From positions 1 through 64,000 of the forward strand of contig JAJZBG010000009.1 in NCBI GenBank assembly GCA_021799035.1: a stretch of DNA of 64,000 nucleotides. The letters are read 5' to 3'. Below are positions 1 through 64,000 of the stretch, piece after piece. The notes beneath the pieces were generated by a model. That model ran no database searches. It was not told where the DNA came from and saw nothing but the letters and a program-made list of their open reading frames with translations. How positions within the stretch are numbered: position 1 is the first letter of the stretch; every line of letters starts with the position of its first letter. The position numbers and the translations under genes are program-made. This stretch comes from Actinomycetes bacterium. GTDB taxonomy: Bacteria > Actinomycetota > Acidimicrobiia > Acidimicrobiales > Acidimicrobiaceae.

Positions 1-2
1 TG

Positions 3-206
3 CCCAGATCCTGGGTACAGTCTCTCGCGGATGCTCACGGTATTACCCTAGCTCCTGGGTGTGACACAGATAATGCGATACACCTTGTAACGGCTACGCC
101 GTTAGCATCATCCTTCCACGCCCTCACTGACGGGGTTTGCCGCGCAGAGCGATCAAAAAAATCTTCAACTGATGAACGAGCGGAGACGAAACGCTATACC
201 GTGTAG
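3..206 (+). CDS. possible 3' end of an upstream gene (partial)
   Basis: Frame 3 is open from the left edge for 67 codons and stops at 204-206, 62 bases before the ABC ATPase start. The translation has a plausible globular composition. A stretch around residues 10-40 (GITLAPG, then a hydrophobic strand and a PLASS turn) loosely resembles the end of a LysR-type effector domain. The segment is too short to assign, and an open frame of this length could arise by chance. The gene body, if real, lies outside the window. Confidence 0.25.
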   Translation, partial: PRSWVQSLADAHGITLAPGCDTDNAIHLVTATPLASSFHALTDGVCRAERSKKSSTDERAETKRYTV

Positions 207-268
207 TAGGGGTATGACAGGCGTCACATTCTGTTTGAGTTTGATTTACAGGTAGGGAGGGGCATCCT

Positions 269-1045
269 TTGCTGGAATTTCGAAACGTAACAAAGCGCTT
301 CGAGACACCGGGGGGCCAGGAAGTAACCGTTCTCCAAGATGTGTCGTTTACCGTCCAGGACGACGAATTCTGTGTCGTGGTGGGGCCAAGTGGTTGCGGC
401 AAAAGTACACTTTTGAACCTCGCTCTGGGGCTTGTCCCAGTATCAGAAGGTCAGATCGTTCATGACGGAAAGGTTGTCGAGTCGATCGTCTCAAGTGACG
501 TCGGCTATATCACCCAGGATGCCAACCTGCTCCCATGGTCAACTGTCCTTGAAAACATAATGTCTCCTCTCGAAATAAGGGGAGTGCCGAAATCAGAGCG
601 CAGAGAAAGAGCGATGGAATGGGCTGAAGCAGTCGGCCTAGCCAAATTTGTAGATTACTACCCTGGACAGCTTTCCGGTGGAATGCAAAAGCGCTGTTCA
701 ATCGCCAGAACAATGGCCTACGATCCAGGAATGATCTACATGGATGAGCCATTCGGCCCTCTGGATGCCATCACTCGAACAGTCCTTCAGGAAACTCTGC
801 TAAACCTTTGGCAGACAAGGCGAAAGACGATCTTGTTTATTACGCATGACCTGGTTGAAGCAATCGCCCTCGGTGATACGGTTGTGGTTATAAATGGGCA
901 ACCCGGCGGAGTCAAAGCGCGGATACCGATACCTTTGTCGAGGCCGAGGGAAATTCGCCACCTTGCCGCTGACGCAGAGTTCGTCGAACTGCACACCCAG
1001 ATCTGGTCCTACTTGGAGCCTGGAGTCGAAACGAGCGTAGGCTAG
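269..1045 (+). CDS. ABC transporter ATP-binding protein, taurine/nitrate/sulfonate (SsuB/TauB) type
   Basis: This 258-residue protein is a single ABC ATPase. It has Walker A GPSGCGKST at 39-47, a Q-loop Gln at 83, signature LSGGMQ at 135-140, Walker B ending in MDE at 158-160, a GPLDA D-loop at 163-167 and the switch His at 193. The LLPW segment after the Q-loop and the short C-terminus are typical of the nitrate/taurine/sulfonate importer family. It would energise import together with the permease 193 bases downstream. The start is TTG at 269, set by the purine-rich site GGGAGGGG just upstream. No substrate-binding protein gene is visible in the window, so the substrate cannot be named. The family is well supported; the substrate is unknown. 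Confidence 0.9.
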   Translation: MLEFRNVTKRFETPGGQEVTVLQDVSFTVQDDEFCVVVGPSGCGKSTLLNLALGLVPVSEGQIVHDGKVVESIVSSDVGYITQDANLLPWSTVLENIMSPLEIRGVPKSERRERAMEWAEAVGLAKFVDYYPGQLSGGMQKRCSIARTMAYDPGMIYMDEPFGPLDAITRTVLQETLLNLWQTRRKTILFITHDLVEAIALGDTVVVINGQPGGVKARIPIPLSRPREIRHLAADAEFVELHTQIWSYLEPGVETSVG

Positions 1046-1238
1046 CGTATCCCTTGCTAAAAGAGTGAGGTCCGGTTGTATTTGACCTCTTCCATAACTA
1101 GCATTGGATCTTGGGAGGGACCGTTTTCCTGACAAGTAAGAAAGTCGATTTGAGATTAGCATCGCCAACAATAGAGATTTTGTTTGCGACAGTCTTTGAG
1201 AGTTTAGGGCAAGTCAAACTTCCGGGGGGATTATTTCA

Positions 1239-2093
1239 ATGAGCACTCGAATGGAGTCGAGGTCAACAGCCGTAGCAGTCGATGGAGAGATTGTTGCGCC
1301 TAAGACTTCCAGCAGATCAAGTCGTGATCGAAGTTGGCGAATCAAGGTATCCATCGGACAGGTGGTTGCCATCTTGCTCATTCTGGGCATCTGGCAGGCG
1401 CTGAGTGGTGCAGTAATTCCCGCTTATTTGATCAGCTCGCCAACCGCCGTCATTAGCGACACCGTGACGCTTCTTAAAACGCACACCATGTGGTCAGACA
1501 TTTCCATCACTACTCAAGAGCTGGTTATCGGATATGCCATCGGAGTAGTCTTTGGCATAGTTGTCGGGATCCTGATGGGGTCGATCAAGTTCCTCTCAGG
1601 CGTTTTCGAACCAATCATTGCTGGGATCAATGGCATACCTAAGATCGCCCTTGCTCCACTTTTCCTCCTTTGGTTTGGTCTGGGAATTTGGTCCAAAGTA
1701 GCGCAAGCTAGCATGATTGTTTTCTTCGTCATGTATTACAACGTTTACATGGGCATGCTCAGCATCTCCCCCATGCTTGTAAAGCTCTTTCAAGTGATGG
1801 GAGCCAATCGCAGATACGTGGCTAGGAAGGTGATCCTGCCATCGCTCTCGATTCCAATCTTTGCCGGCCTGAAGGCGTGCGTTCCCTTCGCCATGATTGG
1901 TGTCATCGTTGGAGAGTTCATTGCCGCCGACAGAGGCGTTGGCTATTTCGTGCTCCAGGCAACCCAGCAGTTCGACTCAGCGGGTCTTTTCTCTGGAATC
2001 ATCATCATGGTTGCAATGGTGCTGATTGGAATGGGAATCGTGACATTCTGCCAGAACCGAGTCCTCTTCTGGCAACGACTGAGCCACAAGTAA
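1239..2093 (+). CDS. ABC transporter permease, taurine/nitrate/sulfonate (SsuC/TauC) type
   Basis: This 284-residue integral membrane protein belongs to the binding-protein-dependent permease superfamily. About six hydrophobic helices lie near residues 38-57, 95-115, 128-150, 157-176, 208-230 and 248-269. A cytoplasmic EAA-type loop, which docks onto the ATPase, is readable at about 185-207. The first 35 residues are polar and Ser/Arg-rich. The ATG at 1239 follows a strong GGGGGGA site at 1224-1230. It lies 193 bases after the ATPase gene on the same strand, so the two form one importer, although the gap is wide for an operon and could hold its own promoter. The ThDP enzyme gene follows 209 bases later. 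Confidence 0.88.
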   Translation: MSTRMESRSTAVAVDGEIVAPKTSSRSSRDRSWRIKVSIGQVVAILLILGIWQALSGAVIPAYLISSPTAVISDTVTLLKTHTMWSDISITTQELVIGYAIGVVFGIVVGILMGSIKFLSGVFEPIIAGINGIPKIALAPLFLLWFGLGIWSKVAQASMIVFFVMYYNVYMGMLSISPMLVKLFQVMGANRRYVARKVILPSLSIPIFAGLKACVPFAMIGVIVGEFIAADRGVGYFVLQATQQFDSAGLFSGIIIMVAMVLIGMGIVTFCQNRVLFWQRLSHK

Positions 2094-2302
2094 CCAGCGA
2101 AACCCGACTCCGCCAGCGTTTCACTGCAGTTCACAGAGCGCAGTGCGGCTTCCCAAGACCGGCGGCATCTCCTCGACATTGACTCGAGAAGAAAATCGAA
2201 CCAGTCGGCATTGAGGTGGCAAGGCCTGCTAGACGCATGCTGGATCGTAAGGAGTCCCAAACTGAGTAACCCTCTTTCACCTGCCCGAAAAGGAGAGCAA
2301 AA

Positions 2303-4084
2303 GTGAAAATTGAAAAGCTGACTGTTCCTGTCGAAGAACGCCCAAAGATGGAATGGGGAAGCGACGCAATTGCTGAAGTGCTGAGCCAGCTTGACTTGCC
2401 GTTTATCAGCCTCACGCCGGGAGCAAGCTACCGAGGCGTCCACGACAGTCTCGTGAACTATCTTGGGAATTCCAATCCGAAGATGATCCTCTGTCTCCAC
2501 GAAGAGAATGCGGTTGCGGTTGCTCAGGGATACGCAAAGGTTACAGGCAAGCCTATGGCGGTGGCCCTTCATTCAAATGTCGGGCTGATGCACGCCACAA
2601 TGGCAATCTTCAACGCTTATTGCGACCGGATGCCGATGGTCATACTTGGTGCAACGGGTCCAATTGACGCATCGCAGAGGCGACCATGGATCGACTGGAT
2701 CCACACAGCAACCGACCAGGCAGCACTCATTCGCAACTACATCAAATGGGATGATCAACCTGGCTCAGCTTCAGCAGCGGTTGAGGCGCTGGCAAGAGCC
2801 AGCCAGGTCACCAGGTCAAATCCGTCCGCCCCAACCTACGTGTGCCTGGATGCTGGCATGCAGGAGCAAAGGCTCGACGCGCCGGTTAGCATGCCCAATC
2901 TAGACAGATTTCAGCCCCCCACTCCTCCAGCTCCGTCATCCCATACCGTAGACGAAACGTGGCGCCTGCTCAAAGAGGCAAAAAAGCCATTGATTCTCAT
3001 GGGAAGGGTATCTCGTACTAGGAAATCGTGGGATGACAGAATCCGACTTGTTGAGGCGCTGGGAGCATGCGTTCTAACTGATCTCAAGATCGGCGCAGTC
3101 TTTCCCACCAAACACCCCCTCCAGCCCGCATGGCCCGGAGCTCGGATAACGGCAGCAGGCAGGTCTTTGATTCGCGAAAGCGATCTGATCCTCAGCTTGG
3201 ATTGGGTGGACCTCGGCGGCACCCTCCAAACTGCAGATTCGGGAGATACTCAGACCGTCATCTCTTGCACCAACGATCAAGCACTGCATAACGGCTGGAG
3301 CAAAGACCACTACGTTCTTCCCAGAGTCGATCTGTCGATTTGCGCCGATCCAAACGTCCTCGTCGAGGCCCTGCTTTCAAAGGCAGCCGGAGAGGCTCCC
3401 ATAATGCGCACCGAATGGCCGCCAAGCTTCGAAAGAGAAGAGCCTGAACAGCCACAAGAGGATCCCGACCAACTAATGATGTCTGAACTGGCCGCCTCGA
3501 TGCAGAGCGCATTGGCGGGACGAAAGGTCACCTGGACCGGCCTGCCGCTGGGATGGTCGAGAGAAGAGCTCGATTTTAATGATCCGCTGGACTATCTCGG
3601 ACGAGATGGTGGCGGCGGCGTAGGTGCCGGACCGGGCATTGCAGTCGGCGCCGCATTGGCACTGGCCGGAACAGATCGCATACCAGTAGCGGTTATTGGC
3701 GATGGCGACTACTTGATGTGTGCTTCCGCCCTGTGGACTGCAGCACACCATAAGCTTCCTCTGTTGGTTGTGGTAGCCAATAACCGAGCCTACTATAACG
3801 ATGAGGTACATCAGCAGAGAGTCGCCATAACCAGAAGTAGGCCTGTCGAAAACCGCTGGGTTGGACAGCACCTTAGAGACCCTAATCCTGATCTTGCAAC
3901 AATTGCTAGAGGACATGGCTTGAAAGGGTTTGGTCCGATCCACAACACAAGCGAGCTGGATAAGGCTCTGATGGAAGCGCTATCGGAAGTTGACTCCGGA
4001 AATGCCGCCCTGATAGATGTCTGGGTTAGCCCAAGAGGATACCAGGGCGCACCTCCAGAGATGTCCAACCAAGGTAGGGGCTGA
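2303..4084 (+). CDS. thiamine-diphosphate-dependent enzyme, acetolactate synthase / benzoylformate decarboxylase family
   Basis: This 593-residue protein has the three-domain ThDP decarboxylase/carboligase architecture. The N-terminal pyrimidine-binding domain carries the activating Glu at about 67 in LHEENAVAVAQGYAK. The segment ALHSNVG that follows places His90 where benzoylformate decarboxylase has its active-site His. The C-terminal cofactor domain has the GDGD (466-469) to NN (493-494) diphosphate/Mg motif. Start is GTG at 2303 after AAAAGGAGAG. A non-oxidative 2-keto-acid decarboxylase or a carboligase would fit. The adjacent ABC transporter and dehydrogenase suggest catabolism of an imported acid, but the substrate is not readable. 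Length is slightly above the usual 530-570 residues. Confidence 0.8.
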   Translation: MKIEKLTVPVEERPKMEWGSDAIAEVLSQLDLPFISLTPGASYRGVHDSLVNYLGNSNPKMILCLHEENAVAVAQGYAKVTGKPMAVALHSNVGLMHATMAIFNAYCDRMPMVILGATGPIDASQRRPWIDWIHTATDQAALIRNYIKWDDQPGSASAAVEALARASQVTRSNPSAPTYVCLDAGMQEQRLDAPVSMPNLDRFQPPTPPAPSSHTVDETWRLLKEAKKPLILMGRVSRTRKSWDDRIRLVEALGACVLTDLKIGAVFPTKHPLQPAWPGARITAAGRSLIRESDLILSLDWVDLGGTLQTADSGDTQTVISCTNDQALHNGWSKDHYVLPRVDLSICADPNVLVEALLSKAAGEAPIMRTEWPPSFEREEPEQPQEDPDQLMMSELAASMQSALAGRKVTWTGLPLGWSREELDFNDPLDYLGRDGGGGVGAGPGIAVGAALALAGTDRIPVAVIGDGDYLMCASALWTAAHHKLPLLVVVANNRAYYNDEVHQQRVAITRSRPVENRWVGQHLRDPNPDLATIARGHGLKGFGPIHNTSELDKALMEALSEVDSGNAALIDVWVSPRGYQGAPPEMSNQGRG

Positions 4085-4192
4085 AACCCGAGCTCCACGA
4101 TCGTGCAATCGGAAAGCCGAAATCGACAGATGAGTGGCGGGATGGCGCTGATTTTTAAAGGTCCTTTCGACCAACCTCTGCGCCATGACCGT

Positions 4193-4201
4193 TGTTATAA
4201 T
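4193..4201 (+). promoter_or_regulatory. extended -10 promoter candidate for the dehydrogenase gene
   Basis: The sequence TGTTATAAT is a perfect TATAAT hexamer preceded by TGN, that is, an extended -10 element. It lies 66 bases upstream of the dehydrogenase start in the 183-base gap after the ThDP enzyme gene. No good -35 hexamer sits at the expected distance, which is common for extended -10 promoters. This suggests the dehydrogenase can be transcribed separately. Confidence 0.4.
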
Positions 4202-4267
4202 TGTCACACTTAGCACCGGCTCTTCTGGGGCTATCAAGAAGCCTCTAGTTCATGAAAGGACCCAGCA

Positions 4268-5077
4268 TTGACTCAAACCGATATCAGTGCGTCAGAGAAC
4301 ATCGAGATTGTTAGCAGTCGGCTCAAGGACAAGGTTGCAATCATTACTGGAGCCGGACACGGAATTGGCTTAGCCTATGCGACACGTCTGGCGTCGGAGG
4401 GGGCAAACGTAGTCATTGCCGAATTGGATGGTCCAGCTGCCGAGAAGGCAGAATTGGAGCTCAAGAGCAAGGGGCTTTCTGCCCTGGCCGTGGCAACGAA
4501 CGTTGTAGAGTTGGCAAGCCTGGAAAACATGGTCAAAAGGACTCTCGAAGAGTTCGGCCGAATAGATATTTTGGTGAATAATGCGGCAATCTTTTCCACT
4601 ATCCCGATGTCGCGCTCCCCGTTCGATGAAATCGAGATCCAAGAGTGGGATGCGATGATGGCAGTCAACGTCAAGGGTGCCTGGCTTGCGAGCCGTGCGG
4701 TATCTCACCAGATGAAGAAGCAGATGAGCGGAAAGATCATCAATATCAGCTCTGGAACGGCACTCAAGGGTTCTGCAAGCCGCATCCACTACGTGACAAG
4801 CAAAGCTGCGGTTCTCGGCTTCACGCGAACACTTGCGCGTGAACTTGGGCCATTCAATATCAACGTCAACTGCGTTGCTCCCGGAAATACGCTGAGTGAA
4901 GTGGACCCGGATGAATCGACCTTGGCCTTTAGAAATGCAGGCGCAAACGATAGAGCGCTTAAGAGAACTGAGAAACCTGGCGACCTAGTGGGTGCTGTGG
5001 CGTTCTTCGCTTCGCCAGACAGTGACTTCATCACCGGGCAGACACTCGTTGTAGACGGCGGATCATTCATGCATTGA
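4268..5077 (+). CDS. short-chain dehydrogenase/reductase (classical SDR)
   Basis: This 269-residue protein is a classical SDR. It has cofactor motif TGAGHGIG at 27-34, NNAA at 104-107, catalytic Ser161/162, Tyr175 and Lys179 (YVTSK), and a C-terminal TGQTLVVDGG. It would oxidise or reduce an alcohol/ketone with NAD(P)H, and the substrate cannot be read. About 20 extra residues precede the Rossmann fold. The start is TTG at 4268, with AAAGGA eight bases upstream. It follows the ThDP enzyme in the same direction with its own promoter candidate in between, so a joint pathway is plausible but not shown. Confidence 0.85.
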   Translation: MTQTDISASENIEIVSSRLKDKVAIITGAGHGIGLAYATRLASEGANVVIAELDGPAAEKAELELKSKGLSALAVATNVVELASLENMVKRTLEEFGRIDILVNNAAIFSTIPMSRSPFDEIEIQEWDAMMAVNVKGAWLASRAVSHQMKKQMSGKIINISSGTALKGSASRIHYVTSKAAVLGFTRTLARELGPFNINVNCVAPGNTLSEVDPDESTLAFRNAGANDRALKRTEKPGDLVGAVAFFASPDSDFITGQTLVVDGGSFMH

Positions 5078-5094
5078 CCCGTCCCAGTCATTCT

Positions 5095-5120
5095 CGATCA
5101 TCTGGAGTCAAAGATGATCG
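5095..5120 (+). terminator. hairpin downstream of the dehydrogenase gene
   Basis: A perfect 9-base inverted repeat (CGATCATCT / AGATGATCG) with an 8-base loop begins 18 bases after the SDR stop. There is no clear T-run after it, so it is a terminator-like stem rather than a textbook intrinsic terminator. Confidence 0.35.
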
Positions 5121-5543
5121 TTGGGCAACTTCCAGTATTTCCACTAGCCAAGTTCCTTTACCAGTTCGAGATACTCTCAAGCGGATGCTGCTCATATAGG
5201 CATACCGCTTTATCCCCTTCCTGATAGAAAGGGCCTGCGGCCTTAGAAGATTCAAACAAAATCGTTGACGCTCCTTACATCTCGTGACTAGCAGGGAGCG
5301 TCGCGAGCAATTAGCTGGTAACAGCGGACACCTGACAAGAGTCTCCAATCAAAGAGACTGAATAGTTCACCTTGGCCTTCACATGAGAGACGAGCGCCGC
5401 GTAGATGAGGCCTTGATTTCTCGATGTGAATGAAGTCTTTCGAACGCCAGACCTTGTCTTGGCTTCGCACGGCTATCGAACGCTTGATTCAGTTAGATAC
5501 GGAATCTAGTTGTGCCACCTCACGGGGATGACAGATTATACGG
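5121..5543. other. intergenic region between convergent genes, nothing recognised
   Basis: This gap separates the plus-strand dehydrogenase from the minus-strand sugar-type ABC ATPase. Short frames in it have poor composition and no convincing ribosome binding site. I saw no repeat, tRNA or convincing terminator apart from the hairpin listed just upstream. Confidence 0.5.
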
Positions 5544-7151
5544 CTAGACGACCGACCAGCTGACGCGCTCCTCTTCCGCCTCCTCTTCCAAGCTCGCCTG
5601 GAAGGCTGCGCGCATCACATCCTCACCGCTAACCTCGCCGCCTCTCAGCTCCATGCGGATCTTCCCGTGCCCGCACACAAGAATCCGGTCGCAGATATGC
5701 GCTAGATCTTCATATTCGATCGAAGAGACCAGTATCGCAGCGCCAGATGCCGCCCTTTCAGCAAGGAGTTTGAAGATCTCCTTCTTGGCCACCACGTCAA
5801 TTCCTTCCGTGGGTTCGTGAAGGATGATCACATCGGGGTTGAGCGCCATCCACTTACCGACAACCACCTTTTGCTGGTTGCCGCCGCTCAGAGCTCCCAC
5901 TCTTGTCTCTAAGCTCATAGGAGTCACGCCAAAGGCCTGTGCAACCCTTTGTGCGTCGTCACTCTCCTGCCTAGAGCGCAAGAGCCCACTTTTGATGAAC
6001 TGGCGGAGCTTTGGCTGGGTGATGTTCTCCCGGATGCCCAGATCAGTCACTATGGAGTTGTTGCGCCGATCTCCGGGAACCAGAACCATTCCACGGGATA
6101 TGTGATCCGATATCTTCGAGTGAGCCAGGTCTATCTCATTGCCTCTTTGGACAAGCTTCCCGCTGGCCCCACGCTCAGAGTCGAAAAGAAGGTAGGGGAC
6201 CTCTTCAAAGCCAGCACCCTGAAGTCCTGTGATCCCGACAATCTCTCCTGGATAAAGCGTGAAGCTCATCTCGTCCACCTTTGGGCCAGAGAGCCCCTCC
6301 ACTTCCAAAGCTGCGTTGGGATCTCTTTCTGTACTTGCGCGTGCAGGATAGAAAGAGCCGATTCGAGAACCCACCAAGGCCTCTACTATCTCCTCATTGG
6401 TGACTCCTGAGGAGTTGAAGGTAGCCACAATCTTCCCGTTCCTGAGCACGCTGATCCTGTCAGCAATCTCTCTCAGCTCTTGAGGCCTGTGCCCTATGAA
6501 AAGCACCCCCAGGCCTTCTCGGCTGGCAAGCTCTCTGAGCCACTTGCCAAGACCCGCTGCTTCTTCTCTCCCCATGGCAGCTGTTGGCTCGTCTAAAACA
6601 ACAGTGGTCAGCTCCTCGCCCGGACGGCGGTAAAGCGCCCTTATGATCGCGAGCTTTGCCTTTGCGGCAACCGAAAGCGTCTTCGCGTCGGCATCGAGGT
6701 CGACTGGGACGTTATGGCGCAAGAGCTCTTCGCGAATCGAGTTCTTCTCTTCTCTCCATTTGATCTTCCATGCCGGTCCGCAAGAGTACCCCCGCCCAAG
6801 GCACATGTTGTCTAGAACAGACATGCCTGCTATGAAGCCGTTATCCTGATGAACGAACCTGACCCCCGCTTTTCTGATCTCATGGGGGTTCACCGGCAAC
6901 GCAAGCGAGTTGCCGGAAACCCGAATCTCTGTACCCTCGTCAGGGTGATGATATCCTGCCAAGATCTTCACGATTGTGGACTTGCCCGATCCATTTGCCC
7001 CGGCCAAGGCGTGTATCTCACCGGGCAGGACTGTAAAGTCCACGCCGGAGAGGACGGGGCGGCCAGCTATGAAGGATTTAGAGGCATTTCGTATCTCCAG
7101 TCTCGGGGATCTTTCATGCTCTCCTGAGTTGGACTTGGTGAGATCGCTCAA
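5544..7151 (-). CDS. sugar-type ABC importer ATPase with two nucleotide-binding domains (RbsA/MglA type)
   Basis: This protein fuses two ABC ATPase domains, as in ribose/galactose importers. The first domain has an intact Walker A (GANGSGKS) and an active-looking DEPTAAMG Walker B, with a degenerate signature (LSVAAK). The second has a degenerate Walker A (GLQGAGFEE) but an intact LSGGNQQK signature and HEPTEGID Walker B; this asymmetry is normal for the family. I chose TTG at 7151 because AAAGGGG sits seven bases upstream, giving 535 residues. The longer frame to 7247 would overlap the lipoprotein gene by 32 bases and lacks a good site. It is the last gene of the permease-lipoprotein-ATPase run. 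Confidence 0.88.
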   Translation of the reverse strand: MSDLTKSNSGEHERSPRLEIRNASKSFIAGRPVLSGVDFTVLPGEIHALAGANGSGKSTIVKILAGYHHPDEGTEIRVSGNSLALPVNPHEIRKAGVRFVHQDNGFIAGMSVLDNMCLGRGYSCGPAWKIKWREEKNSIREELLRHNVPVDLDADAKTLSVAAKAKLAIIRALYRRPGEELTTVVLDEPTAAMGREEAAGLGKWLRELASREGLGVLFIGHRPQELREIADRISVLRNGKIVATFNSSGVTNEEIVEALVGSRIGSFYPARASTERDPNAALEVEGLSGPKVDEMSFTLYPGEIVGITGLQGAGFEEVPYLLFDSERGASGKLVQRGNEIDLAHSKISDHISRGMVLVPGDRRNNSIVTDLGIRENITQPKLRQFIKSGLLRSRQESDDAQRVAQAFGVTPMSLETRVGALSGGNQQKVVVGKWMALNPDVIILHEPTEGIDVVAKKEIFKLLAERAASGAAILVSSIEYEDLAHICDRILVCGHGKIRMELRGGEVSGEDVMRAAFQASLEEEAEEERVSWSVV

Positions 7152-7215
7152 GGCGTAACCCCTTTCAAACTGACCGCCTCTCATGAAAAGGCCACAAACA
7201 ATTACCCGAAGGCTA

Positions 7216-8469
7216 TTAACTGCCGCTCCAAAGCTTGTAGAAGACATCCGACAACGCGCTAGTCGATCCGGTGTACCACGCTCCAGTATTGAACTCGGAA
7301 CTCGTAAGCTTCACCGTGCCAATGTTTGCACTGGTAAAGACTCTGACACCGGGCTGAGCTTCCTTGACAAGCGAAGAGGACGGAACTCCGCTGATCAGTC
7401 GCAGAGTCTCATCTGCTGCCAGAAAGCCCATCTCTGGTAGATCCTGACCGACATCGGAAACCACAACCTGCCCCTGCGACAGGTTTGTCATCTGCTGAAG
7501 GCTTCCGTTGACAGTTACAACTTTCACACTGCTTGCCTTGCCAGCCTGAACAATGGCCGGATCAGTGTACGCCGCCATCGGATCGAAAACTGGAACGACA
7601 TAGTTGATGTCAGGATGAAGTGACAGCTGCGCAGACACAGTTGGTCCGAGATCCGACGCCCAGTTGCTTATCTGAACCGCTTGAGTGTCAACGGTGCACT
7701 TAGGACACAGCTGCTTCAAGGTCGACTCGAAACTCAGCTTCTCGTAGTGGCCTCCAAGAATTCCCGGCGAACTTATGAACAAAACGTGAGCATTCGCATT
7801 CGAGTCCTTGACAATGAAATCCGCAGCCAATGTTCCCGACAACGGGTCAGGAGGCCCTGCGTTTGCCGCCAGTCCCGTCAGATGTGGATCGATTCCGCTC
7901 GCATCCGACGAATTCGGAACTGGAACGTCCAACGCAGATATGACAGGCACATGCGCCGCATTAGCCGCCTGCGTACCCGAAGTATATGACTCCGGATCGC
8001 CCCCATCAGTTATGATGGCAGCTGCATGCTGCGCCAAACCCTGCTGAATGCAGCTGCTGATGTTAACCGAAACACCCTTGGCGTCACAAGTGAGAACTTT
8101 GACGCTCTCATGGCTCAACGCCGTTTGGATGTTCTTCGCGACGATTGACACTGCTGGATTCGCCGCACTCTGCTCCACCAGCCACACTAGCTTGCCGCTG
8201 GCCTTTGAAGCATCAAAAGCTGGCCCTGGAGGCTTGACAGCTCCGGTCGAGCTGTACTTGGCAAGCTCAGCACTGGCTTGAGCCACACCTCCACTAGCAC
8301 TACTTCCAGCGCTGCTCCCTGATGCCTTTGCCGAGGTCGTGCTGGCAGAAGACGAGGCGCTGGAGCTACTTGAACCACACGCAGCCAGGAGAAGCGCTAA
8401 AACACCCCCAGCAATAAGTGCTGAACTGCCTTTTAGTGGCAACCTGGATTTTTTTGGCCGAGTTATCAT
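7216..8469 (-). CDS. sugar-type ABC importer substrate-binding lipoprotein
   Basis: This 417-residue secreted protein begins with a basic n-region and a hydrophobic stretch ending in the lipobox LLAAC, with the lipidated Cys at 31. A Ser/Ala/Gly-rich linker to about residue 60 tethers it to the membrane. The rest has the two-lobed periplasmic-binding-protein type 1 pattern seen with RbsA-type ATPases. Cys127-region and Cys-rich positions (TCDAKG, SSCIQQG, CPKC) could form disulfides outside the cell. The ATG overlaps the permease stop by four bases (ATGA), so translation is probably coupled. The ligand is unknown; a sugar, nucleoside or small cyclic compound would fit the family. Confidence 0.85.
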   Translation of the reverse strand: MITRPKKSRLPLKGSSALIAGGVLALLLAACGSSSSSASSSASTTSAKASGSSAGSSASGGVAQASAELAKYSSTGAVKPPGPAFDASKASGKLVWLVEQSAANPAVSIVAKNIQTALSHESVKVLTCDAKGVSVNISSCIQQGLAQHAAAIITDGGDPESYTSGTQAANAAHVPVISALDVPVPNSSDASGIDPHLTGLAANAGPPDPLSGTLAADFIVKDSNANAHVLFISSPGILGGHYEKLSFESTLKQLCPKCTVDTQAVQISNWASDLGPTVSAQLSLHPDINYVVPVFDPMAAYTDPAIVQAGKASSVKVVTVNGSLQQMTNLSQGQVVVSDVGQDLPEMGFLAADETLRLISGVPSSSLVKEAQPGVRVFTSANIGTVKLTSSEFNTGAWYTGSTSALSDVFYKLWSGS

Positions 8470-9530
8470 GCCGTACTACCCTTTCTGACTCTTATCCCCA
8501 AGAGTTCTGATAATCCTGACAATGCTACGGTGACTACAAGCGCTCCCCCATAAAACGCATCGTCAATCCAACTGCCGACTCCAAGCAGCTGAATCCCCAC
8601 GACTCCAGTTGCGAGAAAGTAGAGAGCAACAAGGCTCCCAAATGCGTTGACTCGACCCGGAGTAAAGATCAATGAACCCAAAAATGAAGCAGCAAACGCT
8701 GGCAATAGCAAGGGCTGGAACGACGATGGATCAGCGCCACCAGCCACTCCTATTGACACGATCCCTGCAAGACCGGCAATTAGGGATCCCAGAACGAAGC
8801 CCATCAATCTCAACCTCGATACTTCGATTCCTGACAGCCGTGCAACCTCACGATTGAAGCCCAGAAAAAGCATCCACCGTCCAGCCGGAGTGTGCCTAAA
8901 CATGTACCAAAGGATGATCGCGATCGCCACGGCATAGTAGAACGCATAACTGATCCCGAAGATCTGATGGTTCATCGCATTCTGGAAAGCCAGTGATATT
9001 CCACCGACGGTAAGCGAGTGCGAGATTTCAGTAGTGATTCCCAGGACCAATGTCCCCATGCCTAGCGTCACGATGATTCCTCTTACCCGCAAATAAACGG
9101 TTATGAGTCCGCTCACCAAGCCCGTCACCATGGCTGCCAGCAAGGCAACAATAAAAGAAAGCGCGACGCTATAGTGATCCGAGCCATTCATGCGGCCAAA
9201 TATCGTTGCAGAAAGCGCCATTACGGAGGCTACTGACAGGTCGACCTCCCCCACCGCCAAGGTTGGAACAACAGCTAAGGCGAGAACCACCAAGTCAGCT
9301 TGAGAGCTGGCAATCTCCTTAAAGTTGCTGGGAGTAAAGAAAGACGAGGTCTCAACGATTGCAAATATGGCGATCTCGATAATCCAAGCTATGACGATCC
9401 CGTACTTCGCTAGAAGCCCTCTTTTGCTTCTCTGGCGAAAGAGTTCAGGCGAAGAAGGTCCCGAAGCGTTCTTTGCCTTCGAATCAGGCTTATCTGAAAC
9501 GGGCTCTTCAACAGAGCCTAAGTTGGTCAT
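8466..9530 (-). CDS. sugar-type ABC importer permease (RbsC type)
   Basis: This 354-residue protein has nine to ten hydrophobic helices and the branched-chain/ribose permease pattern. It includes a GEVDLSVASVMALSA segment and an LGMGTLVLGI segment typical of RbsC-like proteins. The first 60 residues are polar and cytoplasmic. The ATG at 9530 is preceded by GGAGGAAGTGCG, a better start than the longer open frame to 9551. It pairs with the downstream lipoprotein and double ATPase to form a complete importer. Confidence 0.87.
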   Translation of the reverse strand: MTNLGSVEEPVSDKPDSKAKNASGPSSPELFRQRSKRGLLAKYGIVIAWIIEIAIFAIVETSSFFTPSNFKEIASSQADLVVLALAVVPTLAVGEVDLSVASVMALSATIFGRMNGSDHYSVALSFIVALLAAMVTGLVSGLITVYLRVRGIIVTLGMGTLVLGITTEISHSLTVGGISLAFQNAMNHQIFGISYAFYYAVAIAIILWYMFRHTPAGRWMLFLGFNREVARLSGIEVSRLRLMGFVLGSLIAGLAGIVSIGVAGGADPSSFQPLLLPAFAASFLGSLIFTPGRVNAFGSLVALYFLATGVVGIQLLGVGSWIDDAFYGGALVVTVALSGLSELLGIRVRKGSTA

Positions 9531-9650
9531 CGCACTTCCTCCGCTACACATAAATCAACTGAGCATCTGAGGCTAGAAATGCCTGACACAATAAACAATG
9601 CGTTACCCCCTGAATTTGAAAGAACCGCTCCGCTTCTATGACCCAATTTC

Positions 9651-10550
9651 CTATTGGCCAGCTTGTGCAAAAGCTTCCATGATCTCGGAGCCTGTCGCGA
9701 GCCAGGTGTCTCGCTGGCTCGCGATGTAATGCAGGGCATCGGCAAGGTACCCGATCCTATGTGCCTGCCCGACTAGGAATGGGTGCACTGGGATTGCCAT
9801 CACCCTTCCTCTGCCCTCCCTGACGCTTTCAGCCCGAAGCTGTTCGTACTGGTCCAATAGCCTTCTGTGGTACTCCGGTCCGGTCAGCCGCTGGCGCAGA
9901 ACCAGTTCCATATCATTCATTTCGATGCTGTATGGAATGCTGAGTATCCTGCCATCACCTGCATCCATCCAAAAGGGCAGATCATCAGCCACCCAGTCGC
10001 AGACGTACTCGACACCAGCCCTTTGCAGAATGTCAAGAGTATCGTGCGATTCAGACAACCCTGGTCCCAGCCATCCTCGCGGACGTGCGCCAGACCCAGA
10101 CTCAATACGGTCAAGGACAGTTATCACCATCTCAGCTTCTTCAGCCTTGTCCAAGGTCTGAAGCCTGATAGAGTTGTTGGTCCCGTGTCCGATCCACTCC
10201 CATCCTCGATTTGTTCCCTCTTCGATGAGTCTGGGATACTCGTCACACACCTCGCTGTTCAGGGTTGCAGAAACCCTCACTCCAACTTCGTCAAAACATT
10301 CGAACAGTCTCCAGATCCCGACTCGCACTCCATAGTCGCGCCAACTGTGGTTGAGCACGTCAGGCATGGCAACTGCGGCACGGTCGTTCACAGAAGCTCC
10401 AGGCCTGTCATATGGGTAGTATTCGACATTAGGTATGACCCAGACTGCGACGCCGGCATCACCTGGCCACATGAACTTAGGGCGATCGACAATCGGCTGA
10501 TAGTGGTACCTAAGGCCAGGTGATCGATAGCTGGTGTCAGAAGTGGTCAC
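9651..10550 (-). CDS. polysaccharide deacetylase / PuuE-allantoinase-like hydrolase
   Basis: This 299-residue protein belongs to the NodB/PuuE carbohydrate esterase fold. The pattern GWEWIGHGTNN, then GWLGPGLSES and YVCDWVADD, is typical of the cytoplasmic branch that includes allantoinase-like amidohydrolases rather than secreted peptidoglycan deacetylases. There is no signal peptide. Its start overlaps the stop of the amidase upstream by four bases, so the two are translationally coupled and probably act on the same nitrogen compound. A cyclic amide or ureide substrate is an inference from that pairing and from the importer downstream. Confidence 0.7.
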   Translation of the reverse strand: MTTSDTSYRSPGLRYHYQPIVDRPKFMWPGDAGVAVWVIPNVEYYPYDRPGASVNDRAAVAMPDVLNHSWRDYGVRVGIWRLFECFDEVGVRVSATLNSEVCDEYPRLIEEGTNRGWEWIGHGTNNSIRLQTLDKAEEAEMVITVLDRIESGSGARPRGWLGPGLSESHDTLDILQRAGVEYVCDWVADDLPFWMDAGDGRILSIPYSIEMNDMELVLRQRLTGPEYHRRLLDQYEQLRAESVREGRGRVMAIPVHPFLVGQAHRIGYLADALHYIASQRDTWLATGSEIMEAFAQAGQ

Positions 10551-11245
10551 TTCGAAGCCCCATCCTGCTGGAGATTCTTTCTGAGTTGGCTGCAGGCCTC
10601 ATCCACGGTAGCAACACTCGCGTATTTCATTGAAAGTTCGAACAAAGAGACTGCGTGAGAGAAAGACGACCTGTCCCAGATTGCGTCCTCGAGCAAGATC
10701 GTTTCGAATCCCAGTGAATGGGAGTCTACAGCTGTAGCCCGAATACAACCTGATGTGGTACAGCCAGTCAACAACACTGTATCCACGCCAGCTTTACGCA
10801 AAAGTATGTCAAGCGGCGTCCTGAAAAACCCACTGGCCTTTGTCTTCTTGACTATTGGCTCGCCAGCGACTGGAGCGATAACCTCGGGAATCTCAAAAGC
10901 ATCACGATCCTGAAGCGATACCGGATTCCGAGTTCGCGTTGTGGCGCCGTAGATATCACGGAGGCTTCCATCTGCGCACACATAGACGACCGGCAAGCCA
11001 GAATTCCTGAAATATTCAAGGCCAGCAGCGATCTTTTCGAGACCATCCCAACCTGCCTTCCCACATGCCGTTGGATATTCGTCGATGGCACTTAGCACGT
11101 CTACTGGTTCATGGCCGATAAACGACCATAAGGCATCGACAATGATTAGGGCGGGTTTGCCATCCCACCTCGCACTCTTACCGAATCCGGCTTTGCGATA
11201 TATCTCGCGTTCCGACTCGGGAACCACATCTTCCCAGCCAGCCAT
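10547..11245 (-). CDS. isochorismatase-family amidohydrolase (N-carbamoylsarcosine amidase-like)
   Basis: This is a cysteine hydrolase of the isochorismatase superfamily. The Asp-Lys-Cys triad is readable: Asp in ALIIVDALW, Lys in the PIVKKTKASGF segment, and the nucleophile Cys in TGCTTSGCIRA. The loop TTSGCIRATAVDS is typical of N-carbamoylsarcosine amidase-like members, which release ammonia from amides or carbamoyl groups. I chose ATG at 11245 (232 residues) because GGGGGAG lies just upstream; the frame extends to 11278. It is the first gene of the minus-strand run with the deacetylase-like hydrolase and the importer. Confidence 0.78.
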   Translation of the reverse strand: MAGWEDVVPESEREIYRKAGFGKSARWDGKPALIIVDALWSFIGHEPVDVLSAIDEYPTACGKAGWDGLEKIAAGLEYFRNSGLPVVYVCADGSLRDIYGATTRTRNPVSLQDRDAFEIPEVIAPVAGEPIVKKTKASGFFRTPLDILLRKAGVDTVLLTGCTTSGCIRATAVDSHSLGFETILLEDAIWDRSSFSHAVSLFELSMKYASVATVDEACSQLRKNLQQDGASK

Positions 11246-11272
11246 TCCGCTCCCCCACATGAATCTGTACCC

Positions 11273-11302
11273 TGCCACAGCTTTGGACTCAGAGTTGTGG
11301 CA
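11273..11302. repeat. inverted repeat upstream of the amidase gene
   Basis: Perfect 7-base arms TGCCACA and TGTGGCA are separated by 16 bases, 28 bases upstream of the amidase start. The position would suit a repressor or activator site, but the arms are short and the spacing is wide. Confidence 0.3.
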
Positions 11303-11651
11303 ACTGCGATGAAACTTTACGCCAAATCTTAGTCATGCTTTACCAGTGATATGAGTCACAATCCTACATTGAAGATTCCACAACATAGGTCTTTCCAAGT
11401 ACTTTCCAAACAGGCCCTTGCCTCGACAATGCCTTTCAGCCGGGGAAGCTGCCTTTCAAAGTGCCGCTCCTCTTTTCACTCGAGGTACATCAAGTCAGAC
11501 CATGGCGGACGAATTGAGTCGCTAAATCGAGTCTCAAACACGAGTTCAATGAACCAAGCAAAAATAACAAATAAGATAGTTGCGTGCTGCAGAAAAGGCT
11601 CCTAACGTTCAGTATCCGCGAGGCTGACTCGCTGGAAAGATTGGCTTTGAG
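11303..11651. other. divergent intergenic region, nothing firmly recognised
   Basis: This gap separates the minus-strand amidase operon from the plus-strand GGDEF-EAL gene and should hold both promoters. I see no strong -35/-10 pair and no convincing small gene. Confidence 0.4.
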
Positions 11652-14114
11652 ATGACGGCTGACTTTCGCAGCGAATGCAAGCTCAGCGAACTGATGATGG
11701 AAATGCCGTGTGGTTTCGCTCTGTTCCAGAGTACGGGTGAAGTGAGCTACTCCAATAGTAGGGCAAGAGAGATCTTGGGAGTGCTGCCCGGGGAGAACCA
11801 CGGAGGCTCTCTCACTAACCATCATCGTCAGGTCATCGATATCTCCGGATCTGTCCTGTCGCAGGGGAAGGACCCACTCGCCCTCGCTGTGAACACCAAA
11901 AAACCGGTTGTCAACAGATTGCTTGGCATAAGAGACCCCTCAGGAGAGGTCAACTGGGTGTCACTATGTGCCACCCCGCATCTTGACGACTCGGACAACC
12001 TGCTAGCCGTTTCCGTTGCATTCAGCACGATTGCAATAACCGAGGTCGAAGAACTCACAGCATATGCAAAAGCGGAATTTGCGAGTCCTCTGCATCGTCA
12101 TGCCAAGATGGGCCTTTGGGCGTGGAACTTTCGCACCGGAGAGTTTTGCCATGATCGCAACTTCTCAAGAGTCACAAGAACCGAGGGCATTGTCTCCATT
12201 GGCGATTGGTCGCGCTCGGTAGCGGAAGCGGATCGGCAGAAATTTGTCCTACAGTTCGATCTGCTTAGATCTGGCATCCCAGAAGTTGAATTCGCATACA
12301 AGTCGCATAGAGGCAATGGCTCGCAGCATCTATGTTTCGTTCGGGCGTCGGCAGCCAAGGCCTCGCCGAGCTACGAGGCCCGAATTGAAGGTTCCGTTAT
12401 CGACATCACAACTTTGCTTCCAGGAACCTTGGAGGTTGGCGAATTAGTGGACTCGATGTCTGATGGTTACATATCTCTAGACAGAAACTGGTGCATTTCG
12501 TCCATGAACAAGCAGGCTGAAAGGCTTTTGAACCTCTCACACACCGATACGGTAGGCACTAGCCTGTGGGATCAATTCCCGTCGGCACTTGGAACGAAGA
12601 TCTTTGGCCAACTGAAGCTGGCAATGGCTGGCAAGCACGTGAGTTTCGACTTCGTCTCAAGAGGGAGTCATGCCTGGCTCGAGATCAGGGCTCACCCGCT
12701 GCCAAATGGGATAGCAATCTACTTCCGGGACATTACGGAACAGCACAACATGGCAGAAGAGCGAGAAAGGCTGCTTTCGGTCTCGGAAAAGGCCAAAGAA
12801 AGGCTGCTCTACGCTGCTTCACATGACGCGCTGACTAACCTGCCCAACCGATCTGCACTGCTTTCTTGGATTGACAGCTCTCTGACGGTGCTTCCACCAC
12901 TTCAAAGGCTGGCGGTACTCTTCATTGACCTGGACCACTTCAAACGAGTCAACGACACCCACGGACACGCCGAAGGGGATCGGGTGCTCATTCAAATTTC
13001 GAACAGTCTTACACAACTTGTAGGCAAGAACTCGATGGTGGCAAGGCTTGGAGGCGATGAATTCGTGGTTGTGCTTCTCGTGGACTCGGTTACAGAAGCT
13101 CTCCATGCAGCAACGGGGGTCCTTAGAGAGTTTTCAAAACCGGTCATGGTAAATGAGCGGTCACTGGTGGTGACTCCAAGCATAGGGGTCTCTATATCGG
13201 ATGAATCATCTACCGCCGAAACGCTTCTTCGTGACGCCGACGTGGCCTTGTACGCCGCAAAGGAGCAGGGCCGCAACAGGGTGAGACTGTTTGACAATGC
13301 AATTCGGCAACAGGTGGTCACCCGCCTGGACACCGAAGCCGACCTCCGAGATGCACTGAGGCTCGATCAGATATCGGTTCATTTCCAACCAATTTTTAGC
13401 ATCTCTAACAAAGAGCTAGCCGGATTCGAAACACTCACAAGATGGTTTCACAGAGACAAGGGGTCGATCCCCCCTGAGATATTCATATCGGTGGCTGAAG
13501 AGTCTGGATTGATCCTGCCTCTGGGCGAGCACCTCATCGACTCCACTCTGCAGCTGCTTCCTCTCTTGAGCAAGAATGCAAATGATGCGGATGGATTCAC
13601 AGCATGGATCAACGTCTCATCTAGACAGCTTGAGGACTATGGCTTTGTCAATCATTTGATCGACAATTACAGAAAGAGTGGTCGACCAGGACAATTAGGA
13701 ATCCAACTCACTGAATCAGTCCTTGCCAAGAATTCACCGGAGACGCACTCCGTCCTGCACTCTCTGGCAGGGAAAGGGGTCAGGATCGCCATCGACGACT
13801 TCGGAAAAGGTTATTCTTCGCTCTCCCGTCTGGCCCACTATCCGCTCGACCTCATAGTCCTAGACAGATCGATGGTTGACGACATACTCTCCACATCAGG
13901 ATCGGCAATGGTTCAAGCCCTCATTAACCTGAGCCACGCAATCAACGCCCAGGTCTGCGCGAGCGGGATTGAGTCTGAACAGCAGCTGCGGCGCCTGATT
14001 GATCTTGGAGTCGACCTTGCATCTGGCTATTACCTTGGCCAACCCCAGCCTATCGAACAGATATCAGAATCGATAAAACTTGGCAGGGATGGCCTGGCCA
14101 AATTGGACTCTTAG
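11652..14114 (+). CDS. PAS-GGDEF-EAL protein, diguanylate cyclase with a degenerate EAL domain
   Basis: This 820-residue soluble protein has PAS-like sensor segments in the first 380 residues (PAS at about 10-110 and 255-365, with a third likely between). A GGDEF domain follows with an intact catalytic GGDEF at 467-471, then an EAL domain from about 570. The cyclase looks active. The inhibitory I-site RxxD is replaced by GKNS. In the EAL domain the signature reads ETL (593-595) and DDFGKG (715-720) is kept, but the metal/phosphate Lys of LKID is Val736 and the EGVE motif reads SGIE, so phosphodiesterase activity is doubtful. No transmembrane helix is seen. It is probably a cytoplasmic cyclic-di-GMP signalling protein. 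Confidence 0.85.
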   Translation: MTADFRSECKLSELMMEMPCGFALFQSTGEVSYSNSRAREILGVLPGENHGGSLTNHHRQVIDISGSVLSQGKDPLALAVNTKKPVVNRLLGIRDPSGEVNWVSLCATPHLDDSDNLLAVSVAFSTIAITEVEELTAYAKAEFASPLHRHAKMGLWAWNFRTGEFCHDRNFSRVTRTEGIVSIGDWSRSVAEADRQKFVLQFDLLRSGIPEVEFAYKSHRGNGSQHLCFVRASAAKASPSYEARIEGSVIDITTLLPGTLEVGELVDSMSDGYISLDRNWCISSMNKQAERLLNLSHTDTVGTSLWDQFPSALGTKIFGQLKLAMAGKHVSFDFVSRGSHAWLEIRAHPLPNGIAIYFRDITEQHNMAEERERLLSVSEKAKERLLYAASHDALTNLPNRSALLSWIDSSLTVLPPLQRLAVLFIDLDHFKRVNDTHGHAEGDRVLIQISNSLTQLVGKNSMVARLGGDEFVVVLLVDSVTEALHAATGVLREFSKPVMVNERSLVVTPSIGVSISDESSTAETLLRDADVALYAAKEQGRNRVRLFDNAIRQQVVTRLDTEADLRDALRLDQISVHFQPIFSISNKELAGFETLTRWFHRDKGSIPPEIFISVAEESGLILPLGEHLIDSTLQLLPLLSKNANDADGFTAWINVSSRQLEDYGFVNHLIDNYRKSGRPGQLGIQLTESVLAKNSPETHSVLHSLAGKGVRIAIDDFGKGYSSLSRLAHYPLDLIVLDRSMVDDILSTSGSAMVQALINLSHAINAQVCASGIESEQQLRRLIDLGVDLASGYYLGQPQPIEQISESIKLGRDGLAKLDS

Positions 14115-14170
14115 CAAGCTCTCATCCAGCGGAACTCCAGGGCCTGCCTCCTTCAAGACCCCTGACGCAG

Positions 14171-14350
14171 TTATCTTGAAAGCCCAATCCCCTTCAAAAG
14201 CTTCCTTGTCATCACCATTTGCTTGGAATAGACCTTCCGGCGCGCAACCCTTTTGGCATAGGCTGATGGACCTTCGGAGATCGCGCGAAGATTGTTCGAC
14301 ATTCGCGCAGCTCTATACAGTTGGCTGGTCAGGGTTGCTCTTCGTGCCAT
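14171..14350 (-). CDS. small basic protein, 59 residues
   Basis: A 59-residue frame starts at ATG 14350 after an excellent AAAGGAGAAG site. The product is strongly basic, with an MARR start, many Arg/Lys and few acidic residues, and a predicted amphipathic helical content (SQLYRAARMSNNLRAI). It is antisense to no gene and fills the gap after the GGDEF-EAL gene. The composition and ribosome site argue that it is real. It could be a nucleic-acid or membrane-surface binding protein, but no family is assigned. Confidence 0.65.
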   Translation of the reverse strand: MARRATLTSQLYRAARMSNNLRAISEGPSAYAKRVARRKVYSKQMVMTRKLLKGIGLSR

Positions 14351-14545
14351 GTCTTCTCCTTTCGACGGGCTAAAACATTTGTACACAATTTTCAGTGACA
14401 AAGTCGAGCAATTTAACATTCCCTTAAGGAAAGGGCTTTACGCGCAATGAGGATCACGAACCGCAAAAGCAGCGCACAGGAAATGTGAAATCTGCATCTG
14501 ACTGGGCGACGCATCTCATCGACTGAGAACGGCCATAATGGGGAG

Positions 14546-14581
14546 TGGCGAATTTGCCATGCAACTTCGACGAATTCGCCA
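14546..14581. repeat. inverted repeat upstream of the YbjQ-repeat trio
   Basis: Perfect 9-base arms TGGCGAATT and AATTCGCCA are separated by 18 bases, ending 24 bases before the first gene of the trio. This could be an operator for the unit or a leader stem. There is no T-run, so it is not a terminator. Confidence 0.45.
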
Positions 14582-14605
14582 AGTGACCAACGTAGTGAAG
14601 TTTTA

Positions 14606-15055
14606 TTGAATAACATGAAAGCAGTGGGCGTAACGGAAAATAAGAGGTTGGAACAAGAATCTTTCAAGCCGTCTCAACTCGACATGCTTGCAGCATCTCT
14701 TCGCCTCGACGTATCTGACGTCGAGAGTTCAATGACGGCACTCGCTAAACTGCTTCAGTCAATCTCGCCAACAGGCGTAAAGATCAGTTCACGCAAGAAG
14801 GGCTTGTTCACCAAAGACACGGTAATCGAGGAGATCTCGGTCAGGCTAGGAGATCAGATCTATACGATTTCAAACGCCAGATCCAAAGGCTCCATAGCTT
14901 GCTCACGGTCGAAGATCGTCAGAGACATCGTGATCAAGACGGATGAGTTGCCCATGGATAAATGGGCTGCCTCTCTGGCTCAACAGGTTGCATTAGAAGC
15001 GGAGCAGTCGGCTCAGAGCCGAGAAGTCATAAACAAACTCCTGGGCCTCAGCTAA
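14606..15055 (+). CDS. conserved-looking hypothetical protein, first gene of YbjQ-repeat trio
   Basis: This is a 149-residue soluble protein with no signal peptide or transmembrane helix. The first 60 residues look helical; the middle (RKKGLFTKDTVIEEISVRLGDQIYTI) looks like beta strands; the C-terminal 50 residues look helical and Gln/Glu-rich. I do not recognise a named family. The start is uncertain: TTG 14606 or ATG 14615, neither with a strong ribosome site. The next gene begins one base after its stop, so the two are co-translated, and a role together with the YbjQ-like proteins is the best clue. Confidence 0.7.
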   Translation: MNNMKAVGVTENKRLEQESFKPSQLDMLAASLRLDVSDVESSMTALAKLLQSISPTGVKISSRKKGLFTKDTVIEEISVRLGDQIYTISNARSKGSIACSRSKIVRDIVIKTDELPMDKWAASLAQQVALEAEQSAQSREVINKLLGLS

Positions 15056-15056
15056 G

Positions 15057-16013
15057 ATGCCATTTTTCAGATCAAAAAACAGCGGTATCGGCCAGTCCTC
15101 CGGCTCACAGAGTCCACCAGCAGGCAACATCGATATGACGATCGATGATCCGCTTGCTGCACAACAGGCCCTTGAAAACGGGCAACTCGTTCCAGCAGCC
15201 CTGAGGCGCCTTCAATCTCTATCAGATGCCACGAGCTTCACTTCTGACCTCAGCGTAAATGAGTTCGCCCTTCTCAGAACCTCATCTCTCCAGCCGATCT
15301 GCCAGGTGGCTGGCAGCGCAATATACAAGATCGGGTACCAGCAAATGGGATTTGGAGGGTCACAGGAACTTAATACGATCTCAAGCGCATTCAACGAAGC
15401 GAGACATCTGGCAGTTGGGCGCCTCCAGCAAGAGGCATCGCTGGCGCATGCCGATGCGGTAGTCGGAACGCGAGTGACGCAGGGAATGTTCGACACGGAA
15501 TCGAGACTGATCGAGTTCTCCCTAGTCGGAACCGCCGTTAAAAGCCTTGATGGCCGCCTTGCCGCTATTGCCAAGCACCACGGCTCTGCAATTCTCACAA
15601 CACTGAACGGCCAGGATCTGCATCTGCTCATTGAAAACGGAATCGTGCCTGTTGGGCTTGTCGGAGCCAGCTCCTCCTATCTTGCAATGCTTTCTCCCTA
15701 CACCTTCCAGCAAATGTACTCGATGGTTGGCGCAAGCATGACGAACTTTGAAATCAGGGAATTTACAGAGGGCTTTTACGCGAGTCGACGCATAGTCATG
15801 CGCAGCATTGAGAGAATGGCGCGATCGCTGGGTGCGGGAGGAATCATAGACTTTCAATTTCAGTCGGCAACCAATAGCTATCAGATGCCGGGCGTGAGCA
15901 GTGAAAACGTCAGTGCGGTCGCCTTTACGACACACGTTCTAGCCACAGCAGTATCCCAGCCCAAGGAAATGACAATTCCCACTCAGCAAAAGATCCTTTT
16001 CGTCAACCCGTAA
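15057..16013 (+). CDS. protein with two tandem YbjQ/UPF0145-like (heavy-metal-binding domain) repeats
   Basis: This 318-residue protein has a polar 55-residue N-terminus followed by two copies of one domain. Copy one (about 61-162) starts FTSDLSVNEFALL and has the PICQVAGSAIY and ADAVVGTRV landmarks. Copy two (about 179-300) has diverged but keeps the GIVPVGLVGASSSY strand. The YbjQ-like fold forms ring oligomers in known structures, and the heavy-metal label of the family is not proven here. It contains only one Cys, so metal binding through thiols is unlikely. It sits between the 149-residue protein and a second YbjQ-repeat gene in one transcription unit. Confidence 0.72.
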   Translation: MPFFRSKNSGIGQSSGSQSPPAGNIDMTIDDPLAAQQALENGQLVPAALRRLQSLSDATSFTSDLSVNEFALLRTSSLQPICQVAGSAIYKIGYQQMGFGGSQELNTISSAFNEARHLAVGRLQQEASLAHADAVVGTRVTQGMFDTESRLIEFSLVGTAVKSLDGRLAAIAKHHGSAILTTLNGQDLHLLIENGIVPVGLVGASSSYLAMLSPYTFQQMYSMVGASMTNFEIREFTEGFYASRRIVMRSIERMARSLGAGGIIDFQFQSATNSYQMPGVSSENVSAVAFTTHVLATAVSQPKEMTIPTQQKILFVNP

Positions 16014-16034
16014 ACAAGGTATTGGAGCTCCAAA

Positions 16035-16850
16035 TTGGCATACGATCCAACCTCAAAAGAAGGCCTCCCTTCTGATTCCGCGAAGCGACTCGCGGAAAAC
16101 AAGTCTGGTCTCTTCACATCCGACCTCTCCGTCAACGAATTCCTGCTGGTCAAAGAGGCTGGATTCGAGCCATTAGGACTCGTTGTAGGCAGCTCGATCT
16201 ACCATATAGGTTTCCAGTTTGCTCGATGGCAGCAGAGCCAAGAGCTGACTGTGCTATCCCAAGCCATGTACCATGCGCGCGAACTTGCAATGACTAGGAT
16301 GGAGGAAGAGGCTGATCAGCTTGGTGCTGACGGCATCATAGGTGTCAGGCTCGAGGTTGGTCGCTACGAATGGGGTCCAGACCTTGCTGAGTTTATCGCT
16401 ATCGGCACCGCAGTGCGCCACCGCGACGGCGTGTTGCACAGGACATTGGACAACCGGCCATTCACTTCGGACCTTTCTGGCCAGGACTTCTGGACGCTTT
16501 TGCAAGCTGGCTACAGGCCGCTTGGCTTAGTCATGGGTAATTGTGTATACCACGTTGCGCACCAGAGCATGCGTCAAAGCTGGAGCACTTCCATGAAGAA
16601 CGTCGAGATGACCAATTTTACGCAAGCCCTTTATGACGCAAGAGAGCTTGCGATGGAGAGAATGCAGTCTGAAGCCCAGACGCTTCAAGCTCAGGGAATC
16701 GTGGGCGTTCAGCTCATTGAAAAATCGCATGGCTGGGGCTCTCACACCATAGAGTTCTTCGCGATCGGCTCTGCGGTCATTCCAATCTCAGATGAGCATG
16801 TCATTGCCAAGCCGCAGATGGTCCTACCTATGAACGACCCGCCACAATAG
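16035..16850 (+). CDS. second protein with two tandem YbjQ/UPF0145-like repeats
   Basis: This 271-residue protein holds two well-conserved copies of the domain found in the preceding gene, at about 27-128 and 143-250. Both begin with FTSDLS and share PLGLV-G, YHI/YHVA and ELAM-RM landmarks, and each ends in an EF-AIG-AV strand. There is no signal peptide or membrane helix. The start is TTG at 16035 with GGAG about seven bases upstream, 21 bases after the previous stop. Repeats and order point to gene duplication followed by fusion. Its function is unknown. Confidence 0.72.
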   Translation: MAYDPTSKEGLPSDSAKRLAENKSGLFTSDLSVNEFLLVKEAGFEPLGLVVGSSIYHIGFQFARWQQSQELTVLSQAMYHARELAMTRMEEEADQLGADGIIGVRLEVGRYEWGPDLAEFIAIGTAVRHRDGVLHRTLDNRPFTSDLSGQDFWTLLQAGYRPLGLVMGNCVYHVAHQSMRQSWSTSMKNVEMTNFTQALYDARELAMERMQSEAQTLQAQGIVGVQLIEKSHGWGSHTIEFFAIGSAVIPISDEHVIAKPQMVLPMNDPPQ

Positions 16851-16861
16851 ACAATCCGGCC

Positions 16862-18358
16862 TCAGGCAATGGCGTTCTGATCGGCTTCAGCTCTCAGGTT
16901 CGGATTCACCAGGAAGCCGTCACCAACCCTTTGAACCTTCACCAGATTTGTCGTACCTCTGACGCCAAATGGAATTCCAGCTACTACCACGCAAAGGTCC
17001 CCATCGCTCAGGAGGCCGATCTTCTTGGCATGATCTAGAGCCGACAAGATAACCTTTTCCGTGTCTACGGAAGACTCATTGACCACAGCTGGCATTACGC
17101 CGAAGCTGAGGCTCAAGCTTCGCGCTGCCACAGCATTGGTGGTGGCTCCGATAACCGGGACCGAAGGACGGAACTTAGAGATGACCCTCGCAGTGTGACC
17201 AGACTCCGTCACGGCTATGATCGCCTTTATCGGCAGATATCTTGTGAGCTGCTCAGCACAGTACCCAATACCATCAGCAATCGTCTCTCTCGACGGCTCA
17301 GGCCTGCTCAACAGCGTCAATTCCTGGTTCTGAAGCTCTTTCTCAGCTCGCGACGAGATTCTCGCCATATACCTCAATGCTTCTATAGGATGTTCACCTG
17401 CCGCTGTCTCAGCCGACAACATCACGGCATCGGTGCCATCGAAGATGGCGTTTGCTACGTCAGTGGCCTCTGCGCGCGTGGGCATTGTCGCGTGAACCAT
17501 TGACTCGAGCATCTGCGTAGCCGTTACAACCGGCCTGCCAATGGTATTGCACAGATGAATTATGCGCTTCTGCTCAATGGGAACCTGCTCGGGTGGAATC
17601 TCCACGCCCAGATCGCCCCTCGCAACCATTATTCCATCAGATGCCCGAACAATAGCTTCGATATCCTCTAACGCCTCGGGCCTTTCGATCTTGGAGATGA
17701 TTCTGTGAGCATGCCTGGGAGAAAACCTGGAGATGACCTCACGAGCATAGAGAACGTCCTCAACGCGCCGCACAAAAGAGATTGCAAAGAAGTCGACGCC
17801 CAAGCCGACACAGAATTCGATATCCTCCATGTCCTTCTGCGTCAACGATGGGAGCCTTACCTGCGCACGAGGGAAGTTGACACCCTTGCGCGACATCAGC
17901 ACCCCCCCAACTTCGACCGTTGCCTGGACTCTTGAGCCAGATACCGCCACCACCCGCACGGCTATCGTACCGTCGGCAAAACTGACATTCTCTCCAGGGG
18001 TTAACTGCGAAAGCGCTCCCAACGCAGCAATCGGGATAGAGACGTCGTGGGAAGGTGAATCCTCAATCTCACGAAGCTCAACGGAGTCACCGACCTTCAG
18101 ATCAAGCGGCTGGTCCAATACGCCCACCCGAAGCTTGGGGCCTGAGATGTCAGCCAGAAGCCCTACGTACTTCCCTTGCACCTTAGCAGTCTTGCGTAGG
18201 CGCTCTGCCGCCTGTTTGTGAATCTCGTGAGAGCCGTGGGAGAAATTCAGACGCGCTATGTCCATTCCGCCAGCCACCAACGCACTTAGAACCTGCTCTG
18301 ATTCGGTCGCCGGTCCCAAAGTGCAGATAATTTTCACTCTTCTCATCAAAGCTCTCAC
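16862..18358 (-). CDS. pyk: pyruvate kinase
   Basis: This 498-residue enzyme makes pyruvate and ATP from phosphoenolpyruvate and ADP. The N-terminal KIICTLGPATES, the SKIERPE active-site segment, the VARGDLGVEIP metal-site segment, and MLESMVHATMPTRAEATDVANAI are all readable, followed by the C-terminal regulatory domain. Start GTG at 18358 has AAGGG upstream. It ends 11 bases before the trio stop on the opposite strand. It lies downstream of the gentisate genes on the same strand but is 419 bases away, with its own operator-like palindrome, so it is probably a separate unit. Confidence 0.95.
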   Translation of the reverse strand: MRALMRRVKIICTLGPATESEQVLSALVAGGMDIARLNFSHGSHEIHKQAAERLRKTAKVQGKYVGLLADISGPKLRVGVLDQPLDLKVGDSVELREIEDSPSHDVSIPIAALGALSQLTPGENVSFADGTIAVRVVAVSGSRVQATVEVGGVLMSRKGVNFPRAQVRLPSLTQKDMEDIEFCVGLGVDFFAISFVRRVEDVLYAREVISRFSPRHAHRIISKIERPEALEDIEAIVRASDGIMVARGDLGVEIPPEQVPIEQKRIIHLCNTIGRPVVTATQMLESMVHATMPTRAEATDVANAIFDGTDAVMLSAETAAGEHPIEALRYMARISSRAEKELQNQELTLLSRPEPSRETIADGIGYCAEQLTRYLPIKAIIAVTESGHTARVISKFRPSVPVIGATTNAVAARSLSLSFGVMPAVVNESSVDTEKVILSALDHAKKIGLLSDGDLCVVVAGIPFGVRGTTNLVKVQRVGDGFLVNPNLRAEADQNAIA

Positions 18359-18426
18359 ATGCCCTTATGTAGGTTTAAAAAACTCCAAGCTCACACACAG
18401 GCGCAATTCGACACAACGCCATCCCG

Positions 18427-18443
18427 GTTGTTAGTCTAACAAC
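18427..18443. promoter_or_regulatory. operator-like palindrome upstream of pyk
   Basis: GTTGTTAG and CTAACAAC form a perfect 17-base palindrome around one central base, 69 bases upstream of the pyruvate kinase start. The TTGT-N7-ACAA shape is typical of GntR/FadR-type regulator sites. No GntR gene is in the window. Confidence 0.5.
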
Positions 18444-18777
18444 TATTTGACCCCAGATATTTTCCAGGCTAGTCCAGCAGTTACAATCACTTATCCTGGG
18501 ATGAACTTGCATGACCTAGGAGTACGCCAGCTAATAGCCACTAGATCAGGTCTTTCCTCAAACTGGCACGCAATGTTGCACTCTCGTTCACTTCAAAAAT
18601 CGCACCTTTGCAGTGCACACCCCAAGACTCTTTCGTCAGGCCTGCTACCGCAGATCTCAACCGCCATTGACGCAATAAAACGCCAGCTACAGATCTGCAC
18701 GGGAATGCTTCCAGACGTTTGCACATACTGCACAGGGACTCAAGAGGGTCATCACCTACATGCTGACGAAGACGTCC
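18444..18777. other. intergenic region between maleylpyruvate isomerase and pyk
   Basis: About 330 bases lie upstream of the pyk palindrome. A long plus-strand frame runs through it into the isomerase gene, but its Cys/His/Leu-rich translation is what antisense reading produces and I do not accept it. No other gene or terminator was recognised. Confidence 0.4.
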
Positions 18778-19503
18778 TCACAACCATGCAGGCAAGGCTG
18801 GTGCGACTCCCCCTGGCGCATCAAAAGATAGGCCCTCGCCTTTGCTCCTTCCTACCAACCACGCGAGAAGCTCCGACTCGTCTCCTGCCACTCTGGCCCC
18901 TTTTTCACCTCTTGCCGTGCTCCAGCTCTTCGTGGTGTCAACTGCGATCAGCTGCAACCCAGGCGTACCTTCGCGAGCCCCAAGACTAGCCACGACATCA
19001 TCCAGCAGCGCGCTCAAAAGAGGTTCTGAGAAGCGGGAAAACGTTATCCCAACAGCCAAGTCGACTGCATGAATCCATACCTCTCTTATCCTGATCCAAA
19101 CCGCCTCAGAGGCAGGGATGTCGCGTCCTCGAGCGCTTTTCACCTTGAAATCCAATTGTTCGGGTGTCAGCGACTTGATTGCCGAGGAGAACTCCTGACT
19201 GGCGGAGCCAAAGTCCTCGATCAGAAATTGCAGACTCTGCTTGGCGCCCTCGTCTATATCCCTTGCCCTCTGATCGTTGTTCTGATACATGGGACTTTCG
19301 ACTCCAGTCCGAGCCCAAGTGGCAAGGTTCACAAGCGCTCGAGCGTTTGAATTCACATGTGCAATGAGCTGAGCCGTGTTCCAATCTGCCAGGGGGGTGG
19401 GCCTGTCATGGTCGCCAGCACCCAATTGGGACAGCCCTTCTGCAAAAAGGGAGGTCCCTTCATCCATCCAATTCAAATGCGTGTGAAAAAGCTCTTTATC
19501 CAA
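18778..19503 (-). CDS. maleylpyruvate isomerase, mycothiol-dependent (DinB-like fold)
   Basis: This 241-residue protein converts maleylpyruvate to fumarylpyruvate, the third step of the gentisate pathway. The zinc ligands His49, Glu141 and His145 are visible in LIAHVNSN and REVWIHAVDL. Their 92 and 4 residue spacing matches the characterised Corynebacterium mycothiol-dependent isomerase as I remember it. An N-terminal four-helix DinB-like domain is followed by an alpha/beta C-terminal domain. It lies 44 bases after the fumarylpyruvate-hydrolase-like gene on the same strand. It implies that the cell makes mycothiol. Confidence 0.88.
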   Translation of the reverse strand: MDKELFHTHLNWMDEGTSLFAEGLSQLGAGDHDRPTPLADWNTAQLIAHVNSNARALVNLATWARTGVESPMYQNNDQRARDIDEGAKQSLQFLIEDFGSASQEFSSAIKSLTPEQLDFKVKSARGRDIPASEAVWIRIREVWIHAVDLAVGITFSRFSEPLLSALLDDVVASLGAREGTPGLQLIAVDTTKSWSTARGEKGARVAGDESELLAWLVGRSKGEGLSFDAPGGVAPALPAWL

Positions 19504-19547
19504 ATTCTATGATTCCTTTGCCGCCTGGAAGAAATGGCTGAAAAAGA

Positions 19548-20372
19548 TCAGGCACTCTTGCAAATATTCCTAAGCTCGCCAATCCCTTCGATCTTTGTCA
19601 CAAGGACGTCTCCTTCGCGAAGGTAGCGCTGGGGATTGCGCGCATGGCCAACGCCTCCGGGCGTCCCCGTGGAGATGATGTCTCCAGGTCGCAAGGTCAG
19701 GATCTTCGAGATGTATGAGACTAGGTGAAGCGGGTTGAACAAGAGGTCTGACGTCGCTGCGTGCTGAACCTGCTCTCCGTTCACCTCGCAACTCAGTTCC
19801 AAACCTTGCTCGATTACCTGATCGACATCCATTGCTACCAAGTGTGGTCCCACAGGAGTTGAACCTTCAAATGTCTTGCCCTGAAGCCATTGAAGGGTGC
19901 GATTTTGCCAATCCCTGGCAGTCACATCGTTGATAACCGTAAATCCCGCGATAGCATCGCGAGCCTCGGTTTCAGAGCAGTTCCGGACAGTCTTTCCCAC
20001 TATTACCCCAAGCTCAGCCTCCCAGTCGAACATTTGAGACTCAGGCGACAAAAGAATGGCGTCGTTGGCACCTATAAGCGCGTCGGTGAACTTTGCGAAC
20101 AAAGTTGGATAACTTGGAAGTTCCCTCCCCATTTCTTTGATGTGATTCTTGTAGTTGTGGCCAACGCAGAGAATCTTCGAGGGGGACGGTATCAGAGTTG
20201 CATAGTCCAAATTGTCGGATTCATAGTAGACACCCGTCTTCTTTAGGTCGCTCTGCCACGATGGATTCGCTAGGAGCTCACCAACGTCTCTGTAATCAAG
20301 TTCTTCGGCTTCCTCGCCATCGATCATCACTGCCCTAGTCCCCGAGGGAACTCTTATCGTAGCTAACCTCAT
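19548..20372 (-). CDS. fumarylacetoacetate hydrolase-family enzyme, probable fumarylpyruvate hydrolase
   Basis: This 274-residue FAH-fold enzyme would cleave fumarylpyruvate to fumarate and pyruvate, the last gentisate step. GHNYKNH (71-77), the metal ligands Glu118 and Glu120 (DWEAELG) and Asp149 (NDVTARD), and STGTPGGVGHARNP near the C-terminus are all present. ATG 20372 is chosen because AAGGA precedes it and the family starts at MRLATI. It lies between the dioxygenase and the isomerase, which is why I favour this copy over the second FAH gene for the hydrolase step. Confidence 0.82.
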   Translation of the reverse strand: MRLATIRVPSGTRAVMIDGEEAEELDYRDVGELLANPSWQSDLKKTGVYYESDNLDYATLIPSPSKILCVGHNYKNHIKEMGRELPSYPTLFAKFTDALIGANDAILLSPESQMFDWEAELGVIVGKTVRNCSETEARDAIAGFTVINDVTARDWQNRTLQWLQGKTFEGSTPVGPHLVAMDVDQVIEQGLELSCEVNGEQVQHAATSDLLFNPLHLVSYISKILTLRPGDIISTGTPGGVGHARNPQRYLREGDVLVTKIEGIGELRNICKSA

Positions 20373-20548
20373 AGTCCTTCCCAATCTCTTTCCGTATCCG
20401 CTTATACGTTGTCAATAGCCCTCTCAGCAGCGCGGCCAAGACTTGTTCAATGTCGTTTTATGCATCTGCAATGGCCAAATTACCTTCCTCGCACAGAAGA
20501 TAAACCTGCAGCTTCAGATGAAAACCGCAGGCGAACCAGCACAAGCCG

Positions 20549-21610
20549 CTAGTCCAGGAGTTCCTCCCTGGCAAGTCCGAGCTTCTCGAACACTGGCGCA
20601 TCAGAGGTGCAAAAGAAATCGGCGTCCTGTGTAGCTTCTATCGTAAGCGAACACCAAGATGGCACGGCAAACATATCTCCTTCATCTAAGTGAAAGTGCT
20701 CGTCGCCTATCGTGGCAACGGCTGAGCCCCTGAACGTCACCCACACGGATGAGCCATTTCTACGATGTTTGCGGGTCTTGGAGCCAGCGAGCACACGATG
20801 CATGGAACAGCGCATCGTCGGCATCACGTCAACTCCCCGGGTCGGGTCTACGAATCTCAGAGAAGCTCTTCCATTGCCAGACATTTCCACCAGCCGAGAC
20901 AAAGCGCGGTCGGTGTCTTTCCAACGATAGGCAAACAACGGCGAATAGGGCATCTCCTCGATCTGACCAAAAGGAACGAGTCCCGAACTGGTGCCATAGG
21001 TGAGTTCCGAATTGGAGATCGGATCCACCGCCCTGTTAACCATCTGATCAGGACCATTTTCAAAAAAGACTGCATCTAAGGATCTTGCTAACGGCAGATC
21101 AAGAGCATCGAACCAGATCATCGGGGACTTCCCGGGGTTATGATGCTCGTGCCAAGACCAGCTAGGAGTGAGTACAAGATCTCCTGGCTCCATTGGCACG
21201 GGATCGCCATTCACCAAAGTCCAAACACCAGAACCTTCGATGACGAATCTCAGCGCAGCAGGCGTATGCCGGTGAGCTGGTGCGACTTCTCCAGGTCCAA
21301 GGTATTGCACTGCACCCCAAAGAGTTTGAGTTGCATAGGGCTGACCAGCAAGGCCTGGATTCGATAGGGATAGAACTCTCCGGTCCCCTCCTCTATCGAT
21401 TGGAATCAGCTCACCGGAACGCTCAGCCAATTCCTTGAGGGTCTTCCACTTCCAGGCAAAGGGAACGGCGGCCAGTGGTGGCTCCTTTGGCATGATTCCC
21501 TTTTGAACCCAGAGCGGTTGCAGATCTGCTTCTGCGACTGACTCATAGAATTCATTCACCTCATTTTTCTTGGGCATCCCATCGGGAGCCGTGAATTTTG
21601 TACTTGCCAT
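20549..21610 (-). CDS. gentisate 1,2-dioxygenase
   Basis: This 353-residue bicupin opens the gentisate ring to maleylpyruvate using Fe(II) and O2. The N-terminal cupin has His113 and His115 (APAHRHT) and His154 (WSWHEHH). This 2 and 39 residue spacing is the one I recall for iron ligands of characterised gentisate dioxygenases. ALRFVIEG and LVLTPSWSW are family-typical. A second cupin follows from about residue 250 (MHRVLAGSKTRKHRRNG). ATG 21610 follows AGGAGGAAAT. Salicylate or 1-hydroxy-2-naphthoate dioxygenase activity in the same family is an alternative, but the neighbours favour gentisate. Confidence 0.88.
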   Translation of the reverse strand: MASTKFTAPDGMPKKNEVNEFYESVAEADLQPLWVQKGIMPKEPPLAAVPFAWKWKTLKELAERSGELIPIDRGGDRRVLSLSNPGLAGQPYATQTLWGAVQYLGPGEVAPAHRHTPAALRFVIEGSGVWTLVNGDPVPMEPGDLVLTPSWSWHEHHNPGKSPMIWFDALDLPLARSLDAVFFENGPDQMVNRAVDPISNSELTYGTSSGLVPFGQIEEMPYSPLFAYRWKDTDRALSRLVEMSGNGRASLRFVDPTRGVDVMPTMRCSMHRVLAGSKTRKHRRNGSSVWVTFRGSAVATIGDEHFHLDEGDMFAVPSWCSLTIEATQDADFFCTSDAPVFEKLGLAREELLD

Positions 21611-21785
21611 GTCGTATTTCCTCCTGACTGCGTATCCTTGCCTGACCTTATTTTGAAACCGAAATGAGACTTGAATGCTTTTTCACGTTTGACCTTGTGA
21701 GCGCCCTCCGGCCAGAAAGCAGCGCTGTTCACCTAGACCCTTTTAACCCCTGCATGAAGTCGCCCCTAACCTCAACACAGTTCGA

Positions 21786-22688
21786 TCAGCCTGACTGCTG
21801 ACTCGACAGTTGGTTGGGTACAGAAGAACCTCCCCTCGTAACGGAGAACGTCGCCCCTAAGTCACTCACAGAAACACTGAGGCGGCCCACTCTTGAGATC
21901 TCCACGACAATCTTGTCCCCATCTGCGAGTTGGCCGACGCCCTTCGGGGTTCCCGTGGAGATGACATCTCCTGGGAAAAGTGTCATTACCGAAGAGACGT
22001 AAGCCACCAGTTCCGGAACGCCCCAGATAAGATCAGAGACTCGGGCATCCTGCCTGAGGCTACCGTTGACCCAACAGCGAAGCTCGAGGTCGTCGAGGGA
22101 TCCTACCTCGTCAGACGTGATAACCCATGGACCCATCGGGGTGAAGGTGTCAAAAGATTTTCGAGTCGAACGGTCTTCCCCACCCCGCATCGTGATGTCC
22201 AACAGAACGCTGTAACCGAAAATGTACTCGTCTGCCTCCTCGACCTTGACATTTCGTGCTTGCTTTCCGATCACGAAGCAAAGCTCCCCCTCCTGGTCGA
22301 ATCTCCGATTGCTATAGGGCAATCGTACCGTACCGCCTTCCCCTATTAGAGAGGAGGGGGCCTTGAGGAAAACGCCCAGGGAGTCAATGTGACTTAGCTG
22401 TTGCATCTCCTCCATGTGATCGATGTAGTTGACTGGAGCTGCGACAATCTTGGTTGGGTCGCTCACTGGCGCAGAAAGAACCAGGGAGTCGAAGGCGACA
22501 CCGCCGCCACTGCGCTCTCTCTCCGAAAGCTGATCCCGAAGGCCGTCATAACCTTGAATGATCCTCCGCAAGGCTCCCTTTCCAGGTGCGAGATCACTCG
22601 GAATCAGGTCTGTCACATCTGAAATTGTCCCGTCGCGACATACTATGCCGGCTCGAGAACCCCCATCACCAAAGCTCACCAACCGCAA
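21786..22688 (-). CDS. second fumarylacetoacetate hydrolase-family enzyme
   Basis: This 300-residue FAH-fold protein has metal ligands Glu133, Glu135 (DQEGELC) and Asp164 (LDITMRG), and a C-terminal STGTPKGVG. It is clearly distinct from the neighbouring FAH gene and has a family-typical MRLVSFG start at TTG 22688, preceded by GGAAGGGGGG. Family members hydrolyse or decarboxylate acylpyruvates. It could be an alternative fumarylpyruvate hydrolase, a maleylpyruvate hydrolase or a 2-oxo-acid decarboxylase; the sequence does not decide. It lies 57 bases after the decarboxylase-like gene. Confidence 0.8.
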   Translation of the reverse strand: MRLVSFGDGGSRAGIVCRDGTISDVTDLIPSDLAPGKGALRRIIQGYDGLRDQLSERERSGGGVAFDSLVLSAPVSDPTKIVAAPVNYIDHMEEMQQLSHIDSLGVFLKAPSSLIGEGGTVRLPYSNRRFDQEGELCFVIGKQARNVKVEEADEYIFGYSVLLDITMRGGEDRSTRKSFDTFTPMGPWVITSDEVGSLDDLELRCWVNGSLRQDARVSDLIWGVPELVAYVSSVMTLFPGDVISTGTPKGVGQLADGDKIVVEISRVGRLSVSVSDLGATFSVTRGGSSVPNQLSSQQSG

Positions 22689-22745
22689 TGGAACCCCCCT
22701 TCCATACACGTTCCGCTCAGAGCCTCTCCACCTGCTCCAACCCAG

Positions 22746-23729
22746 CTATATCAACACAAGCTCATGAGTCTCAGGGGCAAAAAGCTCTTCAACTTCGTAT
22801 CTCTTATTTGCAAGTCCTTGGTCGTAAGAGTATTTCAAGAACACCTCAAGAACATGGCGGTTGGCATCGATGCCATAGGGCCAATAGTCCTCACCCATGA
22901 TCTCTTTGGTCATGCGAATGTGCTGGATGCTCCATGGAAGCATGTGAATGAATGCAGCACTCTCCTCAAGCCTCCTGCTAAGCACCGACTTCGCCTCCAA
23001 AAAGGCCTTATACATAGAACCTGCGATCCACTTGTCATTTTCGTAGACATCTCGCCTCATCACAACAGTGTGCATCACGGGGAATATGCCAGTTTCTTTG
23101 AAATACTCGATTTCTGCCTCGGGCGAATCTCCCCATAACCTTGCGACATTTGGGTTCTTATCGAGGAACGGCTGCGGTGATCTCGGGCTATAGAGAGCTT
23201 GGATCTCTCCTGAGACAAGCATCTCAGAAAGGGTTCGGTCGTCTGGAATTGGAATGATCTCAACCCCTTTGGGTTGGATTTGTATCTTCTCATATCGTCC
23301 GGGATCATGGAGACCGCCAGTCCGATAGCTAACTGAACTGACTGGCACGCCGTAATAATCCTCAAGCATCCCTCTGATCCAAACGGCAGCAGTCACCTGA
23401 TACTCCGGAACTCCAACCACTTTGCCTATGAGATCGGTCGGCTTGGTAATGCCGCTGTTGGTGTTGATATAGATACCCGTGTGCCTGAAAGCGCGAGATG
23501 GAAACACCGGGAGGGCAATGAAGCGATCTGAAGTATTGCGACTTAGAACGTAGGAAGAGAACGACATCTCCGACATGTCGAATTCGCCGTTGCGGGCCAT
23601 GCGAAAAAAGGTCTCCTCTATCGGAAGGCACAGATAGTTGAGGTCTATGCCTTCGGGTACGACCCTTCCATCTGCTAGTGCTGCAGTTCTGTCATAGTCC
23701 CAGCAGGCCAGCGTAAGTCTTCGTTTCAC
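22746..23729 (-). CDS. 4,5-dihydroxyphthalate decarboxylase-like protein
   Basis: This 327-residue protein resembles the Pht5 family: ACWDYDRTAAL at the start, RHTGIYIN, VVGVPEYQVTAAVWIRGML and a LYSPRSPQPF segment. The family has the fold of periplasmic NMT1-like binding proteins but is cytoplasmic, and this protein also lacks a signal peptide. Known members decarboxylate 4,5-dihydroxyphthalate. I chose GTG 23729 because GGAGGA lies just upstream; the frame extends to 23756. Position in the operon suggests it makes a hydroxybenzoate for the gentisate route. A hydroxyphthalate substrate is an inference. Confidence 0.75.
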   Translation of the reverse strand: MKRRLTLACWDYDRTAALADGRVVPEGIDLNYLCLPIEETFFRMARNGEFDMSEMSFSSYVLSRNTSDRFIALPVFPSRAFRHTGIYINTNSGITKPTDLIGKVVGVPEYQVTAAVWIRGMLEDYYGVPVSSVSYRTGGLHDPGRYEKIQIQPKGVEIIPIPDDRTLSEMLVSGEIQALYSPRSPQPFLDKNPNVARLWGDSPEAEIEYFKETGIFPVMHTVVMRRDVYENDKWIAGSMYKAFLEAKSVLSRRLEESAAFIHMLPWSIQHIRMTKEIMGEDYWPYGIDANRHVLEVFLKYSYDQGLANKRYEVEELFAPETHELVLI

Positions 23730-23793
23730 ATATTCCTCCAAAGATAACCTGGGCACCCCTCTTTGTCCCAGCTATTGCAAAGTTCTCTCAACT

Positions 23794-24237
23794 TTAAGAT
23801 CCGTTCAGCCCTCTGCGAGCGACCTCAAAAAGCAGACGGGAAAAGTCCTGGCGATCCTGCTGACTCATCGAGCCAAGCAGAACTTCACCAACCTGCATTA
23901 CTTTCGGCACCACCATTGCCCGGGTCTGGCTTCCCTTCTCGCTCAGACGAAGAAGCCATCTCCTGCCGTCTGTTGCGTCTCTAACCCGTTCTATCAGACC
24001 CTTTTGTTTGAGCCGAGCAACAATATCCTGGCATGTCGAAGTGTCCAAGGAGGCAAGCTGGCTCAGGGTCGTCTGATCTATTCCGGGCTTATCGTGCAAC
24101 ACATTCAACACCGCAAATTGAGAGCTGGTGAGATCCTCTCCCACGACTGATGCCCATACCGAGGTGTGAACCTGCTGCGCCCTTCTTATGAGATGACCGG
24201 GGGCGTTAGCCAAATCAAATTCTACGTCGTTTCGCAT
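23794..24237 (-). CDS. MarR-family transcriptional regulator
   Basis: This 147-residue winged-helix protein has a DQTTLSQLASLDTSTCQDIVARL helix-turn-helix region and the GLIERVRDATDGRRWLLRLSEKG wing, which define MarR regulators that often release DNA on binding aromatic acids. It sits between the monooxygenase and the rest of the catabolic genes, co-directional with them, and is the likely local regulator. Cys near residue 69 lies in the recognition helix region. A palindrome upstream of the monooxygenase is a candidate site. Confidence 0.85.
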   Translation of the reverse strand: MRNDVEFDLANAPGHLIRRAQQVHTSVWASVVGEDLTSSQFAVLNVLHDKPGIDQTTLSQLASLDTSTCQDIVARLKQKGLIERVRDATDGRRWLLRLSEKGSQTRAMVVPKVMQVGEVLLGSMSQQDRQDFSRLLFEVARRGLNGS

Positions 24238-24458
24238 TTATGCCAACTCCTGAGCAGAAGAAGCCACAGCCGAGCGTGGATCAACATGCTCCTAGCCACT
24301 CACTTTCACACCCCGCACAACGATCTAAGAACTCCAGCCCATGCGACCACTCTGACGCCATGGAGCCACTGGCGAAGGTATTCGCTGCCGCATGAACCAA
24401 CTTTGGCAGCCCAGCCTATCTCAATCATTGTAGTTAGAGGCCTTTGCACCCAACAGCA

Positions 24459-24478
24459 CTAGATCGCAGATGATCTAG
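24459..24478. repeat. inverted repeat after the monooxygenase gene
   Basis: Perfect 7-base arms CTAGATC and GATCTAG with a 6-base spacer lie 15 bases past the monooxygenase stop and 220 bases upstream of the MarR start. It lacks a T-run. It could be a weak stem at the end of the monooxygenase message or a regulator site. Confidence 0.35.
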
Positions 24479-24493
24479 ATGCTTCCGATCAGC

Positions 24494-25696
24494 CTAGGGT
24501 CTCACCTCCAGCAGATCCCTCTTGCCGTATAGCCACTCGATATGGGAGTGGTCGTCTGGATCTCTGGTCTTGAAAAGTTCATCTCGCATCAGCCTTCCAG
24601 CACCGTCAATATGCCACATATCTCCCCAAAGTCGAGCGTTCCGCTGCACTCGCGCGGTACGTATCGTTCTTGCTCTTTCGTACATTGCCAGAGCCTCAGT
24701 TACATTCTTCGGTTCCCTGTCAAAGGCCATGCCAATCGCCTCGGCATCCTCAATCGCCTGACATGCGCCTTGCGCCAAATACTGCAGCATAGGGTGCGCG
24801 GCATCTCCTAAGAGCGTGATGTTGCCAATCGTCCATTTGTCTATCGGCTCGCGGTCGTACATCGGCCATCTGTGATCTCTCCCAAGAAGAGGCATTGCCG
24901 TTCTGATGTGCTCACACGTCACCGAGAGCTTCTCCTCAAGCTCCTCTGAGTTTCCCCAATCTTCCATGCCCTTCAGATATTGATCACTCTTGAACACAGC
25001 AACCTGGTTGTACAGATTTCCCGACCGCAGTGGGTACTGTACGTAATGCAGGTTGGGTCCGATCCAGGCGACAACCTCGTCCAAAGGGGCATGTGCTGTA
25101 GCCCTGTCGGTGGGTACCGTTCCGCGATAAGACACATATCCAGAATTCACCGGAGCGTCGTCGCTGAACTTCTTCCGGACCGTTGACCACAAGCCATCTG
25201 CCCCTATTAGAGCCTTTCCCCTGTAGCTCGTTCCGTCTGCGCAGACGGCGATCACCCCGTCAGGCTGATTTTCGACTTCCCTGATCTCCTTGCCGGGCAG
25301 CAATTCAATCGATGGTTGCTCCTGGCATCCCTGCAGCAGGATTGTCAACAGGTCGTTGCGATGCATAACAACATACGGTGCGCCATATCTTTGGATAAAT
25401 CCTTCACCAAGGTCAAGATATGAAAGATTCTCATCGGTAAGTGCCGTCTTGAGCCTCAGTCGATTGGGGAACACCCCCACCTCGCGTATCTTGTCCATCA
25501 ACCCGAGCGATGTCAGAACCCGCGTCGCATTCGGGGCAAGCTGGAGACCTGCTCCTATCTCCACAAACTGCGCAGCCTTCTCGAGCACGACCACATCGTG
25601 GCCAGACCTCGACAACCTCAAAGCGGCGGCCAAGCCTCCTATTCCACCACCTACAACCAAAATTGGATCCTTGGACCCCCCAGTTCCGTTAGCCAT
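24494..25696 (-). CDS. FAD-dependent aromatic hydroxylase, probable 3-hydroxybenzoate 6-hydroxylase
   Basis: This 400-residue class A flavoprotein monooxygenase would hydroxylate 3-hydroxybenzoate to gentisate with NAD(P)H. It has the dinucleotide motif VVGGGIGGLAAALRL at 14-28, the DG motif in IGADGLWSTVR, and the GD motif with HPMLQYLAQGACQAIEDA, which is characteristic of 3-hydroxybenzoate/salicylate hydroxylases. ATG 25696 is supported by GGAAGGTGG upstream; the frame runs further to 25780 without a site. Salicylate 5- or other hydroxybenzoate hydroxylation is possible, but the downstream gentisate genes favour a gentisate-forming enzyme. It is the first gene of the cluster. Confidence 0.85.
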   Translation of the reverse strand: MANGTGGSKDPILVVGGGIGGLAAALRLSRSGHDVVVLEKAAQFVEIGAGLQLAPNATRVLTSLGLMDKIREVGVFPNRLRLKTALTDENLSYLDLGEGFIQRYGAPYVVMHRNDLLTILLQGCQEQPSIELLPGKEIREVENQPDGVIAVCADGTSYRGKALIGADGLWSTVRKKFSDDAPVNSGYVSYRGTVPTDRATAHAPLDEVVAWIGPNLHYVQYPLRSGNLYNQVAVFKSDQYLKGMEDWGNSEELEEKLSVTCEHIRTAMPLLGRDHRWPMYDREPIDKWTIGNITLLGDAAHPMLQYLAQGACQAIEDAEAIGMAFDREPKNVTEALAMYERARTIRTARVQRNARLWGDMWHIDGAGRLMRDELFKTRDPDDHSHIEWLYGKRDLLEVRP

Positions 25697-25747
25697 ATAA
25701 ACGTCCACCTTCCAAACACATCGCTTGCAATCTGGCAAACTAATCCG

Positions 25748-25757
25748 TATACGTATA
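25748..25757. promoter_or_regulatory. palindrome and AT-rich promoter region upstream of the monooxygenase
   Basis: TATACGTATA is a perfect 10-base palindrome 51 bases upstream of the monooxygenase start. It sits next to a TTTATA-like -10 element on the minus strand, with TTGTGA 17 bases upstream of it. A MarR dimer could bind here. The assignment rests on position alone. Confidence 0.35.
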
Positions 25758-26077
25758 AAGCTTATAGAGACATTAGTCACAAAATCGCCCAGAAGTAAAG
25801 CACCAATATTTCAGTTTTTAAAGAAAAAATTAATTCTCTTTTTAGTTTTGATGAGAGTGAAAAGCACGTATCGCTTGAGCTGCAGAGATAGGCGGGAACA
25901 AATCGCTGAGTACGCACCGATTATTCTCGGCACCCACGTTTAACCCTTTTGATTCCACTGTCGAACGATTTGACAGATGACAGTCGCCTACGCTGTGCTG
26001 TAACTTCGATGAAGTATCCAACTCGACATATTGCGGTTATTGTTTGCGTGTCAATCCTCAAGATCTTCAAGGAGTAG
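25758..26077. other. divergent AT-rich intergenic region
   Basis: This gap separates the minus-strand aromatic cluster from the plus-strand sigma factor. It contains a distinctly AT-rich block at about 25795-25860. I found no small gene with a ribosome site. Promoters for both directions are expected here; only the monooxygenase-side element could be proposed. Confidence 0.4.
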
Positions 26078-26644
26078 GTGACAATCGAACCTGACTTAGA
26101 GAAGGCGATCCATGGCGCAAAAGGGGGCGACGAATCTGCAATAGTCCAGCTGTTTAGGGAATTCAACCCGCAGCTGGTTCGTTATCTCCGACATCACATG
26201 CAATTTGACTACGAAGACGTCGCCTCAGAAACGTGGGTGGCCATAGCCAAGGGCATCAAGGAGTTCAATGGAAACTCGCGAGACTTCCGAGCATGGATGT
26301 TCGGAATCGCGAGAAATAAGGTTGCTGACTACTTTCGGGTTGCCGGACGATCCCGAATGGCACTCGAACAGGAACGCCTGCACTTCGATGGCGACAGCCG
26401 TGAGCTTTCCGATTCCACTGCGACTCCGGCAATCGCAAACGTGTCGGCCGAAGAGGCCATCGAGACCCTCCTTGAAACCTTGCCGCAGCATCACGCCGAG
26501 GTGTTGCTCTTGCGAATCGTCGCCGACCTCAGCGTTGAAGAAGTCTCTGAACTCATTGGTAAAAGCCAAGAAGCGGTTCGCGTCATTCAGCATCGTGCGA
26601 TAAATGCCCTGGTAAAAAAATTTCACAGAAATGTTGTAACGTGA
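26078..26644 (+). CDS. ECF-type RNA polymerase sigma factor
   Basis: This 188-residue protein has the two regions of extracytoplasmic-function sigma factors. Region 2 includes YEDVASETWVAIAKGIKEF and RAWMFGIARNKVADYFR. Region 4, after an acidic linker, is ETLLETLPQHHAEVLLLRIV followed by the SVEEVSELIGKSQEAVRVIQHRA helix-turn-helix. Start GTG 26078 has AAGGAGT upstream. It directs polymerase to a small regulon. Its stop overlaps the start of the next gene by one base (TGATG), which points to a sigma/anti-sigma pair. Confidence 0.92.
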   Translation: MTIEPDLEKAIHGAKGGDESAIVQLFREFNPQLVRYLRHHMQFDYEDVASETWVAIAKGIKEFNGNSRDFRAWMFGIARNKVADYFRVAGRSRMALEQERLHFDGDSRELSDSTATPAIANVSAEEAIETLLETLPQHHAEVLLLRIVADLSVEEVSELIGKSQEAVRVIQHRAINALVKKFHRNVVT

Positions 26645-27747
26645 TGGACCATAATGACGATGTCAACATCGATATGGGCGAGGAACCACTTTCGGACGAA
26701 CAGATCGAAGAGCTTTTGCGGGGGAAGTTTGACCCTGTGCAGTCCTTTGGAGCAGTTGCCCAGATTGCCGAATTGATAAGCGCCGCCAAAATGCCTGCTA
26801 CGAGCGCAGAGCTAGCTGGCGAAAATGACGTGGTGGCGATTTTCCGAGAAGCCAGCGGCCTAGGTTCGATAAGGAACATACGATACGATGCAAGACGCAA
26901 GGTGCACAGTGGGTTTCTCGCAGCAAAAGTAGTGGGAGTCCTCGCGGCAGCAACGGTCCTCACTGGGACTGCCGTAGCCGCATATCACGGCGAGCTTCCG
27001 GAAACGTTTCAAACAACCGTGTCAAGCGGGTTGGCACATGTTGGAATCTCGGTGCCCACCACACACAAGCCAGCTCCCCAAGCATCATCATCGCCCACTT
27101 CGCCTTCACCTGCCACTAACAAACTCCCGTTACCTACGAACCAAACAAAAACCTCTTTGCCGAGTAACGAAAACACCAGCACGACTCGAGCACAGCAGAA
27201 CAGCGCAGCAAACGGTGTCGGCAACGGCCAAATAAACGGATACGCCACCTATGGGTTGTGCATAGCCTACGGCAACTATCAAGGATCTGAAAATAGCGAT
27301 TCGTCCTCAACCAGTACGACGTCGGCTGGATCATCTGGTGGATCAGGCCAGATCGGTAACCCCAGCGCATCCCAGGCAAATGGGCCCATCGCCTTTTCGC
27401 AGCTGGAAGCTCTAGCTGCGCAAAATCATGAGACGGTTTCACAGCTCTGCGCCAATGCGATCGCTCCAAACGGCGAGAACACCACCAATACAAAGAACGC
27501 CCGGTCGAGCTCCGCGAAAGAGTTCCGCGATAACGGTCACGCCTACTACGGGTCGGCAAACGTTACTACCACCACGACCACTCAAGCCAGAAATAGTGGA
27601 GACTCATATCCCGGGTACAAGAGCTCGAATTCGACAAGCAGATCGAACACCGATTTCAGCGGAAATCCATTCGCAAACTTCTTCAAAAGGGGAGGGATAT
27701 ACGGCAATGGAGCTGACGGCTCCAGCTTAAGACACTGGAACCACTAG
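26644..27747 (+). CDS. membrane protein, probable anti-sigma factor with long low-complexity outer domain
   Basis: This 367-residue protein has an acidic cytoplasmic N-terminus of about 90 residues, containing the TSAELAGENDVVAIFREAS segment. I recall this pattern from proteins encoded beside actinobacterial ECF factors. One transmembrane helix follows at about 91-114, then a roughly 250-residue outer part rich in Ser, Thr, Asn and Gly. The classical zinc anti-sigma motif (HxxxCxxC) is absent. Three Cys in the outer part (around CIAYG and QLCANAI) could form disulfides. Cotranslation with the sigma factor supports the role, which is inferred. The low-complexity outer domain is unusual. Confidence 0.65.
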   Translation: MDHNDDVNIDMGEEPLSDEQIEELLRGKFDPVQSFGAVAQIAELISAAKMPATSAELAGENDVVAIFREASGLGSIRNIRYDARRKVHSGFLAAKVVGVLAAATVLTGTAVAAYHGELPETFQTTVSSGLAHVGISVPTTHKPAPQASSSPTSPSPATNKLPLPTNQTKTSLPSNENTSTTRAQQNSAANGVGNGQINGYATYGLCIAYGNYQGSENSDSSSTSTTSAGSSGGSGQIGNPSASQANGPIAFSQLEALAAQNHETVSQLCANAIAPNGENTTNTKNARSSSAKEFRDNGHAYYGSANVTTTTTTQARNSGDSYPGYKSSNSTSRSNTDFSGNPFANFFKRGGIYGNGADGSSLRHWNH

Positions 27748-27778
27748 CTAGTTTTTACGTTCCCCGACATACAGAAAA

Positions 27779-27817
27779 GGGCCGGATGGTCTTAACCCGC
27801 CAAAGACCGTCCGGCCC
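27779..27817. terminator. strong hairpin terminator between convergent genes
   Basis: Arms of 15 bases (27779-27793 and 27803-27817) pair with one G-U-type mismatch around a 9-base loop. On the plus strand the stem is followed by TTTCTCC, and on the minus strand by CTTTTCTG. It lies between the anti-sigma-like gene and prmC, which converge, so it probably stops transcription from both sides. Confidence 0.8.
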
Positions 27818-27845
27818 TTTCTCCTTGCTTGGCCTAAACGATCGA

Positions 27846-28661
27846 TCAATAGACAAGCTGCGCAAATCTGGCCCGACCTGCCAAGTCTCTATGTATGACA
27901 GCCCGAGAAAAACCATGCTGTCCAGCCAGCTCCCTCACGCGATCTCCGTGGGTCTCATCTATTTCCAGGAGCAGCTCTGCTCCTCTTCTTGTGAGCCAGC
28001 TCGGTGACTCTTTAATGAGCCTTCTTATAACCGAAAGGCCATCTTCACCACCAAAGAGAGCCTCGTGCGGCTCGTAATCAGTGACCCTGGGTTCAAGCTG
28101 TGTTGAAGAAGGGAGGTAGGGGGGATTGGAAACTATCATGTCAAACGCCCCAAGTCCCCCAACAGCTTCAAACAGATCTGACTGCATCATCACCAACTCA
28201 CTTAGAAGTTTCGACTTATGCAGAGCCATATTCTCTCTGGCGAGTTCAAGTGCAGCAGGAGAAAGCTCCGTGGCCACTATGTGAAGTCCGTGCACCTCGC
28301 TTGCCAGGGCTAGAGCAATGGCCCCAGTCCCTGTTCCAATCTCTAGAACCCTCTTCATCCAGTTGTTGATTGCCAACTCAGCTTCTACCAGATCCACCAG
28401 CTGTTCTGTCTCGGGTCTCGGAATTAGTGCCCGCGCGTCGCAGCCAAGCTCAAGCGAACGAAAACTCCAGTGACCAAATATGTACTGGATGGGCTCGCCC
28501 GATAGGTAACGCTGGGCCATCTTCAAGGCAAGGCTTTCGGCATCAGCCCCTGACGACTTTGAAAAAGCCTCGTCGAGAATCCACTTTGCCAGTTGTCGCC
28601 TTCCCAGTTGCCCGGAAATCCTCTCGAGAAGCTCCCATTCGGCAATCGGGCCGGCGCACAT
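27846..28661 (-). CDS. prmC: release factor glutamine methyltransferase
   Basis: This 271-residue SAM-dependent enzyme methylates the Gln of the GGQ motif of peptide release factors. EIGTGTG (107-113) binds SAM and NPPY (179-182) is the catalytic glutamine-binding motif. The N-terminal helical domain that contacts the release factor is present. Its ATG overlaps the stop of prfA by one base, so enzyme and substrate are co-translated, the usual arrangement. It is the last gene of the argS-to-prmC run. Confidence 0.93.
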   Translation of the reverse strand: MCAGPIAEWELLERISGQLGRRQLAKWILDEAFSKSSGADAESLALKMAQRYLSGEPIQYIFGHWSFRSLELGCDARALIPRPETEQLVDLVEAELAINNWMKRVLEIGTGTGAIALALASEVHGLHIVATELSPAALELARENMALHKSKLLSELVMMQSDLFEAVGGLGAFDMIVSNPPYLPSSTQLEPRVTDYEPHEALFGGEDGLSVIRRLIKESPSWLTRRGAELLLEIDETHGDRVRELAGQHGFSRAVIHRDLAGRARFAQLVY

Positions 28662-29728
28662 CAGACCTCTTGACCTTCGAGCTGTCTCGTCCTCTCGTCG
28701 AGGAGGAGGGCCTCTGTCAGTTCCTCCAGTTCACCCATCAGAATTCGATCCAGGCGGTACAATGTGAGCCCGATTCTGTGATCCGTGACGCGATTCTCCT
28801 TGAAGTTGTATGTCCTTATCTTTTCCGACCGGCCTCCACCGCCAATCTGCGACTTTCTTGCCTGAGAAAGCTCGGCAGACTGTTTCTCCTGCTCCATCTT
28901 CAACAACCGAGCACGCAGCACTTGAAGCGCCTTCGCCCGGTTCTGAATCTGGCTCTTCTCGTCCTGCATTGCCACTACCAATCCGGTCGGAATGTGGGTT
29001 ACTCTCACCGCAGAGTCAGTGGTATTGACCGACTGCCCACCTGGCCCAGTAGAGCGGTAGACATCTATCTTCAAATCGTTTGGATCGATTTGGACATCAA
29101 CCTCTTCTGCTTCCGGAAGTATTGTGACAGTTGCCGACGATGTGTGGATCCTGCCCTGAGATTCGGTTACAGGCACGCGCTGAACTCGATGAGGCCCACC
29201 CTCGTGCTTCAACTTTCTCCAAGCTTCCTCTCCCTTCACTATGAAGGTGACGTCGCTGTAACCTCCACGTTCGGATATGTCTGCTCCAAGGAGTTCCCAC
29301 TTCCAGCCTTGACGATCGGCGTAACGAACGTACATGTCGAAAAGATCCTTGGCAAAGAGATTGGCCTCCTCGCCACCCTCGGCGCCACGAATCTCTACAA
29401 TGACGTTCCTGCCATCGTTTTCGTCCTTGGGCAAGAGGGAGATCTCAAGACTCCTTCTCAGCTCCCCCAGCTTCTCTTCGGCCTCGCCCAACTCGTCCCA
29501 GAGAAGATCACGATCTTCACCGGTTGATTCAGCAATCATCTCTTTGAGAGTGTCTACATCACTCTGCCCTGTTTGAAAAGCCCTAAACGCTGTCACGATT
29601 GCCTCAAGCTCCTTGTGCTTGCGACTCACGTCACGCATTCGGCGCTGATCGGAGTAGATCGATGGATCAGCCAGCTCTTTGGACACCGATTCATATTCTT
29701 TTGTAATTTCAGAGAGTCGCTCAAACAT
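28661..29728 (-). CDS. prfA: peptide chain release factor 1
   Basis: This 355-residue factor terminates translation at UAA and UAG. The stop-codon recognition tripeptide PVT is at 186-188 and the catalytic GGQ at 230-232 (TGPGGQSVNTT). Length and the coiled N-terminal domain are typical. It lies between the unknown 403-residue gene and prmC on the minus strand, with a 17-base gap upstream. Confidence 0.95.
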   Translation of the reverse strand: MFERLSEITKEYESVSKELADPSIYSDQRRMRDVSRKHKELEAIVTAFRAFQTGQSDVDTLKEMIAESTGEDRDLLWDELGEAEEKLGELRRSLEISLLPKDENDGRNVIVEIRGAEGGEEANLFAKDLFDMYVRYADRQGWKWELLGADISERGGYSDVTFIVKGEEAWRKLKHEGGPHRVQRVPVTESQGRIHTSSATVTILPEAEEVDVQIDPNDLKIDVYRSTGPGGQSVNTTDSAVRVTHIPTGLVVAMQDEKSQIQNRAKALQVLRARLLKMEQEKQSAELSQARKSQIGGGGRSEKIRTYNFKENRVTDHRIGLTLYRLDRILMGELEELTEALLLDERTRQLEGQEV

Positions 29729-29745
29729 AGTTCGCTGACCGCCAC

Positions 29746-30957
29746 CTAGTCACGGATAATCATCTTCCACGTCGGCAAAAGCGTGGCACTTCTGATGCCA
29801 AAGCTTGCCAAATCTACCAAACGCTCGATTGGTACAATTTTATTTCGCTCTTCCAAAACAAGGATTGATCCGCCTGTCTGCCTTCCTGCCGCCCTTGCAG
29901 CATGCAGTACTTCATACAGCTTTGCAACCACTCCCAGATCTAAAGATGCGGCGATTCCTACTACCGATTCAGCACCATCAGCATCGACACCAATGCCAAA
30001 GGAGATGCCGTCCTCCTCGAAACTGGGATCAAATCCCTGGTACATCGATGAGTCCTCATCATTGGGCTCCGAGCTCGCCTTGAGCGACCATAGTCCGCTG
30101 TTAGGCCAGCTGCCTGTCCTTACCAGCTCAACAGGCACAAGACCCTCCACTCCGATCAAGGCTGGGTTGTCTTGTATGGCCAATCTCATCCACCTCGCCA
30201 TCGAAAGCTTTGCCAACGGATGAAATTGGGATGATCCCAAGCGATAACGATTTACAACCTCTATCGTCTCGTGAAGTTGATCAGCTTGGCTCTTGGACTC
30301 TGAAAGCCAGCTCTTTGCCATTCGATCGTTTCTTCCCACTCCAATCTCCAGCCCAAGGCGGCCGTCAACAATCTTTGAACGTGCCACTTCCAGGCCGAGA
30401 TGAGTCGCTACCATCCTTTCTTTGATGAACAGCGCCTCACACCCGCATCCGAGGACCAGTTCGACTAGCTCTTCAGCTCCATCCTGATTCAAAAATTCCG
30501 ATCTGGCAGACTCCTCCTGAACCACGAGCTGTAGGTTTGAGCCTGGCGTCACTTGAGAAAGTTGGTTATCCGCTGGAGAAAACACCTCAACGGGAATGCC
30601 AAAGCCCTGTCGCTGAAGGCTCAGAACACGAAAAACTTCTGTTGCCGCCGACGAGGTTGTGCCCGGAAGCGCAACATGTGGAAGGTACAACACCAGAGAC
30701 TCAGCCTGTCTCTTCAGCGCAAAAGCAAGATGGGCACCTATGTCTGCTGTCGGCAAAGTGCTGACGAAGACATGGGCTATCCCCTTGGCCACGGACCCAA
30801 CGAATGTCGGAAACTCCGAAATCTCGAGAGTCGAACCCTGGATGTCTGAATCAAATTTTGAAATACATGAACGAAGGGCCCCCGACAACAGGGAGCCCTT
30901 CTCGGATCCATTCATTTGCGGCACTACAGCTTCCAAACTCGAAAAGGCTCTTGGCAA
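29746..30957 (-). CDS. unknown 403-residue protein within the rpmE-prfA operon
   Basis: I do not recognise a family. The protein is soluble-looking with no signal peptide or membrane helix. An N-terminal half contains alternating strands and helices (AHVFVSTLPTADIGAHLAFAL, AESLVLYLPHVALPG). A central block (GCGCEALFIKERMVATHLGLEVAR, then GRLGLEIGVGRNDRMA) is followed by a helical HPLAKLSMARWMRLAI segment. The C-terminal third (FGIGVDADGAESVVGIAASL) has a repeated-strand look. It starts 11 bases after rpmE ends and stops 17 bases before prfA starts, so it is co-transcribed with translation genes. A role in termination, ribosome rescue or tRNA handling is only an inference from position. Confidence 0.75.
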   Translation of the reverse strand: MPRAFSSLEAVVPQMNGSEKGSLLSGALRSCISKFDSDIQGSTLEISEFPTFVGSVAKGIAHVFVSTLPTADIGAHLAFALKRQAESLVLYLPHVALPGTTSSAATEVFRVLSLQRQGFGIPVEVFSPADNQLSQVTPGSNLQLVVQEESARSEFLNQDGAEELVELVLGCGCEALFIKERMVATHLGLEVARSKIVDGRLGLEIGVGRNDRMAKSWLSESKSQADQLHETIEVVNRYRLGSSQFHPLAKLSMARWMRLAIQDNPALIGVEGLVPVELVRTGSWPNSGLWSLKASSEPNDEDSSMYQGFDPSFEEDGISFGIGVDADGAESVVGIAASLDLGVVAKLYEVLHAARAAGRQTGGSILVLEERNKIVPIERLVDLASFGIRSATLLPTWKMIIRD

Positions 30958-30968
30958 TAGCCAGCCAG

Positions 30969-31184
30969 CTATCTCTTCGAAGCCCTTCTGTCTCCATAAC
31001 GACGCTGGAAGCGCTCAACACGGCCTCCGGTGTCAACAAGCTTCTGCTTTCCCGTATAGAAGGGATGGCACTCGCTGCAAAGCTCGACGTGCAACTCAGA
31101 CTTTGTCGACTTGGTCACAAAAGTGTTCCCGCAAGAACAGTGCACAGTTGCAACGCCATATTTAGGGTGAATATCAGACTTCAT
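30969..31184 (-). CDS. rpmE: 50S ribosomal protein L31, zinc-containing type
   Basis: This 71-residue protein has the zinc ligands Cys16, Cys18, Cys36 and Cys39 and the [20 protein letters not shown] core of bacterial L31. The four-Cys form is the one produced under zinc-replete conditions in organisms with two versions. It follows rho with a 70-base gap, the standard actinobacterial order. Confidence 0.96.
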
Positions 31185-31254
31185 AGCTTTACCATCCTAG
31201 CAACCCTCGACTTGGCTGGCCTCGGCACAGACAAGTTTCAACGGATTCGTAATT

Positions 31255-33006
31255 TTAGTTGTTCGGAACCTGCGATTTTGCAATCTCCTGCAAAAACTCA
31301 GCATTGGACTTGGTGGATCGAATTTTGTCAATTAGAAGCTCCAAACCCGGCGCCGAGTTGCCATCGCTGCTCAGAGCGTTCAGAACCCTTCTCAACTTCC
31401 ACACCTGCGCCAGCTGATCCTTGTCGAACAGCAGCTCTTCATGCCTTGTCGAGGAAGAATTGACATCGATCGCGGGATACAACCGGCGCTCAGCAAGACG
31501 GCGATCAAGCCGAAGCTCCATGTTTCCTGTTCCCTTGAATTCCTCGAAGATCACCTCATCCATCCGAGATCCAGTTTCAACGAGCGCAGTTGCAAGAATT
31601 GTGAGCGAGCCCCCCTCTTCAACATTTCTTGCCGCTCCAAAGAATTTCTTCGGGGGGTAAAGGGCACCTGAATCCACACCACCGGACATGATCCTTCCTG
31701 AGGCAGGCTGCGCCAGGTTATAAGCCCTTGCGAGCCGCGTGATGCCGTCCAGAATGATTACGACATCCCTGCCCAGCTCGACCAGACGCTTGGCCCGCTC
31801 AAGCGCGAGCTCAGATACTGCGGTGTGCTCTTCAGCAGGCCTGTCAAACGTTGAAGCCACCACCTCGCCCTTCACAGAGCGCCTCATGTCAGTGACCTCT
31901 TCAGGACGTTCGTCGACAAGAAGCACCATTAGGAAGACTTCTGGGTTGTTCGTCTCAATGCAGTGAGCGATGTGCTTCATGACGGTCGTCTTTCCTGCCT
32001 TTGGAGGAGAAACGATGAGACCTCTCTGGCCCTTTCCAATGGGAGATACCAGGTCGACTATTCGAGCTGTCACATTCGCAGGGTCCCTCGGCGTCTCCAA
32101 TACAAGCTTTAGGTCAGGAAAGAGCGGCGTCAGCTCTTCAAACCTTGGTCGCACTTTCGCCGTCTCTGGATCGTTGCCGTTGACCTGGTCGACACGAACC
32201 AGCGCTGGGTACTTCTCGTTTGCATTTGCAGCGCGTGCCCCTCCCTGCACATGATCACCCTTGCGCAACCCGTATTTTCGAACAACGGATATTGCAACGT
32301 AGACATCTTTGGGACTTGGCAAGTAACTACCCGACCTAAGAAAGCCGAACCCCTCCTCCCTCAGATCAAGGACTCCATCAACATCTGCCAGCTCAACTGG
32401 GGCAGCCGGCTCAGCGGACGTCTCCCGCTCTCTGTCTCCGCGGTCCCTCCCTCTTCGCCGTCGGCTCCTCCTTGAGGTCCCTTCGGCGGTCTCGACAGCG
32501 ACCTTGCGAGCCTCAACTGGCTCTTCAGCTGGAGCCTTTTCCACTTCTTCTATCGTCTTGACCGCGAACTCCTGGTCTATCAGCTCATCTGTCGATAGAG
32601 CCTCGGCGTGACCATTTGACCCATTGCGAGTAACAGCGGCGCGTCGCTTCGACATTGTCGAACTTGTTACGACGATTGGGGGTGGCACAGCTATCTCCGG
32701 TGAAGCCAGCGTTGCCGGCTCCTCCCCCTTGGAAGCCTCTGCCCTTACCTCCCCGGCACTCGAAGCCACAGCCTCTTTCTCTGGCTGCGCAGCCTTCCTG
32801 CTCCTTGTGCTACGCGCCTTTGTCTCCACTGCCGCTGATTGTACAACCGGGGTCGTCACCCCAGCAGCTAGAAGGATTAGATCAATCAGATCAGACTTCT
32901 TTGTCCTCGATGTTGTCTTGATCTGCATTGCTCCAGCTATCTGAGATAGCTCGTTTCTATCTTTCTTCTCAAGAACCGAGCGCTCTAGCTGAGACTCAGT
33001 GCTCAT
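31255..33006 (-). CDS. rho: transcription termination factor Rho
   Basis: This 583-residue hexameric RNA helicase ends untranslated transcripts. An N-terminal SAP-like domain (about 1-50) is followed by a 150-residue low-complexity, charged insert ending in an Arg-rich patch, typical of actinobacterial Rho. The cold-shock RNA-binding domain has GFGFLRSG. The ATPase Walker A PPKAGKT is at 334-340, followed by [10 protein letters not shown] and the [22 protein letters not shown]-loop region. ATG 33006 has GGAAGAGG upstream; a TTG five codons earlier is less likely. Confidence 0.96.
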
Positions 33007-33369
33007 CTGCACCTCTTCCAATTCATAGTCAATTCAAATTTCTTCAACGTTGCTCCATGTAGCCCGCCACGGCTAAACCACCTTATGAATTCGCGTGATT
33101 TCGTGGTTTCTCAGATACTTTGCCTCTAATGAGCCTTTTCCCCGGGATGGAGCTGATAAGTCATTGGTAGCCAGCAATTCTGCTACTCGTGCGTTACCTA
33201 GTTTTTAGCACAACGAGGCCGCCTACTCAAATCCAACTGGCATCGTTGAACAGATTGCGCTGGAAAAGAGGTTTCGCCGGAATACCCGCGACATAGGTCT
33301 GAGCCCTCCAGGCCCAAGTGCTTTATCTATACTTTAGCAGCCTGCCGACAATATTCGACAGTTGGCGAT
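33007..33369 (-). promoter_or_regulatory. 363-base region upstream of rho with promoter candidate
   Basis: This stretch holds no gene. On the minus strand a TTGTCG element (33346-33351) and a TAGATA element (33324-33329) are 16 bases apart, just after the thrC stop. They would produce a leader of over 300 bases in front of rho. Rho is autoregulated through its leader in several bacteria, so a long leader is plausible. In mycobacteria thrB occupies this position. Confidence 0.35.
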
Positions 33370-34446
33370 CTAAATGCCAAGCTCCTTGGCTATGGCATCA
33401 TAGGTGGCATCCACCGCATCTGGCACAGATATTTGCGAGATCGCCGCATCTGGATCTTTTAGTCCGTGACCTGTCAGCACACAGACCACAGTTGAGCCTG
33501 GTGGTACTGATGTCTTAAGAAGCCCTGCCACAGAAGCTGCCGAGGCCGGCTCACAGAATACTGACTCCTTGGCTGCCAGAAACCGGTAAGCTTCCAAGAT
33601 CTCATTGTCAGTCACCGACGAAATTACGCCTCCCGACTCTTCTTTGGCTTTGACTGCACTTTCCCAGGAAGCGGGATTCCCGATGCGGATTGCGGTGGCA
33701 ATAGTCTCAGGATGCTCTACCACGTGCCCCAAAACTATCGGCGCGGCTCCCGCCGCCTGAAATCCCATCATCTTCGGCAATGAGGAGGAGATTCCATCTC
33801 GAAAGTACTCCTTGTAGCCTTTCCAGTACGCTGTGATGTTGCCAGCATTTCCGACCGGAATGAAGTGGTAGTCCGGAACCCTGCCCAAAGTATCTATGAT
33901 CTCGAAGGCACCTGTCTTTTGACCCTCGATCCTATAGGGATTTATGGAGTTCACCACGGTCACTTTTTCGGAGTTGTCTCCCAGCTCACGGACAATCTGG
34001 AGTGCCTGATCGAAATTGCCCTTGATCTGAAGCACTTTTGCCCCATATATGAGCGCCTGAGCAAGCTTGCCAAGGGCTATGTATCCCTCGGGTATTAGCA
34101 CCACGCACGTCATTCCAGCCTTTGCCGCATAGGCTGCCGCCGAAGCTGAAGTGTTGCCGGTTGACGCGCACACAACAGTCTGGCTTCCTTCTTCAGCCGC
34201 TTTTGAGATCGCAAGAGTCATTCCTCTGTCCTTGAACGATCCAGTAGGATTCGCCCCCTCGTATTTGAGGTAGACGTCTGCAGATTTAATGCTCGAAAGC
34301 TCTCGCGCGTGGATTAGGGGAGTCCTGCCCTCACCGAGGGTGATTACTGGAGTCTTGTCAGTAATGGGCAAGAAGCTGCGATACTCCTCCACAACTCCGT
34401 GCCAAAGCATGCGTTCACGGCTGGGCCCGATCATCTCGTGTACCAT
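33370..34446 (-). CDS. thrC: threonine synthase
   Basis: This 358-residue PLP enzyme converts O-phosphohomoserine to threonine. The Schiff-base Lys72 lies in TGSFKDRG, the phosphate-binding loop is in STGNTSAS, and the substrate entry segment is [10 protein letters not shown]. It is the short form found in actinobacteria. It follows hom on the minus strand with a 50-base gap. The kinase that supplies its substrate is not next to it. Confidence 0.94.
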
Positions 34447-34496
34447 CTTTTAAGACCTCATCGTTAATTCGCCCAAGTTGTCACTGAGCTTGCTTG

Positions 34497-35798
34497 TCAA
34501 CTTCCTAGCACTCTTATAAATCCGACCAGTCGCTTCACGGCTTCAAGGTTCCTCACCTCAGCCAAAGTCCTCTGGACTGCCCGCTCTTTCGCCAAGTGGG
34601 TAATGAATATTAGCCTCGCTTCACTGCCAAGACCAACCTGCTCCATTGACATTATCGAGACACCATTTTCGCCAAACACCGTGGCAACCTGCGCAAGAAC
34701 GCCAGGCCGATCAAGAACGTCAATGGCGATATAAAATTGGTAATCCAGTTCGTCAATTGGCAGGATCCTTGCAACCGGGCGAGCCACATGACGCTCCATC
34801 GAGCCATAGCGAAGGTTGTGGGCAGCATCTATGATGTCGCCGAGCACCGCAGAGGCTGTTGGCAACCCTCCTGCACCTCGGCCGTAGAACATCAGCTCCC
34901 CCACGGAGTCGCCCTCGACAAAGACGGCGTTGAACGCGTCCCTTACCGAAGCGAGCGGATGAGTTACGGGAACCATGGCTGGGTGAACCCTCACGGAAAT
35001 GCTTCCTTCCGCCCCAGGTGAACCCTCGATCCACTCGCATATCGCTAGAAGCTTAAGGGTGTATCCATGCCGCTTTGCGAACTCAAAATCATCCAGGGTT
35101 ACTGATGTGATCCCCTCGTGAAAAACATCGCCAAGCTGAACCTGGCGGCCAAAGGCAATCGAAGCTAGTATCGCCGCCTTTGCGCCGGCGTCAATTCCCT
35201 CCACATCAGCACTGGGATCTGTCTCGGCATAGCCAAGCTCCTGTGCCTTTTTCAAGGCATCGCCATACCCTAACCCATCCTCAGACATCTTGGAAAGGAT
35301 GAAATTGGTGGTGCCGTTCACGATGCCTGTCACTCGCCGAACGCGCTCGGCAGCGAGAGAGACCTTCAGTGACCTGATCAGCGGTATGCCGCCAGCGACC
35401 GCAGCCTCATAGAAGACGTCACGCCCCTGGCTTCTGGCCAGCACCGAAATCTCCTCGCCAAACTCGGAAAGCAAAGCCTTGTTCGCCGTCACTACAGACT
35501 TCTTGGAACGCAATGCCTCCTCAATGAGTGCCTTGGCAGGATCATGGCCTCCAATGACCTCGACGACAATGTCTATAGACGGATCCGCCACGACTGAAAA
35601 GGCGTCGTCTGTCAGCAACTCCCTTGGAATCCAGGATGGACGATGCGCCGAGAGATCCGAAACGGCGATTGCAGCTATCTCCAGGACTTCGCCGGTCTGT
35701 GCCTCAATTAGGTTCTGGTCGCCAAGAATTATCTTGACCAGGGCGGCTCCCACGTTGCCGCATCCCAATATTCCCAAACGAACCGGTATTGAACTCAC
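34497..35798 (-). CDS. hom: homoserine dehydrogenase
   Basis: This 433-residue enzyme reduces aspartate semialdehyde to homoserine. It has an N-terminal NAD(P) motif LGILGCGNVG, the catalytic domain with NGTTNFILSKM and YAETDPSADVEGIDA, and a C-terminal ACT domain (FYIAIDVLDRPGVLAQVATVF) for threonine feedback. The frame starts at GTG 35798, but the ribosome site GGAGGGG is only about two bases away, so the exact start is unsure. It lies between lysA and thrC. Confidence 0.94.
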   Translation of the reverse strand: MSSIPVRLGILGCGNVGAALVKIILGDQNLIEAQTGEVLEIAAIAVSDLSAHRPSWIPRELLTDDAFSVVADPSIDIVVEVIGGHDPAKALIEEALRSKKSVVTANKALLSEFGEEISVLARSQGRDVFYEAAVAGGIPLIRSLKVSLAAERVRRVTGIVNGTTNFILSKMSEDGLGYGDALKKAQELGYAETDPSADVEGIDAGAKAAILASIAFGRQVQLGDVFHEGITSVTLDDFEFAKRHGYTLKLLAICEWIEGSPGAEGSISVRVHPAMVPVTHPLASVRDAFNAVFVEGDSVGELMFYGRGAGGLPTASAVLGDIIDAAHNLRYGSMERHVARPVARILPIDELDYQFYIAIDVLDRPGVLAQVATVFGENGVSIMSMEQVGLGSEARLIFITHLAKERAVQRTLAEVRNLEAVKRLVGFIRVLGS

Positions 35799-35906
35799 CC
35801 CTCCAACTTAGCGGATTCCTGCACTGCAGGCCCTTACGTTATAGTGCTGTCGCTTATCATCGGAGGCATCTCACCTTCAGACATGACTCGACTGTCAAGC
35901 TGCTAC

Positions 35907-37235
35907 TCAACCCATGTCTAAAGAGAGGAGATCACTTACGGTCTCTCTCCGCAGCACCAATCGGTACCCCTCGTTGTTCACGAACACCACAGCCGGCCGG
36001 CCAACCTTATTGTAATTTGATGCCATGGAGTAGCCATATGCGCCAGTTACCGGTGTTGCGATCAAGTCACCGATTCTGGTGGACGAGGGAAGCTGGCCAT
36101 CTTTAACCAGAACATCTCCCGACTCACAGTGCTTGCCCACCACAGTCACCCTCCAGTCGCGACGCGCGAGCACATTGTCTACAGAAAACGTCTCGTATCC
36201 GCTGTCATACAACACGGGGCGCGGATTGTCGCTCATTCCTCCGTCGACGCTGACATATGTTCGAATGCCAGGTATCTGCTTTATCGTACCGACCTCGTAC
36301 ACCGTAATTGCTGCCGGCCCGACGAGAGACCGGCCGGGCTCAACCATGACTCTGGCGGTCTCAGGAATGCCTGCTGCTCGTGCACTCTCCTTTAGTGCTT
36401 TGGCCCAATCGGAAAATTCGATCTCTGGCTCGTCGGCAACGTAGGGAACTCCCAGCCCTCCGCCAAAATTGAGCTCCTCAACTCCAGAGGAGGCAAAGAA
36501 TGGCGCCAGTACCTCTACCTCTTTTACGAAAGACTCGAGAGCAAATATTTGGCTTCCGATATGTGCATGCAGCCCTACAAGCTCGAGATTCTTCGAAGTC
36601 CTCAGGCGATCCAAAGCCAACTTCGCATCACCGGAAAGAAGTCCAAAACCAAACTTGGAGTCATCCTGTCCAGTCATCACAAATTCATGAGTGTGCGCCT
36701 CGACACCCGGAGTCACACGTATCCAAACCTTGACCGAGCCACCCCTCGGAACCAGCTCCTCTAGGCGGTCGATCTCATCAAACGAATCGATCACAATCCG
36801 GCCGACTCCCGATTCAACAGCGAGCTCCAGCTCGGCTATCGACTTGTTATTTCCATGCATGACGATTCTTTCTGCAGGGAAGCCCGCACTAAGCGCCACA
36901 GAAAGCTCCCCTCCAGATGCAACATCGATATGAAGGCCCTCCTCGTCTACGAGTCTCGCCATGGCCTTGCACAGAAACGCCTTCGAGGCATACGCAACAT
37001 CACCGTCAAAAAGCTCCTTGAGTTCCCTGGCGCGGGACCGGATCTGCTCCTCGTCGTAGATGAAAAGAGGAGACCCGAACTCTCTTACAAGATCGGATAC
37101 CTTTTGGCCCCTGATCCAAAGGGCTCCGTCTCGCCCTATTCCGCAGCCAAGGGGAAGCAAACGAAGAGATATGGGATCTGCCGGATCGGTGCCGTTGCTC
37201 CGGGAAGTTGAAACGCGTTCGATCTCTTCCATCAC
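35907..37235 (-). CDS. lysA: diaminopimelate decarboxylase
   Basis: This 442-residue PLP enzyme makes lysine from meso-diaminopimelate. The Schiff-base Lys85 is in AYASKAF, with HGNNKS, the GGG phosphate loop (LNFGGGLGVPY) and EPGRSLVGPA downstream, and CESGDVL near the C-terminus. GTG 37235 overlaps the argS stop by four bases, with an ATG one codon later as alternative. Coupled translation with argS is the usual actinobacterial arrangement. Confidence 0.95.
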   Translation of the reverse strand: MMEEIERVSTSRSNGTDPADPISLRLLPLGCGIGRDGALWIRGQKVSDLVREFGSPLFIYDEEQIRSRARELKELFDGDVAYASKAFLCKAMARLVDEEGLHIDVASGGELSVALSAGFPAERIVMHGNNKSIAELELAVESGVGRIVIDSFDEIDRLEELVPRGGSVKVWIRVTPGVEAHTHEFVMTGQDDSKFGFGLLSGDAKLALDRLRTSKNLELVGLHAHIGSQIFALESFVKEVEVLAPFFASSGVEELNFGGGLGVPYVADEPEIEFSDWAKALKESARAAGIPETARVMVEPGRSLVGPAAITVYEVGTIKQIPGIRTYVSVDGGMSDNPRPVLYDSGYETFSVDNVLARRDWRVTVVGKHCESGDVLVKDGQLPSSTRIGDLIATPVTGAYGYSMASNYNKVGRPAVVFVNNEGYRLVLRRETVSDLLSLDMG

Positions 37236-38857
37236 ATCTGCTCCAGCGCCTCGACCCCAAGCAGAGAGAGCGCAACCCTAACGGCCACCTTGCAGCCCGC
37301 GACTAGACACAGCCTCGCATACGTCAGTTCCATCTCAACCGCGTCAGACATGACGTAGCAATCATGGTAAAAGCTGTGAAACAGGCCGGAGAACTCCTTG
37401 AGCCAGTTTGTGATCTTGTATGGGGCCCGATCAATCGCGGCTTCCTCCACAACCTCGGGCAATATCGTCAGCTCTCTGAGAAGTGCGAGTTCCCTCGGAT
37501 GGACTAGCAGAGACAGGTTGATCTGTGAGAGGTCGGGCATCTCGATGCCTCGCTGATCCCTGACCCTCTCAATCGATGCCATCCTTGCATGCGCATACTG
37601 AATGTAATAGACGGGATTGTCCATCGACTCCGCTTTGACCTTCTCTATGTCCACCGATGTCGCCCTGTCAATAGAAGTGGAAAGAGACAGGAGCCTGGTT
37701 GCTGATGGGCCCAACTCGTCAACAAGATCCTCGAGCGGAATCAGGTTTCCCTTCCTCTTTGAGAACTTCAGGCGATCAGCTCCAGAAAGGAGAGAGACCA
37801 TCTGCCCCAAGATAATTTCTAGCCGCTCAGAACCGATGCCTATCGCATCCATGGCAGCTTTGAGCGATGCGACCTGCCCGTGGTGGTCGGCTCCAAAAAT
37901 ATCGATTACCCTCTGGAACCCCCTTACTACGAACTTGTTGTAGTGGTAAGCGATGTCCCCTGCAAGGTAAGTGAAATCCCCTTCAGCCTTGACCAGATAG
38001 CGGTCACGTGAATCACCGAAACGGGTGGAGAGGAAAAGCTTCTTTGAATCCTCCTCAACCAACAAGCCTTTGGAGTCCAGTAAATCCAGAATCTCCTGAA
38101 CCGCGCCAGACTCTTCAATCGAGGCCTGCGAGAACCAGACATCGAAATGAATACCGAGCTTATCGAGGGAACTCTTTATGGTCTCAAGGTTCTTTTCAGC
38201 CGCCCACTTGCCCGCATCAACGACGTCATCAGGACCAGAGTACCGAGCTGCAAGCTCCCTGACGTAGTCGCCCTGATATCCCTCTTCTTCCACCTCGCGG
38301 CCGGCTCTACGAGCAAGAAGAGACTCTCCCAGCCTGCGAATCTGGCCTCCGGTGTCATTGACGTAGTACTCTGTCGAGACATCGTATCCACAGCGTCTTA
38401 GCAGCCTTGCTAGAGCATCTCCATAGGAAGCCCACCAACCGTTCCCCACATGTAGCGGGCCAGTCGGGTTAGCTGAACAGAACTCGAGCTGAACACGTTC
38501 ACCTGAGCCGATACCCGAACGTGCAAACTGATCCTCCCCAAGAGTGACCACCTGGACAAGCTCCTCGTGAAGGTATCCGTAGTCCAGAAAGAAGTTGATG
38601 AAGCCCGGCCCTGCAATCTCCAATCGCTGCTGGTACTTGACAGGGTTGCGTCCCAGGTACTCGCAGATCCTCTCGGCGACAGACCTTGGCTTTTCACCAA
38701 GCTGCTTGGCAGCCACCATCGCCACATTCGTCGCAAATTCCCCATGCTCGATGCGAGCTGGCCTCTCGACGACAAACTGCGAAGGATCGATCCGAACTCC
38801 CAGGCTCTCCAATGCGGCAGAAAGCGAGGACGCTATCACGTCTTGAACACTGCTCAA
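37232..38857 (-). CDS. argS: arginyl-tRNA synthetase
   Basis: This 541-residue class I synthetase charges tRNA-Arg. It has an N-terminal Arg-specific domain with IEHGEFATN, the HIGH-equivalent HVGN at 136-139 within SANPTGPLHVGNG, and a KFSKRKGN loop as the KMSKS equivalent, then the DALR anticodon domain. TTG 38857 has AAGGTGG seven bases upstream. A tRNA-Arg gene lies 111 bases away on the other strand. Confidence 0.95.
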   Translation of the reverse strand: MSSVQDVIASSLSAALESLGVRIDPSQFVVERPARIEHGEFATNVAMVAAKQLGEKPRSVAERICEYLGRNPVKYQQRLEIAGPGFINFFLDYGYLHEELVQVVTLGEDQFARSGIGSGERVQLEFCSANPTGPLHVGNGWWASYGDALARLLRRCGYDVSTEYYVNDTGGQIRRLGESLLARRAGREVEEEGYQGDYVRELAARYSGPDDVVDAGKWAAEKNLETIKSSLDKLGIHFDVWFSQASIEESGAVQEILDLLDSKGLLVEEDSKKLFLSTRFGDSRDRYLVKAEGDFTYLAGDIAYHYNKFVVRGFQRVIDIFGADHHGQVASLKAAMDAIGIGSERLEIILGQMVSLLSGADRLKFSKRKGNLIPLEDLVDELGPSATRLLSLSTSIDRATSVDIEKVKAESMDNPVYYIQYAHARMASIERVRDQRGIEMPDLSQINLSLLVHPRELALLRELTILPEVVEEAAIDRAPYKITNWLKEFSGLFHSFYHDCYVMSDAVEMELTYARLCLVAGCKVAVRVALSLLGVEALEQM

Positions 38858-38967
38858 CTGATTGCCACCTTACGCAACACCTCATAACCCAGTAACAACA
38901 CAAACCAGCAGCCACTATGTCCACAGCGTCATGATCCCTCAGACTGCTGCACTACTCTGGCTTATGA

Positions 38968-39039
38968 GCCCTCGTAGCTCAGGGGATAGAGCACCGGCCT
39001 CCGGAGCCGGGTGCGCAGGTTCGAATCCTGCCGAGGGCG
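38968..39039 (+). tRNA. tRNA-Arg, anticodon CCG
   Basis: All four arms fold: acceptor GCCCTCG/CGAGGGC (38968-38974 with 39032-39038), D stem GCTC/GAGC, anticodon stem CCGGC/GCCGG with loop CTCCGGA, a 4-base variable region, and T stem GCAGG/CCTGC around TTCGAAT. The discriminator base is G. The anticodon CCG reads CGG (Arg). The 3' CCA is not encoded, since the next bases are CAT. Confidence 0.97.
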
Positions 39040-39330
39040 CATTTCTTATTTAGTCAGCCTAGAGGAACAGCTGGCTTTTCTGCAGAAAATGCTTCACGAT
39101 CGTCAGAGAAGATGTGCCTTGGCACAAAATCCCCTTCCCAAATCTTCAGCAGCCTCGCTAAATTTCTGATAAGAACCAAGGCCTCCGTCGAATTCCGTGC
39201 TGACACGACGCGCTGAATGTGGAAGACTTGTTAGCTGGAAAATGTGGTTCAAATCTCCTTCCTCATATTTGTCTTATTGCAAAGCAGGTACAGATATATC
39301 GACAGGGTTTCGTAAACGAGCACAAGAACG

Positions 39331-40830
39331 GTGGATCATTTGAGTTTTTCACTATCGAAGCTTGCAACTCAGATCCCAGGAGCACAACTAATAGGTGCTG
39401 ACCTTGATGTCTCAGGAGTGGCCAGTGACTCTAGACTGGTAAAGCCCGGCGACCTTTTCGCGGCAATGAAGGGATCGCGTCTAGACGGCCACAATTTCGC
39501 AATAGAGGCATGCGAAAACGGAGCAAGCTCGCTCGTAGTCTCCCGCCAGCTTCCGATAGACCTTCCGCAGCTTATTGTTCCATCGGTGCGGCGGGTATTA
39601 GGCCAGATTTCCTCCTTGGTGTATGGTAAGCCGTCCTCAAAACTCAACGTGATTGGAATAACCGGAACCAACGGCAAGACAACCACCTCATATATGATCG
39701 AGAACGCCTTGGAGCATGCGGGAATCAGGTCGGGTCTAATTGGTACTATCGAAACCAAGATTGGCGGGCAGTCAATACCCGCACTTTTCACAACTCCCGA
39801 GGCACCGCATCTTCAAAGCTCGCTGGCCGAAATGCTGAGAAACAACGTCGAAGTGGCGGTGATGGAGGTCTCCTCCCATGGCATCGACCAGCATAGGATC
39901 GATGGCACACTTTTCGAACTGGGAGTTTTCACCAATCTGACCGCAGAGCATCTTGATTACCATGGGACGATTGAGCAGTATTACGCTACCAAGGCACAGC
40001 TATTCGAGCCTTCCCGCTGCAAGAGGGCGCTGGTCTGCATCGACGACGAATGGGGATTGCGGCTCAGCCACCAAGTCCAAATACCTGTGGTCACATTCGG
40101 CTTAGACCCTGCAGCAGATTATCGCATCGATGATGTGGCGATAACCCACGAGGGGACTTCCTTCACCTTGAGAGGTCCTGACGTCAACAATGAGATATTC
40201 ACGCCGATAGTTGGAAGCTGTAACGCCCAAAATGCCGCTGCAGCTTTCCTTGCGCTTCACCTGCTTGGGCTTGACACGGAAGCTGCAGTGAGTGGCATCA
40301 AAAGCTGTCAGAGGGTCTCAGGCCGTTTCCAGAGAATTGAACTCGGTCAGCCAATGGAGATCATCGTCGATTATGCCCATACACCTGGTGCAATAAGATC
40401 TCTAATAGAAACCGCCAAGTCCCTTGCTCCGGATGATTCTGAGGTGTACATAGTTGCCGGCGCGAGAGGCGGACGCGACAGATTGAAACGACCGGAGCTG
40501 GGTCGTGCGTTGGCAACCGCCAACCACGTCATCCTTACAGTCGACTCTCCTGGCGATGAAGATCCCCTTTCGATCATCGAGCAACTAATCGCTGGCACGA
40601 TAGACGTGCCCGAGGGACGTATATCGATTGAGCTGGACAGAGAGAAGGCAATTCAACTAGCGGTCAGTTCGGCGGCACCTAACGACACGGTGCTGATAGT
40701 TGGAAGAGGACATGAAAAGAGCCTTCGCATCAAGAATCAAAAGATCCTCTTGGACGACGTGGAAGCGGCGAAGCGGGCCGTCGAGATGCTTGAGCTTGTA
40801 AATCAGAGTTCGGCCTATGCGTCGCGCTGA
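39331..40830 (+). CDS. murE: UDP-N-acetylmuramoyl-tripeptide synthetase (Mur ligase, MurE)
   Basis: This 499-residue ATP-dependent ligase adds the third amino acid to the peptidoglycan stem. It has the N-terminal UDP-binding domain (VASDSRLVKPGDLFAAMKG), the ATP loop GTNGKTT with Lys116, the HLDYHGTIEQYYATKAQLF segment, and the C-terminal domain with VDYAHTPGA. The specificity motif, DNPR in meso-DAP enzymes, reads DSPG at 405-408, so the Arg that salt-bridges DAP is missing. GTG 39331 has only a weak ribosome site. The gene stands alone, outside a cell-division cluster. The family is certain; the amino acid added is not. Confidence 0.9.
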   Translation: MDHLSFSLSKLATQIPGAQLIGADLDVSGVASDSRLVKPGDLFAAMKGSRLDGHNFAIEACENGASSLVVSRQLPIDLPQLIVPSVRRVLGQISSLVYGKPSSKLNVIGITGTNGKTTTSYMIENALEHAGIRSGLIGTIETKIGGQSIPALFTTPEAPHLQSSLAEMLRNNVEVAVMEVSSHGIDQHRIDGTLFELGVFTNLTAEHLDYHGTIEQYYATKAQLFEPSRCKRALVCIDDEWGLRLSHQVQIPVVTFGLDPAADYRIDDVAITHEGTSFTLRGPDVNNEIFTPIVGSCNAQNAAAAFLALHLLGLDTEAAVSGIKSCQRVSGRFQRIELGQPMEIIVDYAHTPGAIRSLIETAKSLAPDDSEVYIVAGARGGRDRLKRPELGRALATANHVILTVDSPGDEDPLSIIEQLIAGTIDVPEGRISIELDREKAIQLAVSSAAPNDTVLIVGRGHEKSLRIKNQKILLDDVEAAKRAVEMLELVNQSSAYASR

Positions 40831-41039
40831 ACTGGCCGTTCAGACCCTCAGCTAGCACTGCCAGCAATGGGCCTGGGTCGGATTCGGAAGGTGTTGACTG
40901 ATCGATAAACTCAGAAATAACCCATGGCGCAGTCTTCCAAGACACATCCGAGTTTGCGACCTGTAAAGAAAAGGAGCCACAAGATTCAGTCGATAGAGAG
41001 CCCTCAAACCCCCACTCACATAACAACCACCACTGTCAA

Positions 41040-41942
41040 ATGACTAGGCCGACTTTGAGTGTAGTGATACCGACCTACAACTCTCAGGATACAATCAGGG
41101 CTGCCTTGGAGTCGGTCTACTCACAAACAGTCAAGCCTGACGAAGTGCTTGTCATTGACGATGAATCGTCAGACAACACATGTGCAATCGTGACTTCAAA
41201 CTTCCCAGAAGCGCGGCTGATCAGAAAACAAAATGGCGGTCCCTCTTCGGCCAGGAACCTAGGAATCAAGAATGCACGATTTGAATGGATCGCCTTTCTA
41301 GATGCAGATGACATCTGGTCCAGCGACAAGACCGAGATCCAGTTGGATGAGCTCGAAAGAAATCCAAAGGCAGTTCTCATAGCTTCAGACTGGTCGGGTT
41401 CAGCCATGGCACTGCTTGAGTCAGAAAACAGACGGCCCGAGAAGTTTAAGACTCGAAAGATCTGGACCTCAGAGATACTCGTTCTCAATCGCTTTCAGAC
41501 TTCGACAGTAATTGCACGCCGGGCACAGTTGGAGGCGTTGGACGGTTTCAAAGGGGAGCTCGATGGAGCTGAAGACTGGGATATGTGGCTGCGGCTATCC
41601 AGGCTCGGCGAAATAGTCATAGTTCAAGAGCCCCTTGTCTTTTACCGAGACGTTGCAGGAGGATACTCCAAGAATCTGCTGCGCCTAATGGACGCGATGC
41701 AGAAGATGATGATCAGGGAATCAGAGGCCAAGTCAATCAACCCAAGATTGCTCAAGAAGATTTGGGCTTGGCACTATCTCCGTTTCTCCATTGGTTTCAT
41801 CCTGTTGAGAGATGGGAAGGGAGTCAAGAAAAGCATCGCCTCACTTGTGAAGGATGGCTTGGCCGGCCAAGTGCCCTCAGCCACATGGGACTTTCTGATG
41901 CCATTTCTACTTATGAGGGTGAAAAGAAGGCTCCAGATTTGA
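41040..41942 (+). CDS. family 2 glycosyltransferase
   Basis: This 300-residue protein has the GT-A fold: LSVVIPTYNS at the start, VLVIDDESSDNT, NGGPSSARN, and the metal-binding DADD at 88-91, followed by the acceptor-side EDWDMWLRLS (ED-W motif) near residue 180. It transfers a sugar from a nucleotide donor, probably to a cell-surface glycan. A basic, partly hydrophobic C-terminus (RFSIGFILL) may touch the membrane. It is 209 bases after murE in the same direction. Donor and acceptor are unknown. Confidence 0.88.
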   Translation: MTRPTLSVVIPTYNSQDTIRAALESVYSQTVKPDEVLVIDDESSDNTCAIVTSNFPEARLIRKQNGGPSSARNLGIKNARFEWIAFLDADDIWSSDKTEIQLDELERNPKAVLIASDWSGSAMALLESENRRPEKFKTRKIWTSEILVLNRFQTSTVIARRAQLEALDGFKGELDGAEDWDMWLRLSRLGEIVIVQEPLVFYRDVAGGYSKNLLRLMDAMQKMMIRESEAKSINPRLLKKIWAWHYLRFSIGFILLRDGKGVKKSIASLVKDGLAGQVPSATWDFLMPFLLMRVKRRLQI

Positions 41943-41964
41943 TCTTAAGGATCGGCCGTACTGC

Positions 41965-42651
41965 CTATCTCGGCTGTTCCTGTTTAAACGACTCCTGATT
42001 GCTGCCGCCCACTTTCAGATCCTCAGCCCGATAGCATGCCTCTTGAGCTCTTTCCTGGCGCTTTCTGTATATTACAAACGCCACCACAGCCAAAATGACG
42101 GCTGCAAGGATCACATAAGAGACGTCGCCCGCAACCTTTTCGACCTGCCTATAACTCTGACCTCCCAGATAGCCAAGCAAAGCCATTGAAACAGACCACA
42201 CCACGCCACCAGCCACATTGTAAGTGGCAAACGTCTTGTATCGCATCCCTGCCACGCCAGCAATGCCGGGCACCAAAACCCGCAACGCAGTTGTGAATCG
42301 CCCGATGAAGACGCCCGGTCCACCACGCTTAATCATGAACTGTTCGGCCTTGGCTACCTGGGAGGGCTTCACAAATCGCGAAAGATGGTTGTTGATTAGA
42401 CTCCGACCCCATCTCTTTCCAACAAAATAACCAATGCTGTCCCCAATAATCGCTCCCAGCGATGCGACAAGCATTACCCAGGGGAGTGACTCCTGATGCT
42501 CGAAGGCCAGTACGCCTGCCACAATGACAACGGTTTCTCCTGGAAAGACAAACCCGAGAAATATTGAAGACTCAGCTGCGGGAAGAAGGAACACCAGAAG
42601 CAGCACCAACCACCCATGTAGTGTCAATACGTAATTAGCGATGCTGCTCAT
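41965..42651 (-). CDS. DedA-family membrane protein
   Basis: This 228-residue protein has the DedA/VTT pattern: an early ESSIFLGFVFPGE loop, GDSIGYFVGKRWG, the FIGRF-RVLVPGIAGVAGM re-entrant region and four to five membrane helices, then a charged C-terminal tail. DedA proteins act in the cytoplasmic membrane, and some flip phospholipids or undecaprenyl phosphate. It converges with the glycosyltransferase gene 22 bases away. Confidence 0.88.
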   Translation of the reverse strand: MSSIANYVLTLHGWLVLLLVFLLPAAESSIFLGFVFPGETVVIVAGVLAFEHQESLPWVMLVASLGAIIGDSIGYFVGKRWGRSLINNHLSRFVKPSQVAKAEQFMIKRGGPGVFIGRFTTALRVLVPGIAGVAGMRYKTFATYNVAGGVVWSVSMALLGYLGGQSYRQVEKVAGDVSYVILAAVILAVVAFVIYRKRQERAQEACYRAEDLKVGGSNQESFKQEQPR

Positions 42652-42740
42652 CTATTAAACTCTAGCGCCTTAACCACACAAGAAGCTGAGAGCTGATAGC
42701 TCATGCCAAAGCGACCAACAAAACCTGCGACCCGGTCATG

Positions 42741-43133
42741 CTAAACCGCTCCACCGCGCCGAGACTCCAAGGTCACATTCAAAACGGTCGAGATAATGAA
42801 CGCTAAGCCGATAACAGCCAGCCATACGCCAAAAACGAGGCTAAGGCCTGTGAGTGCAGCTCCCATTCCAAAAACAAATGGCCAGATCGTGTTTCCAGGG
42901 AAGGCGCCAACTGGGCCCGCCCCTTCAGCCAGAGTGGCCTCCTCGCGGTCTTCCGGCCTTAACTCCATCCTTCGCGCCCACCATGCCAGGTATAGCCCAG
43001 GCATAATCCCCAGACCTGCCGCAGCAAAGAGCATTATGGTTCCGCTTGCTTCCCCCGACCAAAGAAAGTATATGACCATGATAAGGAAGAAGAAGGTACC
43101 CACCATAAGGTAGACCGAGCGCTCGCTTCTCAT
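42741..43133 (-). CDS. ctaF: cytochrome c oxidase subunit 4, actinobacterial type
   Basis: This 130-residue protein has four membrane helices in two pairs separated by a charged loop (MELRPEDREEA), as in actinobacterial CtaF. It is a small subunit of the aa3 oxidase within the bc1-aa3 supercomplex. Its start overlaps the ctaD stop by four bases, so it is the last gene of the respiratory run. Confidence 0.85.
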   Translation of the reverse strand: MRSERSVYLMVGTFFFLIMVIYFLWSGEASGTIMLFAAAGLGIMPGLYLAWWARRMELRPEDREEATLAEGAGPVGAFPGNTIWPFVFGMGAALTGLSLVFGVWLAVIGLAFIISTVLNVTLESRRGGAV

Positions 43134-44824
43134 TGCTGTCTCTCCCTATCCGCCGCCTGCCCACTATGCGATGTCTTGTAATCAGCAAATTCCGGGTGAT
43201 TCATATCCCAGACCGGTCGAGCGGAGCGAACCGGAGGCAGCCTGTCAAAGTTATGGTGCGTTGGGGGCGAGCTGGTTGCCCACTCAAGCGTGTGCCCGTC
43301 CCACGGATTGCCCGATGCAGGGATTGGCCTTCGCCAAGACACCCATACGTTTACGATCCAAAGGGCAAACGCAAGCCCCATCATGTACGCCCCGATGGTC
43401 GAGATCCTATTCAAGGTGGTGTAGTGATCAACAGGAAGGTAAACGGCAATTCTCCTCGGCATTCCCTTCAACCCAAGGAGATACTGAGGAATGAAGGTGA
43501 CTGCAGCGCCGATAAAAGCCAGCCAGAACTGGATCTTTGCCAGACCCTCACGGTACATCCGCCCGGTGAATTTCGGATACCAGTAGAAAAAGCCCGCGAA
43601 TCCCGCAAAAACAGTGGTACCTAGAAGGACCTGGTGAAAGTGGGCTACGACAAAATACGTGTCATGTGTCGCAAAATCAATGGGAGGAGACGCCAGCAGG
43701 ACTCCAGTAATCCCACCCATGACAAAGATTGCTATGAAGCCAATGGCAAACAGCATCGGTGCCTTGTACTCAATCTGACCACCCCACATCGTGCCGATCC
43801 AAGTGAAAATCTTGATTCCGGTAGGCACTGCGATCAAAAGTGAAAGAGCACTGAAAAAAGGCAGGAGCACAGTTCCTGTTGTAAACATGTGGTGCGCCCA
43901 AACGCCTGTGGACAACCCTGCAATTGCCAACGTGGCAAAGACCAATCCCTTGTAGCCAAACACAGGCTTCCTCGAAAATACCGGAATCACCTCAGTGACG
44001 ATTCCAAAGAATGGAAGCGCAAGTATATACACCTCTGGATGGCCGAAGAACCAGAAGAGGTTTTGCCAGAGCACAGGCATGCCCCCACCCGCAACGGAGT
44101 ATATGTGGGTACCCAGATGCCTGTCTGCATAAAGCATGATCAACGCAGCTGTCAGCACCGGAAAAGCGATCAGAATAAGGATTGCTGTCACCAGCATGTT
44201 CCACACGAATATGGGAAGACGGAACATCGTCATTCCTGGTGCGCGAAGGTAGACCGTCGTCGTCACCAAATTCACAGCGGTAAAGATCCCTGAGAACCCG
44301 ACCAGCATGATGGACACTATCCACAAGTCGGGACCTGCTCCGGGTGAGTTAGTGGCTGAAGACAACGGCGCATATGACACCCACCCGAATGCGGCGGCTC
44401 CTGATGCGGTGAAAAATCCAAGTAGCATGCTGATCCCACCAGTCAGATACAGCCAGTAGGAAAGAGCATTGAGTCTCGGAAACGCCATATCTGGTGCCCC
44501 TATCTGTAGGGGAAGTATGTAGTTTGCAAAACCACCAAATGCAAACGGCCCGGCAAACAGATATAGCATCATCGAGCCATGAATTGTGAACAACTCGTTG
44601 TAAGTCTGCTGCGACACAAAGTGGTTGTTTGGCGCGAACAGCTGGGTTCTAATCAGCATTGCCATGGCCCCGGCAATTATGAAGAAAACCAGAGCCGTGT
44701 ACATATAGTTCTTGCCTATTATCTTGTGATCCGTGGAGGTGAGCCAGAGCAAGAAGCCCCGAGGCTGCTCTTCATGATGAACCTCACCACCGGGATGACC
44801 AATTTCTTCTTCGATTACTGTCAT
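43130..44824 (-). CDS. ctaD: cytochrome c oxidase subunit 1
   Basis: This 564-residue protein binds heme a, heme a3 and CuB and pumps protons. Twelve helices are expected. HPEVYILALPFFG contains the CuB His cross-linked to Tyr, with the HHMF CuB pair and the HFHQVLLG heme ligands downstream. ATG 44824 overlaps the ctaC stop by four bases, and I prefer it to the longer frame reaching 44857. Confidence 0.96.
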   Translation of the reverse strand: MTVIEEEIGHPGGEVHHEEQPRGFLLWLTSTDHKIIGKNYMYTALVFFIIAGAMAMLIRTQLFAPNNHFVSQQTYNELFTIHGSMMLYLFAGPFAFGGFANYILPLQIGAPDMAFPRLNALSYWLYLTGGISMLLGFFTASGAAAFGWVSYAPLSSATNSPGAGPDLWIVSIMLVGFSGIFTAVNLVTTTVYLRAPGMTMFRLPIFVWNMLVTAILILIAFPVLTAALIMLYADRHLGTHIYSVAGGGMPVLWQNLFWFFGHPEVYILALPFFGIVTEVIPVFSRKPVFGYKGLVFATLAIAGLSTGVWAHHMFTTGTVLLPFFSALSLLIAVPTGIKIFTWIGTMWGGQIEYKAPMLFAIGFIAIFVMGGITGVLLASPPIDFATHDTYFVVAHFHQVLLGTTVFAGFAGFFYWYPKFTGRMYREGLAKIQFWLAFIGAAVTFIPQYLLGLKGMPRRIAVYLPVDHYTTLNRISTIGAYMMGLAFALWIVNVWVSWRRPIPASGNPWDGHTLEWATSSPPTHHNFDRLPPVRSARPVWDMNHPEFADYKTSHSGQAADRERQQ

Positions 44825-45621
44825 GCTGTCACCTTTTGCTGCTGCGAGGTAAGCCAACTGGAAAACTGCGACGGGCTCACTACTCTAACGTTGAATAGCA
44901 TCTCAGCGTGATAGAGCCCACAAAACTGGGAACACTTTCCCGAAAACTCGCCGGCTTTCGTCGGAGTGAAATCGAAATAGTTGGTTACTCCGGGAAGTGC
45001 ATATCTGGAGAAATTGAATGCTGGTATGTAAAACCCATGGACGACATCATTTGAGAGCAGCTTGATTGTGGTGGTCTCGCCCTGAGGCAGCTCGAGTGTA
45101 GGATAGGTCGAGCCTTTTGGAACTACAGTGACACCACCGGGGTACTCGAACTTCCATCCCCACTGAAAACCAACCACCGTCACTCTCAATGCAGGATGAG
45201 AACTCACCGCATCAATCTTGTCCTCAGAGACAAAGGTTGCCGCAAAGAGGCCTATGACGATGAGAACCGGAACGATCGTATAAATGAGCTCCCACTTAAT
45301 ATTTGAATGGGTCTGCTTCGGAACCTGGTCGCCGCGCTTTCGAAAACGAGCCATGGCAAACACAAGCGCACCGTACGTTATAGCAGCCACAAAAATTGCT
45401 GTGATTATGAATCCCTGCCAGAGGTGAAACTCATTCTGACCTTGAGTTGTCGCTCCCTTATAAGCCCAGAAGGTTGGAAGGTTGCATGAGCTCAACACAA
45501 CTGCGCCCAGGACCAAACCAGCTATATTCACATTTCTCATGGTGAAGAAACGCAGCTTCACCTTCCTATGCATGCCAACACCGGCATTCGCTTTACCTGA
45601 TCGCACGATACCCAGTCCCAT
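44821..45621 (-). CDS. ctaC: cytochrome c oxidase subunit 2
   Basis: This 266-residue protein receives electrons from cytochrome c through the binuclear CuA site. A lipobox (LSSC) follows a hydrophobic stretch, so it is probably a lipoprotein. Two membrane helices follow, then the cupredoxin domain with CSQFCGLYHAEM carrying CuA ligands. The start is unclear: besides 45621, ATG codons at the MHRKV and MRNVN positions would give a shorter signal region. It sits between qcrB and ctaD. Confidence 0.93.
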   Translation of the reverse strand: MGLGIVRSGKANAGVGMHRKVKLRFFTMRNVNIAGLVLGAVVLSSCNLPTFWAYKGATTQGQNEFHLWQGFIITAIFVAAITYGALVFAMARFRKRGDQVPKQTHSNIKWELIYTIVPVLIVIGLFAATFVSEDKIDAVSSHPALRVTVVGFQWGWKFEYPGGVTVVPKGSTYPTLELPQGETTTIKLLSNDVVHGFYIPAFNFSRYALPGVTNYFDFTPTKAGEFSGKCSQFCGLYHAEMLFNVRVVSPSQFSSWLTSQQQKVTA

Positions 45622-45756
45622 TCATGCTCAATTCCGATATATCCGATCTTGTTGCGCCTAAAAGCGGACCCACAGGCTTTCTTGCCAGAGCGTCACACTG
45701 AAACACTCCCGCATCTCGGGCGGAGAACCAAACTGTTGCCTCAAGCCCTTGGAAAG

Positions 45757-47421
45757 TCATTCTTCATCCTCGGAGTCTTCGCCATCACTCGCAGGTCTCG
45801 GACCCCTAGGACTGAACAATCCTCCTCCTGCGCCCGGAGCGCCGCGAGGGATTCGATAAACTCCAGAACCTCCGCTCGGGCGCTCGCCGATCTCTTCCGA
45901 AACAACGGCTACAGCCGAGGGAGCGGAGAAGACGAACCTCTCCTCTTCGAGGACTGGAGTCTGCACCTCCTGGCCGTGAATCCGAGCCTCTTCAGGAAGG
46001 GGAAGAGGCTCCTCTCCGTGAAAGACGCTGTGTTTGAGCACAAGCTCGGATCGAGGCTCGGATTCTTCGGTCGTGTACTCCCCTCCTGGGGAGCGGAAGA
46101 TGACCATGGCCTTTCGTGGCGTTCCAGCCAGCGGCACCGAACGAGCCTCCTTGGCAAGCTGATACGCGACAAACGCAGCTATCGGAGGAATGACGAACAC
46201 CAGAATCCTGAATGCCCAAAGAACAAAGTTCAGAGTCAGATTGAAGGTATTAGCCAAAACATCTGTCGAAGACGCAAAGAAGAGAACCATGTAGAAAGCC
46301 ATGACGCCTACGCCTATGGATGTCCTCCAGGGATTGTCGCGTGGATTCTCCAAGAGATTGTGACTTTGACTGTCTTTCGTGAACCTACGCTCGATCCATG
46401 GCCAGGCCATTAGCAGCCCGAACGTAATGCCAGGCAGGAGGACGGCGGGGAAGAATATCGTCGGAATCATATGACCGAAACCAACGATCTCCCAAGAGGG
46501 GAATAGCCTTAACGCTCCGTCCAACCATCCCATGTACCAGTCTGGCTGCACAGCATAAGAAACCTTGTAAGGGATATATGGCCCGTACATCCAGATCGGG
46601 TTTATCTGAACTAGGCCTCCCAATGCAGCTATGACAGAAGCCGTTAAGAAAAAGAAGCCTCCTGCCTGCATTGCATATGCAGGCCAGAATGCGATTCCAA
46701 CTACATTCTTTTCCGTCCTTCCCCTGCCCTTGTACTGGGTGTGCTTCTGGTGCCACATAATTGCAAGGTGAGCACCTAGCAAACCAGCCATGATGGCGGG
46801 GATGAGCAGTATATGGATGGTATAAAATCGCGGAATTATCTTGTCGCCAGGGAACTGCCCCCCGAAGAGGAATGAGGCCAAATAGCTTCCCACCACCGGC
46901 ACTGACAGAGTGATGGAGTAAGCGATCCTGATTCCGGTTCCCGAGATGAGATCGTCAGGGAGAGAGTAGCCCAAAAACCCTTCCAAGATGGCGAGCATCA
47001 GCAGCAATGAGCCCACAAGCCAGTTGATCTCGCGTGGCTTGCGAAATGCACCTGTAAAGAAGACCCTGAGCAAGTGCACCACTATCGCGGCGACGAACAC
47101 ATTTGCCGCCCAGTGATGCATCTGGCGCATAACCAAACCTGCCCGAACATTGAAGGATAGGTTCAGTGTCGACGCGTACGCTTGCGACATAACGTGGCCG
47201 TCAAGAGGTGCATAGCTACCGTGATAAACCGTTGGCGCTGAAGACGGCACGAAAAACAGGGTTAGAAATACGCCGGTCCCTAGGAGAATGAAGAACGAGT
47301 ACATCGCAATCTCGCCCAACATGAATGACCAGTGATCAGGAAATATCTTGTTCAGGGACTTCCTCGTGAACTTTGCCGTTCCCAATCTCTCGTCAAGGAA
47401 GTCAATCGGTTTGTAGCTCAT
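45757..47421 (-). CDS. qcrB: menaquinol-cytochrome c reductase cytochrome b subunit
   Basis: This 554-residue subunit holds both b hemes and the quinol sites of the bc1 complex. Eight helices are expected, with HHWAANVFVAAIVVHLLRVF and GAHLAIMWHQKHTQYKG carrying heme ligands and a PDWYMGWLDG segment at the quinol side. A 130-residue charged, Glu/Gly-rich tail extends beyond the membrane part, longer than mitochondrial cytochrome b and usual in actinobacteria. ATG 47421 overlaps the qcrA stop by four bases. Confidence 0.95.
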   Translation of the reverse strand: MSYKPIDFLDERLGTAKFTRKSLNKIFPDHWSFMLGEIAMYSFFILLGTGVFLTLFFVPSSAPTVYHGSYAPLDGHVMSQAYASTLNLSFNVRAGLVMRQMHHWAANVFVAAIVVHLLRVFFTGAFRKPREINWLVGSLLLMLAILEGFLGYSLPDDLISGTGIRIAYSITLSVPVVGSYLASFLFGGQFPGDKIIPRFYTIHILLIPAIMAGLLGAHLAIMWHQKHTQYKGRGRTEKNVVGIAFWPAYAMQAGGFFFLTASVIAALGGLVQINPIWMYGPYIPYKVSYAVQPDWYMGWLDGALRLFPSWEIVGFGHMIPTIFFPAVLLPGITFGLLMAWPWIERRFTKDSQSHNLLENPRDNPWRTSIGVGVMAFYMVLFFASSTDVLANTFNLTLNFVLWAFRILVFVIPPIAAFVAYQLAKEARSVPLAGTPRKAMVIFRSPGGEYTTEESEPRSELVLKHSVFHGEEPLPLPEEARIHGQEVQTPVLEEERFVFSAPSAVAVVSEEIGERPSGGSGVYRIPRGAPGAGGGLFSPRGPRPASDGEDSEDEE

Positions 47422-48320
47422 GCGCCCCGCTCCCAAAAACCTGGTCCGATTGGCTCATCGTATCCAGCTTGGGCCCGCAGATAGCCCTGAGAGTCGATAT
47501 ACAGCGGGAGTTGAGGCAAAGGCCTCGGTGCGGGTCCAAATACCGGATTCGCTCCCGTCATGACATCGAACAACGACTGGTGGCAAGGGCACAGCAGCTG
47601 CTGAGTCAGCTCCTGATAAAGGCCAACCGGACAACCTGCATGCGTGCACACCTTGGAGTAAGCCAGATAACCCTGAGGACCCCAGGTCTCGCGACCCGGC
47701 TTAGTGACAATGTCTTGAAAGGATGGCCTTATGAGAATGGTCTGGGATATCGCCCCTCCTGGGTGGCCGTCTGGAAAAACCGTAAGGACTCCTCCCACCT
47801 CCAAGTCCGTCGCACGCACTTTCGTTCCATCCGCCTTCACAAGGGCCGAACCCTTTTTCCAGTTGGTGACGTAAAGCATCTTCTTGGGCTGAGGCCCGAG
47901 AGAGCGGATGAAAGGAAAGAGCGTGATTATCCCGAACGCGCCAACCGCAGCGCCCAACATTTTGACGAGGAAGCTTCTCCTCTGAATCTGGTTCGCACCG
48001 CGCTCGAGAGACTCAACGAAGGCTTCACGCTCCGATTCGGGACTTTGAAGCTCTTCGCGCTCCTGGACATATGGCCCCTGGGGGACCAAGTACTTTCCCC
48101 AGGAGACGATCCCAAATCCAAGGCCTCCAAGTGCGATAAATAAGAGCGCCCCTTCAACTTGAGTCTGACCGCCCTGCCAGTAGACGACTCCCAGCCCGAC
48201 AGTAGCCAGAAATGAGAGCAAGAAACTGACTCCCACAACTCTCTCAAACCGCCGTTCAGATACCTTTATCAGGCGTTCCTTATCCTGGCTTTGTTTCAAT
48301 TCTGGAGTGGAGCTACTCAA
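47418..48320 (-). CDS. qcrA: Rieske iron-sulfur subunit of the bc1 complex
   Basis: This 300-residue protein has three N-terminal membrane helices (about 30-48, 56-75 and 119-137), as in actinobacterial Rieske subunits, and a C-terminal [2Fe-2S] domain. Its ligands are Cys225, His227, Cys244 and His247, with Cys230 and Cys246 forming the stabilising disulfide. It moves electrons from menaquinol to QcrC. It overlaps both neighbours by four bases. Confidence 0.95.
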   Translation of the reverse strand: MSSSTPELKQSQDKERLIKVSERRFERVVGVSFLLSFLATVGLGVVYWQGGQTQVEGALLFIALGGLGFGIVSWGKYLVPQGPYVQEREELQSPESEREAFVESLERGANQIQRRSFLVKMLGAAVGAFGIITLFPFIRSLGPQPKKMLYVTNWKKGSALVKADGTKVRATDLEVGGVLTVFPDGHPGGAISQTILIRPSFQDIVTKPGRETWGPQGYLAYSKVCTHAGCPVGLYQELTQQLLCPCHQSLFDVMTGANPVFGPAPRPLPQLPLYIDSQGYLRAQAGYDEPIGPGFWERGA

Positions 48321-49171
48321 CGCGCCCGCCCTCCAATCCAGTAACCAGCTATCATCAACGACCCCAAACCAATCAAGATTCCTACAAAACCTTCAGTTAC
48401 AGGCCCCACGTGGCCAAGTCCGATCCCGCCAGCATTATTAGGATGCTGGAGGTATTTGACATACTTGACGATGTCGGCAACTTGCTGGGTGCTCAGATTA
48501 CCCGTACCGAATCTTGGCATGTTGCCCGGACCCGTTCTTACAGCTTCCGCAATCTGAGTCGTTGTTGCGGGATACAAAGAGGGCGCGTAAACACCTCCCG
48601 CCAGAGCATCGCCTACACCTGTTATGGTGTGGCACGCAGCGCAGTTGGTGGAAAATAGCCCTTGCCCAGCGCTCAACGAAGCGGCACCAAGATTCACTTG
48701 TGGAATAGCAGGCCCACCTGGTGCAAGTGACGAGACATAGGCGTCGATGGCAAGCTCTTGTGCCCTCGTGAACCTAGATGGCTTCTCTGTCGCTTGAACC
48801 GTCGGATCCGCTAAAGGCATGCGGCCTGTCGAGATCCAAAAGTCAATCGTCGCAGCTCCAAGACCTTGAAGGTTTGGCGCGCGACTCGTTCCCGCCGCAG
48901 TATCCCCATGACAGCTAGAGCAGTTCTCTACGAAAAGCGTCTTGCCCAACGCGATCGTGGAAGGATCCAACTTCAAATACGTTATCGGCGCTTTGCCAGC
49001 CCCGCTAGTGCCACCATAGGTCACCGAATTTGTGCTGCTTGAATTCGAAGAACCCGGTGTTGTCGCTGCAGCTGCTCCCTGTGAAAACAGAGCCATACCA
49101 GTTACAGAAGCTGCAACTCCTAGCGCCACCGGAAATAGCACGCGCCCACCCAACTTCTTGCCGAATTTCAA
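48317..49171 (-). CDS. qcrC: diheme cytochrome c subunit of the bc1 complex
   Basis: This 284-residue subunit has an N-terminal hydrophobic signal/anchor, two c-type heme sites CSSCH (84-88) and CAACH (177-181), and a C-terminal membrane helix at about 258-280. The fused diheme cytochrome replaces a soluble cytochrome c and wires bc1 directly to the oxidase. TTG 49171 is chosen because AGGAG lies six bases upstream and overlaps the ctaE stop; the frame runs further to 49219 inside ctaE. Confidence 0.93.
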   Translation of the reverse strand: MKFGKKLGGRVLFPVALGVAASVTGMALFSQGAAAATTPGSSNSSSTNSVTYGGTSGAGKAPITYLKLDPSTIALGKTLFVENCSSCHGDTAAGTSRAPNLQGLGAATIDFWISTGRMPLADPTVQATEKPSRFTRAQELAIDAYVSSLAPGGPAIPQVNLGAASLSAGQGLFSTNCAACHTITGVGDALAGGVYAPSLYPATTTQIAEAVRTGPGNMPRFGTGNLSTQQVADIVKYVKYLQHPNNAGGIGLGHVGPVTEGFVGILIGLGSLMIAGYWIGGRAR

Positions 49172-49179
49172 CTTATCTC

Positions 49180-49779
49180 CTAGTGGACCAGGAATATTGT
49201 CGCGTATAGCGCAATCCAAACGATATCGACGAAATGCCAGTAGTAACTGACCGACTGCATGACCGGGAGGAGCCCGGGGTCCCTAGATCTGCCGGCGATC
49301 CTGAGCAACAGAAACGCCATGGCAACAATGCCAAGAAACACGTGTAAACCGTGAAGCCCGGTCATAAGGAAGAACAGCGAGCCAAATGCATTCGTCGACG
49401 GCGAGAACGCTACGTGAGTCCACTCGTAGAATTGATTTCCCAGGAACATGAGTCCCATGACCATGGTTATCACTATCCAGCGCCTCGCCGATGCTCGGCG
49501 GCCATGTTCCAGATCGTAAACAGCCTTTTGCATTGTGAACGAGCTGAGGACAAGAACCACCGTAAAGATGCCCGACTGGAGCACATCAAGTTTGATGCCT
49601 CCAAGAGGCCAGGGACCTGTAGCGTTGGCTCGAATGGAGTAGTAAGCAGCAAAGAGTCCAGAGAAAAACATCAACTCCGAACCCAGCCAAACCATGGTGC
49701 CTACGCCCAGCATGGTTGGTTTGTTGAACCTTATTCCTCCTCTAATCGGTTCAACAGAGGTTGAAATTGCCTGAGTCAT
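49180..49779 (-). CDS. ctaE: cytochrome c oxidase subunit 3
   Basis: This 199-residue protein has the five-helix short form of subunit 3. ELMFFSGLFAAYYSIRA and the GLHGLHVFLGI segment are typical, and it stabilises subunit 1. It is the first gene of the qcr-cta run, 65 bases after the helD stop on the same strand. Confidence 0.93.
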   Translation of the reverse strand: MTQAISTSVEPIRGGIRFNKPTMLGVGTMVWLGSELMFFSGLFAAYYSIRANATGPWPLGGIKLDVLQSGIFTVVLVLSSFTMQKAVYDLEHGRRASARRWIVITMVMGLMFLGNQFYEWTHVAFSPSTNAFGSLFFLMTGLHGLHVFLGIVAMAFLLLRIAGRSRDPGLLPVMQSVSYYWHFVDIVWIALYATIFLVH

Positions 49780-49844
49780 AAAAACGTAATGTTACCCTTC
49801 ATCCCCAAGAGGCCGAATAAAAGACATCCGGCTATTCTTTCCCA

Positions 49845-52022
49845 CTACCTGATTTTTTGCTGTGATGTCAAATCAACAATAACATCCGGTACATCTCTAT
49901 TGTGCACAAAAACCAAACGGTTAGTGGTTCGGGTCATAGCTACAAAAAGGGCTTGAAGGTTCAATGAGCTGGGATGAAGCAGATGATCTGCGCCAGAAAT
50001 TACAACAGAATCAAATTCGAGTCCCTTGGCCTCAGTGATCGATAACACGGACAAGCGTGAGTCTGGCAGCGGAGACGCAGTCAACCCGGACGTGATCAGT
50101 TTTTCCAGGTAAACTGCCTTTTCTGCCTCGGGGACAATTACAGCCACGGTCCCTGGTGAGACCGCATCAACCTCGCGATGCACTACCTGGGTAAGCCTAT
50201 TTGTAAAGTCCTCGTTAACAACTTTCTCGATCATCACGGGCTGACCGCTATGGCGGATTGAAAGGGTCGCTTTTAGCTCCGGAAAAAATTCCTTTAAGAG
50301 CGTTGTGGCTATGTCCATGACCTCTTGTGGCGTTCGATAATTCACTTTGAGTTCGACGATCTCGAACGAACTTCCCTTGGGCATGGGAGTCACGATTTCC
50401 TGCCAGGATCGCTTCCCGAACGGCGACGTCGCCTGTGCAATGTCCCCGACGAGCGTCATCGAAGAAGAGAGGGAGTGCCGTCCCACCATCCGAGCTGCCA
50501 TTGGGGACAGGTCCTGAGCCTCATCAACAATGATGTGGCCGAAAGCCCTGTCCTCATCCTCGGATTTTTTGGAATAGGCTCCAAGATGGAGCTTTGCCTC
50601 ACTGAGCAGGACAACGTCCGATTTTGACCAGGTAGGATGATGCTCATGCGAGATTGCTGGTCGCAAGAGCAATTTCATCTCTTCTTCGGTTAGCCAATCC
50701 CTACCGGCGAGGCGTATAAGGGGAAAGTGAGAGTAGAGATCGGCCAGCAGAGCTTCAGGCGTCAGTGACGGCCAGATTCTCTGGACCAGAGACTGGAACG
50801 TGTGAGATCTTCGTATCTGTTTGGCAAGGTCACGCTTGGCAACCTTGAGCTCAGCGACTGAGCTGCCTTTCTGTGTAACCGTCGACTCCCCATTTTCCAG
50901 GTGATCTGCCGAGTCCAGATCGTGCATATCTCTCTTGGCAAGATATTTCTCCGCGATCCTTAGAGCCAATATTGACTCCACTAGCCGCCGACGCCGATTG
51001 TGGGGGCCGCTGCGTCGCTTGGCAGCCCTAACAGCCTCCGCCGTTTCCTCTGGCGATACATTCACCACAAACGCGCCCCATGCCACCTCCGCTGAACGCT
51101 TGAGCGGCCTCTGACGATCTCTAACAGCCTTGGCTATGACATCGGCCATTCGCAAGTCACCTTTCAAGAGAGCTTCACGCTCAGTCTCAGGATGTCTGGG
51201 CTCGCCGAAACCAGCCAGTCCAGCGACAGTCGTGATCTGCACGCCCGTTTCGCCAAGCGAGGGTAAAACCTGGTCTATATAGTGTGCGAAAATACGGTTC
51301 GGGGCAACCACGAGGACACCCTGGCGCTCCAGACGCAAACGGTGAGTGTAAAGCAGGTAAGCAGCACGATGCAAAGCAACCGCAGTCTTTCCCGTGCCGG
51401 GCCCTCCTTGGACCACCAGAATTCCGGCCAAAGGAGCTCGGATGATCTCATCCTGCTGAGCCTGGATCGTCGAGACGATATCGGCCATCCGGCCTGTCCT
51501 GGCCCTGGTAACAGCAGCAAAGAGTGAGCCTGGCCCTGACAGCGTGATCTCTTCAGCTCCCTCTGGTACAGCAACTGCTCCAAAAAGCTCATCTTCGATC
51601 GAGGCAAGCTCTTTGTGCTCTAGAGAAAAGTGCCTCCTGCGTTTCAGACCCATCGGCTCTTTACCGGTAGCCCTGTAAAAAGGCTCTGCGACAGGGGCTC
51701 TCCAATCTACCACCAACGGCTCCATGTCTTCGTCGGAGACTGCCAAACGGCCAATGTGGTATGTGCAGACTGTGCCCAATGGAAGCTCGTAGTCGATTCC
51801 CCCAAAAGTGAGGGCTTGATCACCGATTTCAAGCTGTTCCAGTCGCGCGAGGCTCTGCCGCACAATGACGTCCCGCTCGGCTCGAGCCTGGTGCGTCCCC
51901 CCACGAGGAGTGGCTAGAGCTGCTTCCATCATCTCCCGCGCTGACCTTCTCATCGCTTCTAGACGCTCGTTTGCTCTTTCCAGATATCTGCGCTCTGCAA
52001 CCAAATCCGGATTTTGTGACAC
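49845..52022 (-). CDS. helD: HelD-type UvrD-like helicase, probable RNA polymerase-recycling factor
   Basis: This superfamily 1 ATPase has an N-terminal coiled coil (RERRYLERANERLEAMRRSAREM-type, first 45 residues), the linker IGRLAVSDEDMEPLVVDWRAPVAEPFYRAT typical of HelD, Walker A GGPGTGKT, a DEAQDLSP Walker B, and C-terminal motifs including TRTTNRLVFVHN. HelD proteins free stalled RNA polymerase from DNA. GTG 52022 (725 residues) has AAAGG upstream, and ATG 52064 is the alternative. The open frame reaches 52343 but would overlap hemE. Confidence 0.85.
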   Translation of the reverse strand: MSQNPDLVAERRYLERANERLEAMRRSAREMMEAALATPRGGTHQARAERDVIVRQSLARLEQLEIGDQALTFGGIDYELPLGTVCTYHIGRLAVSDEDMEPLVVDWRAPVAEPFYRATGKEPMGLKRRRHFSLEHKELASIEDELFGAVAVPEGAEEITLSGPGSLFAAVTRARTGRMADIVSTIQAQQDEIIRAPLAGILVVQGGPGTGKTAVALHRAAYLLYTHRLRLERQGVLVVAPNRIFAHYIDQVLPSLGETGVQITTVAGLAGFGEPRHPETEREALLKGDLRMADVIAKAVRDRQRPLKRSAEVAWGAFVVNVSPEETAEAVRAAKRRSGPHNRRRRLVESILALRIAEKYLAKRDMHDLDSADHLENGESTVTQKGSSVAELKVAKRDLAKQIRRSHTFQSLVQRIWPSLTPEALLADLYSHFPLIRLAGRDWLTEEEMKLLLRPAISHEHHPTWSKSDVVLLSEAKLHLGAYSKKSEDEDRAFGHIIVDEAQDLSPMAARMVGRHSLSSSMTLVGDIAQATSPFGKRSWQEIVTPMPKGSSFEIVELKVNYRTPQEVMDIATTLLKEFFPELKATLSIRHSGQPVMIEKVVNEDFTNRLTQVVHREVDAVSPGTVAVIVPEAEKAVYLEKLITSGLTASPLPDSRLSVLSITEAKGLEFDSVVISGADHLLHPSSLNLQALFVAMTRTTNRLVFVHNRDVPDVIVDLTSQQKIR

Positions 52023-52200
52023 GTACACCTTTTCTAAATTTCTAAAAATTAAATAACTATTCATTCTACCGTTGATTGGAGTTCGCTTCCACATCGACAT
52101 CCGATGAAACCCGCTTGAGCGACTGATGAGAACCGCAGGCCTGAGATATCTGTTCCACGAATCTCCTAAGCTTTTATCAAAGCGAGAAAAGGGCCGGGAT

Positions 52201-53262
52201 TTGTCCCAACTGAAGAATGATCTAGTAATAAGAGCCGCGCGAGGCGAAGCGACGCCAACCGTGCCGGTCTGGCTGATGCGGCAAGCGGGACGGTCGCTTC
52301 CCGAGTACAGAGCGATTAGAAAACGCGGATCCATTCTGGACACAATTCAGGATGTACAGCTCAGCGCTGAAATAACACTCCAACCAGTCAAGCGATACGG
52401 AGTAGATGCCGCAATACTTTACTCCGACATCATCGTGCCAGCATTTGCAGTCGGATTCGGGATCGAAGTGGTCGCAGGGAAAGGTCCAGTAGTGGCCGAA
52501 CCATTCAAATCAGAAGAGGACTTGAAAAGGCTCCGTGACCTCGAGCCCGAGACCGACACTGCGTACGTGCTCGAGACAATCAAGGTTCTTGTCGAAGAAC
52601 TTGACATTCCCCTCATTGGGTTTGCGGGTGCTCCCTTCACCGTTGCAAGCTATCTCGTCGAAGGCGGTCCGAGCAAGACTTACGTAAAGACAAAGGCGCT
52701 AATGCGTTCAAACCCAAAACTCTGGCACAAGTTGATGAAGCGGCTTGCAAGGCTCGCTATCTCTTCCTTGGAGTCTCAGATAAAGGCTGGAGCCACCATG
52801 TTTCAGCTGTTCGACTCATGGGTTGGAGTCCTTTCGCCAGCTGAATACAGAGAAATGGTTGCCCCGCATACCCGGGAGGTTTTTCAGACCCTGGCAGGAC
52901 TTGAAGTCCCCACCGTGCACTTTGGGGTAGGTACTGGGTTGCTCTTGGATCAAATCGTTGACACAGGCTGCACCGTGATCGGCATCGACGATCGAATCAG
53001 TCTGGACGAGGCCCACCGAATCACAGGCGGGAAGGTAGCCCTCCAGGGAAACCTGGATCCTGTCAACCTTGTCATTGGGCACGACGTTGCACTGAGAGAG
53101 TCCAAGAAGGTGCTTTTGGCGTCAGCAAGCTCTCTGGGATACATTTTCAACTTGGGACATGGAGTGCTTCCCGAGTCAGATCCACAAGTGATCAAGGCCG
53201 TAGTTGACTTCGTTCATGAGTATGGGAATGAATTCAGGAGAGGCGCGGCGGCACAAGAGTAG
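52201..53262 (+). CDS. hemE: uroporphyrinogen decarboxylase
   Basis: This 353-residue enzyme converts uroporphyrinogen III to coproporphyrinogen III in heme synthesis. The family start LKNDLVIRAARGE and PVWLMRQAGRSLPEYR are present, with YSDIIVPAFAVGFG and the C-terminal GHGVLPESDP. The open frame begins at 52126, but TTG 52201 with AAAGGG upstream gives the usual N-terminus. It runs into the protoporphyrinogen oxidase gene seven bases later. Confidence 0.93.
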   Translation: MSQLKNDLVIRAARGEATPTVPVWLMRQAGRSLPEYRAIRKRGSILDTIQDVQLSAEITLQPVKRYGVDAAILYSDIIVPAFAVGFGIEVVAGKGPVVAEPFKSEEDLKRLRDLEPETDTAYVLETIKVLVEELDIPLIGFAGAPFTVASYLVEGGPSKTYVKTKALMRSNPKLWHKLMKRLARLAISSLESQIKAGATMFQLFDSWVGVLSPAEYREMVAPHTREVFQTLAGLEVPTVHFGVGTGLLLDQIVDTGCTVIGIDDRISLDEAHRITGGKVALQGNLDPVNLVIGHDVALRESKKVLLASASSLGYIFNLGHGVLPESDPQVIKAVVDFVHEYGNEFRRGAAAQE

Positions 53263-53269
53263 GAGTAAA

Positions 53270-54649
53270 GTGACCCAGGTTGTTGTGATTGGAGGAGGAG
53301 TATCTGGCCTTGCCTCTGCATATTTTCTTTCGGAAAAGATCAACCCGGCAGAGATCACCATCATCGAAGCCGAAGATCGTTTTGGAGGCACCATCAGGGG
53401 TGTCGACTTCGGGTCCCGTCGTGTTGAAACAGGCCCAGACTCCTTCATTACCAGAAATCCCTCTGCCGTGGAGATGGCAAGCAAGCTGAAGCTGTCAGAC
53501 AGGCTGGTCTCACCAGCTACGAGCTCGGCATTCATATATTCTCGTTCGAGGCTTCATCGAATACCTGCTGGAACTGTTTTTGGCGCTCCGAGCGACTTCA
53601 AAAAGTTCTTCGGAAATTCGCTCATATCGAGGGCTGGGCAGCTCAGGGCTAGCCTGGAGTTGCTCATGAGAAAAGCAACCGTGGAAGGCGACACCACAGT
53701 CGGTTCCTTTGCGCAAAAAAGATGGGGTAAGGAGGTGACGGAAAGGCTGATCGATCCCCTCGTGGGTGGTATCCACGCGGGTAGCGTCCACCAGCTATCA
53801 CTTGCGCAATGTGCGCCTCAGTATCTCAAGGCAGCTGAAAGCAACCGCTCCGTTTCCATCGGCCTGAAATCCCAGACAGCCAACTACACATCAAGCGGGC
53901 ACCCAGCATTCTACTCATTTGCTAGTGGCTTATCAGAACTCGTAAACGCGTTAGTCGAGCTTCTGACCAAGCGAAATGTGAAGATGATTGCCGACACCAA
54001 GGCCATCGAAATTCTTCCAGGCGCTGCCGGATACAGCGTCGTAACCGACAGCCGAACTTTCGAGGCAGAAGGCGTGATTTGTGCTACCCCTGCGTACATT
54101 ACTGCTGGACTTGTAAAGCCTTTCAGCAGCAGCGCCGCTGCGCTGCTGAGTACGGTTGAATATGCCTCGCCGATCATGACCCTGCTTGCATATGAAGACG
54201 AGGCTTTCAGCGAGCCGCCTGAAGGATCTGGGATCCTTGTGCCCCGTCCGAACAAAACGCTCGCGACGGCAATTACGTTTGCTACCAACAAGTGGCCAAC
54301 GTGGAAAACCGATGGTGAAACACTGCTCAGAATTTCCACGGGTCGCGTTGGCGACAACAAAGCCTGGGAGTTCGACGATGAGCTACTTGTTGCAGGCTTG
54401 GAAGCGGAAATGAAAGATGTCTTGGGGGTGCGCGCGAGATCGGTTAGGCAGAACGTCACGAGATGGGACAGGAGAATTCCACAGTTCAAACCATTTCATT
54501 CTCAGCTGGTCCACAGGATAAGAGAAGAGCTTCCTCCCGGCGTCGAACTTGCGGGAGCGCCATTTTTGGGCGTCGGCATACCAGCCTGCATCTCAAGCGG
54601 CTCACTGGCCGCCGAACGCCTCACAAAGGGCAGAATCAAGCCTTGCTGA
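53270..54649 (+). CDS. hemY: protoporphyrinogen/coproporphyrinogen III oxidase
   Basis: This 459-residue FAD enzyme oxidises a porphyrinogen to a porphyrin. The VVVIGGGVSGLASAYFL dinucleotide motif opens the protein, followed by RVETGPDSFITRNP and a C-terminal GVGIPACISSG FAD-binding segment. In actinobacteria this enzyme normally acts on coproporphyrinogen. GTG 53270 follows AGGAGT. Its 3' end overlaps the convergent cobT gene by 14 bases. Confidence 0.9.
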   Translation: MTQVVVIGGGVSGLASAYFLSEKINPAEITIIEAEDRFGGTIRGVDFGSRRVETGPDSFITRNPSAVEMASKLKLSDRLVSPATSSAFIYSRSRLHRIPAGTVFGAPSDFKKFFGNSLISRAGQLRASLELLMRKATVEGDTTVGSFAQKRWGKEVTERLIDPLVGGIHAGSVHQLSLAQCAPQYLKAAESNRSVSIGLKSQTANYTSSGHPAFYSFASGLSELVNALVELLTKRNVKMIADTKAIEILPGAAGYSVVTDSRTFEAEGVICATPAYITAGLVKPFSSSAAALLSTVEYASPIMTLLAYEDEAFSEPPEGSGILVPRPNKTLATAITFATNKWPTWKTDGETLLRISTGRVGDNKAWEFDDELLVAGLEAEMKDVLGVRARSVRQNVTRWDRRIPQFKPFHSQLVHRIREELPPGVELAGAPFLGVGIPACISSGSLAAERLTKGRIKPC

Positions 54650-55715
54650 CGCTGGCAGAGTCAAAAGTTGCCATCTCTACCAGAGTCCTTACGGCAGACT
54701 GGATTATCGGCACACTGAGACAGGCACCAGTTCCCTCGCCCAGACGCAAATCGAGCAAAAGTACAGGCTTGAGGCCAATGTAATCGAGCGCCTTCCTGGC
54801 CCCTGGCTCCTGGGAGAGGTGGCCCGCAAATATGTAATCTTTCACATGCTCAGAAAGTTCATAGCTCACGACAGCTGCAGCATCGGCAATCACACCATCT
54901 AAGACGACTGGAATCCGTCTGGCAGATGCAGCCAAAATCAGACCAGCCATTCCTGCGATCTCCAACCCGCCAATTGAAGCAAGGACTTCCAACGGACTTG
55001 ATGCAGCCTCATCCTGAAGCCGCGAGTGCGCCGACTTTATAGCCTTGATTTTTACTACCATGTGGTCGTCGCCGATTCCGGTTCCCCTTCCAGTGGTCTC
55101 CTCAACATCTGATTTGGCAAACCACGAGATAAGGGCAGCTGAAGGAGTGGTGTTTCCGATTCCCATATCGCCAATTAGAAGGATGTCACAGCCTTGGTCT
55201 ATGAGGTCATTCGCCACATCAAATCCAACCTGCACCGCCTCCTCAGCCTCTGCGACAGTCATTGCTGGCCGTCTTGCAAGATTGTCTGTTCCGGCACGGA
55301 CCTTTCTGCTGAGTATTCCCGCGAAACCCGAAGTGTCTCCAGCAACTCCGATATCTACAACCGACACCCTTGCACCTATCTGCTTTGCTATAGCATTTAT
55401 GGCCGCGCCACCTTCGAGGAAATTGGCAACCATCTGAGTTGTGACTTCCTGGGGCCATGGAGTGATGCCCTCCTCGAGAACGCCGTGGTCAGAAGCAAAG
55501 ATACATACCACGGGCTGCACCGGCACCCTGGGAGGGAACTCGGGCGATATTGCACTGTACTTGCCGGCAATATCCTCGAGAAACCCCAGCGCCCCAGCAG
55601 GCTTAGTGAGTATGGCTTGCCTCTCCATGGCCTTGTCATAGTTGGCCCGAGAGGCGGGTCCAATCAATCCAATCGCTTCTTTGAAATTCACTCCAACACT
55701 CCTGACTACCGGCAC
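54636..55715 (-). CDS. cobT: nicotinate-nucleotide--dimethylbenzimidazole phosphoribosyltransferase
   Basis: This 359-residue enzyme activates the lower ligand base in cobalamin synthesis. ASDHGVLEEGITPWPQEVT and GDMGIGNTTPSAAL are family signatures. No other cobalamin gene is nearby. It converges with hemY and overlaps it by 14 bases. Confidence 0.92.
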   Translation of the reverse strand: MPVVRSVGVNFKEAIGLIGPASRANYDKAMERQAILTKPAGALGFLEDIAGKYSAISPEFPPRVPVQPVVCIFASDHGVLEEGITPWPQEVTTQMVANFLEGGAAINAIAKQIGARVSVVDIGVAGDTSGFAGILSRKVRAGTDNLARRPAMTVAEAEEAVQVGFDVANDLIDQGCDILLIGDMGIGNTTPSAALISWFAKSDVEETTGRGTGIGDDHMVVKIKAIKSAHSRLQDEAASSPLEVLASIGGLEIAGMAGLILAASARRIPVVLDGVIADAAAVVSYELSEHVKDYIFAGHLSQEPGARKALDYIGLKPVLLLDLRLGEGTGACLSVPIIQSAVRTLVEMATFDSASVSKA

Positions 55716-55761
55716 TAATGTTTCTTCTCGCGCTGGTACATGACAGGATAACCGTGGAATG

Positions 55762-56262
55762 CTAGTCGAGCAAGCTGACTAGGTCGGAGTCGTCCTTGGT
55801 TGCGAACAAGATCTTGTTGAAGATGATGAACTTAGCAATCCAAAGGACTCCGAAGGCCCCAATCGATGCGACATTCACTGCAATTGCCACTTGCAGATGT
55901 TTGAGATGATGCTCCAGCGCAAGATGATCAGCTGCAGATACGGCCCAAAGTGAAAGTATCAGGCCCAAGAATGCGAGCCCCCAAAACGGAATGATCTCCT
56001 TGAAAAGATGCGACTTGCCAGTCTTGCCCCACGCCCATGCACGATTCATGTAATAGGATGGCAATGCTGATACTGCCACGGCAATGAAGTTTGAAGTAGT
56101 GGCAGACCAGAGGTGAAAAATCCCAAAGGCCAAAAAGAGAATCACCTGAGATATCACCACGGAAACAACCGAAGCCACGGTGTATTTGATTGCCTTCAAG
56201 GCAGTGTCTGAACGCTCCACTCGGGCCAGCAGCGGCTGCGGAACCAACTTTCTCCAAGTCAT
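55762..56262 (-). CDS. GtrA-like membrane protein
   Basis: This 166-residue protein has four hydrophobic helices and the GtrA pattern (KAIKYTVASVVSVVISQVILFL, PSYYMNRAWAWGKTGKSH, then ASIGAFGVLWIAKFIIFNKILF). GtrA-like proteins are thought to move or support polyprenyl-linked sugars at the cytoplasmic membrane. There is no glycosyltransferase immediately beside it. The function is known only in outline. Confidence 0.82.
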   Translation of the reverse strand: MTWRKLVPQPLLARVERSDTALKAIKYTVASVVSVVISQVILFLAFGIFHLWSATTSNFIAVAVSALPSYYMNRAWAWGKTGKSHLFKEIIPFWGLAFLGLILSLWAVSAADHLALEHHLKHLQVAIAVNVASIGAFGVLWIAKFIIFNKILFATKDDSDLVSLLD

Positions 56263-56304
56263 TTATACGAGCCTAGCATCCGTGCCTTTGTTAATTCCAG
56301 TGGC

Positions 56305-56334
56305 CTCTCTGAGAGGATTGGACCCCTCAGAGAG
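56305..56334. terminator. hairpin between gltA and the GtrA-like gene
   Basis: Perfect 9-base arms CTCTCTGAG and CTCAGAGAG surround a 12-base loop, 54 bases past the citrate synthase stop. There is no T-run on the minus strand, so it may be a Rho-type or mRNA-stability stem. Confidence 0.45.
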
Positions 56335-56387
56335 TAAATTTGTTCCAGCCCTAGAGCACCCTGGCTTTCGAGAACAACCGATAGGGC

Positions 56388-57662
56388 CTAGCGCTGATCG
56401 ATGGGTACATACTTTCGCTCAGCTTCGCCCGTGTAGATCTGACGAGGACGCACTATCTTTGAATCCTGCTCGAGCAGTTCCACGTAATGCGAGAGCCATC
56501 CAGAGACCCGAGGAATCGCGAAAAGAACCGGAAACATCTCGATAGGGAATCCCATCGCCTGGTAGATCAGCCCAGAGTAAAAGTCGACGTTCGGATAGAG
56601 CTTTCTCGAGACGAAGTAATCATCCGACAGAGCCACCTCTTCCAGCTTTAATGCGATATCCAAGAGGGGATTCTTGCCAGTGATCTCAAAGACGTCGTAG
56701 GCGACCTTCTTGATTATACGAGCACGAGGGTCATAGTTCTTGTATACCCTGTGGCCAAATCCTTGAAGTCTTTGGCCACTCTTGCCTTCCTTGACGAGTT
56801 TGATGAACGGCTCCACGTTGTCCAATGAGCCTATTTCCGTAAGCATCTTTACGACGGCTTCGTTGGCGCCTCCATGACGAGGACCGTACAGAGCTGCACA
56901 TGCCGCTGCGGTTGACGAGTACGGGTCCGAGTGTGCCGACCCTGCAGTTCTCATTGCAGTTGTCGAGCAGTTCTGTTCGTGGTCTGCGTGAAGGATGAAC
57001 AAGATGTCAATGGCGCGTACCAGCACGGGATCCGCCTCGAAATGAGGCTCAGCTATTTTCCACATCATGGAAAGGAAGTTGGCAGGGAATGACAGTTCGT
57101 TGTCGGGGTAGACGAACGGCATGCCAACGGAGAATCTGTGAGCGGCCGCAGCCAGTGTAGGCATCTTGGCGATCAAGCGTACGATCTGCTTCTCTCTGAT
57201 CTCAGGATCTGATATCTGCTTCGCATCCGCATAAAAAGTTGATAGTGCCGCAATGGCGGACACCAACATACCCATCGGGTGAGCATCGTAATGGAAGCCC
57301 TCAAGAAAACGCTTTCTCACATTCTCGTGAATGAAGGTGTGGTGAGTGACGTCGCGAACCCAAGCATCGTACTGGGCTGGAGTGGGCAATTCTCCCTTCA
57401 GCAAAAGATAAGCCACCTCGAGATAGGTGGAATCCTCCGCCAACTGTTCAATCGGATATCCCCTATATCGCAGGATGCCTGCGTCTCCGTCGAGGTAAGT
57501 GATTGAACTTGATGTCATCGCAGTTGAGGTGAGCCCTGGGTCATGAAACCAGATCCCCGGGAGCAGTTTTTGCCACTCCGCCGAAGATACCCCATCGTTC
57601 ACAATAGGAATCTCAATGGACTTGCCAGATCGATTATCCGTTATCGTAATGCTGTCAGGCAC
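56388..57662 (-). CDS. gltA: citrate synthase
   Basis: This 424-residue enzyme condenses acetyl-CoA and oxaloacetate. Catalytic residues lie in LHADHEQNCSTTAMR and GHRVYKNYDPRA (His), and in NVDFYSGLIYQAMGFP (Asp). YGPRHGGANEAVVKML binds CoA. The 60-residue N-terminal strand domain marks the longer hexamer-type enzyme. It is a lone gene. Confidence 0.95.
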   Translation of the reverse strand: MPDSITITDNRSGKSIEIPIVNDGVSSAEWQKLLPGIWFHDPGLTSTAMTSSSITYLDGDAGILRYRGYPIEQLAEDSTYLEVAYLLLKGELPTPAQYDAWVRDVTHHTFIHENVRKRFLEGFHYDAHPMGMLVSAIAALSTFYADAKQISDPEIREKQIVRLIAKMPTLAAAAHRFSVGMPFVYPDNELSFPANFLSMMWKIAEPHFEADPVLVRAIDILFILHADHEQNCSTTAMRTAGSAHSDPYSSTAAACAALYGPRHGGANEAVVKMLTEIGSLDNVEPFIKLVKEGKSGQRLQGFGHRVYKNYDPRARIIKKVAYDVFEITGKNPLLDIALKLEEVALSDDYFVSRKLYPNVDFYSGLIYQAMGFPIEMFPVLFAIPRVSGWLSHYVELLEQDSKIVRPRQIYTGEAERKYVPIDQR

Positions 57663-57848
57663 GATCCCGCCTTCCTAGGCTAAATCTCCGTTCCACAAGG
57701 GCATATCACGCACCTTGCAGAATGCTTATAAATCTGCGACACCTTTTTTGCCGCAGAAACATTTCGAATCTTAAAGGCACTTCGGCCAAAAAGAGGAAGT
57801 CTCCTTCGCTTCCAATTTACAATAAATCAGCTCACTACTTCCAAATAC

Positions 57849-58364
57849 TCAGCTCCAAACATACCTGTAGACATTTGTCTCACGGAGTCCGAACCCCATT
57901 CCAAGGTACAGCGCGTTAGCTTCCACCCTCGAAGGTCTTGATGTCAAATCCACCGACTTCGCACCTTGTGATTCAGCGAATTCCACTGCTGTTCTCACCA
58001 GTTCCTTGCCAATTCCCTTGCCCCTGGCATCTGAATCAACGATCACGTCTTCTATCCAGGCCCTGAGCCCAGTCGGTATAGGAAAAACAACCAAGGTGAG
58101 AGTCCCCAATATCTTCCCCGTCTCATTGTCGCTAGCAACAAGCAAGGTGACGCAGTCGTTCTCGATCAATCGTTGAAGGTCCCCCAGTTCGAGAGGCTTG
58201 GATGAGCTGGAAAGCTGGGGAACGAGATGATTCATGGCTCTCAAGAGTTCCAAAGAAGGTGTATCAACAGAGCTCACTTTGATCAATTGCAGTTCAACCC
58301 CCATGCGTCCAAACAAGCCAGAATAATCTATCGCCAATTCTTCAGAGATTCCACGCATCCTCAC
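57849..58364 (-). CDS. GNAT-family N-acetyltransferase
   Basis: This 171-residue protein has the GNAT acetyl-CoA-binding segment DARGKGIGKELVRTAVEF preceded by a WIEDVIVDSD strand, and a C-terminal YLGMGFGLRETNVYRY segment. It transfers an acetyl group to an amine; the substrate is unknown. It is divergent from the PAC2 gene 80 bases away. Confidence 0.82.
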   Translation of the reverse strand: MRMRGISEELAIDYSGLFGRMGVELQLIKVSSVDTPSLELLRAMNHLVPQLSSSSKPLELGDLQRLIENDCVTLLVASDNETGKILGTLTLVVFPIPTGLRAWIEDVIVDSDARGKGIGKELVRTAVEFAESQGAKSVDLTSRPSRVEANALYLGMGFGLRETNVYRYVWS

Positions 58365-58444
58365 TTGTAGAGATCAGCCATCAATCGATCCAGGCGGGAG
58401 ACTCGAAATTTATATAGTCGAAGCAAACAAGGTATCCTGAAGGG

Positions 58445-59341
58445 ATGGAAGATTTAGTGTGGCTGGACTCTATACCGTCTGAGCTGCGCAGGCCAATTCT
58501 GATCACTGCTTTCTCGGGATGGAATGACGCAGCCGAGGCTGCGACACTTGCCGTCGACTTTCTTCGAAAGAAGCTGCACGCACGCGTCATAGCTGAAATC
58601 GATCCGGAGGAGTTTTACGACTTCACGACCATAAGACCGCATGTCAGTCTTCAAGACTCGCTGATTCGACAAATACGATGGCCCCGGACCTCTATTTCAA
58701 TTGCCCACCTTGAGTACATTGACCGAGATCTGATCTTCGTAAAAGGTCCTGAACCACAACTGAAATGGAAGAGATTCGTATCCACCCTGTTCGAGCTTGC
58801 TGAAGACTTCGAAGTGGAAATGATCGTCTCCCTTGGTGCGCTTTTAGCCGACTACCCTCACACAAGACCTGTCCGCGTCACAGCCACCTCCAACAGCCCC
58901 GAACTGCTTGAGAAGTACGGCCTCATGCCATCTTCCTATGAAGGGCCGACTGGGATAATTGGAGTCCTGACCTCATGGTTCGACAAAGGCGGAATACCAG
59001 GCACTTCACTTTGGGCGAATATCCCTCATTACATCACCCAGACGCCCTCGCCCAAAGGTGCAAGAGCACTTGTGGAGAAGCTCCTGGAGCTGCTTGCATT
59101 CAGAATCGACACTTTGGAACTGGATCTGGCAACTGCTGAGTACGACCGTCAGATAGCATCGATCATCGATAACGACGAAGAGGCCAAAGCTTACGTGGCG
59201 CAGCTCGAAGCCTCGCGCGATCTCGAGCAGATTGATGCCGACACCGATCCGGCTGTCTTTGAACAGCAAATTGAATCTGGCTCTATAGATTCTCTCACTG
59301 AAGAAGTCCAGAACTTTCTTCGAAACCACAAGAAGGACTGA
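58445..59341 (+). CDS. PAC2-family protein (proteasome assembly chaperone-like)
   Basis: This 298-residue protein starts with LRRPILITAFSGWNDAAEAAT and has LGALLADYPHTRPVRVTAT, typical of PAC2-family proteins of actinobacteria and archaea. An acidic helical C-terminus follows from about 245. Partners in eukaryotes assist proteasome assembly; the bacterial role is not established. ATG 58445 has GAAGGG directly before it, with a very short spacing. Confidence 0.85.
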   Translation: MEDLVWLDSIPSELRRPILITAFSGWNDAAEAATLAVDFLRKKLHARVIAEIDPEEFYDFTTIRPHVSLQDSLIRQIRWPRTSISIAHLEYIDRDLIFVKGPEPQLKWKRFVSTLFELAEDFEVEMIVSLGALLADYPHTRPVRVTATSNSPELLEKYGLMPSSYEGPTGIIGVLTSWFDKGGIPGTSLWANIPHYITQTPSPKGARALVEKLLELLAFRIDTLELDLATAEYDRQIASIIDNDEEAKAYVAQLEASRDLEQIDADTDPAVFEQQIESGSIDSLTEEVQNFLRNHKKD

Positions 59342-59503
59342 CGCCAGCACGTCTTCAGCGAACCGATCAGAACCATCGCTGTAGCTCGATTTTGCATCGG
59401 GATATGCGTGACAACCCGTCCATTTGGAAAGACCAACGAAATCATGGAGAATAGATCTGTCATGTGAGAAGAATCTCCGTGGCGATTCTGTTCAGGGGGA
59501 CAC

Positions 59504-61165
59504 GTGGATTCGGAGACGTTCAAGATCCAGTTTCGTGAAGGACTGCCGCTCGAAAAGGGAAAGTACCCCGGCCTGCGACCAAGGCGCGAGGTCACTGACG
59601 GAATTGTCTGCGACTACGACGTTGCAGTGAAGATGCGCGACGGCATCAAAATATATGTCGATGTCTTTAGGCCTGAAACCCCAGGCGAATACCCCAGCCT
59701 TCTAGCTTGGGCCCCTTACGGGAAACACGGCAGAATAAAGTATCGGTTCTTCCCTCACTGCGGCGTCTGCGACAATGATCTGTCGCCTCTGGCCACATTC
59801 GAAGCAGCTGATCCGAAGTACTGGTGCGCAGAAGGTTACGCAGTTATCTACGCAGACCCTCGTGGGGCATGGGGTTCCGAAGGAGACCTGACCCTCTTGG
59901 GGCCGCAAGAGGCCCATGACTGCTACGACCTCATCGAATGGGCTGGTAGCCAGCCATGGTGTAACGGCAAAGTTGGAATGCACGGCGTCTCCTACCTCGC
60001 ATGGAGCCAATGGAAAGTTGCTGCGCTCAATCCGCCTCATCTAGCTGCCATCAATCCATGGGAAGGGGTCACTGATTTCTACCGCGAACTGGCATTCCAC
60101 GGGGGAATACCTGAGACGGCGTTTATGGCTATGTGGCATCCGAGCGTGAGCTTCACCAAGACCCGCGTAGAGGACCTTGTAAAGATGGCAGAGGATCATC
60201 CCTTATTCGATGAATACTGGGAAAGCAAGAATGCTGATCTCGCCAAGATAACCGTGCCGTGCTTTGCAGTTGCAAGTTGGGCGGATCACGGACTTCACGC
60301 TCGTGGAACGCTGGAAGGGTTCAAGAAGATTTCGTCCGAAAATAAATGGCTGATGATTCACGGGCGAAAGAAGTGGGAGAACTTTTATCAGAACGTCGAG
60401 AGGCAAAGGCAGTTCTTCGACATGTTTCTGAAGGGAAAGAAAACGGAGGTCCGCTTCTGGCCAAGGGTGCTTTTGGAAGTTAGGGAACGTTACTACGTCG
60501 GGAACTTCCGTAAAGAGTCTGACTGGCCTCTTCCTCAAGTGCGCTACGAGCCCCTCTACTTGGATGCAGAAGACCGAACTATGAACCGACAAGCGCCTCG
60601 ACACCAGGCAGCAACCAGTTACGACACTGACAGCGAGTCTTCCACCCCGCAAGTTTCTTTCGATTGCAAATGGGAGCAAAGGGTTGAGCTAATTGGAGGC
60701 ATGAAGCTAAAGCTGTGGGTTGAAGCCCCCGATGCAGACGACATGGACATTTTTGTGGCCGTGCAGAAAATCGACAGATCAGGCGAGGTGGTCCCTTTTC
60801 AATTCCTTGGCAACCACGAAGACGGGCCCGTAGCTCTGGGCTGGCTCCGCGTCTCGCACCGCGAGCTTGACCATAAGCGCTCCACTCCTGAACAACCAGT
60901 CCACCTCCATTTAAAAGAGGCAAAGCTCGTAGCCGGAGAGGTTGTTCCCATTGAAATAGAGATTTGGCCATCGGGAACTCTGTTCGAGGAGAATGAGATC
61001 CTGAGGATCATCGTCCAGGGAAGTGACATCTACGCCTATCCCCAAGATATGAATACGAACGGCCATAGCGCTACCGTCAACCGCGGCGAGCACATCATTC
61101 ACACCGGCGGAAAGTACGATTCGCATCTGCTTGTGCCAGTGATTCCTGAGCCAATTCACTCATGA
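59504..61165 (+). CDS. CocE/NonD-family serine hydrolase
   Basis: This 553-residue enzyme has the X-Pro dipeptidyl-peptidase/cocaine-esterase fold. The N-terminal alpha/beta-hydrolase domain has nucleophile Ser163 in MHGVSYLAW, preceded by YADPRGAWGSEGDL. The C-terminal jelly-roll domain begins near 365. Members hydrolyse acyl esters or amides; the motif reads GVSYLAW rather than the usual GVSYLG. GTG 59504 follows AGGGGGA. An acyl-CoA synthetase gene starts 16 bases later, so the released acid may be activated there. Confidence 0.82.
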   Translation: MDSETFKIQFREGLPLEKGKYPGLRPRREVTDGIVCDYDVAVKMRDGIKIYVDVFRPETPGEYPSLLAWAPYGKHGRIKYRFFPHCGVCDNDLSPLATFEAADPKYWCAEGYAVIYADPRGAWGSEGDLTLLGPQEAHDCYDLIEWAGSQPWCNGKVGMHGVSYLAWSQWKVAALNPPHLAAINPWEGVTDFYRELAFHGGIPETAFMAMWHPSVSFTKTRVEDLVKMAEDHPLFDEYWESKNADLAKITVPCFAVASWADHGLHARGTLEGFKKISSENKWLMIHGRKKWENFYQNVERQRQFFDMFLKGKKTEVRFWPRVLLEVRERYYVGNFRKESDWPLPQVRYEPLYLDAEDRTMNRQAPRHQAATSYDTDSESSTPQVSFDCKWEQRVELIGGMKLKLWVEAPDADDMDIFVAVQKIDRSGEVVPFQFLGNHEDGPVALGWLRVSHRELDHKRSTPEQPVHLHLKEAKLVAGEVVPIEIEIWPSGTLFEENEILRIIVQGSDIYAYPQDMNTNGHSATVNRGEHIIHTGGKYDSHLLVPVIPEPIHS

Positions 61166-61181
61166 GAAGGGGGAGCCATCC

Positions 61182-62744
61182 ATGCTTGGAACGACGGTCG
61201 ACATTATTAGAAAGTGGGCAGATCGCTGGTCAGACAAGCCGTTCATCATCACGGAAAACGAGTCGCTGACATATTCACTCTATTACCAAAGGGTTTGCCA
61301 GCTCGCTGGCTGGCTCGAACAGCATGGTGTCAGACCCGGAGACAACGTCGGCTTTCTGATGATCAACTCAGTCGAACTCTATGTCGGATTGCTAGCTACC
61401 CACCGAATAGGAGCAGTGGCAAATCTCTGGAACTTTAGGCTTAGCAGGAGCGAAATCTCTTACCTCGCCTCTCATGTTGATGCAAAAGCTGTAATCGTAA
61501 GCCCAGAACTTCTGCCAGCCGTATCGGGCTATCCGGGAGTCATCCTCTGTGCCGGTTTGCCGCCATCGGGCTCCAACGGCATGCATTACTTTGACGAGGT
61601 TGCTCAAATGCCAATCAGCGAACCGGGTCTCCCTGAGCCATCCGAGGAATCCCTTTCGTCAGTGATCTACACATCCGGCACCACCGGCCATCCCAAGGGT
61701 GCCGCATACACGCACCAGACTCAATTGCTGTCCGCCATTCAATACTGTCTTGAAATGGGCCTCGGCTTTGGAAGCCGAGGTATATCGGCAGCACCTGTGA
61801 TACACGGCGGAGCAACCAACTTCTTTTTAGCCTATCTTTTCATAGGCGGAGCGTTCATCGATTCCGGCAAGTATGACGCTTACCGCCTGTTAGGTCTGGC
61901 ATCCAAGTATCACGCAACGGAGATCATGGCAGTGCCAACTCAGATCTTCGAGCTCTTGAAAACTGCGCAAGATGGTGGTCTCACCAAGGAGAACTTCAGC
62001 GACCTCAAGCTCATTCGTACAGCTGGCTCTCCTTACCCCAAGGAGATGGTGGAACAAGTCCATGATATCTTTGGATGCCACCTTCTCAACACCTTTGGAA
62101 TGACTGAGAACTGCTCCAACGTCACCAGTATGCACTCCGGATACGACCCCGAAAGCTCGTGGACCACGATCGGAAAGCCCACGTACTTTTGGAACGCGCT
62201 GGCAGTTGAACTGGAAGAATCTGACGAGTCGATCAAAGAGGTTTCACGACCTGGGAGAGGTCAGCTCGTGGTAAAGGGTCCGCAGAATATTGGAAGCTAC
62301 TACAAATCGGATTTGGCTCCCCGCTACAAAGATGGTTGGCTTTATGCCCGCGACATTGTAGATGTTGACACAACCGGCCATATGCAGATCATCGACCGCG
62401 TAGATTCCACCATCTTGAGCGGTGGCGAGAATGTGTACCCCCAAGAGGTAGAGATGTTTCTCAAAAAACACCCGGCCATAGAAGATGCGGGAGTCACGGG
62501 CGTTCCGGATTCAAGATGGGGTGAGCAGGTTGTAGCTCTAGTGGTGTCCAAGGACAAGTCACTTAGCGAGAGTGACATAAACGACTGGTGTCTCCAGAAC
62601 AGTCATGAACTCTCTCGCTATAAAAGACCTAGACAGGTCGTGTTTGTCGAAGAACTTCCCAAAAACGTCTTCGGCAAGCTCGAACGTTACAAGCTTCGAG
62701 AAAAGTTTCAAGAAGCTCGAAAGCAACAGAGGGATCCGAGTTAG
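61182..62744 (+). CDS. AMP-binding acyl-CoA synthetase
   Basis: This 520-residue adenylate-forming enzyme activates a carboxylic acid to its CoA thioester. The P-loop YTSGTTGHPKG is at 163-173. The NTFGMTENCSNVTS and GWLYARDIVDVDTTGHMQIIDRV motifs follow, and the C-terminal Lys-bearing loop is PKNVFGKLERY. Chain-length or aromatic specificity cannot be read. ATG 61182 has AGGGGG upstream. It is co-transcribed with the CocE/NonD hydrolase. Confidence 0.88.
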   Translation: MLGTTVDIIRKWADRWSDKPFIITENESLTYSLYYQRVCQLAGWLEQHGVRPGDNVGFLMINSVELYVGLLATHRIGAVANLWNFRLSRSEISYLASHVDAKAVIVSPELLPAVSGYPGVILCAGLPPSGSNGMHYFDEVAQMPISEPGLPEPSEESLSSVIYTSGTTGHPKGAAYTHQTQLLSAIQYCLEMGLGFGSRGISAAPVIHGGATNFFLAYLFIGGAFIDSGKYDAYRLLGLASKYHATEIMAVPTQIFELLKTAQDGGLTKENFSDLKLIRTAGSPYPKEMVEQVHDIFGCHLLNTFGMTENCSNVTSMHSGYDPESSWTTIGKPTYFWNALAVELEESDESIKEVSRPGRGQLVVKGPQNIGSYYKSDLAPRYKDGWLYARDIVDVDTTGHMQIIDRVDSTILSGGENVYPQEVEMFLKKHPAIEDAGVTGVPDSRWGEQVVALVVSKDKSLSESDINDWCLQNSHELSRYKRPRQVVFVEELPKNVFGKLERYKLREKFQEARKQQRDPS

Positions 62745-62745
62745 G

Positions 62746-63438
62746 CTAATCAGACTCGGGCGACGCCCAAAGCGGATCTCTCGGCGGATCAAAATAAGTC
62801 TCGCCGTGTTGGCCATTGATTGCCGAGAAAGCCATCTTCACCCAACCTCCAATGGCTGCCAGAGGAGTTGGCAGTGCTTCTTCTCCAAACCAGCCAACGT
62901 CGAGACACTCTAGGGGGTGCGCTTTGAGATCTCCCCCGATCGGCTCGCAGTAGAAGATCATCGAATACATGGGAACCGTAGTGAAGCCACGCTGCATCCC
63001 ATCTACGACCGACAGCAATCTTGTTGGCCTGACTCGAATTCCGGTCTCTTCGAGAACCTCTTTTGCAACTATCTCTGCTGGGCTGTAGCCCACGTCCGCC
63101 CATCCGGTCGGGTAGAGCCAGACACCCGAATCAGCCCTTTGAACCAGAAGAAGCTCCTTTTGATGATTTCCCACAATTGCGCCGACCGCTGTCTTTGGGG
63201 TGACATATCCCGGAATCCCACGACCAATGGACCTTCTCCAGACCTCGAAGATCTCATCGACATATCGATCTTCTGAGTCCCCATGTCCGTTGAGATATGC
63301 TTTCATCTCTGCTGCGATATGAAGTATCTCTTCGAAACGCTCCTTTTCGTAGAGATTTTCCGTGAAAGAGAGGCCCGTGCTGGCAACGCCAGCGAGCGCC
63401 TCGCTCCATCGGTTTAACGCTGATCTTGCAATGTCCAC
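62746..63438 (-). CDS. NUDIX hydrolase with N-terminal helical domain
   Basis: This 230-residue protein has a helical N-terminal region (residues 1-80) and a NUDIX domain whose box spans 112-133 (TGWADVGYSPAEIV then AKEVLEETG). The first box Glu is Tyr118 and the box Arg is Lys126, changes I recall as normal for this actinobacterial family. It hydrolyses a nucleoside-diphosphate derivative, possibly ADP-ribose. It converges with the acyl-CoA synthetase one base away. Confidence 0.8.
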   Translation of the reverse strand: MDIARSALNRWSEALAGVASTGLSFTENLYEKERFEEILHIAAEMKAYLNGHGDSEDRYVDEIFEVWRRSIGRGIPGYVTPKTAVGAIVGNHQKELLLVQRADSGVWLYPTGWADVGYSPAEIVAKEVLEETGIRVRPTRLLSVVDGMQRGFTTVPMYSMIFYCEPIGGDLKAHPLECLDVGWFGEEALPTPLAAIGGWVKMAFSAINGQHGETYFDPPRDPLWASPESD

Positions 63439-63557
63439 ATAATCGAAGCTAGCGAAAAATCCTCACTAATGTGACGCTGCCGTGGGAATTCGAAAACTCG
63501 CATCCGAATGGTGCAACCAGAAGAAGCTGATATTCCTGGATTCAAGATCTATGCTCG

Positions 63558-63743
63558 ATGAGCATGGCGGTGAAAACGGACTGCAAACACTACATCATGC
63601 AAACGGTGAAATCGGGTGACAAGTTGGAGAAGTGCCGCCTCGGCGCAAATGAGCCTTTCCCTTTCGCATGTCCGGAAAACTGTCTTTTCTTTGAGCCCAG
63701 AGATGGCATTTCCAAAGCTGGCTGGCACGTACCCAGAAGCTGA
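63558..63743 (+). CDS. small Cys-containing protein, 61 residues
   Basis: This 61-residue frame has four Cys (9, 26, 38 and 42) in the pattern DCKHYIMQTVK, EKCRLGA, FACPENCLFFEPR. A CxxxC pair follows two isolated Cys, which suggests a metal site. No clear ribosome site lies upstream, so the message may be leaderless or the start may be ATG two codons later. I recall similar short proteins in actinobacteria but no function. It lies 130 bases before mscL. Confidence 0.6.
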   Translation: MSMAVKTDCKHYIMQTVKSGDKLEKCRLGANEPFPFACPENCLFFEPRDGISKAGWHVPRS

Positions 63744-63877
63744 CCTTTGACACAGCGAAAACCCAAGGTACCTCCCTGCAATATGATTCAGCTGGGCTCT
63801 TTGACAAAATCGAGATAGCGATAACAGACTCTGGTAGCCTCACCATCAGTGGAGACATGATCGGGGGTAACAGGTGA
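63740..63877 (+). CDS. possible small frame coupled to mscL, no standard start codon
   Basis: A 45-codon frame runs from the end of the Cys-containing protein gene and its stop overlaps the mscL GTG by four bases (GTGA), the usual sign of coupled translation. The translation ([19 protein letters not shown] near its end) looks like beta strands. No ATG, GTG or TTG start exists in frame; CTG 63740 overlaps the previous stop. It could be a true frame with a CTG start, a frameshifted extension, or chance. Confidence 0.3.
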
Positions 63878-64000
63878 GTGGATTCAAGAAGTTTCTCCTA
63901 AGGGGAAACCTCATCGACCTTGCTGTAGCATTCGTGATCGGCACAGCGTTCGCCAGGGTCGTGACAGCCTTTGTCTCAGACATAATCACACCTCTGATCG
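63874..64000 (+). CDS. mscL: large-conductance mechanosensitive channel (partial, cut by right edge)
   Basis: The first 42 residues are visible. The product starts [21 protein letters not shown], the N-terminal amphipathic helix and first pore helix of MscL, followed by [18 protein letters not shown]. The channel opens under membrane tension to release solutes in hypo-osmotic shock. GTG 63874 has GGGGGT upstream. The remaining roughly 90-100 residues lie beyond the window. Confidence 0.93.

Follow-up and report, generated by a model that had tools for sequence, protein, structure and literature searches.

A Pht5-type decarboxylase gene within a gentisate cluster points to a possible side entry for hydroxylated phthalates

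A gene of the 4,5-dihydroxyphthalate decarboxylase (Pht5) family lies among gentisate-pathway genes in a 64,000-nucleotide stretch of an Acidimicrobiaceae genome (assembly GCA_021799035.1, contig JAJZBG010000009.1); this whole stretch is hereafter called the window. What would such an enzyme contribute to a gentisate path? The earlier note had proposed that it feeds hydroxyphthalate-derived 3-hydroxybenzoate into the neighbouring genes, giving a gentisate route instead of the usual protocatechuate route. In its general form, the hydroxyphthalate-to-gentisate route appears plausible from the sequences; its support has grown, and we give it roughly an even chance. Family, gene context and recurrence speak for it, whereas the replacement of the protocatechuate route did not stand. 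Enzymes of this kind usually decarboxylate intermediates of phthalate degradation, and the position of the gene among those of another aromatic pathway hints at a side entry for hydroxylated phthalates.

The cluster consists of seven minus-strand genes arranged head to tail from 25780 down to 18778, the decarboxylase gene being the third (Table 1). Counted from the 25780 end, the intergenic gaps measure 256, 37, 36, 175, 164 and 44 bases.

Table 1. Features of the gentisate-type cluster, in order of transcription
Feature	Position	Strand	Evidence
3-Hydroxybenzoate 6-hydroxylase-like FAD monooxygenase	24494..25780	-	NF006021 408 bits (cut-off 459); PDB 4bjy E 1.2e-99
MarR-family regulator	23794..24237	-	PF12802 2.5e-14
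Shine-Dalgarno-like GGAGG	23735..23739	-	5 bases upstream of GTG at 23729
Pht5-type gene (4,5-dihydroxyphthalate decarboxylase family)	22746..23729	-	327 aa, GTG start at 23729
FAH-family protein, best match maleylpyruvate hydrolase	21786..22709	-	PDB 6jvv E 1.1e-58
Gentisate 1,2-dioxygenase-like bicupin	20549..21610	-	TIGR02272 277.7 bits (cut-off 442.1); PDB 3nst/2phd E about 1e-98
FAH-family protein, probable fumarylpyruvate hydrolase	19548..20384	-	PF01557 223 bits; PDB 6j57 E 1.6e-67; named by context
Mycothiol-dependent maleylpyruvate isomerase-like protein	18778..19503	-	TIGR03083 113.8 bits (cut-off 50); PDB 2nsf E 4.1e-27

The open reading frame list extends the decarboxylase gene to 23756 (22746-23756, minus strand, 336 aa), an alternative, longer GTG start whose GAGGG directly abuts the start codon. 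Because its GGAGG is well placed, the GTG at 23729 is the better guess. The sole strong PDB match is 9jp7, '4,5-dihydroxyphthalate decarboxylase' (phmmer E 8.8e-80); residues 11-333 align with its residues 23-346, nearly full length, at 41.9% identity over 322 columns, and membership of the Pht5 family is thereby confirmed. A literature search on the 9JP7 structure found no paper. Profile searches against Pfam and NCBIfam gave no model above cut-off, with weak NMT1 and SBP matches, and an AlphaFold model from a shallow 11-row alignment reached pLDDT 37.2 and pTM 0.29. The family presumably consists of cofactor-free enzymes with a periplasmic-binding-protein-like fold. Many of the relatives among the plasmid matches listed are annotated as solute-binding proteins, but it is highly improbable that the window protein is one: the weak profile matches and a Tat-like signal in a Terriglobia relative would fit, but no signal sequence is seen by inspection, no ABC transporter gene adjoins the gene in the window's open reading frame list, and the protein shares 42% identity with a crystallised decarboxylase.

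Conservation was assessed over 66 columns invariant in 13 reference members outside the window clade, which serve as a proxy for the catalytic residues. The window protein keeps 63 of these, compared with 59 in Arthrobacter zg-Y820, 59 in Microbacterium sediminis and 35-56 in seven paralogs of its own genome, and is the closest of the genome's eight copies to known Pht5 in these columns. By this proxy the Pht5 active-site residues, whose absence would have spoken against the earlier note, are largely in place. In a tree of 65 sequences, comprising decarboxylase matches with at least 270 aligned residues, the window protein groups with seven genus orthologs, Arthrobacter zg-Y820 and M. sediminis in one 10-row clade (98/91), and 9jp7 belongs to a separate 8-row clade (100/99); the window protein thus lies outside the narrow-sense Pht5 clade. 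Thirteen of the 51 polar or aromatic positions fixed in the 9jp7 clade are changed in it, including R158T and W156Y.

The first gene of the cluster encodes the neighbour that the earlier note had taken for a 3-hydroxybenzoate hydroxylase. NF006021 is its best-scoring model, yet the score remains below cut-off; its best PDB matches are the 4bjy-4bk3 set. The positions of Tyr105, His213 and Gln301 of the 4bjy enzyme, taken from variants 4bk3 (Tyr), 4bk1 (His) and 4bk2 (Gln), are all identical in the window protein, in favour of that identification. The same residues bear on a reversed order of steps, in which the FAD hydroxylase would act on a hydroxyphthalate first and the decarboxylase would then yield gentisate from, for example, 3,6-dihydroxyphthalate. 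The Pht5 family does act on dihydroxyphthalates, and the required genes are all adjacent; retention of the active-site residues of a 3-hydroxybenzoate enzyme, and the lack of precedent in the titles and abstract openings of the literature searched, make this order quite improbable.

Downstream, the bicupin falls below the TIGR02272 cut-off, and the positions of His119, His121 and His160, which we take to be its three metal-binding histidines, are conserved. It is nearest to the 2phd/3nst group, which we assume to be salicylate 1,2-dioxygenase, and, like 3nst, has Ala where Gly106 would stand; at Ala85 it has Val. Despite the 2phd group providing its best PDB matches, its identification as a salicylate dioxygenase was rejected on account of the Ala at the Gly106 position, a change that presumably matters for salicylate use. 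The maleylpyruvate hydrolase-like FAH protein, together with the isomerase and fumarylpyruvate hydrolase pair, apparently makes up two parallel routes for finishing maleylpyruvate (18778-22709). Six queries for ring-hydroxylating oxygenase alpha subunits, which matched three positive-control loci, found none in the 64 kb window, in agreement with the earlier statement that no phthalate oxygenase is encoded there; the sole Rieske match in the window scores 32 bits (47505-47669).

As a tentative reading, which we place slightly short of an even chance, the window protein is a cytoplasmic Pht5-family enzyme that turns a monohydroxyphthalate (4- or 3-) into 3-hydroxybenzoate for the gentisate path. 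It would take one carboxylate off a monohydroxylated ortho-phthalate, most likely 4-hydroxyphthalate and possibly 3-hydroxyphthalate. A para hydroxyl eases benzoate decarboxylation, and judging from the structure of 4-hydroxyphthalate, the C1 carboxylate, para to the hydroxyl, would be lost to give 3-hydroxybenzoate. The neighbouring FAD monooxygenase would convert this to gentisate, the bicupin would open the ring to maleylpyruvate, and maleylpyruvate would then be hydrolysed directly (21786-22709) or be isomerised first (18778-19503) and hydrolysed as fumarylpyruvate (19548-20384). The steps past 3-hydroxybenzoate would follow known gentisate chemistry; the direction of flux and co-regulation by the MarR-family protein are inferred. 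For the first step, a passage of a review describes unspecific 4-hydroxyphthalate activity of the C. testosteroni enzyme (PMC13040137, citing Nakazawa and Hayashi, 1978), and a passage of a second paper gives 3-hydroxybenzoate as the product (PMC10773090, citing Nakazawa and Hayashi, 1978), as the earlier note had mentioned. Literature searches combining hydroxyphthalate with gentisate or 3-hydroxybenzoate, or gentisate with hydroxylase and phthalate, returned no such module in titles and abstract openings.

The nearest named kin found by searching with the genome are metagenome-assembled Actinomycetes/Acidimicrobiaceae, and their isolate names lead us to guess at mine-type sites. The rest of the genome (2.47 Mb assembly, 94.9% complete) shows how it may otherwise handle phthalates. 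On contig C11, genes for dioxygenase alpha and beta subunits, a dehydrogenase and a reductase are 67-68, 64-67, 67-70 and 44-50% identical, respectively, to those of six phthalate-type operons (RHA1 pRHL2, Sphe3, Arthrobacter 68b, M. paraoxydans, Citricoccus and M. sediminis; for the dehydrogenase, two of the six gave a match). We take the RHA1 operon to degrade phthalate. The genome thus does encode phthalate-type ring-hydroxylating oxygenases, all of them outside the window. Contig C89 carries two adjacent genes for PhtC, the 3,4-dihydroxyphthalate decarboxylase (L113, 2259-3821; 291 and 264 bits, cut-off 200), which adjoin pcaH, pcaG and a pcaB-like gene; CoA-transferase-like genes lie close by. 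Adjacent PhtC pairs above cut-off are also found in seven other genus genomes. The idea that the genome is unable to use protocatechuate was rejected, PcaHG being present. With a protocatechuate route and its own decarboxylase PhtC in place, the window copy is not needed to bring phthalate to protocatechuate, and a gentisate route would open a further entry rather than take over from the existing one. In addition, a search of the genome for 4,5-dihydrodiol dehydrogenase gave no near match (best 32% over part of the query), while seven decarboxylase-linked genes elsewhere share 39-50% identity with that query; the classical pair is therefore an unlikely source of 4,5-dihydroxyphthalate.

These findings weigh on the simplest alternative, that of an ordinary 4,5-dihydroxyphthalate decarboxylase making protocatechuate and standing among gentisate genes by happenstance. 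Such a role would agree with the 42% identity to 9jp7, with the phthalate-type operons in which KA1 and other close relatives are found, and with the pcaHG, pcaB-like and CoA-transferase-like genes of the genome. It is made unlikely by the missing near match to 4,5-dihydrodiol dehydrogenase, by a 3,4-route that PhtC already serves, and by a gene order that is fixed across the genus and a pairing repeated in other lineages.

Indeed, the cluster's gene order is kept in all seven same-genus loci, as far as contigs reach, which makes the cluster more than chance. Beyond the genus, the comparison of neighbourhoods covered 34 stretches that contain a family member (L015, L017-L020, L049-L057, L085-L099 and L100-L104). 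These are not independent: L053 and L054 are almost identical in this region, and a single genome supplied each of the sets L086/L096, L089/L094 and L097-L099. Pairing of the decarboxylase with a 3-hydroxybenzoate hydroxylase of more than 200 bits occurs in three (L051, L094 and L100), on different branches of the decarboxylase tree, a count that leaves out weak hydroxylase matches of 52 and 71 bits (L020 and L090); the other 31 are without the hydroxylase. For plasmid relatives, the listing covers 60 of 196 records that match the decarboxylase. High-GC neighbours were re-read by tblastn and codon-position GC, as longest-ORF calling there gave spurious genes.

The Arthrobacter zg-Y820 plasmid carries genes for an FAH protein, a gentisate dioxygenase-like protein (TIGR02272 308.6 bits), the hydroxylase (NF006021 365.9 bits), the decarboxylase and an isomerase. 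Cupriavidus pBB2 encodes a dioxygenase, an FAH protein, the hydroxylase (416 bits), an MFS protein and a decarboxylase that is a member of the 9jp7 clade, so decarboxylase and hydroxylase seem to have been brought together on two or more occasions. Actinomycete G346 has the hydroxylase (366 bits), a dehydrogenase, the decarboxylase, dioxygenase subunits and an FAH protein within 8 kb, and, further along the same contig, two gentisate dioxygenase-like genes at distances of about 12 and 20 kb from its decarboxylase gene. Two plasmid loci chosen by their 3-hydroxybenzoate hydroxylase both lack the decarboxylase. Six queries that matched three control loci found no ring-oxygenase homologue in either Cupriavidus pBB2 (49 kb searched) or the Arthrobacter plasmid (44 kb searched), and these modules therefore probably receive an already hydroxylated acid. 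The nearest relatives keep different company: the M. sediminis gene, of the same clade, is part of a phthalate 3,4-dioxygenase-type operon that also contains PhtC-type (class II aldolase) genes, that of G373 stands beside LigK-like and amidohydrolase genes (read by eye), and that of KA1 is in a phthalate-type operon.

Conversion of a monohydroxyphthalate to 3-hydroxybenzoate is thus supported by the 9jp7 match, the kept columns, the intact hydroxylase positions, the conserved gene order and the recurrent pairing, and also by a genome that reaches protocatechuate via PhtC and has no near 4,5-dihydrodiol dehydrogenase. Counting against it are the phthalate/protocatechuate-type loci of the nearest sisters, the stretches of relatives without hydroxylase, the positions differing from the 9jp7 clade, and PcaHG, which could use protocatechuate if it were made.

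Eight Pht5-family members occur in the genome (contigs C8, C10, C16, C27, C38, C55, C63 and C81), and the family is present in nine of nine genus genomes; it is rare in the class (6 of 296 genomes drawn, own included) and in a sample of the phylum (10 of 396 at E <= 1e-60, own included). The C63 paralog stands beside ring-hydroxylating dioxygenase subunits, that of C81 beside a Rieske oxygenase and a LigK aldolase (above cut-off), and that of C16 (L024, 6973-10249) adjoins genes for an FAH protein and for a dioxygenase-like bicupin, whose nearest models are those of 5-aminosalicylate/gentisate dioxygenase. The C10 copy has an FAD hydroxylase as neighbour, C38 a UbiD-family gene and C8 a dehydrogenase-like gene; C55 has no evident partner. 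Eight divergent copies, most with different catabolic neighbours, suggest substrate diversification in the family, and the substrate may accordingly be another hydroxylated aromatic dicarboxylate, such as a hydroxyisophthalate or hydroxypyridine dicarboxylate, ending in 3-hydroxybenzoate/gentisate-type chemistry. The Cupriavidus and Arthrobacter modules, with no ring oxygenase match nearby, would also be consistent with this; since the window copy is, in conserved columns, the one closest to known Pht5, we regard such a substrate as unlikely.

For a hydroxyphthalate substrate, a possible if rather improbable source is the cell's own phthalate metabolism, with the cluster acting as a salvage branch for by-products of the phthalate 3,4-dioxygenase. 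Phthalate cis-dihydrodiols dehydrate to hydroxyphthalates, a reaction favoured by acid. Those formed by the 3,4-dioxygenase would dehydrate spontaneously to 3- and 4-hydroxyphthalate, a dead end for PhtC; the Pht5-type enzyme would convert the by-product to 3-hydroxybenzoate, which the gentisate genes would then consume. Salvage would fit the place of the same-clade M. sediminis gene in a 3,4-dioxygenase-type operon with PhtC-type genes. It would also fit the co-occurrence of the three components in most of the nine genus genomes: the window decarboxylase ortholog, the C11 dioxygenase ortholog (at least 82% identity) and PhtC above cut-off are each found in eight, and G301 (79% complete) is without the first two.

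The window protein resembles Pht5 (PDB 9jp7) in its near full-length alignment, identity and conserved columns; it differs in its separate clade, its changed positions and its gentisate instead of phthalate/protocatechuate neighbours. A classical Pht5 operon would include phthalate 4,5-dioxygenase and 4,5-dihydrodiol dehydrogenase; the six queries found no ring oxygenase in the window, and the genome gave no near match to the dehydrogenase. The 3-hydroxybenzoate/gentisate cluster of the Alicyclobacillus dauci plasmid shares the hydroxylase, gentisate dioxygenase-like and FAH hydrolase genes, but that stretch is without a Pht5-type gene, whereas the window cluster has one built in, plus a maleylpyruvate hydrolase-like gene. 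The Gram-positive phthalate 3,4-dioxygenase operon, as in Rhodococcus RHA1 pRHL2, has its counterpart on C11 (68% identity for alpha, 67% for beta, 67% for the dehydrogenase and 50% for the reductase), with PhtC on C89; it uses PhtC, a class II aldolase-type decarboxylase, feeds protocatechuate and is unlinked to the window cluster.

If the proposed route is true, phthalate-type acids would have a second exit via 3-hydroxybenzoate and gentisate, and genes in clusters of this kind that are annotated 'ABC transporter substrate-binding protein' would encode catabolic enzymes. Furthermore, eight paralogs in one 2.5 Mb genome offer a natural set for learning how substrates change in a decarboxylase family. 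The location of family members may also vary: unlike the window protein, a Terriglobia Pht5-like protein (L017, 7908-8987) begins with a Tat-like twin-arginine signal, RRKLLSAASAGAALVAAP, from which some members may be exported.

Follow-up and report, generated by a model that had tools for sequence, protein, structure and literature searches.

A conserved protein of Acidimicrobiia without a recognised family, encoded between the genes for ribosomal protein L31 and release factor 1

Few bacterial operons are better understood than those of core translation, and a gene inside one of them whose product belongs to no recognised family raises the question of whether it shares the function of its neighbours. 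Such a gene, here called X, lies in the window, by which we mean the whole 64,000-nucleotide stretch of an Actinomycetes bacterium genome (Acidimicrobiia) that was analysed. From its position alone, a role for X in translation termination, ribosome rescue or RNA handling, as the first-pass annotation had suggested, is plausible. We asked how far the locus, its descent and the predicted structure of its product bear on that suggestion.

A conserved gene in the rpmE-prfA slot

The genes rho, rpmE, X, prfA and prmC follow one another in that order and in one shared direction (Table 1), and the next long frame past prmC lies on the opposite strand. In the open-reading-frame listing, the X frame runs on the minus strand from 30957 to 29746 and comprises 403 codons from a TTG at 30957; counted from that start, the gaps are 11 bases between rpmE and X and 17 bases between X and prfA, exactly as first annotated, and the accompanying description of a soluble, unfamiliar protein inside a termination operon is likewise supported. 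The aligned N-terminal extension (residues before 12) is, however, broken by a stop codon in two or more other members of the genus, and the earliest start codon common to the genus corresponds to the GTG at 30924. On these grounds the alignments indicate that the start at TTG 30957 was probably placed too far upstream and that GTG 30924, which yields a protein of 392 amino acids and a gap to rpmE of 44 bases, fits better. The GC content of X (0.52) resembles that of its neighbours (0.53-0.55) and so gives no mark of recent foreign insertion. Its product is acidic (pI 5.06, compared with 5.11 for the prfA product) and has no basic module. An Rfam scan of the window returned one tRNA only and no RNA element in the operon, and the stretch from rpmE to prfA showed no sigma-70-like promoter.

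Table 1. Coordinates of X, its predicted modules and the neighbouring genes in the window
Feature	Coordinates	Strand	Basis or remark
rho, transcription termination factor	31255..33021	-	start uncertain
rpmE, ribosomal protein L31	30969..31184	-	upstream of X
Possible but unlikely N-terminal extension of X (from TTG 30957)	30925..30957	-	stops interrupt it in relatives
Gene X, 392 aa	29746..30924	-	stop codon included; genus start comparison; AlphaFold2 model, mean pLDDT 85, pTM 0.84
Putative N module, residues 1-125	30550..30924	-	DSSP of model; N/C profile comparison against shuffles; very probably homologous to C module
Putative middle module, residues 137-258	30151..30516	-	alignments; conservation over 83 sequences
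Putative C module, residues 259-392	29749..30150	-	model, conservation and N/C profile comparison; D329 97% conserved
Genus-only insert, about residues 268-302	30019..30123	-	alignment; mostly predicted disordered, pLDDT <50 at 274-298
prfA, release factor 1	28661..29728	-	17 bases downstream of X; also beside X in relatives
prmC, release factor methyltransferase	27846..28661	-	final gene of run

All eight of the other genus members sampled carry X, seven encoding it at 54-63% identity and the eighth holding only the beginning of the gene, at a contig edge. A first search matched X in 40 of 60 related genomes (the window genome counted in), and at the 30 loci of that search the gene lay no more than 1.5 kb from rpmE, prfA or both. 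Inspection of the prfA locus in ten same-family genomes without a match revealed an open frame in the slot in all ten: eight match the X family profile (E 4e-15 to 6e-5), a ninth matches it weakly (E 0.006-0.02), and the tenth, from a complete genome of 2.2 Mb, carries the motif but is not significant alone. Across the class, 46 of 247 genomes match X, 44 of them in the order of the window; judged from these searches, X is nearly confined to a single order of Acidimicrobiia. Survey of the position across the class, which the first-pass annotation had proposed, thus finds X conserved between rpmE and prfA and rules out its presence in one genome only. Among 296 genomes of the phylum, just two weak matches fell outside the class (G521 and G530; E about 1e-4), and these, having unrelated surroundings, were taken as chance. 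In several families of the order rpmE directly adjoins prfA without X, and no match to X was found elsewhere in those genomes, indicating that X has been lost more than once.

The gene evolves under purifying selection, constrained yet fast-changing: dN/dS is 0.16 and 0.14 in two close pairs, as against about 0.02-0.03 for prfA, and the X protein sequence changes about 4-7 times faster than that of prfA. Over 72 loci, pairwise distances for X track those for prfA (r = 0.89; permutation maximum 0.07), which indicates that the two genes have been inherited together; X is old and single-copy. Its homologues within the genus, its dN/dS of 0.14-0.16 and its spread across the order together confirm that X is a real gene and not a chance frame. 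Some records that carry X (L032-L034, L061, L063, L067, L095, L096 and L097) are titled Bifidobacterium breve, Nitrosomonadales or Acidobacteria; the X protein in them is of the Acidimicrobiia type, and the assemblies look misnamed or contaminated.

Among 79 named loci, 74 place X directly against rpmE, prfA or both: 55 have both as neighbours, 9 have rpmE alone and 10 have prfA alone. Inserts or contig ends account for the other five. Spacing between X and prfA is frequently -4 or +2 bases at these loci, a sequence arrangement that suggests translational coupling. At some loci rpmE is absent or far off and X still adjoins prfA, while at others an insert splits X from prfA. No rpmE was detected beside X at L016, L074, L085, L108 and L185, and at L016 and L085 X directly follows rho.

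In other orders of the class the same slot is filled by a gene that, by eye from its sequence, we take to be DUF1385 (PF07136), which, unlike X, has the look of a membrane-type protein. One genome of another order (L184, about 2433-6248) has the arrangement rho-rpmE-DUF1385-X-prfA-prmC, so X and DUF1385 are not alternative forms of a single gene; no DUF1385 turned up in the window genome or in its family. The simplest history that these arrangements suggest has X inserted between DUF1385 and prfA, followed by loss of DUF1385. At L181 (2465-4177), three genes lie between X and prfA, presumably a Fur-like regulator, a rubrerythrin-like protein and a DUF3501-like protein, as recognised by eye. 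A large cassette of about 4 kb separates rpmE from X at L048, L072 and L104, and at L104 it comprises two long genes that resemble, by eye only, a DUF1800/DUF1501 pair. Because the slot accepts genes of other kinds, the argument from the position of X is weakened.

Modules of X and their likeness to nuclease folds

Neither single X proteins nor their alignments gave anything above chance against Pfam-A, NCBIfam, PHROGs, PADLOC or PDB sequences, in keeping with the first-pass annotation, which had recognised no family; X represents a new family of proteins in Acidimicrobiia. Isolated weak matches, among them NAD synthase and the argininosuccinate lyase C-terminal domain, each in few members, were discarded, and a defence role was rejected, PADLOC giving no match.

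AlphaFold2 modelled the window protein with a pLDDT of 85 and a pTM of 0.84, and a family member of 333 residues with values of 96 and 0.93. The succession of helices and strands in the models points to three modules, of which the N and C modules have in common a beta-alpha-beta-alpha-beta pattern. Comparison of the N and C profiles gave a score of 20.8, as against 8.0 +/- 1.45 (maximum 12.6) for 120 column-shuffled profiles, from which the two modules are very probably the product of an internal duplication; a previous comparison built on a narrower alignment had come out negative.

The middle module contains the conserved residues G177-L-E, G195, D200, R228, H235, R244, W245 and R247. Across 83 X sequences Gly177, Gly195 and Arg228 are invariant, position 200 carries Asp (90%) or otherwise Glu, and Arg244 (88%), Arg247 (84%), His235 (78%) and Glu179 (74%) are conserved to lesser degrees; Asp329 (97% Asp) is the sole conserved residue of this set outside the middle module. 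Several of these residues are missing from diverged members at the same locus, which argues against a strict catalytic site, though not against a binding site.

No Foldseek match of the X models to the PDB reaches E 0.001. The top matches are the nuclease NucS/EndoMS (5gkj, probability 0.99) and AF2093 (2ph7, probability 0.99), followed by NucS (2vld), SPO1766, EcoO109I, Bax1, Can2 and BsmI, and TM-scores stay low, none of the PDB matches listed exceeding 0.36 of the target; a viral structure library gave weak matches to VRR-NUC and RPB5-type proteins. We take the high-probability matches to share the PD-(D/E)XK fold, with less certainty for AF2093. The modelled order of secondary-structure elements in the N and C modules fits this fold, and on the models the resemblance of X to it is marginal. 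AF2093 of Archaeoglobus fulgidus, the top structural match of the window model (E 1.3e-3), has 219 residues compared with 392 in X, at a TM-score of 0.30 of the target and 10% identity; a literature search found no paper on its function.

Inspection of the modules for the hallmarks of this fold revealed no conservation of the catalytic Asp...(Glu/Asp)-x-Lys motif at the expected strands in any of them, the strand register being read from the model, and the invariant X residues sit away from those strands. Profiles of the X modules matched those of NucS and YraN with a probability below 1% (P 0.15-0.7), whereas the positive control, NucS against YraN, gave 92% (P 6e-7); a sequence-profile link between X and NucS or YraN is accordingly rejected. 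No X member matched PF01939 (NucS/EndoMS) over the cut-off in Pfam-A scans of 29 and 51 members. Thus, although NucS/EndoMS (5gkj and 2vld) is among its best structural matches, X differs from it in lacking both the catalytic Asp...Glu-x-Lys and a profile link, and in having an extra middle module. NucS occurs as a separate gene in some X-bearing genomes; it was found neither in the window genome (G000) nor in the sampled members of its family, and is present in other families of the order.

Readings of the role of X

One reading of these observations is that the outer modules of X would be copies of one alpha/beta domain like that of PD-(D/E)XK nucleases, without the catalytic motif, packed around the conserved middle module, and that X itself, derived from a nuclease but non-catalytic, would be an accessory protein produced alongside RF1. 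By our inference it would bind RNA, the ribosome or RF1 itself, and would tune translation termination or termination quality control. We favour this account, tentatively, on the combined strength of the conserved linkage, the -4/+2 gaps, the correlation of r = 0.89, the dN/dS values, the fold matches, the duplication and the precedent of RAP domains, which have a predicted restriction-endonuclease-like fold and roles in RNA metabolism (PMC8190603). RAP domain proteins, expanded in eukaryotes unlike X, offer a case of a nuclease-like fold in RNA biology, and their likeness to X is by analogy only. Against the account stand the absence of any Foldseek match at E 0.001, the low TM-scores, the negative NucS/YraN profile comparisons, the acidic character of X with no basic module, and the presence in the same slot of genes unrelated to translation; moreover, the loss of X in several families of the order means that termination works without it. 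Taken whole, we give this reading a probability of roughly one in three. Its more specific form, in which X is a lineage-specific termination cofactor that arose from a duplicated dead nuclease domain and works with RF1 or the terminating ribosome, we hold to be doubtful.

About equally likely is that X is a passenger whose cellular role lies outside translation, for instance in DNA metabolism, and that it was inserted once and has since been kept by vertical inheritance. The permissiveness of the slot favours such a history, given DUF1385 in other orders and its coexistence with X in one genome, the Fur, rubrerythrin and DUF3501 genes between X and prfA in another, and the two-gene cassette between rpmE and X in several; so do the multiple losses of X and the fact that its closest folds are those of nucleases acting on DNA. 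A mere passenger is harder to reconcile with the loci at which X still adjoins prfA where rpmE is absent or far off, and with the finding of no X elsewhere in the genomes searched.

Less likely than either is an enzymatic X whose middle module holds a non-standard active site, with residues such as E179, D200, R228, H235 and R244, and whose substrate would be RNA, tRNA or a nucleotide. That module is indeed where the conserved acidic, His and Arg residues are concentrated, with G177, G195 and R228 invariant and D200 replaced only by Glu, but E179 is Pro in 21% of sequences and H235 is Tyr in 10%, the Glu common in the family at column 174 is Thr in the window protein, the diverged members at the same locus do without several of the residues, and X matches no enzyme family. 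Finally, X could be a remote bacterial relative of eRF1 and Vms1, a kinship that the first-pass annotation had proposed checking, or some other release or rescue factor; position beside prfA and nothing else recommends this reading, and it is highly improbable, since Pfam-A scans of 29 and 51 X members found no eRF1, baeRF or Vms1-like family, eRF1, Pelota and Vms1 structures are absent among the matches listed for the X models, and the window protein has no GGQ motif of the kind found in class I release factors and GGQ rescue hydrolases.

Whether X is an accessory protein of RF1 or a passenger beside it, a conserved protein without a family has been tied to release factor 1 through the history of an order and is apparently co-translated with it in many members, which makes X a stringent case for testing guilt by association. 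Either Acidimicrobiia possess an extra component of termination, or a highly conserved gene neighbourhood persists without shared function. If the fold assignment is true, X would join the nuclease-like folds reused as scaffolds, as a case that is duplicated and apparently non-catalytic; and if X does work as a termination cofactor, it would belong to a class of such factors for which model bacteria have shown no example.
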